Shown here: piece by piece, positions 1-64,000 of the stretch
Layout: each line of letters begins with the position of its first letter
Numbering within the stretch: the stretch's first letter is position 1
Assembly (NCBI GenBank): GCA_029834535.1
Contig: JAQMWT010000362.1
Location: 124,001-188,000 of the forward strand
Reading direction: 5' to 3'
DNA length: 64,000 bases
Origin: Chrysophaeum taylorii
Taxonomy: Eukaryota > Sar > Pelagophyceae > Pelagomonadales > Pelagomonadaceae
Notes under the pieces: model-generated
What the model was told of the DNA's origin: nothing
Database searches by the model: none
What the model saw: the letters and a program-made list of their open reading frames with translations, nothing else
Made by a program: the position numbers and the translations under genes

Positions 1-723
1 GCTCCGGTCGACTTCGCGGTGGCTGATCAGTACCGATACAGCGTCATCATCGTCGGGCGTAACACGAGTAGCATCCGGAGAGGTTGGCCGTGCCTCTCGA
101 GCATGCGCCCGCATGGATTCCTCCACCATTCGTCGAAGTCGATCGTCGTCGATCCGCTGCCGCTCCACTTCTGAGCGTTGTTGTTGAGCGTCGCGGCGGG
201 TGCTCTCAAGTTCACGTATGACTTGCTCGATCTGCGACTGGTACATCTCGAATCGTTCGACGATGGTCTGCAGAACCTCGGGGTCGACATCCACGCGAAA
301 ATCTGTCGCTCTCGTATTCGCAGATGGTGGCCTAGGAGGTGCACTCTCCTCTGGTCCACGCATCGCCGCAAACGGTCCGGGTTCCGCTCGAGATGACTCC
401 GTAGCATTCATCGCACGTTCGTGGGGTCGTGCGTACGGGAACGTCGGCTCACCCGGTCTTGAAGTTGCGTCTGGCGCAACCGTAGCTCCCCCTTCGCCGG
501 CGCGTGGATCCGGAAGGATGACCACGCTTGGGGGGCTGTCGAGGCTATCAGAGGATCTTGCCTCTCTTCCGATGCCACTTTCCTCGGCTTCCGGCCGTTG
601 AAAGGGCGTACTGAATGGTGTTCTCCCAATAGACGCAAATGGAGTCCCTGCACTGAATCGTTGCAGACGCTCCTGTGCGCCCCGAAACCACTGCGGTCGT
701 TCTGTCATTGGCCTCTCTGCCAT
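1..723 (-). CDS. Gag-like open frame, runs off the left edge
   Basis: An ATG at the high-coordinate end opens a frame of 241 codons with no stop before the window edge, so the protein is incomplete. The first about 140 residues are Pro/Ser/Gly/Arg-rich and low complexity. From about residue 145 to 205 there is a strongly charged stretch rich in Gln, Glu and Arg (for example IEQVIRELESTRRDAQQQ) that should form a coiled coil, followed by an acidic DDDD patch. No enzyme motif is visible. The architecture (disordered start, coiled coil, acidic patch) resembles the gag-like first frame of the Gypsy element at 8,300, and the surroundings are transposon-rich, so a Gag of another LTR element is my best guess; a host protein is not excluded. 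What follows beyond the edge would decide it. Confidence 0.45.
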   Translation of the reverse strand, partial: MAERPMTERPQWFRGAQERLQRFSAGTPFASIGRTPFSTPFQRPEAEESGIGREARSSDSLDSPPSVVILPDPRAGEGGATVAPDATSRPGEPTFPYARPHERAMNATESSRAEPGPFAAMRGPEESAPPRPPSANTRATDFRVDVDPEVLQTIVERFEMYQSQIEQVIRELESTRRDAQQQRSEVERQRIDDDRLRRMVEESMRAHAREARPTSPDATRVTPDDDDAVSVLISHREVDRS

Positions 724-2489
724 GACCGCGCTTTGCCCGGATAATAGGCTTAATCCGGACGCTCACAACTCACTTGTTTTATTCTTTTCGTCAGACGACA
801 ATTGCCGGCAGCCGTCTGACTGCGCGCTGTACCGGTGCGCTGGACTTACGGAAGTATTTGCCTTGCGCGTGAAGACTATGGACGGCCTTCCCGGTGCTGT
901 CGCTCGCCGTCAGGGAGGTGGTCTGCCTCGCGCGAGCTAAGTTAGGTCTTACTCTGTCTTTGCCTCGTAGGTTTTTCGATGTTTGCCTCAATGAGTCGTA
1001 GTGACTCCGCTCCCCGTACGATCCGAATCACGTAAAATGAACCCCGCGGCAGTACCCGTGATCCTCTGGATCTTCACCCACAAATGCGTCGGCTTCGCAC
1101 TCACTCGACCGTTACGAACCGACTCGCCGCCGAGAAACAGGAGATCGATAGTCCGGGAGTTGGACTATCGATTTCCCGTTTCTGAGACCACTGTAGTGGT
1201 TTTCTCAGATACCCGCCCCTCCTGGCCGGACCAGGGGCCTCAACAACCCTTTCTCCCAACCCGAACCGCGGGTGAAACCACCACACGCCCGATCTCAGCG
1301 TAATACCTCACGCCATCACGAAATCGGACAATCAAATGAGGGTAATATCAAGAAGACACCAAGAAAGCAATACAAATGCCTGGTACATTGGGTTCAGTGG
1401 GAGCGTAGGTGAGGGTGTCAAGATGACACCCCCCCATAAGTGCAAGGTCAATACCAGGGCAACAATCAGGGTAAGTCAGGTGGCATGCAGGCAAGTGGGG
1501 GAAATGGGCGCTACTGCCACAAAGACGGTCGTGGACAAGCTCGCCCACCACGCCAATACCAAGTTGCGTGCCTTGGTCATTTCATGTTCAATAGCAACTT
1601 CGGTCAACGCCCTGGGTGTTGGTCTTAGGCCCGACGGGCCTCGCTCGCGCTCAGGAAGGTGGCGAAGAGAGTGGTCCCGCCTATCCTAGTGCTATCTAGT
1701 GCTTTGCTATCGACCCATGACGCCTACCAGGCCCGCCCGCTTGCGCGCGTGTTGCGGCTACTCGCGTCTTGGCAACGACGACGGCGTCGTCACCGGTTCC
1801 CCCTATGTGGCTGTCGAGGCTGCGCGGCGTTCTGTCCGGAGCTTAGCGCTGGTCTCCTTGACCATCCCGATGTCCACCACCTCATCCAAGTCGGACAGCA
1901 TCAGCACTTTTCCGGCATTCCCGTTTTTAACGGCGTGCCTATCGGGTCGTCCGGACTCCCATAAGCTCCTCCACTGTGCATCGCGAGGTTGAAGGTGGAG
2001 CTCGAGAATGCCGCCCTCCTCCAATGCATGTACTCCCGGGCCAGCTACTCTATCGCACCGTTGGCACGGACTACTTCGCGCAGCATTGCTACACCTCTAC
2101 CGCCACGACCGCGCTCCGCCGCTTCGACGGTGTTTTTAACTTCATTGTAATAACTGTCCTCAGCCGGTCGGGTCTTTACGCTGGCGACATAGTAATATCA
2201 AACGCCTTCGTCGTCCCGCGCGGACTGGTGGTGGCGGTATCCGCACTCGCACCGACCTTAGCCCCGCAGCCATTCGTCGTCGCCGCAGGCCAAGCCCTCC
2301 AGCACCTCGTTGACCGCTGCAACTCTGTAAGCGCTGTCGCGGTCCTAGAACACCTACCCCTCGGCTCGCCTCGGTCCTGGGCGCGACTCCTTCTGCGTCG
2401 GCAGTGAGATACGTCACTGGCGCCTAATCCTCCTCGGAGGGGCAGTATCATGAAATATTGTGGCATAATGCGACCGGAGATGGCATGGT
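724..2489. other. Non-coding stretch with hairpin cluster; decayed repeat DNA
   Basis: No convincing gene. Short open frames exist on both strands, but none shows a known domain or a consistent frame. Around 1,440-1,630 a plus-strand scrap has a Gln/Gly-rich run followed by an isolated YCHKDG, vaguely like a decayed zinc-knuckle Gag, too weak to call. A cluster of three hairpins at 1,134-1,240 is listed separately. The segment probably consists of untranslated or terminal sequence of the element whose gag-like frame starts at 723, plus older repeat debris. Confidence 0.4.
1134..1240. repeat. Three consecutive hairpins
   Basis: First hairpin: arms 1,134-1,154 and 1,162-1,182, 21 bp each, 7-base loop, with two transition mismatches that would still pair as G-U in RNA; its core is ATCGATAGTCC. 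Second: TCTGAGACCACT (1,181-1,192) against AGTGGT-TTT-CTCAGA (1,195-1,209), with a three-base bulge. Third: CCTGG/CCAGG around 1,221-1,235, extendable by a GCCCC/GGGGC pairing. They follow each other without a gap. Wobble-compatible mismatches hint at RNA-level structure, but a foldback DNA element is equally possible. Confidence 0.6.
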
Positions 2490-5400
2490 AAATCAGGACG
2501 TGAGATAGCGAGCACGAAGCCGAAGGAAGGGGTGGGCTTCCGTACTGCGGGTGAAGATATCGCTAAGATTGTCAAGACGGGGGACATGCTGGGGGTCAAT
2601 AATTGAACAGTACGAGGGAGATCAAAATCGTCAAAAAGTGTGAGAAGCCGGGAAAGTTCAGCAGTAGCAGTAGCCAGTGGTGGAGTGGCGATCATCGGGG
2701 TTGTCGGCCCACCTGGAGTCGGAATAACCACAGAGACGAAGGGTAGAATCGCGACCAAGAACGAGGGCACGATTTGGAGTACCATTGAGGTAGCGGAGCG
2801 TGTGACTCAAGGCGTGCCAATGGGGAACCGTGTGCAGGACAGTCACCGGCAGAAAGACGAAGACCTTTTGGAGCAGGAGTCAATTCGGGTTTACTGTTGA
2901 TGAAGCGATGTTCCGTGAGGATTTCACGGATAGCGTGTGATTGGGCGATAGCGATCGTGCGACGTGCGCGATCACGCGTAATGCGAAGACCAACGTAAGT
3001 TTGGAGATGGAGTTCGTTGACATCGGTGAAAGCTTTGAAACGCAGCATGCAATCTTGGTAATGGCCAATGCAAAAACGGGGGTGAGCCACAAGAAGGTCA
3101 TCAACAACGAGAACAAGGCGCAGAACCACAGTAGAATTAAGCATGAGTGTGTAGCTGCAAGTATCACCAGATCCGCGGACAAAACCACGATCATTGACAA
3201 GGAAGCGTTCAAAGTAAAGCCACCAGTTTCGACAAGCTTGTTTGCAGCCGTACCAAGAGCGACGTAGTTTGTAAGTGATTTTGGAGCCATCTTTGGGTTG
3301 GCTGGGAGCATAGCCTTCGGGTGGCCAGACATAGATATCTTCTGCAATCGGGGCTTGTATGAAAGCAGAGCTGACATCCAACTTATGCAAATCCCAGTCA
3401 TGAACGGCAACGAAGGTGAGAAAGAAGCGGATAGTAACAATGTTGGCTCCAGGAGAATAGGTGTCGTGATAATCAAGGCCGTAAACCTGGGTGTAACCGC
3501 GGACACGAGACGAGCTTTGTACGATTTTAAGCGGCCAGATTCATACTTCATGCGGAGGACCCACTTCAAAGTGCAGATGTTGCCAGAAAAAGTAGAGGGA
3601 ACGCGAACAACATCCCAGCAACCGAGCTGACCGAGGGAATGATATTCTTTGGCAATGGCTTGTAACCAGCCAGGACGTTCAGGATGTGTGTGGGCTAGAG
3701 CTTCGCGTAAATGAGTGGAAGTGATAGCGCCGTCATCAATGAAAGAATAGTGAGACGTTGCTTCGGAAGCAGAGTAGAGAACACGATGGGCTTCGACACA
3801 TTAAGGATCAACAAGGGTGTGGGCGAGACAAAGGGGAAGGGAGACATAATGGACTAACAAACGAAAACTAGCATAATTGATGTACAGGGAATGACGAGAT
3901 GAGACAGAATCGACACGTGATGACACAGAATCAACAGTGCGTTGTGGTAAAACGCCAGAATTTTTGGTTGCAGTGACTGTGGTAGGTATTTCAGAATAAT
4001 GTGCGCTTTTGTCGACTTTGCGCGGTCGGCTCTGTTTTGCTCGACATTGTTTTGCGCTTTTCTCAGGAGGTTTTGGGTTCTTTATTTTGTCGGCTCTGGT
4101 GTGCTCGACTTTGTTGTGCACTTTCCTCTGGGGGTTGTTGGTTCTTCTGAGTTCATGAGCTCGTAGGATGGGTCGGTTCACGTGATGGGGTAATCAGTCC
4201 CAGTGAAACCGGCGCATTCTCATCAAACACAGGGGGCAAGGGGGCAACAGCGGAAGCACAGGTGACAATCGGGCAACAGCAGGAACAGGTGACAATGGGG
4301 CAACAGTAGAAGACATGGAAGACAAACTGGGGGAGGCAATAAAACAGGTCAGGAAACAACAAGGAGAGTGGCCTTCGGTGGGTGACATTGCAGGAAATTC
4401 GATAAGCGAAACTGTCAGCAAGATCGAGGTCTGAAGAACAATATCGATAAAGGTGCCTGGTAAGACTTGCGTTAGGCGATTGTTGCCACTGAGAGTCGCA
4501 GCGGGGCAAAGATAGCAGCAACACAGGCGGGTATATATAACGGCAGATGCTTGCCTTCACGACGGATCGCGTGACTTCACGACGGATCATCATCGGCTTG
4601 TATCGTTCATCGCTTCGTTGCCATCATGTCCTCGATTGAGATTAAGAACAACAAACTCGTACAAAAGCTCGACGCCTATACTGGTGAGCTTCATTTCTTT
4701 AATCATTGGCAGCGGCGCCTCTTGTACCTGATCCGACGTACCCTCGAGCGTGTCCTCGCATTTGACAACGCGCATCGTGCTTCACGACTTACTGGCTTTG
4801 TTTTATCGTCTCGCGTTTCGTACCGACGAATGTGGTAGTACCCTCGAGAAGTTCAACAACAAACAATTTAGACGGCATGCACAACCACTACCGTCGCGCT
4901 ATCCGCCGCGTCGTCAGCCACAACCCCGACTTCAGACTCTTCCAAACTGACCTACCCTAGACGCTCCCCTTTCCCAAAAACCTGGCTCTACTCGATTCCG
5001 ACGCAATACCCAATGTCATTTTGGCGGCTGCAAGGATCACTTTAAGAGGGAATGCCGAAAGTTTCAAAGTTCCTAGCTATTCAACTACAACGCCCTCCCC
5101 ACCATCGCCGTTCTTCTCAACAGCGCAACAATTCCAATGACTCCAAGAACACCCAACAACACCAACCCACCAAAACCAACACCACCAAAACTACCTTTTC
5201 TGCTCTTATGCCTACTCCAACCTTGACTCATTCTAGTTCCACTCCGCCGCTTTTCTTAATACCACCATCTATTACACCCCCTTCACCGCCTTCTCCGGCC
5301 ACACCCAACGTCTCACATCCACCTCCCAATACTCTGTCTTATCATATTTGCCACCTTTCTGAAAATCGAGATAATTCCAAGTCAAAGTGTGTACCGCCGA

Positions 5401-6510
5401 TTGTCTGACGCAAGCAAATCAACAACCCCATCCCATTACACGGAAGTCCCTCGTTGTGGATTTTTTTTTTCAGCTCCCATTGCACAGGAGCCCTTCGTTC
5501 TGTATTTTCAGCCATTCGTTGATCCACCCCTCGTTCTGTATTTTCACCTAGTCGTTGCTCCCCTCCTCGTTCTGTATTTCACCTATTCGTTGATCCATTC
5601 CTCGTTCTATATTTTCAGCTATTCCTTGATCCACTCCCCGTTGTGCATTTTCAGCTATTCGTTGATCCATTCCTCGTTCTATATTTTCAGCTATTCGTTG
5701 ATCCACTCCTCGTTGTGCTTGTCGGTTTTGGTAAAACCAGCGAATCACGTTCCATCGCGCATTTCACCCGACACATCTAAGTTGTGCCTGTCAATTTTCG
5801 CGTGCGCACCTTTCGTGCTTCCTATGTGGTTGGATCGCTCATCTTCGGGATCCTGGACCGACGCTTCTTTGCGGTGTTATTCGGCTTCTTCATCTACGGT
5901 ATCAACACAATGCTGTGGTTATCCTTCGCGCACTATCTGCATTTCGCCGCTTTTCTGCTACAATTCGGTTTTGCTATGGAAGTGAATTCCGTGCTCAGCA
6001 CCCGCACGCTATCTGCAACGTTCTTACGTGTCACCGCTGTTTTGCCACTATCGCCAACTTCTACTGAAGTCTACTCGAGTATGTCGAGCAAAGATCGGCC
6101 GCTTGCTCCTCAAAAGCTGGCCCATATGGAAACTTCGTTCTTGAGAATGCGAAAAAGGGCCACTTTCTTATCTGCCACAGCAGGCAGGCATACAGCAGCC
6201 TGATCTACCCGTGTTCGTTCCTTGTAACGCTGGCGCGTCAGAAGTCTTCCATCTTCGCGTAAAGGACGCGGTCATGAACATGGTAACTTGCTCGCGCCAC
6301 AACGACCAAACACCAACGTTCGCATCAAACCTGTTTACGCCTGTTTTTTTTTATTCTGTCGACTCCGACCATCGTCATAGCCTGGTCACCATGCAACATA
6401 TCTGCCCAAAGGCAACGTTCTCATCTTGGTAATGGCCGATGCAAGAACGGGGGTGGGCCACAAGAAGGTCATCAACAACGAGAACAAGGCGCAGAACAGT
6501 AGAATTAAGC
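2490..6510. mobile_element. Copia-type LTR retrotransposon remnant, rearranged
   Basis: Fossil of the Copia (Ty1) superfamily, broken in many places. Between about 2,490 and 4,545 the coding sense is minus: reverse transcriptase (KLDVSSAF, YVWPPEGYAP, SWYGCKQACRNWW, VVDDLL) at about 2,900-3,570 and RNase H (GYSDSRWADNPDDRHSTTG) at about 2,650-2,850. Between about 4,620 and 6,425 the gag side of the same family reads on the plus strand, so one half is inverted relative to the intact order of the sister copy at 45,442-50,060. A short second scrap of reverse transcriptase (about 6,427-6,510) follows in minus sense. No terminal repeats were found at its ends. It is clearly decayed, and I would judge it older than the sister copy. 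Confidence 0.85.
5490..5725 (+). repeat. Minisatellite of about 37 bp inside the Copia remnant
   Basis: Six to seven imperfect copies of a unit of about 36-38 bp built on CTCGTTCTGTATTTTCA and CGTTGATCCA. The same array occurs in the sister Copia at about 48,500-48,740 in the opposite orientation, so it belonged to the family before either copy inserted. Confidence 0.75.
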
Positions 6511-7497
6511 ATACGATGGCGGGCGCTCTCAAGGACGTGTGGGATGGACTCCGCACCGAAGTCATGCCTTAGCACGGCGGTGATGGCTCCGGCGACCTGC
6601 CAACGTCCGACGGTCCCCTCTCTTGCGAGTTTGTTTGTCTTCATGAACGTCCTCATGGACCCGGCTGCTCCGGCCCCCGCTCCGGAGTTCCAACGTGCTC
6701 TCGTTTCTCAGCGCGAGGTGCCTCGGGCTGATGTGCTCCGGCGACAGGTGACCTCGCACCGATGATGCACGTCGGATCGCGGCATCCTCGTGAGATCGCC
6801 TATTCACCGGTATTATCAGCTCGTGGCCCAACTCGTCGCTTCGAGCGCACATATGCTGCTATAGCCTGAGACGCGCGTCCAGTACTTGAGCTATCATTCT
6901 TCCGATTGCATGGGCCGCGTGGATACTGCGTCCTTGGAACTGACGCCCTTCTCGACGCGCATGGTCGGCTCCTCCTCACCCACAATTGCCTTCTCAACCA
7001 CGACTCAACGCGGGCAGTCTGTTGCGACGACGTGTTCGAACGGACCATCGCCTACCTCCGCGAAGCAGTCCGAGGTCTTCGGCATTTTTACCGACTTCGT
7101 CGCCCCTGCCGTCCGCTCGCGCCTCTACGGCCGGTGTGACGGCAAACCTGTGAAACTCCATCCTCGTCGCGCTCGGCAGTGAGAAGCCTTCAAAGTAGAG
7201 ACGCTCACCTGGGCGATCAACAAGCGAAGCTTCCCACTCTACCGATCCATCCCCTGTCGACAGGCGCGCCGCGCAAGTCTACGGCGCCTACGTTCGCCAC
7301 GCTAGTGACATTGATAACCCCCTTGCGCAGGCTGGCGCCACGCTGCCACACAGTCTTTCTTTTGGGGCCCGTCGAGTGGCGCCTGTGAAGCTACGGCACT
7401 GTGGACGGCCTCGTCTTCGGTTTCTTCGCCGACACCTGCGCGGCACGGATCGCATTGCACGTGCAGAGGACGAGCATCCCCAATAGGCCTTTCAAGC
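6511..7497. other. About 1 kb without a recognisable gene
   Basis: Several plus-strand frames of 70-100 codons overlap here (for example around 6,900-7,180), but none has a known motif, and the frame that looks most protein-like changes along the way. It lies between the Copia remnant and the left LTR of the Gypsy element and is probably decayed transposon or pseudogene sequence. I could not name it. Confidence 0.35.
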
Positions 7498-7502
7498 AGC
7501 AC
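7498..7502 (+). repeat. Target-site duplication AGCAC, left copy
   Basis: AGCAC directly precedes the left LTR and recurs directly after the right LTR (17,974-17,978). A 5-bp duplication is the normal signature of Gypsy integrases. Confidence 0.85.
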
Positions 7503-7839
7503 TGTGGCGGCAACTCCCGCCTCCTAAGGCTTACCCCTCTTCTAGCCCCCCCCTTTTATCAGGGGCACCCTACTCCGTCATGATGATGTCAGTTTTCTTT
7601 ATGACATCATCTTCCTTTTCCGTGACATGTGTCACCCTGATTTCTGTGTTTCGATAATATCTTAATCATAAATCAACAGCCGATCCTCAAGTTGTGAGGA
7701 CCAGGCACGGAAGTTGTTTGTGGTTGTGTGGCGGGAGAACGGCCATCCTCGTCCAGTGACTCCATCAAGGGCACGGACGCGAGCGGCGAGCCAGGATTCG
7801 AAGGCACGCCAGGTAGGCCTAAATTCTCCTTACGCCACA
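7503..7839 (+). repeat. Left LTR of the Gypsy element
   Basis: 337 bp bounded by TGTGGCG and CGCCACA, a short terminal inverted repeat. About 95% identical by eye to the right LTR at 17,638-17,973. It starts directly after the AGCAC target duplication. Confidence 0.9.
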
Positions 7840-7841
7840 GG

Positions 7842-7858
7842 TGGTGGGGGAATACGAG
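7842..7858 (+). promoter_or_regulatory. Probable primer binding site
   Basis: TGGTGGGGGAATACGAG begins two bases after the left LTR. Its complement ends in CCA preceded by a seven-base acceptor-stem-like strand, as expected for pairing to a tRNA 3' end. The tRNA species cannot be named from this window. Confidence 0.6.
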
Positions 7859-10800
7859 ATTCGAGCGACCATATCGGTCGCAGCGAACGAGTGCATCTTG
7901 CATTCTCTACACGGCCCGGACAAGCCGTGCGCGCCCTGATCAGGCGCGCCGACGAAGATTTCCAGGAGGACCACTGCCGTGGGAAAGTTCCCCGGCCGGA
8001 TACGCTAGTCGTCGGAGGTGACGACGCGCGATTCGGTTCTAGCCGACGCGCAACCCGGGTACCGCTGCCGCAGGCGAGCTGAGTGAGATCGCAACTCACT
8101 GAGGCATTGATTGCCGGGCAGAGACGAATTCTGCCGCCCACCGGACTGATAGATCGGTCGATGGAAGACGCACGCGACGACGATATTACGCGTGTCGTGG
8201 ACGAGTAGAAGTCCCAGAGTCGAAGGAGCACGAGAACGACGACGACTCAACCATTTTGGACCCGCTCTGATCTCGGCCGATTAGAACGAGCCAGAGCCGA
8301 TATGGAAGATGATGATGCTGCCGACGAGCAGATGCGATATGACGAACCGCCAAGCCGTCAGGATGAGATGAGCGAGGGGAACGATGATGATGATAACGAT
8401 GATGAAGAGCTCGACACTGAAGGTGACAACGAGGAAGAAGAGCTAGACTACAACAACGGCGAACCCGCGGAGAGACCGCCGGGAGGACGACCGACAGCTC
8501 CGCCAACGCGTGCACGAACCCCGGGTGTAAAGGGAATTAATGAGTTCTACGAGGCTCATTTGCGGGCGTTACGCGAAGAGAACGAACGCGCGCAGGAACG
8601 ACTTTTAAAACAAATTGAAGAAGAGAACGATCGAAAGGAGCGGCCACAGCGGAAGGAGGCAGAAGAATTACGAGGGCAAGTGCGGAGGGCCAACGCTCGA
8701 TCAGATGACCTCCAAGATCAAGTAAATTCGTTGACACGAGAAAGAGACGAGTTGCGTACGCCGAGTCGATCAAGGCGAGCGAGCAGCCCGGGGTCCCGAG
8801 CTGAGGAAGAACCGCCAACTACACGACCACGCGCGAAAGCTAGGAAGCCGCGCTATGAAGACGACGATCACGAAGAAAAGGAGGAGACGCGTGGCGACGG
8901 GAAAATCGACAACCAAGAGTTCTTGATGGCTTTCACGGATCGGTTCGCCAGCGCGTTAGCCAAACACGATCGCAACAAGGATCGGCGATCGACCTCCGGA
9001 TTAAAGACCGGAACTTTTAAACTTGTTCTTGATGGACGCGATCAGGACCAGTTCGATTTAGATGCGGGCGCGGTGATGAGCTCGTTAGCCGAAGACCATT
9101 TTAGCATGGAGAAGCCGCGGTACCTGCTGCCCGCGAGCCTGTGCGAGACAGTCGCACCAATTTTTTTGAGAACACTTGAAGAAGTACGAAGACCTGTGTA
9201 AAGATCTCGATCACCCAGCGTCTTTTTATTTACGTCGGGATATCGACGATGAGGAGTACGGTTCAGTGGTACGACGATTACGACGACTGAACGAGAAGTA
9301 CTGCCTCAAGATTTTGAAATATTTCCGAGAGAGTTGCCCACTGCCGGTGACGGCAGAGGAATCGCTACGAAAATTGCAATGCACGACCCAAGCGACCGTT
9401 CCGAAACGCTCTGGGGGACGCCACGTGCATACGTATTGCATCCAATTTCAGAAAGAGGCCATGACGTACTGTTCTGTGGCCAACCGGGATATCAACGATG
9501 TGGAGATCATCTCTTACTTGATACGTGGACTGGAGTCCAGCGAATTGAAATCCCGCGTGCGAACCATGCGCAGCGGGCATCCGACGACGTATAAAACGTT
9601 TATGTCTACGTTGTCATTGATTACACGGCTCGAGAACGATTTCGCAACCGCAATGGCGGAGAATAACAGCCGAATTTCAACGAACCCATCGGGCGGGAAG
9701 CCGCAGAAGCCACCGTCTGGACGCGGAGGACGAGCGCTCGCCTCGGGAACGAAAGATAAAACGACGAAATATGAAGCATTGCGTCTCGAAGATAATCCGA
9801 AAAAGTGGTTCGAGAGCACATGCAAGGAGTGTGGGTTTTTCTTAACGACCCACGACAAGGATGAACACGGGAACCGGGTCATTTGCAACCGCGAGCCCGA
9901 CGACTATTATGTGGCGATGTGTAAGTACATCGAAGACGGCAAAAGCCATTTCTCGGGGACGATGGGAAAGCCGACACAAGAAGGATAATCATTCGCGTGA
10001 CGACGGCAGTTCCAATGCCACCCTCGGTTCGAGCGCTGCTCACGACATTCAGAGCAGACTCAACGATATGGGCACGCAGCTGACCACGGTTATGGATTCC
10101 GTGAAGCACTTGAAAGATGGACACGGCCGATCGCCTTCGACACGACCAGGCCGTCGAGATAGCCGGAGCCCCCGACGCCGCGACAAGTGCCGTAGCAGCT
10201 CGCGCCCGCGCCGACGGAAAGACAGCCGGAGCTCTAGCAGACATTCACGCCGCCGCAGCCGACGAAGATCTCGCGATCGAAATTCGGACGATGGTCGTTA
10301 CCGGGAAGACTCGGGACATTCGTCTGCAACGTTCGCGTTTACGACCCCTTGCGGTCAACAGGTACCATTAGGAGTGATGGTGTACGCGAACACGGCCACC
10401 AGCACCGACTTCGCAGCCGACGGCCCTTGCCGCGGCCGCATTCGACGATCTTGCTCGCCCGCCGATGGACGAGCCACCCAACGATGTGCTGACCGATCGT
10501 CGGTCTTTGGCACAGGTTTATGAGGAGATGTCGAGCGATGAACTCGAAGATTCGAGCGACGACCTCGAAGCTCCGCGATACTGGGAAGGCGATTCAGATT
10601 CGGAAGATTCGGAAGATGAAGAAGCTACACCTTGCGAACCTGTGTCCGCGATATCGTTACTTGACGAGTCGTCCACGGACGACGCGCCGTTTGTGTTTGA
10701 CGAGGAAGCCCTCGACGCCATCGGCTTATCTTTGGACTCTCCAGGGACGACCTTTGGCGACCGAACTGGATGTGAGCCAGACAAGGGTTTCTGCAGTGAT

Positions 10801-12281
10801 AGCTCGTGTGATCATTCGACGGACGAGACGATGACCATCGCGAGTGATGCAGACGGCGATCCTACGGTAGAGTTGACGTCGGGGACGACGCCGTCTTTTT
10901 CTGCGGACCCCCCCGAAATGGTTTCGGTCACGACGGACCGAGCCACGGACACGCCGCCGGAAGAAAAGGATAGATTTAATTAGAAGATTAGCAGCGTTCT
11001 GGACTGGGACGAAGACGAGCCGACGTGGAACCTGCAGGATCGGTGGGCGAGAACTAGGAGCTTCTTGCTAAAGAAGCCACCAGAACAACCGCTCAGCTAC
11101 GGACTCGAAGCCGCAGCCGACACGGAACCGATCGCCGAGGATGGTGATGATCAACCAACGACGAATGAATCTACGGATGCGTTCTGGAAAGACTAAATGA
11201 ATGAGTTTTTGGAGAGGTCCTTTGCTTCCAAGAACAGCGAAGATCGGGATCCCCTACCAGCACTGATTCCCTCCGAGATTGTCTTGGAGGAAGAGCGGAA
11301 GCCGCCAGATAAAGAGGCTGCCGCGAGCGTTACGTCGATGACGCTAACAACAGATGATACGAGAGCTCAAGCCGCGGTATCGATGCCCAACCCCGGAGAT
11401 GAGCGAGTCAGAGCCTGATGTGCTCACACTTCGTTGGCGCCGCGAGATGGCAAGACGATCGAAGATGATTTGGTTACCCTCAGTTGTTTAGATACGGGTA
11501 CTCTTACATTTATGGCCTGCCACATCTACAGGAATCGTGACGGACCGAAATTCTCGACGACCATGGGTGTCGATGGAATGGCAGATGTTTCTTATATTTG
11601 CCGAGAAATGGTCAGGAAGCTGGCCGAAGATAACTTAATGTTCGATGAAGGCGAACTTCCGATTAAGCGCAAGCTGTACGGATCAGGGTTGAATACGACG
11701 ACGATCTTTCGTTGGATCGCGATTCGGGTCGCCCTCGCCGACCACATCGCCGCCCCCATTGTCGCTATTGTGGCCGATACGAACTATCTGTTCCTGTTGG
11801 GAGGGCGCGATATACGAGTTTTAGGAGCCGTCGTGGACTACCCCCACGATCGGATCTGTTTTTATCGAACCCAAGTCGTCTACGGGCGCAAGAAGATTAA
11901 AGTCAAGGATGAACGAGTCGATGCACCCATCGTGACCTTTCGATCTATTTACGATCGAGACCCGATAACCGTACCGATTTACAATCATCAACACGATGCC
12001 TTTCGGAAGAGTCTCGACCTAGTCAAGACTCGAGTTTACGCTCGTTTGAGCACGATTAAAGTTCTCCGCAGCCCGCCGCCGGAACGAACGGTGGCCTTGG
12101 CTACGCGGGGACATGCTACGACCAAATTCTCCCCCGCTCCGGGATAAGACGCGCGAAGAGTAGTGGCATACGCTGCACGCACGCTTGAAATCGAGCCCGG
12201 TCGAACTTACAATCTACCGGTTATTTTGTCGAAACCTATGGACATGGGACAGGTTTTCGTCGCTACGTTTGCTGAAAACGA

Positions 12282-13733
12282 GTGGGAGTTGTCGAAGGAA
12301 TGTGTTCTTCTTGCGAAGAGCACGACCGATCCGCTGCTCGGGTTGCGGTTACCGCCGCGGAAGAAGTGCCGACGGTCGTCACTCAAGGCGAAGTCCTCGC
12401 GATTGGCGATATCGATCGGTACGAAGATGAGTTGAACGTCACTACGATCAACGAACTTACGAAAGAATGTGAAGAAGGATACGACAAGGGGAGCCTTTCT
12501 TTCACCGTTTCCGTCGCTAGTCATTTGACGCATTGCGACGCGTCTCCCCCGCCGATGTTGCTGAGCACGGCGCAGAAGGACGCTACGACCGCTATGGCGG
12601 ACAAGTCCTCCCTCAAACGACCCGAAGGCGACGACGATTTTGCTCGAAGGTCGGAAGAAGATGAAAAGAAGTGCCGCGAGATCACCGAAGCGGAGATCCG
12701 CCGCCGATACGAAAAGGTTCAATGGCTTCCAATCACTTATCGCAAGGTGGTGATGCTGTTCAGTGGAGCCGGGGGCAGTACTTTAGGTCTCCAACGAGCC
12801 AACGAAATGTGTGGGACGTCGTTTCGAGTCGTGCTAGCACTCGATGCGTCGGACACCGCCAACCAGATCCACCATAAAAATTTTCCGAATATTCCAGTGG
12901 TGCAGCACACACTGTGTGGTCGCTATGCTACAACCTTACGGTTGATCGAATCTTATTTACCGTACGCGGAATGGTCGTCGTCGATGTGTGTCGCGTCGCC
13001 ACCCTGCGTACACTCCGCTCTGTGCAACTTGACTTCCAGAGATGCTGGGAAGGAAGTCACCGCTACCCACTCGACGATGAAATTATGCAAGATGGCTGGT
13101 TTCTTCATGTGGTTGATAGAGCAGGAGGCCTCGATTATTTCTTACGTTGCACGTTTGCACCCTTACGTGTACGTCGTCAATTTTTACGACATAACGCCCA
13201 GTTTGATGAGCTGTCGCGTGCGATTGTTGGTTTCCAGCTATCCGCTCCATTTGCGCGCAGTTCAAAAGACTTGCAAGAATATGCAGCAAGAGTTCGCCGC
13301 CGCACTTGGCTACGCCGACGAACGACATTTACTTCAGACGAACAATTTAGGATCATCACGAGCCGTGACAGACGCAGCTTATACCGTTGCGCGTGTCCCG
13401 CTTCGCTTAGGACCGCACCGTTCCGATTACAGATCCCTGAATCTGAAAATGACTTCGGAGTTGCTGACAATGCCCCTTGATTTTGATTGGGCCGGCTTCT
13501 CCAGGACGACCTCGTTGAAACACTTGGCGTCCGTCGTGCCACCAGACACGATGACTTTATTAGTTCTCGATCTGCACAACTCTGTGACCAAGTATTTTCA
13601 CCTGAGCGGCGAAGCGTTGCCGTCGGCGTTGAGTCCTGCAGACCGACCGTTTGATTATTATTTGCACATTGATGACACCACCCTTCGTCACGTACAAGTT
13701 CCGCTGTTAAACACGCGCACACGTGTGTCGTAA
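12282..13733 (+). mobile_element. C5 cytosine DNA methyltransferase-like part of the Gypsy element
   Basis: A frame of about 480 codons lies inside the element between the protease-like and reverse-transcriptase regions. An N-terminal acidic/charged segment (about 150 residues) is followed by methyltransferase motifs: LFSGAGGSTLGL fits motif I (SAM binding, the DLFSGAGG type); ALDASDTANQIHHKNFPN fits the motif II region; VASPPC fits motif IV with the Pro-Cys catalytic loop; CRVRLLVSS fits the position of motif VIII (QxRxR). The remaining motifs and the target-recognition region are less clear to me. Such enzymes move a methyl group from SAM to carbon 5 of cytosine in DNA. Retrotransposon-borne cytosine methyltransferases are known from dinoflagellates and charophyte algae; here it lies within pol. 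I infer it is element cargo, not a host gene, from its position between pol domains and flanking LTRs. Confidence 0.8.
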
Positions 13734-16700
13734 GATGGGTCTCGACTGATGATCTTCAAGATCGCACCAAATGGAAACCTCCAGAGGTACCGTTGATTCC
13801 GCCTGCAACAGATGAGCCGGGGACGTCTCATGCTTCTTCTGCTGCCCCCCCCCGACAACCAAATTTGGATGTTCCGCCTGATCCTGAGCGAGATCGGGAA
13901 CCGAAGATTAAGAGCGAGCCGAGTGTTCGTGTCAAAGGCGAGAGGATCAACAAAAGCCACCCGGAAGTGAGACTAAAATATGAGAAGAAGTTTGATGTGC
14001 AATGGAAAGATGCGCCGCGCGATGCTGAGGGTGCACCGCTGCCGCAAACTCTGAGCATGTCAAGGACAACGAAGCAATGAAAGTTAAAATTCCTACGAAG
14101 GAAGAAGTTGACAAGGCTGTTCAGGAGCTGGGAATTCCTGACAATCCGCACTTAGATGACGAGGCGAAACTGATGCTCCGTCACTGTGTGCAATATTCTT
14201 GGGCCTTTTTCGACCCGATTATGAGACCTGTGGACTCACCTCCTGTGTCTCTACGATTCAAAGACGCGAATCCGCGACCGATTAAGATGACGCCCTACCG
14301 ATTGACGCCTGCGAAGCTCGATTGTCTCCGCAAGCAGATCAGCGAGTGGTGCCGGGATGGAGTCATTCGTCCGGCCAACTCACCTTGGGGCTTTCCTGTG
14401 TTGATGCTTCCGAAGAAAGGAGCTGAGATTGGAACGTCCAACGCGTCCCGTGCTGCAGTTGACTTACGTCAGCTCAACGATCAATTGGTCAATGACAGTT
14501 GGCCGAACATTCGACAAAATGATGCTTTTGCTGTTCTCGCTATGCGACGATGGCGGACATGCATTGATATTAGATGGAGATACCACAACCTTCGTCTGGA
14601 TCCGGCAGCGCAAGACGCTGTCACGATGGTTAGTCCACTTGGCGCTCATAGTTTCTTGCGATTACCTCTAGGTGTAAAGACGGCCGGAGCTCTTTCCTGC
14701 AAGCAAATGGCGAGCGACCTTTCGAAATGGATGTATCGAGACTTGGTTGCGTTTGTTGACGATATTATGATGGGATCCGACGATCTTCATCGACATTTAC
14801 AAGTCTTGATCGAAGTGATGTGTCATTTGGCACAGAGAGGGTACAGTGGTCGAACCGCGAAGTTCCACCTTCTCAAGGATGATATAGAATTTCTGGGACA
14901 CATTTCGACCCCAGAAGGCTTGAAGCCGAATCCGAAGACGCTGGAAGCACTGCAGAAGATGCCGATTCCAGGTACTTTGCCTAATACTTCCCCGAAGACC
15001 CAGATACGCTCTTTCATCGGCACGAGTAATTATTGCCGGCGATATGTGAAGGGCTAGTCGAAGATCGTGGAACCGCCGAACGATTATGCCTCGAAGGTGT
15101 AAAGTTCGAGTGGACGCCCGAATGTCAGAAAGCTTGGGATACGATTATTGAAGCTTTGGTTGATTCCTGTGGAGTCTACCACCCCGATTATGATCTGCCT
15201 TTTCAGATCCGATCAGATACTTCCAAGGATGGACTTGGAGCCTATCTCTTCCAGATTGTCGAAGTCAAGGACGATGCCGGAAGAGTAACTCGAGAAGAAC
15301 GAGTGATTGAATATTGGAGCCGAGCTGTGCCGAAGGAGATGCGCAATTATGAGCCCCGTCGGTTGGAGCTGTTTGCAGTTATCCTTTCTCTAGAGCACTT
15401 TCGAGCCTACATAGAAGGGCACCGGACTGTTTTGGAGACCGATCACCGAAATTAGACGTTTTTACGTAAGGCGACGCACTCGTCTGGACAGCTTGCTCGT
15501 TGGGCGGTGCGCCTCGCCAATTTTGACCCTGAACTTGATTACAAACCGGGAAAGTCACCGGGAATGAGCATCCCTGACTGCCTCTCCCGCATTCCGATAG
15601 ATCATGTCATCGAGACTGATGAGTTTGGAGAACCTTTGAACCACGCTTATTTGGTGTTCCAAGAGCTTCCCCGACCTGTTGATGACCGAGGAATTCCCGC
15701 TTCCGGCCGCCACTTCATAATATCGTTTGTTACGACCGAACTGCCGGAAGACGAAGACCCTGAAAATGATCCGATGAAGTTGGCTACGTCTCACGCTACG
15801 AGACAACGTCGGAAGAACCGTGTGCGCGATGAGCCGCAGATCTTCAAGGACGCACCCGCTTAAAAAGATTATATCGATAAGATACCCGATAATATGACGC
15901 TCGCTGAGATAGCAAGAATCTGATGCTACTTACGAGGATATTCGCTACCGGATGGCCCAAGGTCAGACGCCGCGACGTTCCCGAGCGAACGAACGATTCG
16001 AAGTCGTTAAAGACGTTCTTTACCGCATTTCTGCTGATTGCACCCGATGATTGTTGCACCTGCTACGTTGCGCAAGCGCATTATTCGACTCTACCATGAC
16101 ACTCCGGTTAACGGTGGTCATATGGGACGTCACAGTACCGTCCAGGCTATCCAAGAACGATTTTGGTGGCCCCACATGTCGAACGAAGTTGGAGTCTTCA
16201 TTGCTGAATGTTTATTTTGCCAGAAAGCTCGTACGCCGGAGCCGAAACGAGCTGGACTCTTGCAGCAGCCCGTCTACGATGGTGATGGTGCTGTTCTCTG
16301 CATGGATTTATTTGGACCCTTGCCCAGCGCTGGTCCCGAGACGTATCTTCTAGTATTTTTTGATCCGTTCTCGCATTTATTGATTCTGGGTGTTTTGAAC
16401 GATAAGACTGCTGAGTCTGTCCTCGAGTCTTTTGTCATTAACATTCTCCTCAAGGGCTACTTGCCTCAGATGATTCGTACCGACAACGGTAAAGAGTTCG
16501 TGAGCAAGTTGATGCGCGAGTTTTGCCATCTCTTCAACACACGATACCAAACTACGATTCCCTATCATGTCCAGTCGAACCCGGCTGAGCGTGTAAACCG
16601 AATTATCAAGGCCTTCCTCCGTGCTTGCCTTCAGGGCCGGAACATCACGGATTGGCCCGACTTTGCTCATTATATTGCGTTTTGTTACAACCGCAAGTTT

Positions 16701-17637
16701 ATTCCAGGCACGCAGATTTCTCCCTTTATGCTGCGCCTGAACCGTCAGCCGATGTTACCTACTGACTATACGCTTATGGATTTTGATACGCGATTGTTGC
16801 CGAAGACTCGCTCTGATGCAGTCGCCGAGACTCGTGAACGATTGAAGTATCATACGAAGATCGTCCGCGAGGCTCGTGATAAAGCTTTGAAGAAACAACG
16901 ATTGGCTTACAATGCTGATCATGTCGATGTTGAATACAAGGAAGGATCGCACGTTTTGCTCTACATTCCTTTCCTCCAGAATAAGCTTCGACCGGAATGG
17001 CGAGGACCGTTTATTATCAAGGAACGCCTTTCCCCGGTCACCTATAGGATTGAGTCTCTCGACTCTCCGCCCGAATAACGACGTGTTCATGTTAGTCAGA
17101 TCACGCCTGTGATGGTACCTCCGATCGTTGATCAAACCATCCGCAAACCCGAAGAAACCTTCCGTGATGATTATCAGCAACGGTAAGTTTGTTGTTTTCC
17201 GATTCCTGACCGGAAGCGCTCTGATTGGCGCAAGAAGATTTACGTTGCCGAAGTTTACGAGCCTTACGATTACCAGAATGATCGTGTTGCTCTACATTTC
17301 TATTCCGATTTAGGTCCGAACGACGATGTCGCTTATTTCAAGCCGACCTCTCATCTTTCGCACCGCAAACTCAAGCCCGAGTTCAAGGACGTTGAAGGTC
17401 GCAGTTTCACCGACAAGTCCCGGATCTCATCCAACACAACTCCTTGTGTCACGGATTTCGCTCCGCACGAGATTGATGTGTTGATCCCCAAGTTTACTTT
17501 ACGCAGTGGCCGAGTTCCTGAACCGGTCATCACCCGCGTTTACCAGAAGATTCGTTCACGAGATGCTCGTAAGGCGAAGCCGCGCTCCTCGCGCTAGCGC
17601 CTCGCTGGGGCAGCTCGAATTCTTACCAGGGGAGTCC

Positions 17638-17973
17638 TGTGGCGGCAACTCCCGCCTCCTAAGGCTTACCCCTCTTCTAGCCCCCCCCCTTATCAGGGGC
17701 ACCCTACTCCGTCATGATGATGTCAGTTTTCTTTATGATATCATCTTCCTTTTCCGTGACATGTGTCACGCTGATTTCTGTGTTTCGATAATACATTAAT
17801 AATAAAGCAACAGCCGATCCTCAGGTTTTGTGGACCAGGCACGGAAGTTGCTTGTGGTTGGGTGGCGGGAGAACGGCCATCCTCGTCCAGTGACTCCATC
17901 AAGGGCACGGACGCGAGCGGCGAGCCAGGATTCGAAGGCACGCCAGGTAAGCCTAAGTTCTCCTTACGCCACG
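17638..17973 (+). repeat. Right LTR of the Gypsy element
   Basis: 336 bp, starting TGTGGCGG and ending CGCCACG. A purine run (AGGGGAG) just upstream is the likely polypurine tract. It is followed at once by AGCAC, the second copy of the target duplication (17,974-17,978). Confidence 0.9.
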
Positions 17974-17986
17974 AGCACCAACACGA

Positions 17987-18073
17987 CCCCCCCCTTAGGA
18001 TTCGACTTCGGAAGATCCTTACAAGGTTCCTTGAAACCCCCTACAGGGTAAAGGTCGAATGCTAAGAGGGGGG
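17987..18073. repeat. Short foldback element
   Basis: Arms 17,987-18,006 and 18,054-18,073 are inverted copies matching at 18 of 20 positions (core GTCGAAT.CTAA and a C/G run), separated by 47 bases. The arm motif GTCGA.TGCTAAGAGGGG recurs in the dispersed repeat near 27,914-27,930 and twice at 44,249-44,325, so it may mark the end of a small non-autonomous element family. Confidence 0.6.
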
Positions 18074-18122
18074 TGCCGTTTAGGGTTTTAGGAGAAAAAC
18101 ATAGGGTTAGTAGTATGCGAGT

Positions 18123-18983
18123 ATGCGAGGCCGCCTCCTCGGTTGTTTGATGGCGAGCCTGAGACCCACCACCACCACCACCAAGGACCCGCTATTCCGC
18201 GAAATCGAGATCATCCACGAGGCGACGGGGAGGCCCTACGGCACGGTGTTGGATGCGGGGACGGGCGGCCACAGTCTGCGGTGGCTCACATCGCTCGACG
18301 TGAAGCGCATCGTGGCCGTGTCAGCAGACCTGGGGTCAGGCGAAGGCAAAGGCGCGAGCCAGCTCCGGTCGTCGCTCGATGCGTCGCGCGGCGACGTCCT
18401 TGTCGAGGGCTCGTGGTGCACGTCGCCTCCAGCCCTAGACACCGAGTTCGACACGATCGTATGCGACTACCTGGTCGGCTCGATGGACGGCTTCACGCCT
18501 TTCCAACAGGATAGGATCTTCGAGGAGCTCGTGCCGCTTCTCAAACCGACGGGTGTCCTTCACCTTGTCGGGCTCCAACCCGTCTATCACCAATTGGGCA
18601 CAGCGGCCTACAACAATCTCTCCGACGAGAAACGGATAGTCGTCGACGTCGCCAGACTCAGAGATGCCTGCATTCTCCTCGCGGGCCACCGACCCTACCG
18701 CGAGTTTCCGGTCGAATGGATTCAGCGCCAGCTCGACCGCGCGGGCCTCGGGTTACTCCAGCCACCCAAAACCTTTAGCGTTCTCTGGAAGCACCAAACC
18801 CTCAAGACCCAGCTTGACGTCGCGCGCCGCAAGCTCCCCTACTTTCCCGACCCCACCCTCGCTGACACGATGCGGGCAAGGATCGATGCCCTCGACGCCA
18901 AGGCCAAAGATTTGCTCCCGGAGAGAGGCGTTCCTTATACATATGACTATGTCGTCTCCGCGACCCCACGGGGAGTGAGTTGA
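18123..18983 (+). CDS. Class I SAM-dependent methyltransferase-like protein
   Basis: 286 residues. VLDAGTGGHSLRWL at about residues 40-53 is the glycine-rich SAM-binding motif I of Rossmann-fold methyltransferases. It is followed by an alternating strand/helix pattern with acidic residues after beta-2 (AVSADLGSGEG) and a motif IV-like strand end (FDTIVCDYLVGS, about 115-126), then LLKPTGVLHLVGL as the post-motif strand. The C-terminal third (about 190-286) is helical and charged. The substrate cannot be told; no NPPY-type nucleic-acid signature is present. A second Met at residue 10 could also be the start. It is the first host gene right of the Gypsy element, about 150 bp from the foldback repeat. 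Confidence 0.75.
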   Translation: MRGRLLGCLMASLRPTTTTTKDPLFREIEIIHEATGRPYGTVLDAGTGGHSLRWLTSLDVKRIVAVSADLGSGEGKGASQLRSSLDASRGDVLVEGSWCTSPPALDTEFDTIVCDYLVGSMDGFTPFQQDRIFEELVPLLKPTGVLHLVGLQPVYHQLGTAAYNNLSDEKRIVVDVARLRDACILLAGHRPYREFPVEWIQRQLDRAGLGLLQPPKTFSVLWKHQTLKTQLDVARRKLPYFPDPTLADTMRARIDALDAKAKDLLPERGVPYTYDYVVSATPRGVS

Positions 18984-19548
18984 CTATAAGTCTAGTTATT
19001 ACAGAGAGGTGGGAGAGACCGCGGGGCAGCCTATAACATGAAACTAGGCCATTTCGCCTCAACACATGTTACTAACCTTACAAATGCGCGCAAATGCAAC
19101 ATTTAACGCCTGCTAGCTTTCGCACTGGCGAGAAATAAAGATAACGGCTCATTTTACACGGCGTACACATAAATCCCTTATCCTGATCGCAAACCGCGCG
19201 GTTGCGATGGAGGACGGTGCCTTCTGAGCCTAGGGTATCCGTCCTCCCGGCGTAGGTTGGCATCTGTTCGCCTCCCGGGCGGGCCGTTTGGAAGCCGGAA
19301 CGTTCGTAGCGGGACGGGCTATGTATGGCCAGGGGGCGCAGAAGGAAACGTTGACGACGAAATGGTTGTCAGTCAAATCGCGGTCTCCGCGTCGCATGGC
19401 GACAGGCGTAAATCTCCCCCGGCGCTCCTCTCTTTTCAGTGCCCCTCGCAACTGAGACCTGCCGCGCCGTGGGATTAGCCTACGCCCCGTGTTTGCGTAA
19501 TCAAGGGGGAGGGAGGGTTCGCGTGTTTCTCCCGTTTAGGCTTCGAGC
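18984..19548. other. Intergenic, nothing recognised
   Basis: About 560 bp between two plus-strand genes. Only short overlapping frames; no repeats or RNA gene seen. Confidence 0.5.
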
Positions 19549-22350
19549 ATGGATAACCGCTCGCACTCGTTCGAAGCGGCCGCGCGCGTCATCAAGCAGC
19601 GCGCCGTGCTGGGGGAAGCCGCGCTGGCGGCGTGCGGGCCGGTGTTGAGTCCCGAGGAGCTCGAGGTATGGTGTGCCATGGTGGGCGTCGAAATCCGAAG
19701 CGACGCGGACGTGCGTGCGCGCGTCGCGCCTATCATCCGCGCGGCGCAGCTCGCGCGCGGCGACGACGAAAGTTACGTCAGCCGCGACGAGCTCCGGGCA
19801 CTCGTGCTGTGCGAAGAGGCGGGTCGCGCGGAGGCGGTGGTCGCCGAGGCTCGGGCTGCGTTGGGCGCCGTCGCGTCAGACGGCAACGCGCTCGTGTCCG
19901 AGTTGGCGCGGCGCTCCGGAGCGGACGCATCGACGCTGTCGCGGCGCGACGTGTATCTCGCGACGCTGGGACTCGAGATCGCGAGCGGCGCCGTCGGCGC
20001 GTGCGGCGCGTGCGTGCTCGCGGAGCGTCTGGACTACGACCGCGACGGCGTCGTGACGGCCGCCGACGCGCTCGAGTGGCTCGTGCCGCCCCGAAGCGCC
20101 ACCGAGCTGCGGGAGAATGTCACGCGATGGTGTGCCGACCACCACGAGTCGCGCCCGCGGCTCGCCTTCGACGCTCTCGACGCGCGCGGCCGAGGCCTCC
20201 TGGTGAGGGCTGACTTGAAGACGCTCGGCTGGAGCGAAACCGAGGTTGACGTCGCGTTCGCGGCGCTCGACGCCGACGGCTCGGGTGCCGTGAGCCTCCA
20301 GGAGTTTAGGGCCTGGATCATCGACCTGGAGGAGGAGGAGGAGGAGGAGGAGGACGACCCGCCCCCAGTTTTCCCACCCAAAGAGACGAACAAGTGCGGC
20401 GCGTTCGCGGCGGCAGCGGCGCAACTCCGATGCGCCTTGCGCGAGCGTTCCGCGAACAGCGCGCAGCTCCTGCGTTTCGAGTTCGAACGCATCGACACCG
20501 AAAGCTCGGGCGAAATCTCGCGTTTGGAATTCGAGGCGCTCGTTAGGTCGATCGGCGTGGACGTCGTGGGATCGAGCGTGGCGTCCCTTGACGAAGTCGT
20601 CGACGAGCAGCTCGTCGACGTCGACGGCCGTTCGCTCGCTGCTCTCGGGATCGACGTCGAAGAGCTCGTCCCAACGCGCCACGCGAAAGATCGCGTCCTC
20701 GTGGTGCGATCGGTGCGCGGCGACGTCGACGCGCAGGAGCGCGACGTGCTCGTATCGGTGGGCGGCCTTCGCCTCGACGACGTCGCGGCCGCCTTGGAGG
20801 ACGACGACGAGTTCCTCGAGCGGCATCCGCTCGACGCTCTCACCAGACGCGTCGACGAACTCCTAGATGGGCGGACATCTTCTTCTTCGACGCTCGGGCT
20901 ACGGCGGCAAAAGGCCCGCAAACTGACGCGCAAGCAGCTGGACATCTTGTTGCGGTCGATCGACGCCGACAACAACGGGATCATCAGCTTGGAGGAAATA
21001 GAGCATTTCGTGCTCGAGGCGCCGGACCCGGGCGAGGCCGAGCTCGGGCTCGCAATCGAAGCGGCGCGAGCCGCGGCGCTCGCGCTCGATGGCCCCGACA
21101 CCGCGTTGACGTTTGCGGCTATCGCACGCGCGATGCACGTCGCCGAAACACACGTCGTGCCGACGACGGCCGTGCTTCGGTGGCTGCGGAGCGTCGAGGT
21201 CGCGGGGACCAAATTCAAGGTCAGCCGCCGCCAAGCCTCGGTCATCGCCGACCGCCTCGACGCCAACGGCGACGGTGTCGTAAGTCGCTCGGAGTTCGAC
21301 GCGTGGCTTTTCCCGCAACGGCCGCTCGAGGACGTGTTGGCAGCCATAAATGGGTGCTGCGACCGCCAAACCAAAGGCAGCCTGCGGGCCTTCCACGCCG
21401 CGCTCTTCGCTGACGGCGGGCACAACAAGCTGGATCTCGCGGCCAATTTCAAGAACCTTGGCTGCAAATTAAAACCGGTAGAGCTCGACGCGCTCCTCAA
21501 GGCTGCCGTGCCCCAACAATCAAATCGCGTCCCGCCGCCCAAGCGCTTGACGCTCGACGCCCTCGCCAAGATCCTAGGCCGGGAAATCGGGGACGATGAT
21601 GTTGTGGCGATGCCACCGCCCCCACCCCCACCGACGACACAGCTGCATACGCCGCCACAGAGGATCGCCGCCAAAAAGAAAACAGTCCCAGCAGATACGC
21701 GAACTTCCCAGCTCCGCAAGTCGGCCGCCGCGCGACGACGACGCGTAGAGATCAGTCCTTCTCGGCGCCAGCAAAAAGCCAGGCTCGCGCACACCACGCC
21801 GGCCGACTTTGCGAGAGCGCGCGCCCTCGAGCGCGAGCGCCGCACCATAGACGAACAGCCCGATGTTCCACCACCACCACCACCACCACCACCAGCGAGG
21901 AGGCTATTATTGGATGACGACCACGAGGATATCCGACGAAAAGTTGCCCGGCTCCAGGCCCTCGCGCGCGCTGTCCCTTGCCGGTCGATGCACCAGGCTA
22001 TGCGGCGCGAGGCCGACGCTATCATCGAGTGCCAAGCCACGCACATCCAGCTAACGGCCCTCAAGACGCAGCTTTCGACCGAGCGTGTGGCGCACGCCAA
22101 GCAACTCCTCGCCCAGGAGGCCGACGCGGCAGCCCAACTCGCCGAGCGTGATGCGACCGTTGCAGCTCTCCGCACCGAGCTCGACGCCCTACGACGACAT
22201 CACCGCGCTCGTGAGCACCAACTCCAAGCGCAACTTAATGCCGTCCGAGCTGCGTCCTCGGACGCTATCCTCGACGAGCGCCGACGCGCGGCCTCCTATT
22301 ACCGTAAGACACCCACGAGAGCCCAGGATCCCGATGGCGACAGGGGCTAG
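19549..22350 (+). CDS. Multi-EF-hand protein with C-terminal coiled coil
   Basis: 933 residues, intronless. Five EF-hand-type calcium loops are visible: DYDRDGVVTAAD (about 163), DADGSGAVSLQEF (about 240), DTESSGEISRLEF (about 314), DADNNGIISLEEI (about 470) and DANGDGVVSRSEF (about 569). Loops 2, 4 and 5 keep the Asp/Asn-x-Asp-x-Gly ligands and the terminal Glu or Asp; loop 3 is weaker. An eight-Glu run lies near 260. Proline runs occur near 687 and 775. The last about 150 residues are charged and heptad-like (Leu/Ala/Glu/Arg) and should form a coiled coil. It is probably a cytoskeletal or flagellar calcium-responsive scaffold, by analogy with long EF-hand/coiled-coil proteins of protists; that role is inferred. 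No signal peptide or membrane segment. Confidence 0.85.
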   Translation: MDNRSHSFEAAARVIKQRAVLGEAALAACGPVLSPEELEVWCAMVGVEIRSDADVRARVAPIIRAAQLARGDDESYVSRDELRALVLCEEAGRAEAVVAEARAALGAVASDGNALVSELARRSGADASTLSRRDVYLATLGLEIASGAVGACGACVLAERLDYDRDGVVTAADALEWLVPPRSATELRENVTRWCADHHESRPRLAFDALDARGRGLLVRADLKTLGWSETEVDVAFAALDADGSGAVSLQEFRAWIIDLEEEEEEEEDDPPPVFPPKETNKCGAFAAAAAQLRCALRERSANSAQLLRFEFERIDTESSGEISRLEFEALVRSIGVDVVGSSVASLDEVVDEQLVDVDGRSLAALGIDVEELVPTRHAKDRVLVVRSVRGDVDAQERDVLVSVGGLRLDDVAAALEDDDEFLERHPLDALTRRVDELLDGRTSSSSTLGLRRQKARKLTRKQLDILLRSIDADNNGIISLEEIEHFVLEAPDPGEAELGLAIEAARAAALALDGPDTALTFAAIARAMHVAETHVVPTTAVLRWLRSVEVAGTKFKVSRRQASVIADRLDANGDGVVSRSEFDAWLFPQRPLEDVLAAINGCCDRQTKGSLRAFHAALFADGGHNKLDLAANFKNLGCKLKPVELDALLKAAVPQQSNRVPPPKRLTLDALAKILGREIGDDDVVAMPPPPPPPTTQLHTPPQRIAAKKKTVPADTRTSQLRKSAAARRRRVEISPSRRQQKARLAHTTPADFARARALERERRTIDEQPDVPPPPPPPPPARRLLLDDDHEDIRRKVARLQALARAVPCRSMHQAMRREADAIIECQATHIQLTALKTQLSTERVAHAKQLLAQEADAAAQLAERDATVAALRTELDALRRHHRAREHQLQAQLNAVRAASSDAILDERRRAASYYRKTPTRAQDPDGDRG

Positions 22351-22854
22351 AACCCACAGAGAGGTGATTATCCGGATCTTCCTTCAATTCTATCAAATGT
22401 TGAGGGACTTTGATTAAATCTAAAACGAGCAGCAGCTATACTTGGATGCGGCAAATTGTGAACCCACGCTCTTAAAAGCGAGTTTGTTTGTGCGACGAGA
22501 GCTCGAGCGCTTTCTTTTTGGAGGTGCGTGGGTCCAGATTTCGTAAAGGCACACAAACAGCAGCAGCAGCAGCAGCAGCAGCAAAGACGGCTGTGACGAC
22601 GTGGTGGGAGGCCGGACCGAAATTTTTCGCCAACGCGTGCCGGAACCCATGTTGGATGCGAGCGCCGAAGGGTAGGAGCTGATGGTATTCGTGCATTATA
22701 CTTTCCCTTTGAGGACGAGGAGGAGGCGGGACCGAGCCCGTCCATGCGTGCCATAACTAACCCGTGTTGGATGCGAACGACGAGGGGATAAAGATAATCG
22801 AGTTTCTTCTTTTCCATTCGGTGAGGACAAGGATGGTGGTGGAGGAGGCTTGAA
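22351..22854. other. Intergenic spacer between convergent genes
   Basis: Holds a (CAG)n run at about 22,557-22,582 and an imperfect tandem duplication of about 110 bp (about 22,630-22,740 and 22,743-22,850), both halves beginning near GTGTTGGATGCGA-like sequence. No gene. It is the 3' meeting zone of the EF-hand gene (plus) and the transporter gene (minus). Confidence 0.5.
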
Positions 22855-24339
22855 TTAATCTCGGCACGGGACAAGCGCACACTTGTTTACGGCGACCGCA
22901 TAAATGAGGCAGGCAAGCAAGACAGCGCAGGCGATGGCTGCGTTCGTCTTGATCGTGGGCTTACCACCATCGGTGGCAGCCACACTTGGGTTCGGCTGGC
23001 TGTCGGGGCGCTTCCGGAGCTTCCGGAGACTCCACAGGAGTTGCCCGAACAACATGACGACGTAACCGCCGATCTCTAAGCCGTCCACGGCCTCGTTGTA
23101 AAAGACCCACGAGATGCCGACGGTAAGAAAACCCTTGACGTAGCCGGAGAACATGTACGTCAGGGCCGACAGCTTGCCGATGATCTTGATTTGGATGAGG
23201 TTAAGAGAGAATGCGATCAGGCAGTCGCCGGCGAGGAGGAGCGCCGGCATACCCTTAAAAGAGAATGAGGGGTCGCGCCACTCCTCGGCAAACGCGACCA
23301 AGCCGAGGCCGACGGCCGTTGCCGGACCGAGAAAGTAGAGCGTCGAAATCGAGTCCATCTTCACCGACTTCTGGCCACTCGCTTCGCCGAGCTTCGTGTT
23401 GAGCATGAGCTGCTGTCCGACAAGATAACACGCGTAGGCCGCGTTGGAAACCATCATAAGCACGAATCCTATCGTCGACCAGCCGGCGATTTCAGACTGG
23501 GCTACCGACGCGATAACCACAGAGCCGAGGATGACGACGAGGTTGAGGATGGGCGCGAAGGCGACCGTCTCGCACCCCGCGATCGCGAGAAGGATGTACA
23601 CGGCGATCGCTTGGGCGGGTTTTAAGAGCTGGATGTAACCGACGGGAAGAAAGTTGTAGACGGCGTTCGACCCGTACAAGTAGAAGGTGTACAAGACGGC
23701 CAACGGGACGCAAATCGTAACGTACAGCTTGGCGGTCATGCCCACCTTACTCGGGTCGCTCAGGCCGGCGCACACGCACCCGTGGGAGGCGACCGAGCAA
23801 AACGTCATCTGGAGCATCGTCAGCGTCGCGGCGTAAGGCCACTTCTTGAGAATGTACGCGTTCAAGTACACGATCCCGATCGAGGCCGCCATGTAGGCAA
23901 GGATCAGCAACGCGCTCTCGAGGTACGCGCAGAGTTCCGAAAGCCTCGACACGGCGGTCTTGGGGGGCGGCCCGTCGAGCAATTTGGCCGCGAGTCCGTC
24001 CTCTGTTCTGTCCGCGACCGTCACTTGCGCCCCCTGGGGGGCCTGTCGGAACGAGGGGAGCTGGATCTCCATCACCGCCAACGCAACGGCAAGAACAGCC
24101 AACGCGCGCAACAAAATCCCCATCCAGAAATCGAGGGAACTCGGGGGCAACGGCTCGTGCGCGCTGGCGGCCGCGGCGGCGAGCTCCGTCGTCATCACCG
24201 TGCTCGACCCGAGTCTCGCGAGCGCCGTCGAGGCCACCCCACACAACGCGACGGCGCCGAGCACACCCACAGTTGACAGCGCACGCCCTTGAGTGCGCGG
24301 CCGCGCGGCGAGCAGTGGCACCCTCACGTCCTTGTCCAT
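22855..24339 (-). CDS. TPT/SLC35-like sugar-phosphate or nucleotide-sugar transporter
   Basis: About 494 residues from the first ATG (MDKDVRVPLL); upstream codons in frame begin only with GTG. A 100-residue N-terminal part has two hydrophobic segments, then a linker, then a block of about eight to ten membrane spans typical of the drug/metabolite transporter superfamily. Diagnostic stretches are NAYILKKWPYAATLTMLQM (the triose-phosphate-translocator family NK.il..fpyP.tLt.. pattern), KPAQAIAVYILLAI, and the C-terminal LSALTYMFSGYVKGFLTV (the second DMT repeat). The family exports nucleotide sugars into the Golgi/ER or sugar phosphates across plastid membranes; the substrate cannot be assigned here. 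The early sequence PLLAARP with dileucine-like residues may be a sorting signal. The C-terminus is basic then hydrophobic. The start remains somewhat uncertain. Confidence 0.8.
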   Translation of the reverse strand: MDKDVRVPLLAARPRTQGRALSTVGVLGAVALCGVASTALARLGSSTVMTTELAAAAASAHEPLPPSSLDFWMGILLRALAVLAVALAVMEIQLPSFRQAPQGAQVTVADRTEDGLAAKLLDGPPPKTAVSRLSELCAYLESALLILAYMAASIGIVYLNAYILKKWPYAATLTMLQMTFCSVASHGCVCAGLSDPSKVGMTAKLYVTICVPLAVLYTFYLYGSNAVYNFLPVGYIQLLKPAQAIAVYILLAIAGCETVAFAPILNLVVILGSVVIASVAQSEIAGWSTIGFVLMMVSNAAYACYLVGQQLMLNTKLGEASGQKSVKMDSISTLYFLGPATAVGLGLVAFAEEWRDPSFSFKGMPALLLAGDCLIAFSLNLIQIKIIGKLSALTYMFSGYVKGFLTVGISWVFYNEAVDGLEIGGYVVMLFGQLLWSLRKLRKRPDSQPNPSVAATDGGKPTIKTNAAIACAVLLACLIYAVAVNKCALVPCRD

Positions 24340-24828
24340 CACTTCACTTTCGACTGTGATAGGCCCTAAATTCGATGACGCCACGCGCTAGTCGTGACGT
24401 CAACGATGCCCAAATCTTGATTTTTCTCTAAATACCAGGGTTAAGGAGTAAAACTCAAGGGTTAAGTACTATAAAGGGGCGTTGACTAATAAGGTCAGAT
24501 ATTGGCGTGTCGAGCGGAAAGTAGGAGAGCTAGGGTGAGTGGAAGGACGTTGACGCAGGCTGTTCGTAGGGGACGGCCGAGCGCAAGCCTAAAAACCGTC
24601 TGGGCGCCGCGAGGAACCCGGCGGCCGTAGGGGCCGTTGGCCTTTCTGTTTGCGTCTCTAAAGCGCGCCTGCGCGCGATGCCGTTCCTGGAGGTGGCCGG
24701 AGGCTGCGCCGCCCTCGACATACCGTAGTAGGCCCGCTAGGAGGAGATTCCAAGGTTAAGAATAGGCTATTATGGAACGATAGGTACTTGTGCGCGCGGC
24801 AGGCGCCCTATTCGAATATTCGCGACGA
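24340..24828. other. Intergenic spacer, nothing recognised
   Basis: Upstream region of the transporter gene and downstream region of the coiled-coil gene. AT-rich around 24,420-24,480; GC-rich short frames further right have no motif. Confidence 0.45.
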
Positions 24829-25438
24829 TTAGACGAGAATGAGGACAGGGCTCTTGGCCGGGCTCCGTCGCTGTCGTTGTTGTTTGTCCATGGGCCCACG
24901 GGCCTTAAGACGTCGCCACAAGAATCTCTGTTGTTGTTCGGGCTGGGAGGGTGACGTCTTGGGGGAAAGCGGTGGCAGCGGCGGCGGCGGCGGGTTTTCT
25001 TCCTCGTGGTGGGCATCGTCGTCCTCCTCTTTGATCTCCTCGCACCGGCGGCGGAGTCGTCCGTTCTCGGCGCGCAGCCTGCGTCGATCATCCTGGATCG
25101 AGGCGACGAGGGCTTTCCTGCGGCGGAAGCGTTTGTTGTCTGTCTGTCGTTCGCCGATGGACACACACCAGTCGTTTCGCTCCTCGATGCGCCATTTTTG
25201 CGAGTTCTCGAGCTTGAGCTGCGCAACACTGCGCAGGCGTCATTCATGCGCACATTTCGAGGCCACCTTACTAGGCCCAACACAACTTGAGCTCGTCTTT
25301 GGCGATGTCGTACTCCGCACGCAGCCTCGCGCACTCCTGTTCGAGGGCTTTTTGGCGGTCGATGAGCTCGGCCTCGCGCTCGGCGGCTTGCAGTTTGACG
25401 CGCACGAGGTGAGACTGCAGCATTTTCAGCGCGGTCAT
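24829..25438 (-). CDS. Small coiled-coil protein with one 43-bp intron
   Basis: Exons 25,438-25,272 and 25,228-24,829, joined across an intron 25,271-25,229 (GTAAGG donor, GCGCAG acceptor), give 188 residues. The intron removes in-frame stops, and the reading frame becomes continuous only when it is spliced, which supports it. Residues 1-55 are a heptad-like helix (LQAAEREAELIDRQKALEQ), continued after the junction by AQLKLENSQKWRIEERN and DDRRRLRAENGRLRRR, so the coiled coil runs through to about residue 115. Then come an acidic patch, a proline run (PPPPPLPPLSP) and a basic Gln-rich tail. Function unknown; no family recognised. The start codon is preceded by an in-frame stop. It lies head-to-head with NDUFS4, 30 bp between the two ATGs, implying a shared promoter. 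Confidence 0.7.
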
Positions 25439-25468
25439 CAGCTAAGTCTCTTTCCGTTCAACGGCAAC

Positions 25469-26140
25469 ATGATGCGTATGGTGCTCGCGTCGCGCCGTGT
25501 CTTCTTTCCAGCAGCAGCGCGGTTCTTCTCCACCCCTGCCACGGAGGCCGAGGAGCTCGCGGCGATGAAGGAGATGGTCGCCGAGGCCGCGCGGGTGGTG
25601 ACCCCCGACCACGTTCGCGAGAACCCGACCGGTGTTGCGTCCTATCCCGAGAACCCCGTCGAGGTCGTCGCGCTCGACGGAATGCCCGAGGTCCACCGCT
25701 CGCGGACGGTGACCATCTCCCAGAACCCCAAGTCGGCCATGACCTCGGGGGTCCACAAGACCAAGCCCTGGGTCTTAAAGTGGAAAAACGAAGAGCGCTG
25801 GTCCAACCCGCTGATGGGTTGGACGAGCTCGGCCGACCCGATGGCGCAAGTCGAGCTCAAGTTCGAGACGCCGGAGCAGGCGATCTTCTTCGCCGAGAAG
25901 CACGGCTGGAAGTACGAAGTTTCCGAGCCCATCGAGCGCAATTGGGACCACGGGACAAACAAATACTCGCACAACTTTCTCGACAAGACTGCCGAGGCCG
26001 AAGTCAAGGCCTACGGCAAAAAGACCAAGCGCTTCGACTTTTCCAAACCCTACGCCTCTCATTATTTCCGGCCCCTCACCTACCACGGCGAAAAGGAGTG
26101 TTTACAGCATGGCCTCGACCCCGAAAAGCCGTGGAAGTAA
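25469..26140 (+). CDS. NDUFS4: NADH dehydrogenase (complex I) subunit NDUFS4, 18-kDa type
   Basis: 223 residues from MMRMVLASRRVFFPAAARF, an Arg-rich, acid-free start typical of a mitochondrial import signal. The frame is open upstream, but that part overlaps the divergent coiled-coil gene, so this ATG is preferred; ATGs at 25,472 and 25,478 are alternatives. The conserved family core is easy to see: W.LKWKNEERWSNPLMGWTSSADPM, then KFETPEQAIFFAEKHGWKYEV and SHNFLDK, ending in the usual basic KPW. NDUFS4 is an accessory subunit of the matrix arm of respiratory complex I, needed for stable assembly of the N-module. The region between signal and core (about residues 20-75) is lineage-specific. 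The stop lies 92 bp from the stop of the LRR gene, which converges on it. Confidence 0.95.
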   Translation: MMRMVLASRRVFFPAAARFFSTPATEAEELAAMKEMVAEAARVVTPDHVRENPTGVASYPENPVEVVALDGMPEVHRSRTVTISQNPKSAMTSGVHKTKPWVLKWKNEERWSNPLMGWTSSADPMAQVELKFETPEQAIFFAEKHGWKYEVSEPIERNWDHGTNKYSHNFLDKTAEAEVKAYGKKTKRFDFSKPYASHYFRPLTYHGEKECLQHGLDPEKPWK

Positions 26141-26232
26141 GTTAAGTATGGAGCAGCAGCATATGTCTTGCTGTTTTGCCATCTTTCTTTCTCGGTCTCA
26201 CCTTTTTACTAATAATACGGGAAGAAAGAGGA

Positions 26233-27717
26233 CTACGGGAGGGAGGCGGTGGCCTGGCGAATTCGGTCGATGAGGTCCGCGTGGGATTGCGGTGGAGCGA
26301 CTCCGTCTTCCGCCAGCTGAGAAGAGGGCGCGTCCGGGGACCTCCGCCGCCTCCCGCCGCCGACGCGCCGTCCCTTGGCGGCGGCGGCGGCGGCGGCGGC
26401 GGCGATCGGGCGGCCAAACACGTCGGTATCCGGCGGGAGTATCGTAAGCTCGCCGTGCTGCGCGACGCAGCATTTGATCCCGCGATGATCGAAAAAGACG
26501 CGGGCGAAGCGGGCCCCGACGTCGACGCGGACGCCCATGTCGGCGGCCGCACGCGTGGCCGACCCCCGCAGTGCGAACTCCAACGGCGCGTCCGGGGCCG
26601 TCGCGTCGTCAGTCCACGCGGCGTCCCCCGTGAAGCCGCCGCCGTCGGCTGAGAGGCTGAGCACCGCGCGGCCGTCGACAGAAGTAACGGCAGCGTTGCC
26701 CGCGGCGTCGCAAAGGACGGCAAGCGTTCCGTTTTCGTAGAACGCGCGGATGCATCCAGCGTCAGCGGCGACGGCGACACCCCCACGAGGCCACCGCACG
26801 ACCGCGCTCCCGTCCCCCGGCGCACACGCGGCGAGCACGCCGCCAGCGTAGTTGACGAGCACCGGTTCGAAGGTTGCCGCGGGCCACCGAGCGCGGGTCG
26901 TCGGCGGCGCAGGCGCTTCGACGACGACCCGGCGCGGCCTCCGCGGCTTGCTGGAAACCACCGGGACTGCCGGGAGGGCCTCGAGCACGTCGGCAAAGGT
27001 CGCGTCCGGCGCGACAGGCGCCGCGCGATCTCCTCGTTGTCGCCGTCGTCTCGGTCGGGGGTGACGAACATTTTTTTGGGGCGGTGGCCGCGGGTGCAGC
27101 CGCGCCGCGATAAGGTCGGTCTGGCGCTCTTCGGCGCGGAGGCGGTGCATGAGGCCCTGGCCGTCGAGGGTTTCGGCATAAGCTGCGGCCCTGGCGCGTC
27201 GGGCGTCGTCGACGCGCGTCTCGTCCAAGTAGCCGAGCCCCGGTAGAAGCGAGAGCACGATGTTGCGGTAACCGTGGCCGTCGCACGCCTTGTTGGGTGC
27301 GAGCTTCAGGACCTTGAGGGGAAGCCCGCGCAGCCGCAGCACCTCCGAGAGCTTTTCGATGAGGTTGTGCCCGAGCCAAAGCTCCACCAGAGATTTGAGC
27401 TCGGCGAGTCCCTCGAGCACTGGAGGTCTCGACTCGCTCGGGCCATCTCTATGCGCGCCGCCGAGGCAGTTGGCGTGCGCGCGCAACACGCGCAGCGACC
27501 TCGGGACGCTGAGCCAAGTAAGGCGGTTGTGGCTCACGTCGAGAAACTCTAACACGCTCAGCGTCCCGAGCGCCTCGATCGAGCTGAGTTGGTTGAATGC
27601 GAGGTTCAGGTGCCGCAGCTCGCTCGCGCGCGTCAAGAAACCCGGCAATCTTCGCCAGTTGCGCCCGTGATACAGCCCTACTCCGCCCCAAGCTTCGAGA
27701 TCCTCGGGCTCAGACAT
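26233..27717 (-). CDS. Leucine-rich-repeat protein with beta-rich C-terminal domain
   Basis: 494 residues from the first ATG (MSEPEDLEAWGG); codons upstream in frame begin only with TTG. Residues about 25-170 hold LRRs of the SDS22/ciliary type: LRHLNLAFNQLSSIEALGTL, LEFLDVSHNRLTWL, LVELWLGHNLIEKL, then the capping GYRNIVLSLLPGLGYLDET typical of flagellar LRR proteins. A basic Pro/Arg-rich linker follows. The C-terminal half (about 270-450) has repeated short strands with Gly turns (VNYAGGVLAAC, VRWPRGGVAVAADAG, FYENGTLAVL) that recall the NG/YP-G repeat domain of ERICH6/FAM194 proteins; that match is tentative. An alanine run near 465 comes from a GCC repeat. A role in the flagellum is a guess from the LRR-cap type. 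Confidence 0.8.
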   Translation of the reverse strand: MSEPEDLEAWGGVGLYHGRNWRRLPGFLTRASELRHLNLAFNQLSSIEALGTLSVLEFLDVSHNRLTWLSVPRSLRVLRAHANCLGGAHRDGPSESRPPVLEGLAELKSLVELWLGHNLIEKLSEVLRLRGLPLKVLKLAPNKACDGHGYRNIVLSLLPGLGYLDETRVDDARRARAAAYAETLDGQGLMHRLRAEERQTDLIAARLHPRPPPQKNVRHPRPRRRRQRGDRAAPVAPDATFADVLEALPAVPVVSSKPRRPRRVVVEAPAPPTTRARWPAATFEPVLVNYAGGVLAACAPGDGSAVVRWPRGGVAVAADAGCIRAFYENGTLAVLCDAAGNAAVTSVDGRAVLSLSADGGGFTGDAAWTDDATAPDAPLEFALRGSATRAAADMGVRVDVGARFARVFFDHRGIKCCVAQHGELTILPPDTDVFGRPIAAAAAAAAAKGRRVGGGRRRRSPDAPSSQLAEDGVAPPQSHADLIDRIRQATASLP

Positions 27718-27779
27718 ACCACTCGTTAACGACAACGGTAGCCCTCGGGCTCAGACACTCGTTAACGACAACGGTAGCC
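27703..27779 (+). repeat. Two-copy tandem repeat over the LRR gene start
   Basis: Units 27,703-27,743 (41 bp) and 27,744-27,779 (36 bp) share GGGCTCAGACA and CTCGTTAACGACAACGG and differ by a 5-base insertion. The first unit contains the LRR start codon, so the duplication extended into the 5' end of that gene. Confidence 0.75.
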
Positions 27780-27800
27780 CTCAGTCTACGTTCCACACAT

Positions 27801-27945
27801 CACGACTCGGTGATGACCCCGACTAGGTCCCGCGTACTTATCTCCGCCCGTCAGGCACATCCCTCCTACCCCACAAACCCACCCACATCCTTCATGCTCC
27901 CCACACACCCCCCCCTCTTAGCAGTCGACATTTAAAGACACACAT
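27801..27945 (+). repeat. Dispersed repeat, copy A
   Basis: Matches, in inverted orientation and at roughly 90-95% by eye, the segment 44,286-44,430. Shared landmarks: ACTCGG.GATGACCCCG, TCCGCCCGTCAGGCACATCC, and CTCTTAGCAGTCGACATTTA at the end. Non-coding. The family is unknown. Confidence 0.8.
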
Positions 27946-27989
27946 CACGAGGCCGGCCGGCCAGCCAGGGAGGGGGGGGGGCTACACTA

Positions 27990-28265
27990 TTATCGCGTGT
28001 TGTCGGCAACAACCTTGGTGTACTTCTCCTGGGAGCACCAAAGGTGAGAAGGGTGCGCCACATCTGTCGTCCTACCTACCTTATCGCGATCGGCCATCGC
28101 CTGCTCGACTTCCTCGGGCCTGCGCGAGGTGAGGCCCCGGGGCGCGGGTATTGACGCACTTCTCCGACGAAAAGAACTCGTGGCCTTTCTTGGCTGCGAC
28201 AGAAATTACACAGAGCACAACAAGATGGTGCTCACTTTGCTTGAAGACGGCAGGTGCGAGGGCTG
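27990..28265 (-). CDS. Possible small spliced gene, 5' end unresolved
   Basis: Read on the minus strand, exons 28,193-28,160, 28,119-28,080 and 28,028-27,990 join in one frame across introns 28,159-28,120 (GTGCGT...GCGCAG, 40 bp) and 28,079-28,029 (GTAGGT...CCCAG, 51 bp) to give KKGHEFFSSEK, PEEVEQAMADRDK and EKYTKVVADNTR before a TAA. A further intron 28,235-28,194 (GTGAGC...CGCAG) links an upstream exon ending ...APAVFKQ. The junction phases agree at all three places and the donors resemble those of neighbouring genes, but I could not find a convincing first exon and recognise no family. It would be divergent from the glutathione-peroxidase-like gene at 28,480. Confidence 0.35.
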
Positions 28266-28479
28266 CGGGCAACGTCTCATCACGTCGCACAGGAAGCAAG
28301 GCTCGCCCGCGCCGAGGAGCGTCACGGTCCCCACGAAGACCCTCACTCCGTCGCCGCCAGGCACGCGCTGGAGCAACCTGGTTGGTTGATCAAGTGCCGC
28401 CGGAGGCTGCGTCGTCGCACCAGTAGAAGACCATCCCTCCGTTCCTCTGACGTCAACTTCGGAAAGGGCTTATATAATT

Positions 28480-29311
28480 ATGGCGGTCGTCGAGGGGTAT
28501 CGCACCGACGAGATCGAGCGCATCAGTGTTCGAGAAGCCGCGTTTCACACCAAGACGAACCGGTTCTACGCGCTCCGGGCCGTCGACATGCGGGGTGCGT
28601 GCCGCTCTTGTCGCGCATGACGCGACATGTTTTGTTATCAGGCTGGACTTGGCCCTTCGACGAGCTCCACCACCGCAAGGCCGTCATCGTCAACATCGGC
28701 GTGCGCGGCGCCAAGGCGGCCGAGGAAATTGCCAAGATCAAACGCATCAGCGACGAGATCGCGCCGATTGATGGCACGCAAGTTATCGCGTTTCCCTCCG
28801 ACGAGTGAGTTCTCCGTGAGGTCGTCGTGATTGTGAAAAGGTTCGGCGCGCCGGCGACCGACGATGAGCTTCGCGCCTTTTTGTTCGACACTTGCGGCCT
28901 CCACCCGAACGACGCCTCGCTCAAGATTATGGCCAAGACGCGAGTTGACGGCCCCGGCGCTCACCCCGTCTTCAAGCTGCTCAAGGTTTGTTTGTTCGTT
29001 CGTTCGTTCGTTCGTTCGTTCGTTCGTTTGTTTACGTTTGTTTACCTGGTGGCCTGCGTCGCCTCACACTCCTCAGGCCATGGCCAACATCCAGGACCTT
29101 GGCCGCGATTTCGCCGCCTACTTCTACGTGAACAGGTCAGTTCTTTTTGCTTTCTCAGTTCCAATGCCGTTTAGGAACTCGCATCTCCAAGGAGTCGCCG
29201 ACAGCGCCGATACGATGTACGCGCGACTTTTCTCTGGCAACCTCCCAATTGCACACCCCTTCTTCCATTTTTAGGCTTGCCGTGCTTCAGCAAGAGCTCC
29301 CCCGCTCTTGA
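28480..29311 (+). CDS. Glutathione-peroxidase-fold protein without the catalytic residues (spliced)
   Basis: Six exons (28,480-28,594; 28,642-28,804; 28,841-28,985; 29,077-29,135; 29,175-29,216; 29,275-29,311) give 186 residues in a single frame; the five introns of 36-91 bp are all GT-AG. Family landmarks are kept in order: an FYAL.AVDMRG start strand, AVIVNIGVRGAKAAEEI (the NVAS.C/U-G region), VIAFPSDEFGAPATDDEL (the FPCNQFG region), KTRVDGPGAHPVFKLLK (the VNG..AHPL.K.LK signature) and FYVNRN (the FL.DRNG region). Glutathione peroxidases reduce peroxides using Cys/Sec, Gln, Trp and Asn. Here the Cys/Sec position is Gly, FPCNQ is FPSDE, and the WNF stretch reads DLGRDF, so all key positions are changed. 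It is most likely a non-catalytic or redirected paralog. A TATATAA lies 10 bp upstream of the ATG. Intron 3 contains a (CGTT)n run. Confidence 0.75.
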
Positions 29312-29566
29312 CGACTTCTCTATCTTCTCGTACGACGACGTGTAGAAGCAGTAAAAAATACTGCGTCCCTCCGATTAAGAATGGCAGTGGTATTGCTGCC
29401 CTTGGCGCCTTGTTTCTGACGCGACGCAATGTCGGCACGGTATTAGACAACGGGGTGTACTTCCCCGTGCTCGAACCGGATAGAAAACATCTACATCTCT
29501 AACAACACTTGTAGCACTTTAAGTAGGATATTTTAGAAGAGGATGATTTCTGATGATTTCTGATGA
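29312..29566. other. Short spacer
   Basis: Nothing recognised between the peroxidase-like gene and the JmjC-like gene apart from a direct duplication TGATTTC just before the latter's start. Confidence 0.5.
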
Positions 29567-31177
29567 ATGGTTGTAGCCCGAAAAAGCGCCAACTCAGCGC
29601 GCGGTCCAGTAGCGCAAGGTGTCATGACCCCCGCCTTGGATGGGGCGATAACGAGTCGTGACAACGACGAATCGAGCGATGACGATGTCATCGTCAACGA
29701 AATTAGCCAACCAGTGTTCGACGACGACAACGACGCTCAGGATGTACAGTGTGCACAGGAAGCCGATGTGACAAGCGAACAAGCGTTCGACATAAACGAT
29801 CAGGAAGCGCCGTGTGGACAGGCCGACGTTGACGACGAAGATTTCGGAGGATGCGAAGAAGAGGCTCGCAGCGAGAACGAGCTCGAGAGAGGACAAGACG
29901 ACGCGGCACGAGACGAGGACGAGGAGAGCACACAGGAGGATGACGACGACGAGGACCTGATCATGTACGAAATTGACGTCGCCGACTGGGAGAAAGAAGC
30001 GGCTGACCCAGAGCACTATAAAGCCAAGCGTCTGCTCATGGCAGAAGGTTTTCCCGCCCGCAACGACCAGAATAGCGCCGCAGAGGCAGAAAAAGAAGAT
30101 GAACAGGAGGAGGAGGACGAGGACGAAGAGATAATCATGGAAGAAATCGAAATGCCATACGACGACGACGACGACGACGAGGAAAAGCTCATAATGGAAG
30201 AAGTAGATATGCCGTGCGACGACGAGGCCAACGACGACGTTGAAATCGAACACATCGGCGAGCTCGACCGGGAGGCGATCCGCGCGTTCAGTGAGGTCGT
30301 CGGTACCGAATTTAAGGAGGAACCGACGATCGAAGTAGTCAAGTACGAAAAGGACGTGGTGCATTTTCTTGCTGGTGGTTACCGCGAATTTATCCCACTG
30401 TTCAACGAGGAGAGCGATCAGAAGGAGGAACACGTGCCTAGCGATGACGATAATGACGACGAAGACGATCATTGGCCCGTCGAAGCCTCGCCTTGCTCGA
30501 CATTTTCTCGTGCGCAGCTCTCGCAACTCACGCCTTTTGCGTTTGCCTCGATGCGAGCCAAGAGAGCTCCGATTCTCATATCGGGATTTCTCGCAGCCGC
30601 CGACATTCGACAAAGCTCGTGGGCGCTTGACACCTTTGCAAATCTACTAGGCCAAGAGCGCATTGTGTCGCTAAGACTGACTGACGACGATTCTCGCGCG
30701 CATGTTACTGCTGGAAACTATGCGGAATGGCTGAAGCAGCCAGAACGGTCGCCCGCGACCGCGTGCTGCGTCGTCGACTCGTTGGTCGGATCGTGTGCTG
30801 GTCTGCAGATTGAGCGTCATATGGCGGCGATGCAGCAACGTACCGGGCTGCGGGCAGACGAGGCCTGTGTTGGCATGCTGCAGATGCACTGGGCGCCGCG
30901 GGGTCACGTCGAGCGTGATGATGAGGGTCGACGGGCTCGCACCCTCGCAATGTTGAGCGGGACCTTTCAGGCAAGGGCCTTCTTGGGGGAGCATGCTGGG
31001 GAAATGCTCGAGGTCGACGTGTGTCCCGGAGACTGCCTCTTTGTCCCCTCTGGTTGGCGCGTAGACCTGGAGCATAAGAATCCGGAGGTTGAACGGGCTG
31101 GTCACGAGCACCTTCTCTGGGTAACTAAGTGGTGGCACACCGACGACGACGCCGAGCACAAGTCAGATTCCAAGTGA
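29567..31177 (+). CDS. Acidic protein with C-terminal JmjC/cupin-8-like domain
   Basis: 536 residues. The first about 300 are extremely acidic (Asp/Glu runs encoded by GAC/GAG repeats), with a recurring motif of the type I-MEE-[IV]-[ED]-MP (for example MEEIEMPYDDD, MEEVDMPCDDE). The last about 210 residues resemble a JmjC/cupin-8 fold: AFASMRAKRAPILISGFLA matches the 'fv...kPviisGf' entry helix/strand, AGNYAEWL a lid segment, and VCPGDCLFVPSGW the 'pGD.lfiPsGW' strand near residue 490. These domains are usually Fe(II)/2-oxoglutarate hydroxylases or demethylases. The usual HxD appears as HVE (about residue 446), and the His after the GW is replaced (GWRVDLEH), so catalytic activity is doubtful if my alignment is right. 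The acidic N-terminus suggests a nuclear or histone/ribosomal-protein partner; this is inferred. Confidence 0.6.
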   Translation: MVVARKSANSARGPVAQGVMTPALDGAITSRDNDESSDDDVIVNEISQPVFDDDNDAQDVQCAQEADVTSEQAFDINDQEAPCGQADVDDEDFGGCEEEARSENELERGQDDAARDEDEESTQEDDDDEDLIMYEIDVADWEKEAADPEHYKAKRLLMAEGFPARNDQNSAAEAEKEDEQEEEDEDEEIIMEEIEMPYDDDDDDEEKLIMEEVDMPCDDEANDDVEIEHIGELDREAIRAFSEVVGTEFKEEPTIEVVKYEKDVVHFLAGGYREFIPLFNEESDQKEEHVPSDDDNDDEDDHWPVEASPCSTFSRAQLSQLTPFAFASMRAKRAPILISGFLAAADIRQSSWALDTFANLLGQERIVSLRLTDDDSRAHVTAGNYAEWLKQPERSPATACCVVDSLVGSCAGLQIERHMAAMQQRTGLRADEACVGMLQMHWAPRGHVERDDEGRRARTLAMLSGTFQARAFLGEHAGEMLEVDVCPGDCLFVPSGWRVDLEHKNPEVERAGHEHLLWVTKWWHTDDDAEHKSDSK

Positions 31178-31459
31178 CCGACGCGACGACGTGTGATTTG
31201 AGGAACGTGCAGTTAAAAACCTGCGCGACTCTAGACGCTCCCGCGCGTTTGCCGCGGGCGGAGACGTGAAGAAAATGAGCTTCATTAGCGATGATACTAC
31301 GGATAAACGCGCCGCCCAGGAGACAAGAAGAATTTGGAATAAAGAATATTTGCGAGGCCGAGGACCCAGCAAAGAAGACGTCTATATAGTGAAAAAAAAA
31401 TTGCCGGGTGCTTCGCTCGAGAGGCGCGCGGAATCAACCATCGCCATCATCATGGTGCG

Positions 31460-33475
31460 TCATGCACCGCAAGAACAGCCAGCAGTGCGATGGAGGTAAT
31501 CAGCGGAAGCGGCGAGGGTGGTTTCGAGGTCGTCGCGGCTGGTGAAGGCGTCGAGGTCCATTTTTGGTGACTGGAGCGTCGGCGGGATCTCGGGGTGGCG
31601 GTTGTAGATTGTCGATACGATGCGCGTGACGATGTCGGGCAAGCGCGGGTGGAGCCAGGCAGCCCTCGAAGGAGTGTTCGTGTGGTGGTGAATCGCGGGA
31701 GTATGGGCGTGTCTCGCGGGGCTGGGCGCAGCGCGCCTTGCGGGCCGAGTCCACCACGTGGTGTTGCCGATTTGGGCATAGGGGACGCATAAGAAGAAGC
31801 GGTCGTCGAGGAGTTGAAGCTGGGCGGCGAGCGCGGCGGCGGAGTCGGCGAGAAGGGCGGCTTGGTTCGGTTTGGGCTCAAAATGGCGGTGGACGGTCGT
31901 CGAGAGTAGGATCTCTCTCGCACCTCGGGCGAGGACGAGGACGCGGAGGTCGACGCCAGCCTTTTCGGCGAGATAGGCGAGCTCGTGGACGTCGATGTGT
32001 TGGTAGGCGCGCGTCTTGCCAAGGAAGTTGGGGAAGCTCATCATGCCGATGGACATGGAGATGGGCGGGGGGGCTTTCTGGCCGAGGAGGAGCGGGGTGT
32101 CGTCGGCCATGAGCGTGTTGAGAACGACGAGCTTCGAGGCGTTTCGAAGACGGCGAAGTGTCTCGACGAAATGAATTCGCCTGTGGTTAATCCCGCCGTA
32201 GGGGGACTTGTCTTTTGGGTAGATGAAGACGCCGTGGGGCTCGCGGCCGCCCGCGTACAAGAGGCTGCTGAGGTGGAGGCTCGAGGCGCAGAGATCGAGC
32301 GTTCGGCAATCTTTGAAAAGGATGTTGGTCGCGTGGTGTCCCGTGCCTTCGAGTCCGGCGACAAACACGAGCCGCGTGTCGTTAGAATACTGGCGCTTTT
32401 CGAGGAAATAGGGCGACCGTCGCGCCGCGAGGCTCGCGCTGAGGGCGTCGGTCATGGCCTCGACGCGCGCGCGCGCCAGGTCGACCTTCGCGTCGTCGAG
32501 CGCGTAGAGCGCGTCGAGCGTCGCGTTACTTTTATTCTGCGTCGGACCCGTCGGTCTTTGGGGTTCTCTTCTTGCCCCGGTTCGAATATTTGCCGTCATG
32601 TTTCCGGCGAAGTCCGAAGTCGCCAAGCGCGGGTGCAGGAACGCGAGCGCGGCGAAATCGTCTTTCTCCCAGAAGGCGGCGTCGCCGAGATCGGGAAACG
32701 GGACTCGTCGAACGAAGGTTGGACTGATCATGTTGATCTGCTGGGTGAGGACTGCCGCGCTGTCGGCCAGGGAGATGATGTCAGTGCCGGAGGCCACGTG
32801 TCCGCGTCTGGCGTTGGTGTCGACGACGGCGGCGCCGTCGCGGTCGAGGACGAAGACGCGAAGGTCGACGGCTGCGCGCTCTGCCAGCGCCGCGAGGACG
32901 TGGACGTTGGGGTGCTTGAGATAGGCCCCAGCGTATTTGAGTGTCGGCGGGCTGTTGAGGAGCACGACGCCTGGCGTCGAGGCCTCGGCGTCGAGCGCTG
33001 CTACGAACGCGTCGCGGTCCATTCTAATCTTCGCCGCCGTCACGCTGCGGTCGCCCCCCAAGTCGAAAATGCCGTGGGCCTGCAGACCCATCCTGTAGTG
33101 CAATAGTCTCGTCGTCGATGGCCGCGCGGTGCGGCACAACGCGCCGCAGCCCCTTGCGAATGCCGCGAACGCCTGCAAGCCCGAACCAGCGAGCCCCGCG
33201 ACGAAGACGAAGCGCGTGTGGTTGGAGAAGACCGTCTTTTCCACGTCGTAGCCGCACATCAGGGACCCCGGGGGCTCTTGTGACGGCGGCGACGGCCTGC
33301 GGGAGGGCCCCGAATGATGTCGCCGCTTCACGGCAACCTTGGTAGTCTTGTGGACCGAGGTGGTTGCCGCCACCATGTTGTTGTTGTTGTTGTTGTTGTT
33401 GCGCGGGCTGGCGCGTCGCCGTGTGGCCCGCGACAAGGCCGCCGCCAAACACAGCGCGCGCGCGAGACGACGCAT
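31460..33475 (-). CDS. Secretory protein with two P-loop, sulfotransferase-like domains
   Basis: 671 residues from MRRLARALCLAAALSRATRR, a signal peptide or anchor; codons further upstream are open but run into the divergent ALKBH8 gene, so this ATG is chosen. An Asn run (eight residues, from a GTT repeat) follows. Two related domains of about 280 residues each start with YSNHTRFVFVAGLAGSG (about 90) and YSNDTRLVFVAGLEGTGHH (about 373), P-loop-like motifs of the kind that bind PAPS in sulfotransferases. Each continues with a shared pattern: LLHYRMGLQAHGIF / LLYAGGREPHGVF, LNSPPTLKYAGAYLKHPNVHVLA / a similar FPNFL...HIDVHELAYLAE, VDLRVFVLDRD / VDLRVLVLARG, and IISLADSAAVLTQQ / ALLADSAAALAAQ. 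So it arose by internal duplication. The likely site is the Golgi lumen; acceptor unknown. Around 31,690-31,780 the second domain carries a His/Pro/Ala-rich stretch absent from the first. Confidence 0.7.
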   Translation of the reverse strand: MRRLARALCLAAALSRATRRRASPRNNNNNNNNMVAATTSVHKTTKVAVKRRHHSGPSRRPSPPSQEPPGSLMCGYDVEKTVFSNHTRFVFVAGLAGSGLQAFAAFARGCGALCRTARPSTTRLLHYRMGLQAHGIFDLGGDRSVTAAKIRMDRDAFVAALDAEASTPGVVLLNSPPTLKYAGAYLKHPNVHVLAALAERAAVDLRVFVLDRDGAAVVDTNARRGHVASGTDIISLADSAAVLTQQINMISPTFVRRVPFPDLGDAAFWEKDDFAALAFLHPRLATSDFAGNMTANIRTGARREPQRPTGPTQNKSNATLDALYALDDAKVDLARARVEAMTDALSASLAARRSPYFLEKRQYSNDTRLVFVAGLEGTGHHATNILFKDCRTLDLCASSLHLSSLLYAGGREPHGVFIYPKDKSPYGGINHRRIHFVETLRRLRNASKLVVLNTLMADDTPLLLGQKAPPPISMSIGMMSFPNFLGKTRAYQHIDVHELAYLAEKAGVDLRVLVLARGAREILLSTTVHRHFEPKPNQAALLADSAAALAAQLQLLDDRFFLCVPYAQIGNTTWWTRPARRAAPSPARHAHTPAIHHHTNTPSRAAWLHPRLPDIVTRIVSTIYNRHPEIPPTLQSPKMDLDAFTSRDDLETTLAASADYLHRTAGCSCGA

Positions 33476-33624
33476 CGCGTCGGTTACAAACGGTAGAACC
33501 TGATAGATATAAGAACCCTGAATCCTGGATGTGTCACATTCCGAATTTTCATTTTCGAATCGTGTCTTTATTTGAACTTTACCCCTGAGCAGGCTGAGGA
33601 GGGCATCATCGCAGCCACCACCAC

Positions 33625-35217
33625 ATGAAAAGGGGCCGCGGTGCTGGTGTCGTCGCGGCCAGCGCAACAACGATCGGGGTGTTGTGGTGGTGGTGGCGTC
33701 GTCGTTGTCGTCGTCGTCGTCGTCGCGCAGAGTGGCCCGAGGGGCTCGACTTGTGGGAGTCGTTCCTGAGCCCTGCGGAGAGCGCGGCGCTCGTGGAAGA
33801 GATGGAGCGGCTGCGCTTGCGGCTCGCGACGAGTTCGTCGTCGTCCTACACGCCCATCCCGGCACCGTTCGCCGAACGACAGCAGAGCCGGGTGATGTTG
33901 CAGTTCGGGGCCTACACGAACGCGAACCGCGTCGAGAACGCTTCGAGGCTCGAGGGTATGCCGGCGAGTTTGGAAGCGGTCGGGTCGAGGCTCGCGCGCG
34001 CGGGCGTGCTCGACGCGACGCCCGACTCGTGCTGCGTCAACCTCTACGAGCGCGGGCAGTGGATACCCCCCCACCGCGACAACCCAAAGTTCGAAAGGCC
34101 GTTCGCGACGGTCTCTCTCCGTAGCGCGCAGCGCGTCGCGTTCGAGAACGGATCGCGGCGCGTGTCGATCGTGCTGGGCGTCGGGTCGGCGCTGCGTGTT
34201 GGGGGTGAGGCCGCCGACGCGTGGCTGCACTCGGTGCCGCCCGTCCTCGACGCGCGCATCAGCCTCACCTTCCGGCGGTTGTCGGCGCCGACGAGGGAGA
34301 AGTTCCGGGCGATCGATACGGCGAGCGCCGAGCGCAAGGCGGCCAAGGCAATCCGGAAGCGCGAAGCGCGCCAGGCGAAGCGCCTCGCGAAACTCGAGGC
34401 AAGCGATGTCAAGAAGCAGTCGTCGAGGTCGGCGCCGTTGGACTTAGTCGCGGCGGAAAAAAAAGCGTCGAACGGCTACGTTCCCGAGGTCGAGATCGAG
34501 CACGTGTGGCGCGTGTACGATGCGATCGCGCCCCAGTGGCACGGGACGCGGTACAAGGCGTGGCCGCGCGTCGCCGCGTTCGCGAAAGAGGTTGGGGTGG
34601 TCGGCGCCGTCGTCGCCGACATCGGGTGCGGCAACGCGAAGAACGCGCGCGCGATTTGCCAAGGCGGCGCGACGTGCGTCGCGTGCGACGTTAGTCGCCC
34701 GTTGCTCGAGATCGCGGCGCGCGAGACGAAGGGTCTCGCGTACGAGTGCCTCGACGCCGACGCGACCCGGTTACCGTGGCGCTCCGGGGTCTTCGACGCG
34801 GCGCTGTCGATCGCCGTTCTCCACCACGTCAGCACGCTTTGCCGACGTCGAGCGATGGTAAGAGAGACGTTTCGAGTGCTTCGCGTCGAGGGCCGGGCCT
34901 TGTTCTACGCGTGGGCCTACGAGCAGCGCGAGTTCGAGGCGCGGAGCGGCCACCGCTTCGAATCCGCCGACGTCCTTGTCCCCTTTCACTTTCGACGCCA
35001 CGGCGAATATTACGATCCCGACGCCTCGGCGGTGCCCGACCACGCCAAAGTTGACGAGGCCAAGAACGCCCTCGTCCTCCAGCGCTACTGCCACGTCTTC
35101 CGGGAAGACGAACTCGCCAACCTCGTTCTCGACGCCGCGGGCACCCCCGTCCGCATCGACGCGGCCTATTACGACCAGGGGAACTGGGCTGTGGCAGCGA
35201 CCAAACTCGCGTCCTAA
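33625..35217 (+). CDS. ALKBH8: ALKBH8-type tRNA wobble-uridine hydroxylase/methyltransferase
   Basis: 530 residues with two enzymes fused. An AlkB Fe(II)/2-oxoglutarate dioxygenase (about 35-225) shows the QSRVMLQFG entry, IPPHRDNPKF with the HxD metal ligands (about 150-152), the distal His in WLHSVPP (about 200), and RISLTFRRL with the 2-oxoglutarate-binding Arg. A basic linker (about 225-285) leads to a TRM9-like methyltransferase: EIEHVWRVYDAIAPQWHGTRYKAWP, then DIGCGNAKNARAIC (SAM motif I, about 331), LSIAVLHHV, and the family C-terminus YYDQGNWAVAATK. In other eukaryotes ALKBH8 makes mcm5U and its hydroxylated form (mchm5U) at the tRNA wobble position; TRM9 activity needs TRM112. The animal N-terminal RRM is missing. 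The first 30 residues (Trp run plus Arg run) come from a simple-sequence tract. The gene is divergent from the P-loop gene, about 150 bp between starts. Confidence 0.93.
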   Translation: MKRGRGAGVVAASATTIGVLWWWWRRRCRRRRRRAEWPEGLDLWESFLSPAESAALVEEMERLRLRLATSSSSSYTPIPAPFAERQQSRVMLQFGAYTNANRVENASRLEGMPASLEAVGSRLARAGVLDATPDSCCVNLYERGQWIPPHRDNPKFERPFATVSLRSAQRVAFENGSRRVSIVLGVGSALRVGGEAADAWLHSVPPVLDARISLTFRRLSAPTREKFRAIDTASAERKAAKAIRKREARQAKRLAKLEASDVKKQSSRSAPLDLVAAEKKASNGYVPEVEIEHVWRVYDAIAPQWHGTRYKAWPRVAAFAKEVGVVGAVVADIGCGNAKNARAICQGGATCVACDVSRPLLEIAARETKGLAYECLDADATRLPWRSGVFDAALSIAVLHHVSTLCRRRAMVRETFRVLRVEGRALFYAWAYEQREFEARSGHRFESADVLVPFHFRRHGEYYDPDASAVPDHAKVDEAKNALVLQRYCHVFREDELANLVLDAAGTPVRIDAAYYDQGNWAVAATKLAS

Positions 35218-35280
35218 CTACTTTACAGTTTTCTGTTTCTTCGCGTGCATATGCGCCGCATCGCGCGCTCGTTTCTTTTG

Positions 35281-35472
35281 TTCTCCGCTTCTTGTGTTGT
35301 TGTTGTTGTTGTTGTTGTAACTGCAGGGTGGGGTGCGAGCATCATACTTCCTGCGGTCTTCGCGCGAAATGCATTCCGGCGAGGGCCCCTCCAACTGGTC
35401 TCCTCGAAGTCTCGCGGGGCCAACTATGCCCACCGTGCGGCGGCGGCGGCGGCGGCGGTTATTGTTTTTTTT
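35281..35472 (+). repeat. Simple repeats between convergent genes
   Basis: A (TTG/GTT)n run at about 35,295-35,320, a GCG run near 35,440-35,457 and a poly-T at 35,465-35,474 fill the space between the ALKBH8 and VTT-like genes. Confidence 0.7.
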
Positions 35473-37935
35473 TTAATACTGAAGGGTCTCGTCGTCCGGC
35501 GGGATACCCTTGTCCTCGTCGTCGTTTTCTTCGGAGGAGGCTGTCGCCCGCTCCTTCGTGGAAATCATCTCCTTGGACACGTCTGGGTCGGCGTCTTCGA
35601 TCGGTCCGGCAGCCGCGTAGGAAGCCCATAGTACAAAGCCAAGGTACAGGAAGAGGGCGAGCAAAAAGAGGGCGATGGCGACCAATCCGGGGGGCTTGAC
35701 GATGCGCGTCCAACGGCCTCGCAGATGCTTGGAGACGGTGTCGTCGACCGCAAACTCGCGAAAACAGCTCGACGGAAACAAGGTGGTCATGTAGCAGGAG
35801 ACAATCAGGCAGAAAACGGCCAGGATGAGGGCGAGCTTCCCCGGCAGCGGGACGAGGCCCCAGCGCGTTACCTTTTTTGCGTGCTCGCGTCGTTTCGCGT
35901 CGTTTGCCGCGTCCTCCTCTACTCGTTTGTCGAGAGGAATTTTGGCGATCTCGGCAGCGCGCTTGGTGGTTTCCATGTTGAGGAAGATCGCCGCCACCAC
36001 GAGGGAGCCGGATTGGACGAGCGCGGCGAGGCCGACGAAGATGGCGGAGAGGGTCGGAGCCGTCGACTCGTCGATGACCAGAAACGCGCCGCCAACGACC
36101 GTCGGCCAAATGAGGAGCCATACCGGGAGCGTGCCGAGGAGGACGGGGAAGAGGCTGAGATCGAGGATGCCGCAGAGAACAGAGGTGGGCCAATCCGGGC
36201 CGCCGACTAGCAAGGCGACCTTGGCGATCGAGAGGCCCCGCTCCTCGAGGACGAGCCGCGTCGTTCTGATCAGTGTCGAGTTGATGCCGACGAGTTTCTT
36301 GACGTAGAGGCTTCGGCGCAACGGGACGCCGATGAGCTTGTGTTGAAAGGTACAGGCGACCAGCTTGATGACGAGGCACACGCAGGCCGCGTAGATGATG
36401 CCCGCGAAGGCCGTCCAGCCGTTGGCCTTGACGACCACCGTGAGGAGGACGCCGGCCGCGAGGTAGATGGGCGCGCCGGGGACGGGGGGGAGCAAGAACA
36501 GCGTCAACCCGACGGCGACGATGATGCCCGTGGCGCCGGGGATGGTCATGTTCTCTGCGCGGGAAACCACGATCGACATCAAAAGGACGGTGAACTTGGC
36601 GACGATCACGACGACCGCGATGTTGGCAAAGCCCACGACGCACGCCCAGCGGAGTACGCTGGTCCATTGCCATTCGGACATCATCTTTTCGACCCGCTTT
36701 TGGGCCGCGTTGGTGAGAACGAGGCACGACGTCGACATCATGTTTCTGTCGTTGTTGTTGTTGTTGCTCAAGCGCCGGCGGCGCTCGTGGAGCCACTCGA
36801 CGGGCAAGTACACGAGCACGAAAAACGGTCCGAGGGCGACGACCGAGAGGCCTTGCCACGCGTCTTCGTAGGGGTCGTAGTACTTTTTTTTTGCGGTGCG
36901 CAAGCTCTCGTGCTCCTCGAGAAGGCGGCTGAGCACGTTTTTTGTGTCGTCCGAGCCCCCAAACTGGTAAAAGGCGAGGAGCATCACCCCGACCGAAAGC
37001 GAGAAGACGACGGCGAGGATTGTCGACGCGATACCGTGGCCGGCGCCGGCGAGCGACGCGGCGCACCACGCGCCGACGACGAGCAAACAGACGCTCCAAA
37101 AGAGCTTGCTCAAGAGGCTGCCGCGGGGTCGACCGAAAAAGTAGGCGATGCCCGCCGTGATCCCGAGGATCCACGCGGCGCACCACGGAGCGACCCACAC
37201 CAAAAACACTTCCTGACATCTCGCGTAAGGTTCCAAATCTCTGATCTCGTCGTCGTCCATCCACGACTCCTCGTACGTACGCCGGCACGCGAGCCCGTTG
37301 TTGCTGAAGCGCTGCCCGTACCTCTCGCGAGCGCGGTTCCACCCGTTTTTCGGCCGCCACAGTACGAACGCGAGCCACGCCGCGCCCGTTAGGACCCCGC
37401 ACGCGACCAGAGGCCAAACGAAGTGTCGCATAGACGCGCTCAAATTCTGTCCTTCTTTCAGGAAAACGTGAATACACACGAGCCAAGCTGGCAACCCCAT
37501 CGCGAACAAGCACAGCGGACCGTACGGATACGCGTCGATCCCGAGCACGACCCCGGCCCCCCCGCACGCGATCGTCGATACGACGTAAATAGTCCCCAGT
37601 ACGCTCGACCAAAATGCCGAGGACAAGTCGCTTATGTGCGCGAACAGAAGAAACAACAGAAACAACCCAAAAAGCACGCTCGATAAGACGCTCCATCGGT
37701 CCGTCACGATCACCCACCACACCCCTATACCCATGCTGCTGTAAAAGAATACGAACACAAACACAAACACCCCGATCAAAATCAGGTGCTTGATAAAGAC
37801 GAAGGACTCGGACCCCGCCGCTGCCACCACTGGATGCGCAACTCTTCGTCTGTCATCATCCTCTCTTGGAGGCTCGGTCGTCGCGTTGGCGACTGGCGCC
37901 TCGGACCCCATCCACCCTTTTTCTGCCGGCAGCAT
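35473..37935 (-). CDS. Polytopic membrane protein with VTT/SNARE-associated-like core
   Basis: 820 residues with roughly 14-17 hydrophobic spans. A short hydrophilic N-terminus leads into paired spans (FIKHLILIGVFVFVFVFFYSS; WSVLSSVLFGLFLLFLLFA). Mid-protein (about 475-560) is the stretch GLTLFLLPPVPGAPIYLAAGVLLTVVV followed by IIYAACVCLVIKLVACTFQHKLIG. This fits the VTT/DedA (SNARE-associated) pattern of a Pro-rich re-entrant loop 'P..PG.p.yl..G' and a following gated helix; proteins of that group (TMEM41, VMP1) are lipid scramblases. The match is by eye only. A cytosolic-looking loop (about 330-400) holds a Ser-Asn run from a GTT repeat. The C-terminal tail is acidic. It may be a fusion of a lineage-specific membrane half with a VTT half. 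It converges on ALKBH8. Confidence 0.6.
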   Translation of the reverse strand: MLPAEKGWMGSEAPVANATTEPPREDDDRRRVAHPVVAAAGSESFVFIKHLILIGVFVFVFVFFYSSMGIGVWWVIVTDRWSVLSSVLFGLFLLFLLFAHISDLSSAFWSSVLGTIYVVSTIACGGAGVVLGIDAYPYGPLCLFAMGLPAWLVCIHVFLKEGQNLSASMRHFVWPLVACGVLTGAAWLAFVLWRPKNGWNRARERYGQRFSNNGLACRRTYEESWMDDDEIRDLEPYARCQEVFLVWVAPWCAAWILGITAGIAYFFGRPRGSLLSKLFWSVCLLVVGAWCAASLAGAGHGIASTILAVVFSLSVGVMLLAFYQFGGSDDTKNVLSRLLEEHESLRTAKKKYYDPYEDAWQGLSVVALGPFFVLVYLPVEWLHERRRRLSNNNNNDRNMMSTSCLVLTNAAQKRVEKMMSEWQWTSVLRWACVVGFANIAVVVIVAKFTVLLMSIVVSRAENMTIPGATGIIVAVGLTLFLLPPVPGAPIYLAAGVLLTVVVKANGWTAFAGIIYAACVCLVIKLVACTFQHKLIGVPLRRSLYVKKLVGINSTLIRTTRLVLEERGLSIAKVALLVGGPDWPTSVLCGILDLSLFPVLLGTLPVWLLIWPTVVGGAFLVIDESTAPTLSAIFVGLAALVQSGSLVVAAIFLNMETTKRAAEIAKIPLDKRVEEDAANDAKRREHAKKVTRWGLVPLPGKLALILAVFCLIVSCYMTTLFPSSCFREFAVDDTVSKHLRGRWTRIVKPPGLVAIALFLLALFLYLGFVLWASYAAAGPIEDADPDVSKEMISTKERATASSEENDDEDKGIPPDDETLQY

Positions 37936-38421
37936 ACAACTTGCAACCCTATGATACGTTAGGCTAGCGCCTGAAATACCGAAGTTCCCGCCGTGTAATA
38001 ACCAACGGATTGCTTAAACAGCAACGGCACCATCTCGTGGTGGCGTCAGGAACTTGGTATTTTGTCGATGCTATGCGATGCGAACCAAGGAGTGAGCGAG
38101 CGTTACGTCTTCTTATAATAATAATAATAATAAGTCTGAGGATTCCGAATTTGATTAAACGCAGGAAGTCGTAGAGCGCGGGCGTCTGCTGAAATCGAAA
38201 GACTGGGCATGTGAGCCGTGCCCAGCTTCTACTTTCGTTGTCTTCTTCTTCTTCTTCTTCTTCTGCTGCTGAAAATAGAGGTTGTGGCAAGCGCAACCTT
38301 CACAAAATGTCACAACCCTGCGCGCCTGCAGCAGGATCGAGGTCCTTCCGAGGTACAGAGAGAGGGAGGGTGGGTGGGTGGGAGAGCGAGATGGGCCGAG
38401 AAGGAGAGGTAGTCGTCGAAA
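37936..38421. other. Spacer between two minus-strand genes
   Basis: Holds an ATA/ATT trinucleotide run at about 38,115-38,133 and a (CTT)n/(CTG)n run at about 38,240-38,272. It combines the upstream region of the VTT-like gene with the downstream region of PCNA. No gene. Confidence 0.5.
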
Positions 38422-39210
38422 TCAGGCGTCGTCCTCGATCTTCGGGGCGAGGTAGAAGGAAAGGTTACCCATGCCCTCCTCCTCGCCGACGCTGTAGGCG
38501 ACAACGACCGGAACTTCGGGGCTCATGGAGATGTGCACGCGCGCGGCGAGGGGTGTGGCCTTGGTAAAAAAGTTGAGGTATCGGAGCGCGAAGGAGAGCT
38601 CGACTGGCTCATCCAGTGTGATCTCGACGGCGTCGTCCTCCTTGTCGACAGCAGCGTTTTGGCGGAGGTTGATCGAGCCCTTCCCAAGGTCGCCATTGAC
38701 GGAAAAGTTTATGCCCTCCTTGGTACACGCGATCGTGCACGTGTCGCCGAGCACGGACATATCGCGAACGATGCGTTGGAATTCTTTCGCCGAAATCTTC
38801 GCCGAAGCCGCGTACTCCTCGTCGGGGATCCCGAGGTGTTCGGTGTCGATGTCCATGAGCTTGAGTTCGAACTCCGAAGTGCGCTCTTGGCCGGGCGATT
38901 CGAAGACGATCGTGAGCACCTCGCCGTCGTCGAGCGCCTTCAACGTGACCGAATCGTCATTCCCCGCGCACTTGAGGATCTTGGCAAAGTTGCTCAAGTT
39001 GAGCCCCAACGGGACTGCCCGATCGCATCGAAAGTGGCTAAACAGCGCCGAGTGAAGGTTCAAACTAACGAGTGCTACGTGCGAACTGTCCATCGCTTGG
39101 AGAGACACCCCCGTCTCCTTCACCTCGACGTTCGCGTCGTTCACGAGGTCCTTGATACTCTCGACGATCATCTTCAGCAGCTGCGCCTTATCGAGCGTCG
39201 CCTCGAACAT
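38422..39210 (-). CDS. PCNA: Proliferating cell nuclear antigen (sliding clamp)
   Basis: 262 residues, the usual length. MFEATLDKAQLLKMIVESIKDLV opens the first clamp domain; QAMDSSHVALVSLNL, CDRAVPLGLNLSNFAKILKCA, and the interdomain-connecting region near LKLMDIDTEHLGIPD follow in the canonical order, ending in LSFYLAPKIEDD. The trimeric ring tethers DNA polymerases delta and epsilon and many PIP-box proteins to replicating DNA in the nucleus. The frame stays open upstream for about 180 codons, but that part is Arg/Ser-rich and unlike any PCNA, so the canonical Met is taken as the start. No intron. Confidence 0.97.
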   Translation of the reverse strand: MFEATLDKAQLLKMIVESIKDLVNDANVEVKETGVSLQAMDSSHVALVSLNLHSALFSHFRCDRAVPLGLNLSNFAKILKCAGNDDSVTLKALDDGEVLTIVFESPGQERTSEFELKLMDIDTEHLGIPDEEYAASAKISAKEFQRIVRDMSVLGDTCTIACTKEGINFSVNGDLGKGSINLRQNAAVDKEDDAVEITLDEPVELSFALRYLNFFTKATPLAARVHISMSPEVPVVVAYSVGEEEGMGNLSFYLAPKIEDDA

Positions 39211-41531
39211 GACTGAGCGAGCGGTTTGCTTTGGCGCGCTGGTTTGAACTGCTGCTTGGCCTAGGGTTTCAAACTGCTGCTTTTCTTCCTCGAGCGGTTT
39301 CCTCGCCTTCCAAAGAAGTTGGGGGGACTGGGAAGTGTAATAAGGGGTTGTGTGGTGACGTGCCTGGATCCGGAAAGGTTCGAGACACAGGCGTGTCGTC
39401 GTGTAAAACCCCGGGCTCGTGTGGGGGAGGACGTCGGCGAGCACGCTCGGCAACCGCAACACGGCGGTAGCGGTCAGCGAATCGCAAGCTCGCACGCGTC
39501 GATATCGCTCTTGGTGAAGTCGCGGCGGCACGTCGCAACCCTCCGACGTGGGTGTCGACACGGTCCGACGTGTTCGGCGTCGGCGCCCTCGCGGATCCGA
39601 GAGCCTGGATAGCCCAAAATTTCCTCGCCGCCAAGCTTGCCTAAAGCACCATGAGGACGCACTGCCACGGACAGCAATACCGCCCGGCCTCAAGTGATCG
39701 AGCCCCGAATTTGCTATGAGTGACAGGCTTTCCTTTCCGGGCAGTACCGTGATGTGGCGGATCAAGAATCAGCAGTTTCCCCTCTCAACACTAAAACCCA
39801 CATATACTTAGTTGATAATAATCGCCCCTATAGCGAGGGCGATGCTCAGTGTGGTTTTGACGACGATCGTGACATCATTCTCCGTAGGCTCGTACGTCTT
39901 CTTTCTGACCTTGCGCATATTCTTCCCATGGATATCGACTTTCAAAGTCAATGAAACGATGGCCAGGCCCAGGACCAATGCATTCATCTCGAGCGACCTT
40001 GTGATCGATCGTCTCCTGATGCTACGTAATAATCATCATGACCGCCGCGTCGAAGCTGAGAGAAGGGCGTCGACCAAGGCGTGCAAGAAGTCTGGGATGG
40101 GGAGCCGCCGCAAGAAGGTGCGGCGGTGACGACCGTCGCCGCACTCAGCACCCATCCTCGACTCGCATCACGGCTGAAAACGCGCCTACCACATTGATGA
40201 AAAGAACACCTTCTATCGGAAAATATTATGTTTCCCAACCAATCACGACCCATCGCTGGCGCGAAGAATCTTAATTAAAACGGCCGATCGAAAACCCGGA
40301 AGCCGCTGGTTGTGTTGCATCGGTCCCGCAGGTCCTCGTCGCAAGCGCCCTGTCGTCACCCTGCTCCGTGCGCTATTCAGCAGCATATTTGCGTTTTTCG
40401 GCCACCAGGGGTAACGACGGAACGTTTTTGCCTCAGAATATGCTGAGTCAGGAATACTTGAAGTCTGCCCGCAACCTAGCTCGGGACATTATTGGTGGTG
40501 TTTCGTGTCGCGACACCGTGGATAATGATCGCGCATCTCGACGAAACGCTCGCTTGGACCCAAGAAGAACTTGAAAACTCGCGAGCTGCGCATCAACAGC
40601 TCGTCGACAAGCTGTCGTTCGGTCACGACGAAGGGGAGGAAGAGAGGCAGCTCGTTCTCGAGCCTAAAGTTCAGGCCACCCACGAACCTCCTCGGTACGA
40701 CCAAGCTAACACCTTCACCCAAGACTCTCCCCGCAACGCTGCCGGCAAGTTCAAAGTACGGTTATTCGCCAAGCGACAACCGCCGAGCTCGATCGAGCTC
40801 TCGATCAGGACTGGATACCCGAGCTACGTCGTCTCGTGAAGGCAATATTATCTAGGTCACACGCGTAATGTCGTCGCATGGCCTGACCTACGTGCGCGGG
40901 TCAAGAATTCCCCTCGCTCGTACAATGAATGGGAGAAAGGACGATGGGGGAAGGAACGTGCGGCGGGCGGGATCGAGGTGTTCAACGCATAGTGGTGGGC
41001 AGTTCCTGGTCTCGGCTGGGAAGAGGACGGCGATGAGCGAGCTCGTGTCTGTCGGAGGCGCCGAATTTCGTTTTACACGCGTCGACCGTGACTGCGACAC
41101 GGGGCGGCGACTGGACGCAGTTTTTGTTCGACGAGGAGGGCAGCACCTCCCTCGTCGAGGGGCACCTGTTGTGGGTGGCGTACACGTCGAGGTCGCCAAA
41201 ATGCTGCTGTGGGCGAGGACTGGGAGCAGCTCCTGATGTCCCGAACGAGGAGACGATGGTTGGGATGGATGCGGTGGAGCATCGTGCGAGCGTCGACACC
41301 GAGATCTGGAAGATACGAGGACGATGTATGGGTCCCGGAAGCCCGGGAACCGCGCGACGATTGGTCGAGGTCCACCCAAAATAATGCGCCGTCGCCCAAG
41401 ACGTCCGACGGCGTTTGTGGTTCCAGCTTTTTCGACGCCTTGGCGTCGCACGGCCGTCTCCCGCAGTCTCGCAAGAAGCGGTCGCTTTGGGTCGGTCTCG
41501 CAGTTCATAACGGTCAACGGACAAGACCACC
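39211..41531. other. 2.3 kb without a firm gene call
   Basis: Upstream region of PCNA, then mixed sequence. A plus-strand frame at about 39,720-39,950 contains THIYLVDNNRPYSEGDA, reminiscent of the 'vDxHRP' segment of CDC45 but short and isolated. A frame of about 105 codons at 40,525-40,839 (MIAHLDETLAWTQEELENS) looks helical, with no family. The area 40,990-41,500 has several frames that pick up from one another, as in a decayed gene, but I recognise no product. No RNA gene or clean repeat was found. Confidence 0.4.
40525..40839 (+). CDS. Small hypothetical protein, doubtful
   Basis: 105 codons from an ATG. The first about 40 residues (LDETLAWTQEELENSRAAHQQLVDKL) are heptad-like and would form a short coiled coil; the rest is polar and low complexity. 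There are no neighbours in the same orientation for 700 bp and no family match, so it may be chance or a remnant of a gag-like frame. Confidence 0.25.
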   Translation: MIAHLDETLAWTQEELENSRAAHQQLVDKLSFGHDEGEEERQLVLEPKVQATHEPPRYDQANTFTQDSPRNAAGKFKVRLFAKRQPPSSIELSIRTGYPSYVVS

Positions 41532-42731
41532 ATGTTACCTTTGTGGTGCAGCATCGCGTCGGCCCTGAGCAGCAAGAGCGTGTCGGTCCGCGTCGACGCG
41601 CGCGGCAGCGTCCTGGTCCCGACGCGACGCGTCGAGGGGGTCTCGTGGATCCCGGCGCGTGCTGCGGGGCGGCGCGAAGCGTTGGGGGCGGCGGGCGCAG
41701 GGGCCTTAGGGGTCGCGGCCAACCTGAGCCTCGCGCCGGGCGTGGTCGCGTGGGCGGTGCGAAGGCCGCTGGACCCCGGTTCCCCCGCGAGCTGCGAGGC
41801 CTGGCTCGCGCGCGGCGAGCGCGGGCGCGTTGTCTACGAGCGGGACGGGGTCGTCGTGAGCGACGTGCGGGCTCTCGACGCGCTCGGCGGGTCGTGGCGG
41901 TGCCTGCGGACATCGCGGGGCCGCGTTGTCCAGTCGGCGCTGCGCGTCGTCGACGGCAGCCTCCATCCCGGCGCCCTCGCGGGCTACACGCGCGCTCTGG
42001 GGGCTACCGCCCTCGCCGCCGCGCCGAGAGCCCCGAAGAGGATTCTCAACCTCGGCTTGGGCGGCGGCTCGGTCCCCAACTTCCTCTGTGCGCACACGGA
42101 CGCCGACGTCCTAGCGGTCGACGTTTCGCGGGCGGTCGTTGCCGCCGCGCGCGCGACGGTCCCGCCGCCGGAGGACCGCGTCTCGATATTAGTCGACGAC
42201 GCGGCTCGGTTCGCCGCCCGAGCCGCGCGAGAGGGGGCGACCTTTGACCTCGCGGTCATCGACGTCTTCGACGACGCCTCGAGGCCGCCACCGAGCCTCA
42301 CGACCCCCGACTTCGCGGCCTCCGTCGCGGCCCTCGTATCCCCTTCCGAGGGGGGGGTCGCGATGAATCTCGTCGGCGTCACTGCCCTCGGCGATGAAAG
42401 CGTCCAGCTCGACTGCGCCAAAGCGGCGCGCGAAATGGTCATCGCCTTTGAAAGAAAAGGCGCTTTTTCCCTCCTGACGCCGGCCGACGAGACCCAAAAC
42501 GCCATCCTCTGGTGCCTCTTTGACGACGACAACAACAAAAAACCACCCCGTCACCGACGACCACCACTTCACCTTCTCCGTGCGCTCGAGGCGAAGCGGC
42601 GAGCCGCGGCCCGCGCCGCCTTGGCTGGCGTGCAGTTCGACGTCCTCGCCGAGCTGCGAGGCACGGTGCCCGTCACTTCCGCGACCATCGACGCCCGCCT
42701 CGCCGAGGTCGCCTTGAGGAGGGGGTGGTAG
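41532..42731 (+). CDS. Spermidine-synthase-like Rossmann methyltransferase-fold protein
   Basis: 399 residues. KRILNLGLGGGSVPNFLCAHTDADVLAVDVSRAVVAAAR (about 172-210) is the nucleotide-binding glycine loop and acidic beta-2 end of the spermidine synthase / class I methyltransferase fold. RVSILVDDAARFAARAA and FDLAVIDVFDDASRPPPSLTTPDF match the following 'D.vv.DlfD....P..L.t.eF' stretch common to spermidine-synthase-like proteins, including those lacking aminopropyl transfer activity. Residues about 40-70 read ARAAGRREALGAAGAGALGVAANLSLAPGVVAWA, a twin-Arg followed by a hydrophobic run, which resembles a thylakoid-lumen (Tat-type) second transit signal. If right, the protein sits in a plastid lumen, but this is an inference from a short pattern. 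The C-terminal 60 residues are helical and basic. Confidence 0.65.
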   Translation: MLPLWCSIASALSSKSVSVRVDARGSVLVPTRRVEGVSWIPARAAGRREALGAAGAGALGVAANLSLAPGVVAWAVRRPLDPGSPASCEAWLARGERGRVVYERDGVVVSDVRALDALGGSWRCLRTSRGRVVQSALRVVDGSLHPGALAGYTRALGATALAAAPRAPKRILNLGLGGGSVPNFLCAHTDADVLAVDVSRAVVAAARATVPPPEDRVSILVDDAARFAARAAREGATFDLAVIDVFDDASRPPPSLTTPDFAASVAALVSPSEGGVAMNLVGVTALGDESVQLDCAKAAREMVIAFERKGAFSLLTPADETQNAILWCLFDDDNNKKPPRHRRPPLHLLRALEAKRRAAARAALAGVQFDVLAELRGTVPVTSATIDARLAEVALRRGW

Positions 42732-42910
42732 AGGTTGTGTGTGGTCCTCCTCGTGAGTCACCCCCTCCTCCGGAGAGTAGAACCACCACCATATAGAAAG
42801 AAGAAAGCCCTTCGGTTGGATATGTTGGGATATGAGTCACCTGCCACCTTCCCCAAGCGTAGCAAGAATTTTTACGCCCCTAGAGCCATAAGAAAGAAAG
42901 CGATAGAAAG

Positions 42911-44206
42911 ATGGTGGTCTTGACCGTGCCTGTCGCCGAGCGGCGCGCCGTGTTCAAGAAGCTGTTGGCGCTCCCCGACAACCGCGTGTGCTTCGACTGT
43001 CCGCAGAAGAAACCGATGTGGGCGTCGTCGACGTTTGGAGTGTTCATTTGCCTCGACTGCGCCGGAGGGCAGCGGCGCCTCGGGACTCATCTCACCTTCG
43101 TGCGGAGCGTCGACATGGACGAGTGGACGCCCGAGCAGTTGGAGGCGATGAAACTCGGGGGGAACAAGCGCGCGCGCCTCTATTTTCGCGACAACGGAGT
43201 CATGGACCTCCACCAGCGCCAGGACCTCAAGTACTCTTCGTCGACTGCCAAGACGTACCGGACCAAACTCCAGCGCGAAGTCCAAGCTTCGCTGGACAAG
43301 GGGACGGTTCTCGAGAAGGAGCAGACCAAGAAGGAGAAGAAGGAGGAGGGCGACGGCTTGCACAGGCTCATGCAGGGCTTGGAGGTGGAGAAAGGCGGGG
43401 AGGAAGTATTGCCCAAAGGAAAAAAAGAGGAGCCTCCGCGCGCGACCTCCGCGCCCGAGCTCGCCGAGTACGGGAAGACGCCGCCGGAGGAAGAAGGAGA
43501 GAAAGTGTCGGTGCCGACGCCGAAGAAGGCCCCGCCGGAGCCCAAGGGCACGCTGTCGGCGGGCATGCTGCTGGGTCCGCCGAACGCGACGCTCGGCGGC
43601 GGCAGCAGCCAGCCGCGACGGCAGACGCGCAGGGGCCCAAAGAAGATCGGCGCGCGCAAGCTGGACGACTCGGAGGACCTCAACTTCGAGCAGCCGCTCG
43701 CCGTAAAGCCCACAAAGAATACCCCCGAAAACGAGAGCGACACTTTCTTCGACGCGCCAGAGCCCTCGAGCCGCATCGCGGCCGCTTACCGGGAGGTGGT
43801 GCCCCCCGCCCCCGAGTCGCCGACCACGGCCCCCGAGCCGTCCGCGACGACGAACGGCCACTCTTCTTCCAACGGCCACTCTTCTTCCAACGGCCACTCT
43901 TCTTCCAACGGCCACTCTTCTTCCAACGGCCACCACGCCGCGACCACGACCGAGACAAAAAAGTCCGAGCCGACGGCGTCCCGGTTTGCCGACAGGAAGG
44001 GGTTTGGGAGCGACGCCTTCTTTGGCCGCGAAGACGACAAGCCGGCGGTCCCGACGGCCGCGCGCTTTGCCGGGAGCAGCGGCATCGGATCGGATGCCTT
44101 CTTCGGCGACGACGACGGCGGCGACCAGCAGAGCAACAACATCGCATCCCAGCTCAAGAGCACCGCCTCGGGACTCCTTACTTCGACCATCGACCGCTTC
44201 CGTTAG
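42911..44206 (+). CDS. ArfGAP of the ArfGAP2/3 (Glo3) class
   Basis: 431 residues. The ArfGAP zinc finger is complete: Cys27-x2-Cys30-x16-Cys47-x2-Cys50, followed by the Arg finger in GGQRRLGTHLTFVRSVDMDEW (Arg55 by alignment). These proteins trigger GTP hydrolysis on Arf1 and drive COPI coat cycling at the Golgi. The central part (about 125-290) is Lys/Glu-rich, with REPRAT-like short motifs. A run of SSS-NGH repeats (about 316-342) separates it from the C-terminus, where SRFADRKGFGSDAFFG and ARFAGSSGIGSDAFFGDDD match the Glo3-type motif of ArfGAP2/3. The final residues (SQLKSTASGLLTSTIDRF) may be an amphipathic helix. No intron seen. The start is good: MVVL with the finger at the expected distance. 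Confidence 0.93.
   Translation: MVVLTVPVAERRAVFKKLLALPDNRVCFDCPQKKPMWASSTFGVFICLDCAGGQRRLGTHLTFVRSVDMDEWTPEQLEAMKLGGNKRARLYFRDNGVMDLHQRQDLKYSSSTAKTYRTKLQREVQASLDKGTVLEKEQTKKEKKEEGDGLHRLMQGLEVEKGGEEVLPKGKKEEPPRATSAPELAEYGKTPPEEEGEKVSVPTPKKAPPEPKGTLSAGMLLGPPNATLGGGSSQPRRQTRRGPKKIGARKLDDSEDLNFEQPLAVKPTKNTPENESDTFFDAPEPSSRIAAAYREVVPPAPESPTTAPEPSATTNGHSSSNGHSSSNGHSSSNGHSSSNGHHAATTTETKKSEPTASRFADRKGFGSDAFFGREDDKPAVPTAARFAGSSGIGSDAFFGDDDGGDQQSNNIASQLKSTASGLLTSTIDRFR
43855..43933 (+). repeat. 18-bp tandem repeat inside the ArfGAP gene
   Basis: Four nearly identical copies of AACGGCCACTCTTCTTCC encode (NGHSSS)n. Because the unit is a multiple of three, copy-number change would keep the frame. Confidence 0.9.
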
Positions 44207-44231
44207 AATCCTTACTACTAATCGACAGATG

Positions 44232-44520
44232 TTTGTCTGTCTTTAAATGTCGACTGCTAAGAGGGATGTGTGTGTGGGGAGTTTGTTTGTTTGTCTTTAA
44301 ATGTCGACTGCTAAGAGGGGGGGGTGTATGGGGAGCATGAAGGATGTGGTTGGGTTTGTGGGGTATGAGGGATGTGCCTGACGGGCGGAGAAAAGTACGC
44401 GGGACCTAGCCGGGGTCATCGCCGAGTCGTGGGGCAGGCGAAGAGAGGACGGGCCCCGCCCGTAGGTCGTACGCGTGCTGCCGCCGGATGTATGTACGAC
44501 GAAGGGTGACGTCCTGCTGG
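44232..44520 (-). repeat. Dispersed repeat, copy B (longest)
   Basis: Part 44,286-44,430 is the inverted counterpart of 27,801-27,945; part about 44,425-44,520 is the inverted counterpart of 60,781-60,886. The end near the ArfGAP stop is duplicated: CTTTAAATGTCGACTGCTAA occurs at about 44,241 and again about 54 bp further on. It starts 25 bp after the ArfGAP stop. Confidence 0.75.
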
Positions 44521-44559
44521 GATCGGGTGGCCTGGGTTGTTTGTTCCTCGATTTAGGGT

Positions 44560-45132
44560 AAGGATTATGTAAGCCTGCGATCCTCCAAGCCGTCTACGGC
44601 GACCTCGTAGACTATTTCCACGACCCGCGGCGGCTCTTTCAGCGCGCCATTCTCACGCCCCGTCGAAACGATGTTGTCGATGCTGACAACGCGCGCATGA
44701 CCGCAGCCTTTTTTTCCCGGAGACGAGGCGTCGGAGTTCTTTTCGGCCGACTAGGTTGGGTCGGAAGACGACGCCTCGCTCTTTACAGTCGAGTTTTCAA
44801 CTCCCTGACAACCAACGGCATGCTGACTTTGAGCGCGAGCTTATAGTCTTCGCAACCTCGACCCGTCGCACGGCCACTGCAACGGTACCAGATACATGAT
44901 CGATCGTGTCGTGTCACCGAGGCTCCTCCAACCTGTATCCCTTAAGGCCCGCCGACGCCAAACGATCAACAAGAGCCAGGGCCAGACGCCCCGCGAGGTC
45001 GGCGTCCTCTCGCCCAAGCCCGTCTTCTGTCACGTCCAGCTCTACGCGGCTCTCTGTCGATCGGCAACCCCGAGGATATGCTCTTCTGAGTCGACGACTC
45101 CACCCTACCCCACACGTGCTGCGCAATACTAA
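44560..45132 (+). pseudogene. Decayed Helitron/PIF1-type helicase fragment
   Basis: Carboxy-terminal part of a PIF1-family helicase of the sort encoded by Helitrons. A first block near 44,630-44,690 reads RAILTPRRNDVVDADN (usual form RAILTPTN..VD.iN). From 44,848 one frame gives LRNLDPSHGHCNGTRYMIDR (the RNLDP..GLCNGTR signature) and then INKSQGQTPREVGVLSPKP with VFCHVQLYAALCR (motifs V-VI, usually sHGQLYVALSR). The two blocks lie in different frames, and no N-terminal Rep or helicase domain is present, so it is a dead scrap. Whether it came from a Helitron or from a host-type PIF1 gene cannot be decided, since Helitron ends were not found. Confidence 0.75.
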
Positions 45133-45167
45133 TAATCCCCCTCCCGGCGTCTACACGCGCACTGTAG

Positions 45168-45441
45168 GTGAACTTACTGGGACCAGGTGAACTTACTGGG
45201 GTTTGAGATTGGGACTAGGTGAACTTAGTGACAAAGTGAACTTACTGGGACCAAGTGAACTTACTGGGGTTTTTAGAGTGAACGCAAAGGCTAGCGGCGC
45301 GTACGGATCAAAGCAGCTTAGATTGGCGGAGGTGAGAGCGACGAGCTCGAAGGTGAGTGGGGTGAGTGGGGTGTTACCACGAGTGGGTTTACGCCGAACT
45401 TACTGGGGTTAGAGATTGGGACTAGGTGAACTTACTGACCA
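45168..45441 (+). repeat. Minisatellite, left of the Copia insertion
   Basis: Irregular copies of GGTGAACTTACTGGGACCA and GGGGTTAGAGATTGGGACTA-like units, interrupted at about 45,280-45,385 by unrelated sequence. The array continues right of the Copia element at 50,061-50,126, so it was one array before the insertion. Confidence 0.8.
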
Positions 45442-48400
45442 TGTGAGAACTGAAATGGGGATGTGAGAACTATAATGGGGACGTGGTGCAGGGGTAAGTG
45501 TCATAGCTTCCTCACACAGGTGCTGGAAAAGAAAGAAAAGGAAAAAGGGGTAAGTGAGGTCCTCAAGAAGGAAACAGGGGTAAGTGAGACGCTCACAGAG
45601 GAGAAGCTTGAAGGAAGACGTCAGGAGAGAGGCAGTGTGGCAGAAAGAGACAGGAGATATCAGGGTGAAGTCACGAGGTGAGGTAACGAGCACGAAGCCG
45701 GAGGGAGGAGCTTCCGTACTACGGGTGAAGATATCGCTAAGGTTGTCAAGGCGGAGATTGTGTTGGAGATCAATGATGTGGTTGCGATGATATTCAGCGG
45801 TGCTGTAAAAGCGAATGGCAATATGGCGGGTGCGCCGCATGAGACATTGGAGACTGACTTGGGTGACGGTGGTGCTGTTATCGACATACATTGGGACCGT
45901 GTGACGAGGGAGATCAAAGGCATCAAAAAGTTTGAGAAGCCAAGAGAGCTCAGCAGTAGCGGCGTAAAGAGCGAGCAATTCAGCTTCAAAAGAGGAGCGG
46001 GCGAGGAGGTACTGCGAGCGTGAGCAGTAGGATATCATAGAGCCAGCAATGAGAAAGCAAAAGTCAGTAGTGGAGTGGCTGTCATCAGGGCCGTCGGTCC
46101 AGCTGGAGTCAGAATAACCACAGAGACGAAGGGTAGATTCGCGACCAAGAGCAAGTGTGGGATAAAGCGTGCCAGTGGGGTTTACCAGGATTGTGTGAAA
46201 AACGCGCACACTGATTGACGGACCCAGTGATATCAGGGCGAGGCATAACAGAAAGAAACAAGACACAACGGAGAATACGACGAAAAAGGGATGCATGCCA
46301 TGAAGACGTGATCGGGGGAGCCAGGTGCAGGACAATCAGCCGCAGAAAGAGGAAGAACTTTAGGAGCGGGAGTCAAGTCTGGTTGTGCGCGAGCACGCGT
46401 AATGCGGAGACCAACGTAAGTGGTCAGATCAAGCTCGCTAACGTCAGTGAAGGTTCGGAAACGGAGGAAGAAGGCTGGGTAATGACCAAGGCAAGGACGA
46501 GGGTGCGCCACAAGAAGATCATCAACGACAAGAACGAGACGTAGGACAACGGTAGAATTAAGCACGAGCTTGGAACGGCAAGTGTCACCAGATCCGCGGA
46601 CGAAGCCACAGTCATTGACGAGAAAGCGTGCCAAATAAAGCCACCAATTACGACAAGCTTGTTTGCAACCATACCAAGAGTGACGGAGCGTGTAAATGAT
46701 TTTGAAACCATCGGTGGGTTGGCGAGGAGCATAGCCTTCGGGTGGCCAGACATAGATGTCTTCGTCAATGGGAGCTTGGATAAAAGCGGAGCTGACATCC
46801 AACTTATGCAAATCCCAGTCGTGAACAGCAACGCCAGACAGGGGCTTGTATGAAAGCAGAGATGACATCTACAGGACGGTACGTGTCGTGGTAAGCAATG
46901 CCGTGAACCTGGGTGTAACCGCGGACAACGAGATGAGCAGTGTACGATTTGAAGCGGCCAGATTCATACTTCGTGCGGTGGACCCACTTCAAAGGGCAGA
47001 TGGTGCCAGAAAAAGTAGAAGGAACGCGAACAACATCCGAGCAACCGAGCTGACCGAGGGAATGATATTCTGTGGCAAGGGCTTGTAACCGACGTGCAGG
47101 ATTTGGATGGGCTGGGCGAGACAGAGGGGAAGGAAGACATAATGAACTAACAAACGAAAGCTAGAATAATTAACGTACACGGAAGGACAAGATGACACAG
47201 CATCGAAGGGAATGACAAGATGACACAGAATCGACAGTGCGTGGTAAAACGCCAGTATTGTGGGTTTGAGTTGGTTCTCCATTTGTTTCTGAATAATGTG
47301 CGCTTTTTGTCGACTTTGCGCGGTCGGCTCCGTTTGGCTCGACTTTGTGCTGCATGCTTTTTGTTTTGCATGCTTGTTGTTTTGTCGGCTCTGGTTGGCT
47401 CGACTTTGTTTTGCACGTTTTGTTGTTTTCTCTCTTTGGTTCGGCGGAGTTCATGAGCTCGTAGAATGGTCGGTTCACGTGATGGGGTGATCAGTCCCAG
47501 TGAAACCGGCGCATTCTCATCAAACACAGGGGACAAGGGGGCAACAGCGGAAGAACAGGTGACAATCGGGCAACAGCAGGAACAGGTGACAATGGGGCAA
47601 CAGTAGACGAGAGCTGGAAGCGTGATTCGAGAAAGTCAGAACAACGTTGAAGTTCCTTCGGTGGTTGACATTGCAGGAAATCTGATAAGCGAAACTGTCA
47701 GAAAAATCGAGGTCTGAAGAACAATAGCGACAAAAGTGCCTGGGATGACGTGCGTTAGACGATTGGTGCCACTGAGAATCGCAGCGGGGCAAAGATAGCG
47801 GGAACACAGGCTGGTATATATGATGGCAGTGTACCAGACGTCTGATGAGAACGTGGCCTTTGGGCAGATATATTGCATGGTGCATGGTGAACAGGTTATG
47901 ACGATGGTCGGAGTCGACAGAAGCAAAAACAGGCGTAAACAGGTTTGATGCGAACGTGGGTGTTTGGTTGTTGTGGTGCGAGCAAGCTGCCATGGGCACG
48001 ACCGCGTCACGGGTAGACCAGGCTGCTGGATGCCAGCCTGCTGTGGCAGATAAGGAAGTGGCCCGTTTGCGCATTCGCAAGAACGAAGTTGCCATATGGG
48101 CCAACGTTAGAGGAGCAAGCGGTGAGCTTTGCTCGTCATACTCGAATAGACTGCGGTAGAAGGTGGCGATAGTGGCAAAACAGTTGAGGCACGTAAGAAC
48201 GTTGCAGATAGCGTCGCAGACGTAAGAACATTGCAGATAGCGTCGCGGGTGCTGAGCACGGAATTCACTGCGATAGCAAAACCGGATTGTAAAGGTCAGA
48301 AAAGCGGCGAAAAGGCGAGAGTGCGCGAAGGAGAACCACAAATCACACAGCAAAGAAGCGTCTGTCCAGGATCCCGAAGATGAGCAATCCAAGCACATAG

Positions 48401-50060
48401 GAAGCACGAAAGCTGCGCACGCGAAAAATTGACAGGCACAGCTTAGTTGTGGCAGGTGAAATGCGCGATGGAACGTGATTCGCTGGTTTTACCAAAACCG
48501 ACAAGCACAACGAGGAGTGGATCAACGAATAGCAGAAAATGTAGAACGGGGAGTGGATTAACGAATAGCTGAAAATGCACAACGGGGAGTGGATCCACGA
48601 ATAGCTGAAAATGCAGAACGAGGAGGGGAGCAACGACGAGGTAAAAAGACAGAACGAGGAGCGGAGCAACGACGAGGGGGAAATACAGAACGAGGGGTTG
48701 AGCAACGAATATCGGAAAATACAGAACGAGGCGCCTGTGCAATGGGAGCTAAAAACTAAAACGAGGGGCTTCCGTGGGATGGGGTTGTTGATGTGCTTGC
48801 ATCAGACATTCGGCGGTACACACGCTGACTTGGAATTATCTTGATTGGCATGAGACAGAGTATCGGGAGGGGTATGTGAGACGGTGGGTGTGGCCGTTTA
48901 AGGCGGTGAAGGGGGTGGAATAGATGGTGGTATTAAGAAAAGCGGCGGAGTGGAACTAGAATCAGTCAAAGTGGGAGTAGGCATAAGCAGAAAAGGCAGC
49001 GTTAGTGGTGGTGGGTTTGGGTTGGTGTTGTTGGGTGTTTTTGGAGTCATTGGAAGTGTTGCGCTGTTGAGAAGAACGGCGATGGTGGGTAGCGCGTTGT
49101 CGTGGAATAGCTAGGAACGTTGAAACGTGCGGCAGTCCCTCTTAAAGTGATCCTTGCAGCCGCCAAAATGACATTGGGTAGTGTGTCGGAATCGAGTAGA
49201 GCCAGGTTGTTTGGAAAGGGGAGCGTCTAAGGTAGGTCAGTTGGAAGAGTCTGAAGTCGGGGTTGTGGCTGACGACGCGGCGGATAGCGCGGCGGAAGTG
49301 GTTGTGCATGCCATCTAAATTGATTGTTGTTGAACTTCTCAAGGGTACAACTACATTCATCGGTACGAAACGCGAGACGATAAAACAAAGCTAGTAAGTC
49401 GTGAAGCACGATGCACGTAGTCAAATGCGAGGACCCACTCGAGGGTGCGTCGGATCAGATGCCGAGCAACTTGAACTCCGGTGATTGGTACAATGCCGAG
49501 CAACTTGTATACTCCGATGATGAACTTGTTGAGGAAGTTCGCTGCGCGATCCCCACGGCCCATGTAGACATCGGTAATGCGCTTGTAAAGTCGCGTGAAG
49601 TTCATGACGCGGTTTTCATGGATATCAATGTTGTTGCTTTAAGTGAAATTCTTCTTCAGAGCAGCGAGATGCTGAGAAATTCTTCTTCAAAGCAGCGAGA
49701 TGCTGAGATGCTAGTCCACGTATCGTTGGTCAAGATAATGTGATCGCCGGTAGAGATGATCATGTTCGCGAGACGACGTGGCCATGGGTGGAAAAAAAAA
49801 AAGTCGCTCACCGCTGAAGGCATCAAGTTTGTGCGAAAGCTTGCTAGCTTGAATTCCGATCGAGGACATGATAGACGACAACGAACCGAACATGTAGCAA
49901 TGAACTGAAGCCGAGAAGGAGTCGCCACGAAGTCAAGCACAGGCTCGATCGTGAAGCACAGGCTCGATCGTGAAGGAGCACCTGGTACCATGTGAGAACT
50001 GAAATGGGGATGTGAGAACTACAATGGGGACGTGGTGCAGGGGTAAGTGTCATAGCTTCC
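45442..50060 (-). mobile_element. Copia-type LTR retrotransposon with both ends
   Basis: Element of about 4.6 kb read on the minus strand. Very short LTRs: 45,442-45,516 (75 bp, TGTGAG...CTCACA) and 49,991-50,060 (70 bp), almost identical. Target duplication GACCA at 45,437-45,441 and 50,061-50,065. Next to the right LTR the minus strand reads TGGTACCAG, close to the initiator-Met tRNA primer site common in Copia. From right to left: gag-like region (about 49,100-49,900), a repetitive and basic middle (about 47,150-48,750), reverse transcriptase (about 46,400-46,990; KLDVSSAF, SWYGCKQACRNWW, VVDDLL) and RNase H (about 45,660-46,200; GYSDSSW). No clear integrase was recognised. The coding part is broken, with about ten or more interruptions. 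LTR similarity suggests a fairly recent insertion, but 70 bp is too little for a firm age. Confidence 0.9.
48500..48745 (-). repeat. Minisatellite of about 37 bp inside the Copia element
   Basis: Six to seven imperfect copies of a unit with CAGAACGAGG and GCAACGAATA; the counterpart of the array at 5,490-5,725 in the rearranged sister copy. Confidence 0.75.
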
Positions 50061-50126
50061 GACCAGGTGAACGTAACGGGACCAGGTGAAGTTAGTGGGG
50101 TTAGAGATTGGGACTAGGTGAACTTA
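50061..50126 (+). repeat. Minisatellite, right of the Copia insertion
   Basis: Continuation of the GGTGAAC.TA.TGGG array. It begins with the second GACCA target copy and ends within about 35 bp of the pseudouridine synthase start codon. Confidence 0.75.
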
Positions 50127-50162
50127 ATGGCCTGCACTTGTTACTTATATTCGTATCCACAC

Positions 50163-51305
50163 ATGTCAGGACGCCCCGAGTATCGCGTCGTCGACGGCGT
50201 GCGGCACGTGGTGCCGTACATTTTTCGGTACCGCATGCACTGTAAGCGGCGGTGGGTCGGGCGGTCGGTGGAGGAGGTGATGGTAAACGAGTTCAAGGCG
50301 AACCCGCCGGAGTACTACCGCGCCGCGCTTCGCGACGGACGCATCACGGTTCGTGGGAACGCGTCGTGCCTGCGCGATGGCGACGTGATAGAGCACATCG
50401 CACACCGGCACGAGCCACCCGTGGTCGCACGAGTCGTCGTGGTCGCGAACGACGCCCGCGTCGTGGCCGTCGACAAGCCGCCGTCGATGCCGATGCATCC
50501 GTGCGGCTCGTACCACTATAACACGCTCGCGTCCGTCCTCCGGTTCGAACACGGGATCGAGGCGCGCCAGGTCCATCGTCTCGATAAGCTGACGTCGGGG
50601 CTGGTGGTGTTGGCGAAAACGGCGGCGGTCGCGAGGGAGCTCTGCGAGGCAATCGGAGGGGGTCTCGCGCGAAAGACTTACCTCGCGAGGGTCTCGGGCG
50701 ACTTCCCGAACAACGCGCCGAAAGCGAAACTCCTCGACAAAGAGCCGAGCCCCAAGCGACTCAAGGGTGAGTCGGAGGCCGCGGCGGCGGCGCGCGCCAT
50801 GGAGGGCACCTGGCGTCCGGTGGGTGACGCGCTCGAGGTCAACGTTTCGATCGCTTGCAAATCCCACAAGGACGGGGTTTACGAATGCTCGCCCGACGGT
50901 CGCCCCTCGCAGACGCGCTTCCGGAGGCTGCGCTCCTTCGACGACGACGGCACCACGCTGGTCGAATGCTCTCCGATGACTGGCAGGACGCACCAGATCA
51001 GACTCCATCTCCAGTGGCTCGGCCACCCCATAGCCAACGACGCGTGCTACGGCGGCAAGACTGTAGACCTCATGGAGCCAACCGCGCTCATATTTCGAGA
51101 AGAAGAGGATTCGTTGTCATCTCGTTTTTCTGAGGAAACGGAAGACGCTGCGGCGATCGTCGCGCGCCGCGAGTGCGAGCGCTGTCGCGCCCCGCCCGAC
51201 GAAACGGGACCCCACCCGCGCTCAATCTGGCTCCACGCGCTCCGCTACGCCGCCGGCGAAACCTGGTCCTACGAGACCGACCCGCCGCCCTGGGCTGGCT
51301 CGTGA
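50163..51305 (+). CDS. RluA-family tRNA pseudouridine synthase, RPUSD2/PUS9 type
   Basis: 380 residues from MSGRPEYRVVDGVRHVVPY; an in-frame ATG at 50,127 is an alternative but lies at the edge of the repeat. The N-terminus (YIFRYRMHCKRRWVGRSVEEVMVNEF) and DGRITVRG resemble the S4-like half of the RPUSD2/PUS9/RIB2 group, followed by HRHEPPV and VDKPPSMPMHPCGSYHYNT, both group signatures. The catalytic motif HRLDKLTSGLVVLAK carries the nucleophilic Asp (about residue 140). GRTHQIRLHLQWLGHPIANDACYGG closes the core. In yeast these enzymes convert U32 of tRNAs to pseudouridine in cytosol or mitochondria. A Glu/Ser-rich insertion and a Cys pair (about 325-345) precede the C-terminus. The promoter region is occupied by the minisatellite and Copia. 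Confidence 0.92.
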   Translation: MSGRPEYRVVDGVRHVVPYIFRYRMHCKRRWVGRSVEEVMVNEFKANPPEYYRAALRDGRITVRGNASCLRDGDVIEHIAHRHEPPVVARVVVVANDARVVAVDKPPSMPMHPCGSYHYNTLASVLRFEHGIEARQVHRLDKLTSGLVVLAKTAAVARELCEAIGGGLARKTYLARVSGDFPNNAPKAKLLDKEPSPKRLKGESEAAAAARAMEGTWRPVGDALEVNVSIACKSHKDGVYECSPDGRPSQTRFRRLRSFDDDGTTLVECSPMTGRTHQIRLHLQWLGHPIANDACYGGKTVDLMEPTALIFREEEDSLSSRFSEETEDAAAIVARRECERCRAPPDETGPHPRSIWLHALRYAAGETWSYETDPPPWAGS

Positions 51306-51322
51306 GAGTATATAATGACTCA

Positions 51323-52543
51323 TCATCCGTACGCGCGCCCCCTAGATGATGATGATGATGATGATGACGATGATGATGACGATGATGATGATGATACTAG
51401 CATGTTGATCTGGCGCCGCGCCTCGGCGAGCTCGGCCTCGAGCGCCCGGATGGTGAGTTCTCGATCGACGAGGCGGGACTCGAGGGCACCGAGGACCGAC
51501 TCGTAGTGCGCGACGAGACTCTCCTGATCACGACTCGGGCATCGCCGGTCCACCCGTGCTTCCTGTGGCTGCAGTTTTTTGGGCGCCGCCCGATTTTCCT
51601 CTGGCTGGCGTTCTTCGGGCGGTAGTTTTTTGGGTCCCCCCGGTTTTCCCTCCGGTTTTTCGGGGGCCGGCGGCAGTTTCCCCTCTGGTCGGCGTTCTTC
51701 GAGGGCCGGCGGCAGCACAGCCCGTTCTTTCTCGGGCTCCTGAAGTTCGTCGGGCCATTCTCCCTCTGGCGGTGTCTTCCTACGGTGCTTGCGGGTGACT
51801 AGGCGAGCATCAGCCGCAAAGCCCAAAAGCTCGAGGAGCTCGGGTCTGTTTGCCGTTGCGTCGACGACAACGAGGTACGTCGCGGTCGCGATGTCGCTCT
51901 TCACGAGATGCGTCAGCTTGGCCTCGCGGGCCGGGACGAAGTGCCCCGCTGCGGCCGCCGCCACGCAGCGCCGGAGCGCGAGGCGGTCCATCGGCGAGGC
52001 GCGCGCCAGCACGATGGTCGTGCTTTCCCGAGCGGGTCTCTCCAAGCTCAGCCGCAACACGAGAGACTGCTTGGCTCTCGAAAAAACGTCGGAGAAAAAA
52101 ACCGCCGCCTCGTCGACGGTCCTGACGGTCCGGGTCCCCAAGGTCTCGGCCCGGGCCCGATGCGCTGCGACGGCCGCAACGCGCACCGTCCCGTCGTCGG
52201 TCCTCGCTTCGGCGAGCCACTGCGCGCACCGTAGGGCGAACCCGCCCTCGAAGACGCCGCGGAACCAGCGTGGGTTCTCGTGCGCGAGGGGCTTGAGCGG
52301 AGACGGAAACTCGCGCCCGCACACGCCCCCCAAAAAGTCCTCGGCACCCGTGCCGATGATCGTCGTGCGTCGACCCATCGCGAGGCGCGGCCGCACGGCC
52401 TCCCACAGCGCGCCAGTCCCGTCCAGGACGACGCGATCCACGGCGACGCGACGCCCCTCGACCTCCGACGCGACGAGCTCCACAGCGTCGCCCTCCGTGA
52501 CAAGCCGCTCCGAACGACCCTCGACGCGGACGAGGACGGACAT
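51323..52543 (-). CDS. Uncharacterised protein with Pro/Lys/Glu-rich linker, coiled coil and poly-Ser tail
   Basis: 406 residues from MSVLVRVEGRSERLVTEGD; a longer frame up to 53,080 is open but low in complexity. The first about 250 residues look globular, with alternating strands and helices (TTIIGTGAEDFLGG, FALRCAQWLAEAR, AVFFSDVFSRAKQSLVLRLSLER, TYLVVVDATANRPELLELLGFAADAR). I recognise no family. A repetitive linker follows (LPPALEERRPEGKLPPAPEKPEGK), then a coiled coil (YESVLGALESRLVDRELTIRALEAELAEARRQI), then a run of about 17 Ser encoded by a GAT/GAC repeat on the other strand. The stop lies 17 bp from that of the convergent pseudouridine synthase gene. Confidence 0.65.
   Translation of the reverse strand: MSVLVRVEGRSERLVTEGDAVELVASEVEGRRVAVDRVVLDGTGALWEAVRPRLAMGRRTTIIGTGAEDFLGGVCGREFPSPLKPLAHENPRWFRGVFEGGFALRCAQWLAEARTDDGTVRVAAVAAHRARAETLGTRTVRTVDEAAVFFSDVFSRAKQSLVLRLSLERPARESTTIVLARASPMDRLALRRCVAAAAAGHFVPAREAKLTHLVKSDIATATYLVVVDATANRPELLELLGFAADARLVTRKHRRKTPPEGEWPDELQEPEKERAVLPPALEERRPEGKLPPAPEKPEGKPGGPKKLPPEERQPEENRAAPKKLQPQEARVDRRCPSRDQESLVAHYESVLGALESRLVDRELTIRALEAELAEARRQINMLVSSSSSSSSSSSSSSSSSRGRAYG
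51343..51397 (+). repeat. (GAT)n trinucleotide run
   Basis: About 18 units of GAT with a few GAC; it encodes the poly-Ser tail of the minus-strand gene. Confidence 0.9.
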
Positions 52544-52615
52544 CAACGGAATAAGGGTAAGGAATGAATAATCAATGACGCACCCCACCACCCAAGAGTG
52601 ACGACTCACCCGAAT

Positions 52616-52939
52616 ATGATGACGCAATGTGGTTCGAACAACAGCCGGCTCGAGGAGGACCCGACCAAGGCCGAGCGACCGACGAGACGACGAGCGACCG
52701 TTGCGATGCTTCTCGTCTTCTTGGCCGTCGTCGTGCAGCGGCAAGAGACTCCTCGAGGCTCGTTGAGGAAGAGGCTTTATTTTCGCGACGTGTCCGCCGC
52801 CGCCGCCGCCGCCGAGGCGACGACCAAGGACCTCATCGAGGCTACCCCCGGCGGCCCCACGGAATCCGAAGCAACCTACGTACCCGCCCGTTCTCCCCCA
52901 TCCTATGCCCCGGCCGTCTCGCTCTTGCTCGTCATCTGA
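52616..52939 (+). CDS. Possible small membrane-anchored protein
   Basis: 107 codons from an ATG. A basic patch (RRRATVAMLLVFLAVVVQ, about 27-44) gives one membrane span in a type II arrangement, followed by an Ala run from a GCC repeat and a polar tail. No family. It is divergent from the coiled-coil gene at 52,543. It could be a chance frame in GC-rich DNA. Confidence 0.3.
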   Translation: MMTQCGSNNSRLEEDPTKAERPTRRRATVAMLLVFLAVVVQRQETPRGSLRKRLYFRDVSAAAAAAEATTKDLIEATPGGPTESEATYVPARSPPSYAPAVSLLLVI

Positions 52940-54355
52940 CAACAGCCTTTGTACCGCTTCAGTCGCCGAAGCGGTGCCCCGTTTTTTTTTTTTCTCGCGA
53001 GTGCTCATGTCCAAGACGCCCGTGCTCGCGAGTGTCTCCATTGTGCCACAAACCATGTATACTCTACTCTGTGGCACCATCCTTTTTGTGTCCTCAATCC
53101 ACCTGGAAGCTTAGCATACACTGTTATTTTTTGCTTGTTGCTGCCCACGGCCGGCCGTGGTGTTCCTTTCTCACTCACTTGCTTCGGAGTTGACATAAAG
53201 CGGAAGGGCGAGCCGCCGCAACGCGGAAGTGGTGGCTAAGACACGACAATTCGACGGAACGAAGACCAACCTTTTTTGGGGGCAGTAAGATTGCGCTCCT
53301 CGAAGGGAGGGGGGGGGGGCACGTGCGCCTGTAGAGCGACTGAAAGATGCCGTCCGAGGCAGTCCGCTTTCTTGGTTGGTCCAAATGTTTCGCCGCGGCG
53401 GCGGCGGCGGCGGCGGCCTTCGCGTTCGAAGCACGAAGTCCATGCGGTGGTGGTGCTCCGTTTATAGGCATGGCAGTATTCACTGTGCGCACGAAAAGGA
53501 TCGTAGAAGGGCCTATTGCTGTATCATCTCAAGCTTACCCGGAGAGAGATAACGACATGAAGGCAGCCTTGTTGTAGGGCGACTCCAAGCCCAGGGGGGG
53601 GTGGGATATATATAACCCGTCGATCGACAATATCTCACCCAAAAAACCCCAAAGTAGTAAACTGGGATCCGCGAAATAAGCAAATTCGACGAGAAGTGTC
53701 CTCTAAAAGATGGTGAAGGGCGGGCGGCCTTTCTTCTAGTTTGGCGGATGGTGTTCCAAAGGATGACGGGTCGTCCTTGGGTAAGCGAGGAGCAGACGTC
53801 GTTGCGTTGTTGCCGCGGTTATCATCAATCAATGGTGCACGCTTCGTGGACGTTGGAAGATATCCCAGCAAGTAAGTAAGGACCTTAGCCGGCACCGACC
53901 AAAAAGCGCGGTGACGACGCCAGCTGGAGAGAAGATTTTGGTCGACAGAAGAAGCAATACTCGGAACGTTATCGTAGATGTCCCAAATAGAGTGCTGGTC
54001 CCGTCGCGAGGACCAGGGCAGCACGCGAGAATCTTGACGGCGCCGTCATCTTCGGTCCGCGTACCTTCGCGGCTGCCCCAAGGCACGCAGTTCCACAATA
54101 AATCGCATGGCGTCGTCCGCGCCGCTCGACGGGATCCCTGATTGCACGGTCGATGACGCACCTGGACGAGTGGCCTGGGCGCAGCCACGCAAGCGCCGAT
54201 CGCCCAGGCTTTTTTCGGTTCAGCAGTTACAAGGATCCAACCAACCATATAGTCGCGTTGAAAGTGAAAGGAAAAGCCAAACAAACAGAACGTTGTTGAG
54301 TTGAGCCCCCGGCCGGCCGGCTGGGGGAAAACGCAAACACAAGTGGGTGGTGGGA
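52940..54355. other. 1.4 kb without a recognised gene
   Basis: Contains a CGG/GCG run at about 53,395-53,420, G-runs near 53,305 and 53,597, and TATATATAA at about 53,609. Frames up to 250 codons exist on the minus strand at 53,829-54,575, but they overlap the last exon of the PNUTS-like gene and show no domain. Confidence 0.45.
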
Positions 54356-56460
54356 TTATAGTCTGGAATAGGAGGAACCGCGTGGTGCCGGCCCAGCTCG
54401 GGGGGGCGGTCTTCGATACGACGCCTGCTGCGAGTATCGCGGCTGCGGGTTGCCGCCAAAGCCGCCGGCATTGTGCTGCGGCACCTGGTAATTTTTGGGC
54501 GGACGTTGTTGCTGTCGTTGTTGTTGTTGCTGCTGTCGTTGTTGGAGCTGCGAGAGGGTGGGGTGTGTCAGTCAAAACGCGAAAAAAAGTAGTAGAACAA
54601 ACGAGGCGCGCGTCGTCGTACCTTTGCGACGACGTCGTTGAGGCGGCGCTGGTCTAGCGCGCCGTCGGGACCGATGATGGAGCCCGAGAGGAAGCTGCGC
54701 GCGGCGTAAGAGACGGCGAGGCGCGCGGCGACAACAACAACAACTCACGGGTCTCCGAGGATCGCCTCGAGAACGTCGTTATCCAAGTCCATGAGCGCGG
54801 GGTGGATGCCGCTATCGGGGATCGCCTCCTGGAATCCCTCTCCGGAGGGTGCCACGTCGAAGCCAGACGCTCCGGCGTCGTCGTAGGACGTTTCGCGGGC
54901 GGGCTCGAGGGTCGGCTCGGAAAACCCCGTGGTGGTGGTTGTGGTCGATCCATCATCCAACGGGATGCGGGGGACGTGCTGGAAGTCCTTGGGTCCTAGG
55001 AGCAACTCGGGGTCGCGTTCGTCGGGGGAGCGGGGGATGTCGCGCGGATGGAGGTATCTCGCTTCGATGAGTCGTTCGAGGCGGCGCGGTTGCACCGTCT
55101 GGGCCTCGGGGCTGTTGAGCGAAAAATCCTCGAGCGCTGGCAAGTCGAGCTTTTGAGGTCGCGCCCACGGCCTCGTCGCTTTCATCGAGCGCAACGCCAA
55201 CACGCGGTCGGCGGCAGCCCGCTCGCGCGCGGCGGCCGCCTCGCGCTTCGCCTTGTCGAGCGCTTTCTTCTCGGCCTCGTGCTCGAGACGCATGCGCTCG
55301 CGCAGCGACAAATTCGACATCGAAAGGTCACCGTCGAGCCAGCCTGGCACGGGATCGCGGTGGTCGGCGAGGCGCTTGCCCTGGTCGTCGGCCCACGAGA
55401 CGCGCTTGCGCTCGCCCAGTTGCGCGCGCTCGAGGAGGTCTCCGAGAGCCGGGTCGAACGGCCGACTTTGGGGCCGCTTTGCCCCCCGTGGACTCCGTTT
55501 TGCCGCCGCAGTGTCGTACCACGCGAGATCCTCGTCGTCCTCGTCGCCGGGGGTCCCCGGGAGCTCCTTGAGCTCCTTGACGCCGCCGCCCTTGCCGCTG
55601 CGACGAGCTTCGGCGCGCTCCGATCGCGTCGACGTCTGGAGATTCGCGAGCGGGTCCAGCGTCGGCACCGGCTTGACATGGGGTTTGATGCCGCTATTCG
55701 TCGTCGTCGTCGTCGTTTTGGACGCCGCCGCCGTCGCCGCTTCCGACACCGGCTCGTCTCCGACGCTTTTGATCCACTCGTCCATCAGTTGCGCGCACAA
55801 GCCCGCGATCGTCTCGCTGCCCTTCTTGTCGCGGAGCCGCTTGACGACGCGGCCCACGTCAGAGGACCGGATCGCGCGCTTGGTCACCGGAAGCAAGCGC
55901 AGCACGCCGATGATCAACGCGAGGAGGTCGTCGTCGGAGCTTCCCGCGAGCCATTCCCCTAGAGGCCGCAACCCCCCGGCCTCCACAAACTGCGTTGTCG
56001 CTGCGGTCGACGACTTCTGCAACACAGCGAGAAAGACGGCCTTTTGGAGCGACGACCCGCTATCCCGCACGCGACCCAACAGCGCCGCAAGGCGCTCGCC
56101 GCCATCCCCCGCCAACGCGCCGCGAACGTCTACGAGGCTCAGTAACCGGATCTCGTGGCTGTCCGGTTCGACCAACGGGGCGTCATCCTCCACAACCGAT
56201 GCGACCACCTTTGGCTCGCACGACTTGCGCCGCTTTTTTCGCGGCGGCGCCGACGACGTCTCTACCACCCCCACCAAGGGGGTCCCGTTACTCCTAACGA
56301 CCGCAACTCCGCCGCCGCTGCTAGGGGCAGGAGCTACCGCCTCCACCTCCATCGTCACCGGGGGCTGTGGCACGTCCTCATCACGCAGCTCCGGGGGAGG
56401 CGCCTCGTCCTCCTCGGCCACCACTACGACGGGGATGGGGGGCTGGTCGACCATCGCCAT
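54356..56460 (-). CDS. PNUTS-like PP1 regulatory protein: TFIIS N-domain plus RVxW-type motif (spliced)
   Basis: Exons 56,460-54,749, 54,694-54,622 and 54,547-54,356, with introns of 54 and 74 bp (GTGAGT...GCAG and GTACGA...GCAG), give 658 residues. Residues about 120-260 form a TFIIS N-terminal (LW) domain: LQKAVFLAVLQKSS, LIIGVLRLLPVTKRAIRSSDVGRVVKRL, and LCAQLMDEWIKSV. Further on comes RKRVSWADDQGKRL, close to the PP1-docking motif of PNUTS (TVTWPEEGKL). A charged helical stretch follows, then a Gln-rich tail encoded by exon 3 ending in RGSSYSRL, with Pro/Arg/Gly bias. PNUTS targets phosphatase PP1 to chromatin and RNA polymerase II; the role here is inferred from domain order. Without splicing the protein would stop at DP just after exon 1. 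An ATG at 56,802 in the same frame would add about 114 low-complexity residues. Confidence 0.75.
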
Positions 56461-57370
56461 CGCGCCACTCGCGATTCGAACACGCGCCGAGAGGGCCCAA
56501 CGGACCACAGTCCAAGGGAAGTCTGCGCTGGCGCTGCAACTTAGGACACGGCTCGTCGCCTGACCAGACAGCCGACGGAGGCCGGCAGCCGGTGTGGAGC
56601 TACGCGTCTGCAGGAAGAGCGGGTGCTTGCGCGCCGAGGACGGACGCACGCGCCAAGGACCCTCCTCGGCGAGAAGGGAATAAGCTGTGGTGTCTGAAGA
56701 TGGCGCCCTTCGAAGAATAGGTGTCGACGCGATCGAAGAGGAAGGGGGAGGGGAAAGGGGCGTCAAGGCAGGCGTCTCGAAGGCGACCTCTTGAGAGGTC
56801 ATCAATAGGAAGACGAGGTTGGGGTATCTTGGAAGGATGGCAGTTGTTAAAGCGCCGCGAGCAGCGCGGCCGCGTCGCGAGCCACGTCGCGATCCACGTC
56901 TCAGACCGTACTGTGGGTTGGCGCCGTCGGCACGCGCTCGCGGATCCCAGCGTAGTCGGGGTTGGCGGTGCCACGCGAATCCGCGGGACCTTCTCTCCTA
57001 AACGCTGCCGATGTAGTACTCATAAAATGGCTCGTGCACATCTTTATTGTTATTATTAGTCCCCATTTATTTATATATCCTGCGAAGAGTGTACGACTTT
57101 GTAGGTCGAAAGTGTCCGTCGAAAGTGTCGCGTACGTCAACAGCCTTTTCGGATTGCGGTCGTCCTTACTGGGCTCGCCGGACATCCCGATGCTCTTGTT
57201 TTTCCGGACATCCCTTGCTGGCACGACGCCGCGTCTTGCGGGCCGATAATTGATGAGGCCCCCAGAAGAATTATTAAATTTGATGTTGACCCTATCGGTT
57301 ATCAATGTAGCAGCCTTAAGATGTGATGTCACCATTTGACTCTTAGGATATTGCATCGTGCAATCTTAAA
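56461..57370. other. Intergenic, nothing recognised
   Basis: Divergent spacer between the PNUTS-like and ankyrin genes. AT-rich core at about 57,020-57,080 and 57,240-57,300; no repeats or RNA genes seen. An upstream in-frame extension of the PNUTS-like gene reaches 56,802. Confidence 0.45.
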
Positions 57371-58201
57371 ATGCAAGCCCTTCAGGACCGACTCAAGGAA
57401 TCGAGACGCCTTCGCGCGGAACTCGGCAACGAGGAGAAGGAGCCTCTGGCTAAGGAGGATCGCGTCCTTTCGCTCGCCCGGAAACAGTACCGACAGGGTC
57501 TTCGGATCTTCGCCTCGCAACTGACAACAATACACAAATGCGCGGAGACCAACGATCTCGCTGGCTTGCGCCAATTTTTGAGTGGACTCCATCCAGAACC
57601 TATCGATATACAGGATCGCTGGGGAAACACGTGCCTGGTCCTCGCGAGCGAGCGCGGCTATGCTCATTTCGTCAAGGCGCTGTTGAAGGAAGGAGCCGAC
57701 CCAAAGATACGCAATGCCAAGGGTCAGACGGCCGTGCACGCCGCGGTGGTGGGGGGTCACGTCAAGGTCCTTAAGACCCTTCACAGCGCCGGGGCTTCAG
57801 TCCTCGACCGCGACAACACGGGCGCACTCCCGGCGCACTACGCTGCACAGGCCGACGACGCGACGATCCTCGCGGCGCTCTACGACTGCTGTCGCCAGGA
57901 CGAAGACGGGCGAAAACTCATTCTGGAAGGCACAATGAATGGCGGCATGACGCCCGCGCATTCGGCTGCCTTGTTTGACTCGCCGGACGCCCTCGCCTAT
58001 CTGAACAGCCTCGGCTGCGATCTCGACGCTCAGGATGAAGCGCGAGAAACACCCGCGCACAAGGCGGCGCGCGTCCAAGCCCTAGGAGCCGTTGCCTATC
58101 TCCGCGCCCAAACCGCCGCCGATTTCTGCGTCCGCAACGCGGAGGGCGACACGCCCGACGACCTACTGCGAGACAATACGCGCGCCTGGCTGTGCGAGTA
58201 G
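57371..58201 (+). CDS. Ankyrin-repeat protein
   Basis: 276 residues, no intron. An N-terminal charged helix (about 1-50) is followed by ankyrin repeats of about 33 residues: DIQDRWGNTCLVLASERGYAHFVKALLKEGADP, KIRNAKGQTAVHAAVVGGHVKVLKTLHSAGASV, LDRDNTGALPAHYAAQADDATILAALYDC, then a longer unit with MNGGMTPAHSAALFDSPDALAYLNSLGCDL, DAQDEARETPAHKAARVQALGAVAYLRAQ and a capping NAEGDTPDDLLRD. The repeated T.AH.AA matches the TPLHxAA consensus. Ankyrin repeats bind other proteins; the partner is unknown. Confidence 0.88.
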   Translation: MQALQDRLKESRRLRAELGNEEKEPLAKEDRVLSLARKQYRQGLRIFASQLTTIHKCAETNDLAGLRQFLSGLHPEPIDIQDRWGNTCLVLASERGYAHFVKALLKEGADPKIRNAKGQTAVHAAVVGGHVKVLKTLHSAGASVLDRDNTGALPAHYAAQADDATILAALYDCCRQDEDGRKLILEGTMNGGMTPAHSAALFDSPDALAYLNSLGCDLDAQDEARETPAHKAARVQALGAVAYLRAQTAADFCVRNAEGDTPDDLLRDNTRAWLCE

Positions 58202-59324
58202 GTTTGTTTAAAAAAATGAAAAATCTCGTAGCAGCATGTTGCTCTCCCTCCTCGACTCAGCACGCAAAAACGCTCGCCTGCAGGATGTCTTTAGCACTCG
58301 GACCACCTAGCTGCATCAATTTCCGAGTCTCATTTACACTCACCTTCCTACACGTGTCGATCTTGCGGTAGTTTGTGGCGAACGAACACAGTGGCTCGTC
58401 GGTGGCACCACCCACAGCGCATATGATATGCGGTAGTGATCGTGAACCGGCGCTCGCACTGCCACTAGGTCGTGAGGGCGATTATCATAGGAAATAATCT
58501 GGACGGGCGCAGACTAGCTCCCTGTTGTATTCGAAGGAGTCTGAGATGGTAAGGTGGTTGTCGTAAACTCGTTGATCTCGACTACCGAGAAGAGTGTGAG
58601 AAGAAGGCTCCATACCACCACAACGGCAACAATACTACACCTGGTCCGTCAGAACGTCTTTTTTCCCGATCGTTCCATCTCCGAGGTCCCGCCGAGTAGT
58701 CGATGTAAACGAAGGTTGACGACTGTTGGAGCTCGTACAAATACCCCCGCACACTGTGCACTCGTTGCACACGCAACAATACCATACTTTCTTCAATTTT
58801 CTTTGGATCTTCTTTTTATTATATTTTGAAATAAATGTATTTGTTTGGACCTCCTGGCCGCTAACTTGCACGTATAGGAAGTGCATGGAACTTTCCCCAG
58901 GTTTGCCAACCCATCCCGTAGTCCTCCGAGAGTATGCCCCACAACCAGACAAAAAACTGTTCACGGACGGACACTAAAAGCAGTTCCCGCTTAACAAAGG
59001 GGACCTCTTGGCAATAGTAGCAGTAGTTCCGTTGTCGTCGTCGTCGTCGTAGGAGGTCGAAAGACTCTTCAGCTCGAGAGGCAGCAGAAGGAGCTGCCGC
59101 AGCATCATTATCATCATCAATCATCGGATCGGATTCGTCGCCTCGGAACGCTACAGGGCGAGGTGGGACCTGGCCACCCAGCAAAGAAAGAGAGAAATGG
59201 GGATGAAGAGAGAGGTGAGGGCGCTTGTCGGCCGGACTTGGGGTGGTTCCGATAAAGAACGAAAGAAAGCCGCGTCCATGAGAGACTCGGTCGACGACGA
59301 TGCACCAAGGTTCCTCGGTAGGTA
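58202..59324. other. 1.1 kb without a recognised gene
   Basis: Between the ankyrin gene (plus) and the heat shock factor gene (minus, 3' end). Only short frames; an AT-rich patch at about 58,790-58,850 may serve as poly-A signal region. A GTC run near 59,035 and CAT run near 59,105 are simple repeats. Confidence 0.45.
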
Positions 59325-60314
59325 CTAGCGCGCGGTACCGTTGGGAACGCTCGGTTGGCGGACGTGGTGCTGCTTGCCGAAAATGTTGACGCGCATGCTC
59401 GACTGGTTAGGTCTGTTGTCGAAGGACGGTTCGTCCGAAATGGGCGCGAGATCACCATCTGTCGGCGGGTCGAAAAAGGGCATCGTAGACGACGGCGGTA
59501 GGTGCGAGGTCGGATCGTTCTCCAAAAACGAAAGCAAAAGGCCCGACTCGAAGACGTCTTCTCTTCGTCCAGGCCTGTCGGGAGACAAGGGCTCGAGCGC
59601 GTCGTGCTCGAGGGCCGACTCTAAACTCCTTTGCTGCGGCGGCGGCGCCGGGGCCGTCGGTGCCTCGTCGTCTAGGCGGTGGTCGTCGTCGCGCGCGAAC
59701 GCGTCGTCGAGAGAGTACTGACGATCGTGCCGTGGCTGCGTTAATGGTGGTTGACCACCGTTTTGTGGAACGGCCGCGCCCTGGTAGGGTCCGAGGTCGG
59801 TCCGGCGACGCTTTGGATCTGGATATCGCGGTTGCGACCACGGCGCCGCTTCTGTCGCGGGGGTTAGGACGACAGACGAAAGAGACTCACCCTGTTGCGA
59901 AGACGGCGCCTTGCGGCGAATTCGCAAGAGCGAATCAGGCCTGCGAACGCGTCCATTCGCCCAAATAAATTTACGCACGGTAGGCCCTGGAGCTCGTCGT
60001 GCATGTACATGCAAGGAGCCAGTTTTCCCTTGCCTTCCACCTTGCGAAACCCAAAATTGTTCAGCTGCCGTTGAAACGAGCTGAAGTTGGAATGACGGAA
60101 ATACGCCGACATCTTCTTTTCTAGCGCCGACGGATCCTGGATGAAAATCTTGCCTATCACAAAATCGATCACGTCCGTCCCGACCTCAGGCACACGACGC
60201 ACCCCCGTTCCATGCAATCAACTGGGGGTCCTCCGACTTGACCATTGCGAGCAGTTTCACTAAAAAGTCTGGCGGATTTGAGGTCCGCCTCGAGGACCCA
60301 CCGAGGGTCTCCAT
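59325..60314 (-). CDS. Heat shock transcription factor (spliced)
   Basis: Exons 60,314-60,203, 60,153-59,979, 59,940-59,891 and 59,851-59,325 give 287 residues; introns of 49, 38 and 39 bp start GTGCGT, GTGCGT and GTGAGT. Only after removal of the first intron do PPDFLVKLLAMVKSEDPQLIAWNGG and KIFIQDPSALEKKMSAYFRHSN join into the HSF DNA-binding domain; FSSFQRQLNNFGFRKV is its recognition helix and wing start. KLAPCMYMHDEL followed across intron 2 by PPDSLLRIRRK replaces the usual 'F.RG...LL..I.RK'. The 39-bp third intron is also in frame and could be retained. The C-terminal part is Pro/Asp-rich, with DDHRLDDE and FFDPPTDG, as in activation domains; no clear heptad trimerisation zipper was seen. 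HSFs bind nGAAn repeats and drive stress genes; stramenopiles often carry many HSF paralogs. Confidence 0.88.
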
Positions 60315-61089
60315 GCTGACCGTCCAATCACCACCTCTGTGTCCCACAACTGTCCCAACAACTCGTAATGACGTGGCCACCGAGTAAACCGCTTCTTGAA
60401 CCTCAGTACGTGCATTTACTATTTGTGAGAAACCCTCAAGATGAAGTTAGCTTACGTGGCCAACGAGGGGCTGAGAACATTCTGAACATCAACGCGTGCT
60501 CTGGGGAACATTCCGTGGTCGTCGGTTAATTTCCTTCTTCATTCCAAACCCCATGACTTCGAAATGACATGACATGACATGACATGACATGCTTGTTGGG
60601 TTTTTACAATGTGTTGTTGTTCAGCGCGTACTCCGGATGTCCCATAAAGGCGAAGATGAGAAAACACGACACCCGCACCAACGCGAGTGGTGAATCGCCG
60701 CTGCCTTTGGCACGCTGCACCTTCACTCTCATCAGCCACGTCGCCCCCTCCAGAGCAGCCCCGCCCCATCCAGGCCGCTCAGCAGGACGTCACCGCACGC
60801 GCGTCAGGCGGTAGGGCGCGTCAGCCCTGCGAGCCGGGGCGAGCCGCCTCCTCTCTTCGCCTGCCCCGCAGCTCGGCGATGACTGGATCCCTCCCCTCCC
60901 CTCCCCTCCCCTCCCCTCCCCTTCCCTCCCCGGGGTACACAGGCCTTCCGGGTAACTTCCGCGCAGCTTCAAAAACACTTACCCGCATGCAGCCTTGTGT
61001 CGGTTACATTGCCCTTATTGTTACCCTAATCGACCTTTAATTTGAAACCCTTACTTTATAACTTTTCGCCTCGGCTCCCACGACCGACC
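60315..61089. other. Intergenic spacer with repeats
   Basis: Divergent spacer between the HSF gene and the Cys-rich gene. Holds five copies of ATGAC at about 60,564-60,590, the dispersed repeat copy C, and a (CCCCT)n run at about 60,893-60,921. A TTTATAAC 35 bp upstream of the next gene's ATG may be its TATA-like element. Confidence 0.55.
60781..60886 (+). repeat. Dispersed repeat, copy C (partial)
   Basis: AGCAGGACGTCACC and CCTCTCTTCGCCTGCCCC followed by CTCGGCGATGAC match, inverted, the part about 44,425-44,520 of copy B. It is more diverged than the A/B pair. Confidence 0.55.
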
Positions 61090-61722
61090 ATGGTGGTCCT
61101 TCACCTCCTTTTCTCGGTCGCCTTGAGCCGCACGTGGGAACTGAACGGGGAGAAGGCGTGGCAGGCCCGGAGCGACGAGTACCGCGACATGAAGGCGAAC
61201 AATGATGACGAGTGGAAGTCGGTGGATAAGACCGTTTGCTATTCGGGTAATGATCTTTACGAGTCAAAGCGCGTATACTGCGACGCGGAATGCATCCACG
61301 ACCACGGCGACAGCGCCATCTGCAATGGTCCGTGGTACTGTAGCAAAACCCGGGTATGCCAGGAGTTTCGGCGGCCGCGCGGCCATGATCTCGTCGATCC
61401 AGAAGACCGAGAATGTGTTATCGTCCGAAGTTGCGCGAACCACTCCCAATGCTTCCCGAGCGAGGCAGAGGCCAAGGCCGAGGGGATCGTGTTGGACTAC
61501 GACGAGTGGGATTCCAAAGGCGACTGGACGCGTCGCGGCTACACGGTCAAATACGGCGGGATGAAGATGAATACCGTCTGCTGCAGGAACCGTCGGCGCT
61601 TTAAAATCGACAAGAATCTCCCCTGCAACGGCGCGGCCTCGCTTCGTTTGCCGCAATGGGCTTGGTTTCTTCCCTCCACCCTTGCTGTTTTTCTCTGGTG
61701 GATGCGAGGAGCGCCAACATGA
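61090..61722 (+). CDS. Secreted Cys-rich surface protein, possibly three-finger (Ly6-like)
   Basis: 210 residues from MVVLHLLFSVALSRTW, a short signal peptide. The ectodomain has 12 Cys: TVCYSG, YCDAEC, ICNGPWYC, VCQEF, ECVIVRSC, QCF, then VCC and PCNG. The order Cys-Cys followed after about 11 residues by Cys-Asn is reminiscent of the CC...CN end of three-finger (Ly6/uPAR) domains, although the spacing is longer than typical. The C-terminus (LPQWAWFLPSTLAVFLWWM, then RGAPT) is one hydrophobic segment with a very short tail, fitting a membrane anchor or a GPI-addition signal. Probably a cell-surface protein; no ligand or function can be given. The frame is open upstream only from a TTG codon, so the ATG is preferred. 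Confidence 0.6.
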   Translation: MVVLHLLFSVALSRTWELNGEKAWQARSDEYRDMKANNDDEWKSVDKTVCYSGNDLYESKRVYCDAECIHDHGDSAICNGPWYCSKTRVCQEFRRPRGHDLVDPEDRECVIVRSCANHSQCFPSEAEAKAEGIVLDYDEWDSKGDWTRRGYTVKYGGMKMNTVCCRNRRRFKIDKNLPCNGAASLRLPQWAWFLPSTLAVFLWWMRGAPT

Positions 61723-61770
61723 GTGGCCTAGCTAGAGACATATTTAATAGGGCGCAGAACCAGCGATTCA

Positions 61771-61900
61771 GTGAGTGAGTGAGTGAGTGAGTGAGTGAGT
61801 GAGTGAACCAGTCAGTTAGTTAGTTAGTCAGTCAGTTAGTTGGTTAGTCAGTCAGTCAGTCAGTCAGTTAGTTGGTTAGTCAGTCAGTCAGTCAGTCAAT
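61771..61900 (+). repeat. Tetranucleotide array with higher-order structure
   Basis: Begins as (GAGT)8-9, then changes to mixed GTCA/GTTA units; a block of about 32 bp (CAGTTAGTTGGTTAGTCAGT and following CAGT units) is present twice. No gene; it follows the Cys-rich gene. Confidence 0.85.
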
Positions 61901-62195
61901 CAAAACGCCCTCAGATCCAGCGTGGTGAAAGTGCCGACACATTGCTCTCGAGTGAATCGGGGGTGTCGATCAATAAAACGGGCTATCCCTTCTGAGAGCG
62001 CCATCATGTTTGAACATCGGGACCTTCAAAGTCGAAGAAGGGCGTCGAAGAAGAAGAAGAAAAGAAGAAGGACGACCTTGACCCAGAGGCGGGGGGTCGT
62101 CGTCGTCGTCGTGAGGGCGCGGCAACAACCACGGAGTTGAGTTTCGAGTTTTGAGTTGAGATGAGTTGAGTTGATTCAGACGCGTGGGACTAGTA

Positions 62196-63780
62196 TCATT
62201 TGGGCACGACAAAGGAGGGCTCCGAGCGGGACCTGAGGATCGAGGGGTGGGGCCTGACTCCGAGGATCGGTCCCGAAGCACACTTGTGAGGTGGCATGGG
62301 GGGCAGATCCTCCTCTTCGATGCAGAGGGCGCCGTCGTCGTCGAGCGGCGTGATGACGGGCGGCGGAGGTCGTGACTTGGGTTCGTCCGTCTCGAGCAAA
62401 TCGCTCTCGCTGCGCGAGACTCGTCGCATTTGACCTTTGCGTGCTTTGACGCGCTTCTTGTCGGCCGCGAGCGCGCGTAGGTAGGCGTCGGCTTTTTCGG
62501 GCGGGACGAGGTCCTTGAAATCGAGGAAGACAAAGTCTCCGCGCGGCGCGCAGAAGGCCGAGTCGTCGACGTCTCGGAGAGCGAGCGTCGAGCGGAAGCC
62601 GCCGTAGGCGTCGACGACGTCGGCGGGGGGCGCCCTCGCGACCGCGACGACGTGGCCGCTGTCGAGGACCTCGCCCGAGAGGGTCCACTGCTTGAGCCGA
62701 AGGCCTTCGAGCCGGATCGAACGCGCGCGGAAACCGCGGCGCTCGCGCGACGACGCGTGCTCGAGATCGAGGTCGATGCCGTCGAACTTGCAGGCGAGTC
62801 CGTCGCCGCGCGCCTTGGTGATCGCCTCCTTGGCGCTCCAGACGCACCGAAAACGCTCGGCCCGCGTCTGGCCGCGCGGCGCGGCACCTTGGGCGTCGTC
62901 GATCCAGCGCCGCTCTCGAACGCTGAGCGCGTCGAGCATCGACTCGACGATCTCGTCGTCCTCCTTGTGGCCGCCGCCGCACTCCTTGCACGCGCGGTCG
63001 AGAGCCACGAGGTCCTTCGAGCTCCGCAGCTTACCGTCGAGGGGCCGAGCGCAGCGCCGCAGACGTTCGGGCGCGGCGACATCGACGCCGCACACGCACA
63101 AAGGTTCGGACGCGAGGACGACGTACCTGCCGTCGTGCGACACGTTGAAGTTGAAGTTCGGGGCGCGCGCGTTCTCGCACAGCAACTTCGCGCGCGCCGA
63201 CAAGTACGGCTTCCCGCCCTTTGTGCGCTCGATCTCCACGTCGTCGGCCCGGAGCCCGAGCGCGAGCTGGCAGCACCGCCGCGCTACGAGCCGGCTAGCG
63301 AGAGCCCTCGCTCGGTCCAGCCATCGATGGTACGCCACGACGCGCCGCCGCTCGTGCGGCTCGACTATCAACCCCAGCAGCATGGCCCACTCCTCCCCGC
63401 ACTCGCCCATGCTGGGTCGCCAGGCAGCGAGGTCGACGACCCACCTCGTCTGCCCAGATTTCGCCGAATCCCGCCAATCCACCGGCTGCACGCATTTCCA
63501 TGACACCCACCCGACGCAGGGCGCGACGATCTTCACGCGCATCGTCCCGCACGAGCTCACCGCGCGCGACGACGACCCCCCCTCTTGGACAACGACCGAC
63601 CCCTCGGCCACCGTCTCCACCTCGGACGACGACAGCTCGGGACCACGTCGCACCAGCGCCGCGCGCGTCAACACGTATCTTGGGGGGTCCGCCTTCCGCA
63701 CGCTCACGCGCACCTCGACAGCGAAACTTTTGGCATCGAGGGCGTCGAGGGCGTCGAGGACCTCGAGGGCGCCCGACATT
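62196..63780 (-). CDS. 4'-phosphopantetheinyl transferase (AASDHPPT/Sfp-type) with extensions
   Basis: About 527 residues from MSGALEVLDALDAL; an ATG at 63,842 would add 21. After an N-terminal extension of about 110 residues of unknown function, the enzyme starts at RWVVDLAAWRPS. GGKPYLSARAKLL and NFNFNVSHDGRYVVLASEP, then CGVDVA, are the first family motifs; FRCVWSAKEAITKARGDGL, with the Mg-binding Trp-x-x-Lys-Glu, is the second. The enzyme moves 4'-phosphopantetheine from CoA to the Ser of acyl or peptidyl carrier proteins (fatty-acid/polyketide synthases, lysine pathway). An insert with Cys pairs (ACKECGGG) lies between the motifs. The C-terminal about 110 residues (from VVDAYGGFRS) are a charged/Pro-rich tail not usual for the family. 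The single broad-range type is typical of algae. Confidence 0.9.
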
Positions 63781-64000
63781 ATGAAGTAGAGGTTGGGTGG
63801 TTTCTGTCTGCGGTTGGCGCGTGATGTCACATACCTCAACATACCCCTTTCTTTTGCGTCACCCAAACACTTCCCCCGTTTCAAGTTCTGATTTTACAAG
63901 CGTGGCTGCATTTCAACGGCAACACGCGCATGTAATATGAGGCTGAGAGTGCTCGGAAGAAGTTCTTTTTTTTGCCACGTTTTTTTCTCTCTCCCGGATG
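63781..64000. other. Upstream region of the phosphopantetheinyl transferase gene
   Basis: No gene seen; T-rich runs at about 63,965-63,990. Confidence 0.4.

Follow-up and report, generated by a model that had tools for sequence, protein, structure and literature searches.

Diverged C5-cytosine methyltransferase domain in the polyprotein of a Ty3/Gypsy retrotransposon family of Chrysophaeum taylorii, and an unrelated methyltransferase in a Ty1/copia family of the same genome

Background

Retrotransposons that encode DNA methyltransferases are known from dinoflagellates and from the alga Klebsormidium, as set out in the available text of PMC5890265 and as an earlier sequence-only reading of the DNA considered here had noted. 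Two groups from Symbiodinium, SymbioDIRS-Dnmt3 and SymbioLINE-Dnmt, are described there as amounting to hundreds of retrotransposon DNMTs in the genomes of one genus, kept by selection. Expressed in yeast, the domains of SymbioDIRS-Dnmt3 methylate CG, from which the authors propose that the element methylates its own cDNA; other retrotransposon DNMTs tested in yeast were inactive (PMC5890265). The Gypsy family described below resembles these systems in copy number and in its maintenance by selection. It differs in being an LTR element with a DDE integrase, whereas the Symbiodinium elements are of the DIRS (tyrosine recombinase) and LINE types, and it is not CG-depleted, unlike SymbioLINE-Dnmt as characterised in that text.

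The closest described system is KnitGypsy-Dnmt3 of Klebsormidium nitens, which according to the text available has a C5 methyltransferase in the Pol ORF of a Gypsy-type element and is intronless, multi-copy and under purifying selection (PMC5890265). The two systems can be compared by description only: KnitGypsy-Dnmt3 is DNMT3-related and has DIRS-like repeats, while the present element has plain direct LTRs and a diverged domain that is not placed in any DNMT class. Another publication places DNMT3 members in 'LTR Copia and DIRS' elements (PMC12344493, citing PMC5890265), but the text of PMC5890265 itself, where available, says Gypsy, and Symbiodinium Copia elements are given as lacking a DNMT. 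DNA transposons of the Sola/ParB-methyltransferase kind are also algal mobile elements encoding a DNA methyltransferase, although of a predicted N4-cytosine or N6-adenine type and not C5, in the portion of PMC12477816 that is available. Neither a stramenopile Gypsy element with a C5 methyltransferase nor a characterised Copia one was found reported in the portions of the literature searched.

Results and discussion

The Gypsy element of the window

A Gypsy LTR element of about 10.5 kb has been identified at positions 7498-17978, target duplications included, of the window, by which we mean the whole stretch of 64,000 nucleotides analysed. The LTRs and the target duplication described in the sequence-only reading are both present. 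The 5' LTR (7503-7839, TGTGGCG...CGCCACA) and the 3' LTR (17638-17973), delimited by LTR comparison, are 337 and 336 bp long, lie in direct orientation on the forward strand and are 95.5% identical over 337 columns; the sequence AGCAC stands on both sides of the element (7498-7502 and 17974-17978). All internal features are on the same forward strand. A candidate primer-binding site at 7842-7866 starts with TGG and resembles the complement of a tRNA 3' end.

Pfam assigns the Ty3/Gypsy domain order, namely a reverse transcriptase (RT; RVT_1, 14029-15057, 43.1 bits), an RNase H (RT_RNaseH_2, 15030-15455, 82.5 bits) and an integrase made up of an H2C2 zinc-binding domain and an rve core (16038-17078, 66.9 and 49 bits). 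A C-terminal tail of pol at 17187-17597 is conserved in two other copies of the family, L039 and L040. Nothing in the gag and protease regions scores above the Pfam cut-offs. The gag-like region (8209-9988), split over two frames, is assigned by position, and a similar region occurs in L040, a subfamily B copy. The protease-like region (11419-12147) is assigned by position and by a degenerate motif, GVDGMADVSYI, replacing the usual D-S/T-G-A.

The methyltransferase domain lies in an open frame at 12276-13733 (GTG-started ORF 12282-13733) between the protease-like region and the RT. In the window copy this domain and the RT are in different frames and the copy as a whole is split into several, so that it is best regarded as a degenerate member of its family.

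The methyltransferase domain

The open frame at 12276-13733 holds a complete, strongly diverged C5-cytosine methyltransferase domain, the core of which (12717-13625) is delimited by motifs, profile comparison and model-based fold. The motifs of this enzyme family follow each other in the right order, those named in the sequence-only reading at the places given there: motif I, LFSGAGGSTLGL, at 12756-12791; motif IV, ASPPC, at 12993-13007 with the putative catalytic cysteine codon at 13005-13007; the glutamate of an EQE tripeptide, at the position of the usual ENV, at 13119-13121; and CRVRLLVSS at the motif VIII position (13212-13238), with arginines at 13215-13217 and 13221-13223. Two further motifs, additional to those of that reading, are RSLN...LLTMP (motif IX) and SVVPPD (motif X, 13530-13547).

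The proposed search against the C5 methyltransferase profile supports the assignment: PF00145 matches the ORF with 25.3 bits against a curated cut-off of 22 (E 1.3e-5), the aligned residues being 157-213 only, i.e. motifs I-II. A profile of the Gypsy domain was built from 30 of the 31 aligned rows; its alignment with C5 methyltransferases spans 264-276 columns and brings motifs I, II, IV, VIII, IX and X into register. The profile-profile score was 85.5, whereas none of 60 column-shuffled controls exceeded 19.1 and reversing the alignment gave 13.7; a repeat with 29 reference methyltransferases scored 69.9 against at most 23.3 in 40 shuffled controls. The reference sets of the earlier comparisons were of only 4 and 6 sequences, under a strict filter. 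The catalytic cysteine is invariant in the 31 aligned copies, which were chosen as stop-free, and the proline of motif IV is found in more than 90% of them.

An AlphaFold model made from the 31 near-identical copies was discarded, as its pLDDT was 30 and its fold matches were mostly generic nucleotide-binding folds. A second model, for which 19 other C5-methyltransferase sequences were added to the alignment, is usable and partly circular; its fold matches C5 methyltransferases by Foldseek and by structural alignment.

Searches for relatives of the domain alone gave little. Among 7783 candidate proteins one homolog with E of 0.01 or less was obtained (P0001), a tandem methyltransferase on a JGI contig that is judged bacterial. 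No relatives were found in the genome contigs searched with the Gypsy domain, and the viral contigs searched yielded relatives of neither this domain nor the Copia one described below. The Gypsy domains form a clade of their own together with the protein P0008 (support 100/99) in a tree of 20 rows, which has few references and is without a named cellular DNMT3 or the KnitGypsy sequence.

Distribution in the genome

The methyltransferase domain is a trait of the whole Gypsy family and not of one copy. The 70.8-Mb genome contains 321 occurrences of a 34-base pattern from around motif VIII (3 mismatches at most) and 356 of an RT pattern; the controls, reversed in the case of the domain pattern, gave 0. 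The observation of a methyltransferase-like domain inside a Gypsy pol thus extends to the family. Searches with the window domain and with the subfamily B domain each gave at least 89 genome matches (88 of 1191 and 89 of 1186 candidates scored, respectively). For at least 56 of the 100 RT places listed, out of 356, the domain is present at the offset expected, 100 of the 321 domain-motif places being listed for the comparison. Six RT copies (on C24, C53, C30, C122, C552 and C653) were at first suspected to be domain-less, and five of them have the domain: the motif stands at the right offset in the first four, and a domain match is present on C552.

Three motifs of the domain occur in constant order in all of the 52 loci searched (two places counted twice); in 50 of them the protease-like motif precedes the domain, and in 49 the RT motif follows it. 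The loci fall into two subfamilies, A and B, which are about 73% identical and both carry the domain. In the long-frame copies the domain is in one frame with pol; L039 (G000:C5:544300-554299) is a single frame of 3063 aa.

A second copy on C5 has a frame of 3067 aa. L039 has no match to the capsid-like part of the gag of the window copy (9170-9985), and is possibly a derivative that relies on the gag of other copies.

Relatives and age of the capture

A search with the RT-RNase H region retrieved 104 proteins (7997 candidates scored), two of which carry the methyltransferase domain. P0008, a protein of 982 aa found in a different dataset, contains the domain in full and, after it, a linker of the same kind and the RT (31% identity over 328 aa, E 4e-40); it retains the catalytic cysteine with Pro-Pro, the glutamate and the motif VIII arginines, and its motif I is altered. 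P0005, a Chrysocystis (Pelagophyceae) transcriptome protein, has the C-terminal part of the domain (28% over 119 aa, E 1e-6). The other 102 have no match to the domain profile. Among the 11 closest (P0003-P0013), seven start inside or behind the RT and P0003 and P0004 start in the linker, so these are uninformative on the domain; distant Gypsy proteins with about 30% RT identity (P0014, P0017, P0022, P0023) run from protease to RT without it. P0003 and P0004, with 61% and 52% RT-RNase H identity to the Gypsy lineage, are filed under bacterial metagenome-assembled genomes (Pseudomonadota and Planctomycetota), which is probably eukaryotic contamination of the bins.

With the P0008 domain as query, 124 places were found in the organism's own genome. 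By eye, 45 of these are absent from the A and B listings, although A or B copies that were left unlisted may be among them; at least 8 of the 45 have an RT match 355-400 bp behind the domain on the same strand (38 of 99 RT rows compared). The domain-linker-RT order of P0008 and the domain tail of the Chrysocystis element mark the capture as old and common to a wider Gypsy lineage, and it thus predates the divergence of the RT to about 50% identity. The nearest named relative, from the Pelagophyceae, and the DNMT5-like gene described below would point to an ochrophyte, perhaps a pelagophyte, as the host. A capture in this lineage had been proposed from the sequence alone. The captured domain stands, but it is neither young nor limited to one element, being found in A, B, P0008 and the 8 further places with domain and RT.

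Selection on the domain

The Gypsy methyltransferase domain is clearly under purifying selection, with a long-term constraint weaker than that on the RT. Between A and B the domain has a median dS of 2.0, which is saturated, a dN of 0.118 and a dN/dS of 0.06, compared with a dN/dS of 0.023 for the RT. Within the subfamilies the values for domain and RT are 0.22 and 0.20 in A, and 0.23 and 0.28 in B. The domain values derive from 43 of 50 loci (30 A, 20 B), seven being dropped for stops or length; the RT values derive from 26 rows, as 27 of the 43 loci gave a usable RT stretch and one of these was dropped.

A second capture in a Ty1/copia family

With 123 of 474 candidates scored, the genome search with PF00145 gave at least 57 matches, and none of these falls on a place listed for the Gypsy family. 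Two of the 57 are stand-alone genes. L001 (G000:C634:8824-9801) encodes a full-length C5 methyltransferase in a frame of 360 aa and is close to neither retrotransposon domain. L002 (G000:C621:15462-18998) is a DNMT5-like host gene whose single frame of 2086 aa combines the methyltransferase with cysteines of RING-like type and a match to SNF2. The remaining 55 do not coincide by eye with the listed Gypsy places. Six of these (L003-L008; G000 C4, C120, C64, C326, C683 and C564) belong to one repeat family with 70-93% DNA identity, and up to 55 may belong to it, six having been examined.

One locus of this family, L043, has on one strand a gag-like region, the methyltransferase (46.3 bits), a weak integrase core and RVT_2 (49.4 and 68.8 bits). 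The integrase is weak, with rve scores of 13.1 bits in L043 and 16.4 in L042, both under the cut-off of 32.6. This order, with RVT_2 downstream of the integrase on the same strand, identifies the family as a Ty1/copia element. A protease-like motif, D-G-G-A-S, precedes the methyltransferase in L041 and L042; the corresponding motif of the Gypsy window element is V-D-G-M-A-D. In L042 a Copia-like RT with RNase H (1-2199, + strand) adjoins the methyltransferase copy in the opposite orientation and represents a nested or neighbouring element.

The Copia methyltransferase has LPCQ and ENV, and compared with reference methyltransferase profiles it reaches a probability of 91-94%, in a comparison run without shuffled control. 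Of 15 pairs of this domain, 13 have a dN/dS of 0.13-0.19, and the two closest pairs have 0.36-0.40. A protein search with it returned no homolog with E of 0.01 or less among 4956 candidates. Like the Gypsy family, this is an LTR family with a C5 methyltransferase downstream of a protease-like motif; it differs in having RVT_2, the integrase before the RT and an unrelated methyltransferase. The two domains give an hhalign probability of 0.5% and branch separately in the 20-row tree, and at sequence level they are judged unrelated beyond the superfamily. This second family, which captured a different enzyme, indicates that retrotransposons seem to take up methyltransferases repeatedly.

CpG content and C-to-T change

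The window element and L039 both have an observed-to-expected CpG ratio of 1.33, and L040 has one of 1.20. Outside the element it is 1.30 (window positions 18001-64000) and 1.10 (1-7500), so that the measured Gypsy copies show no CpG depletion relative to most of the window. The Copia loci have ratios of 1.00-1.08, a possible mild depletion. The rate of C-to-T difference between copies is not raised at CpG among the copies of A (0.0308 at CpG vs 0.0293 elsewhere), B (0.0202 vs 0.0210) or Copia (0.1075 vs 0.1032); these rates derive from 408 pairs in A and 171 in B, restricted to 90-99.99% identity, and from all 15 pairs in Copia. The suggestion in the sequence-only reading that the element influences its own methylation is therefore without support in the form of lasting CG self-methylation, as CpG is neither depleted in the measured Gypsy copies nor hypermutable.

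The power of this test is limited, since host DNMT5-type methylation, if present, likewise leaves no CpG trace. Since CpG shows no hypermutability, the target may instead be RNA or a non-CG context. C-to-T change in the contexts ACT and CCT is 1.3-1.75 times the mean and is the highest or nearly so in A, B and Copia, values which include coding constraint and have no host control; this would at most hint at a non-CG target. ACG is raised in Copia alone.

Possible role of the domain

The best explanation, to which we give an even chance, is an ancient fusion of a C5 methyltransferase in front of the RT of a Gypsy lineage, which made it a standing pol enzyme that would methylate the cDNA of the element itself. 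A Ty3/Gypsy lineage would long ago have fused the enzyme between the protease-like region and the RT. The methyltransferase would be made within the polyprotein and enter the particle together with the RT, where the cytosines of the new cDNA may be methylated before or around integration. Such methylation could mark the cDNA as self or quiet it while it is intact. As target we favour nucleic acid of the element itself, inside the particle, with cDNA as the first candidate and RNA as the second.

An active enzyme that modifies genomic RNA or the tRNA primer in the manner of DNMT2-type enzymes, and so aids priming, packaging or escape from RNA sensing, appears rather unlikely as the main role, although it is the strongest rival to cDNA methylation. 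It agrees with the C-to-T rate at CpG not being raised; an RNA target is also proposed for SymbioLINE-Dnmt, in the text available (PMC5890265). The best four Foldseek matches of the second, partly circular model by E-value are DNMT2 chains, and DNMT2 accounts for two of the four matches of a PDB profile search. The latter are, however, non-significant (E 0.7-0.8), and in the structural alignment the Z scores of DNMT1, HhaI, DNMT2 and DNMT3 differ by no more than 2.4 units, DNMT1 scoring above DNMT2.

The enzyme could also be weak or dead. The ENV of motif VI reads EQE, with the glutamate kept in more than 90% of the aligned copies and Asn-Val absent; the GN of motif X is missing, AS preceding VVPPD; and motif I is altered in P0008. 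It is unlikely that the domain is no longer catalytic and has been retained as a part of pol that binds nucleic acid or has a structural function, or that diverts host methylation factors as a decoy. Selection alone is no proof of catalysis and the domain has evolved faster than the RT (0.06 vs 0.023), but the cysteine is present in every one of the 31 stop-free copies, and P0008 has preserved it with Pro-Pro along with the glutamate and the motif VIII arginines.

A service to the host or an action on DNA other than the element's, in which the domain methylates the host genome or DNA viruses that invade it and the element is tolerated for this reason, is very improbable. Such service has been proposed generally for transposon methylases (PMC6338049, in the part available) and would fit the several hundred copies; however, the domain moves with mobile LTR-flanked copies, no single-copy, domesticated version was noticed incidentally, and a DNMT5-like gene of the host itself is present at C621. 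A resemblance by chance, or the late arrival of a host gene in one copy, could be read from the weak single-sequence Pfam score confined to motifs I-II and from the absence of the Pfam genome matches (at least 57, from 123 of 474 candidates scored) at listed Gypsy places, but is hardly credible in view of the shuffled controls, the copy counts and the same position of the domain in the loci read, 8 further places and P0008.

Taking both families together, a more general reading may be put forward tentatively, as possible though not probable. A C5 methyltransferase would twice have become a constitutive pol enzyme of LTR elements, in Gypsy and in Copia, from unrelated sources and each time just after the protease-like region; it would leave no CpG methylation on inserted copies and so would act on particle RNA, primer or transient cDNA, or outside CG. 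If true, this would be a replication step of LTR elements that has not been described so far.

Conclusions

As far as the literature was searched and its text available, the new features are the lineage, the diverged domain that is not placed with DNMT3, its position before the RT in common with relatives, and the Copia capture in the same genome. The layout within pol, which the sequence-only reading had thought uncommon, is confirmed as to the place of the domain, but has a precedent in KnitGypsy-Dnmt3 (PMC5890265, available text).

These observations extend the methyltransferase-bearing retrotransposons to a third group of algae, probably the ochrophytes. They show that a captured methyltransferase can persist as the RT of its LTR lineage diverges to about 50% identity, and that the two main LTR superfamilies made two unrelated captures in one genome. 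That such enzymes were captured more than once, at a similar position in the polyprotein, speaks for a selected role in replication, which is directly testable since there are hundreds of copies and the domain is small enough to express.
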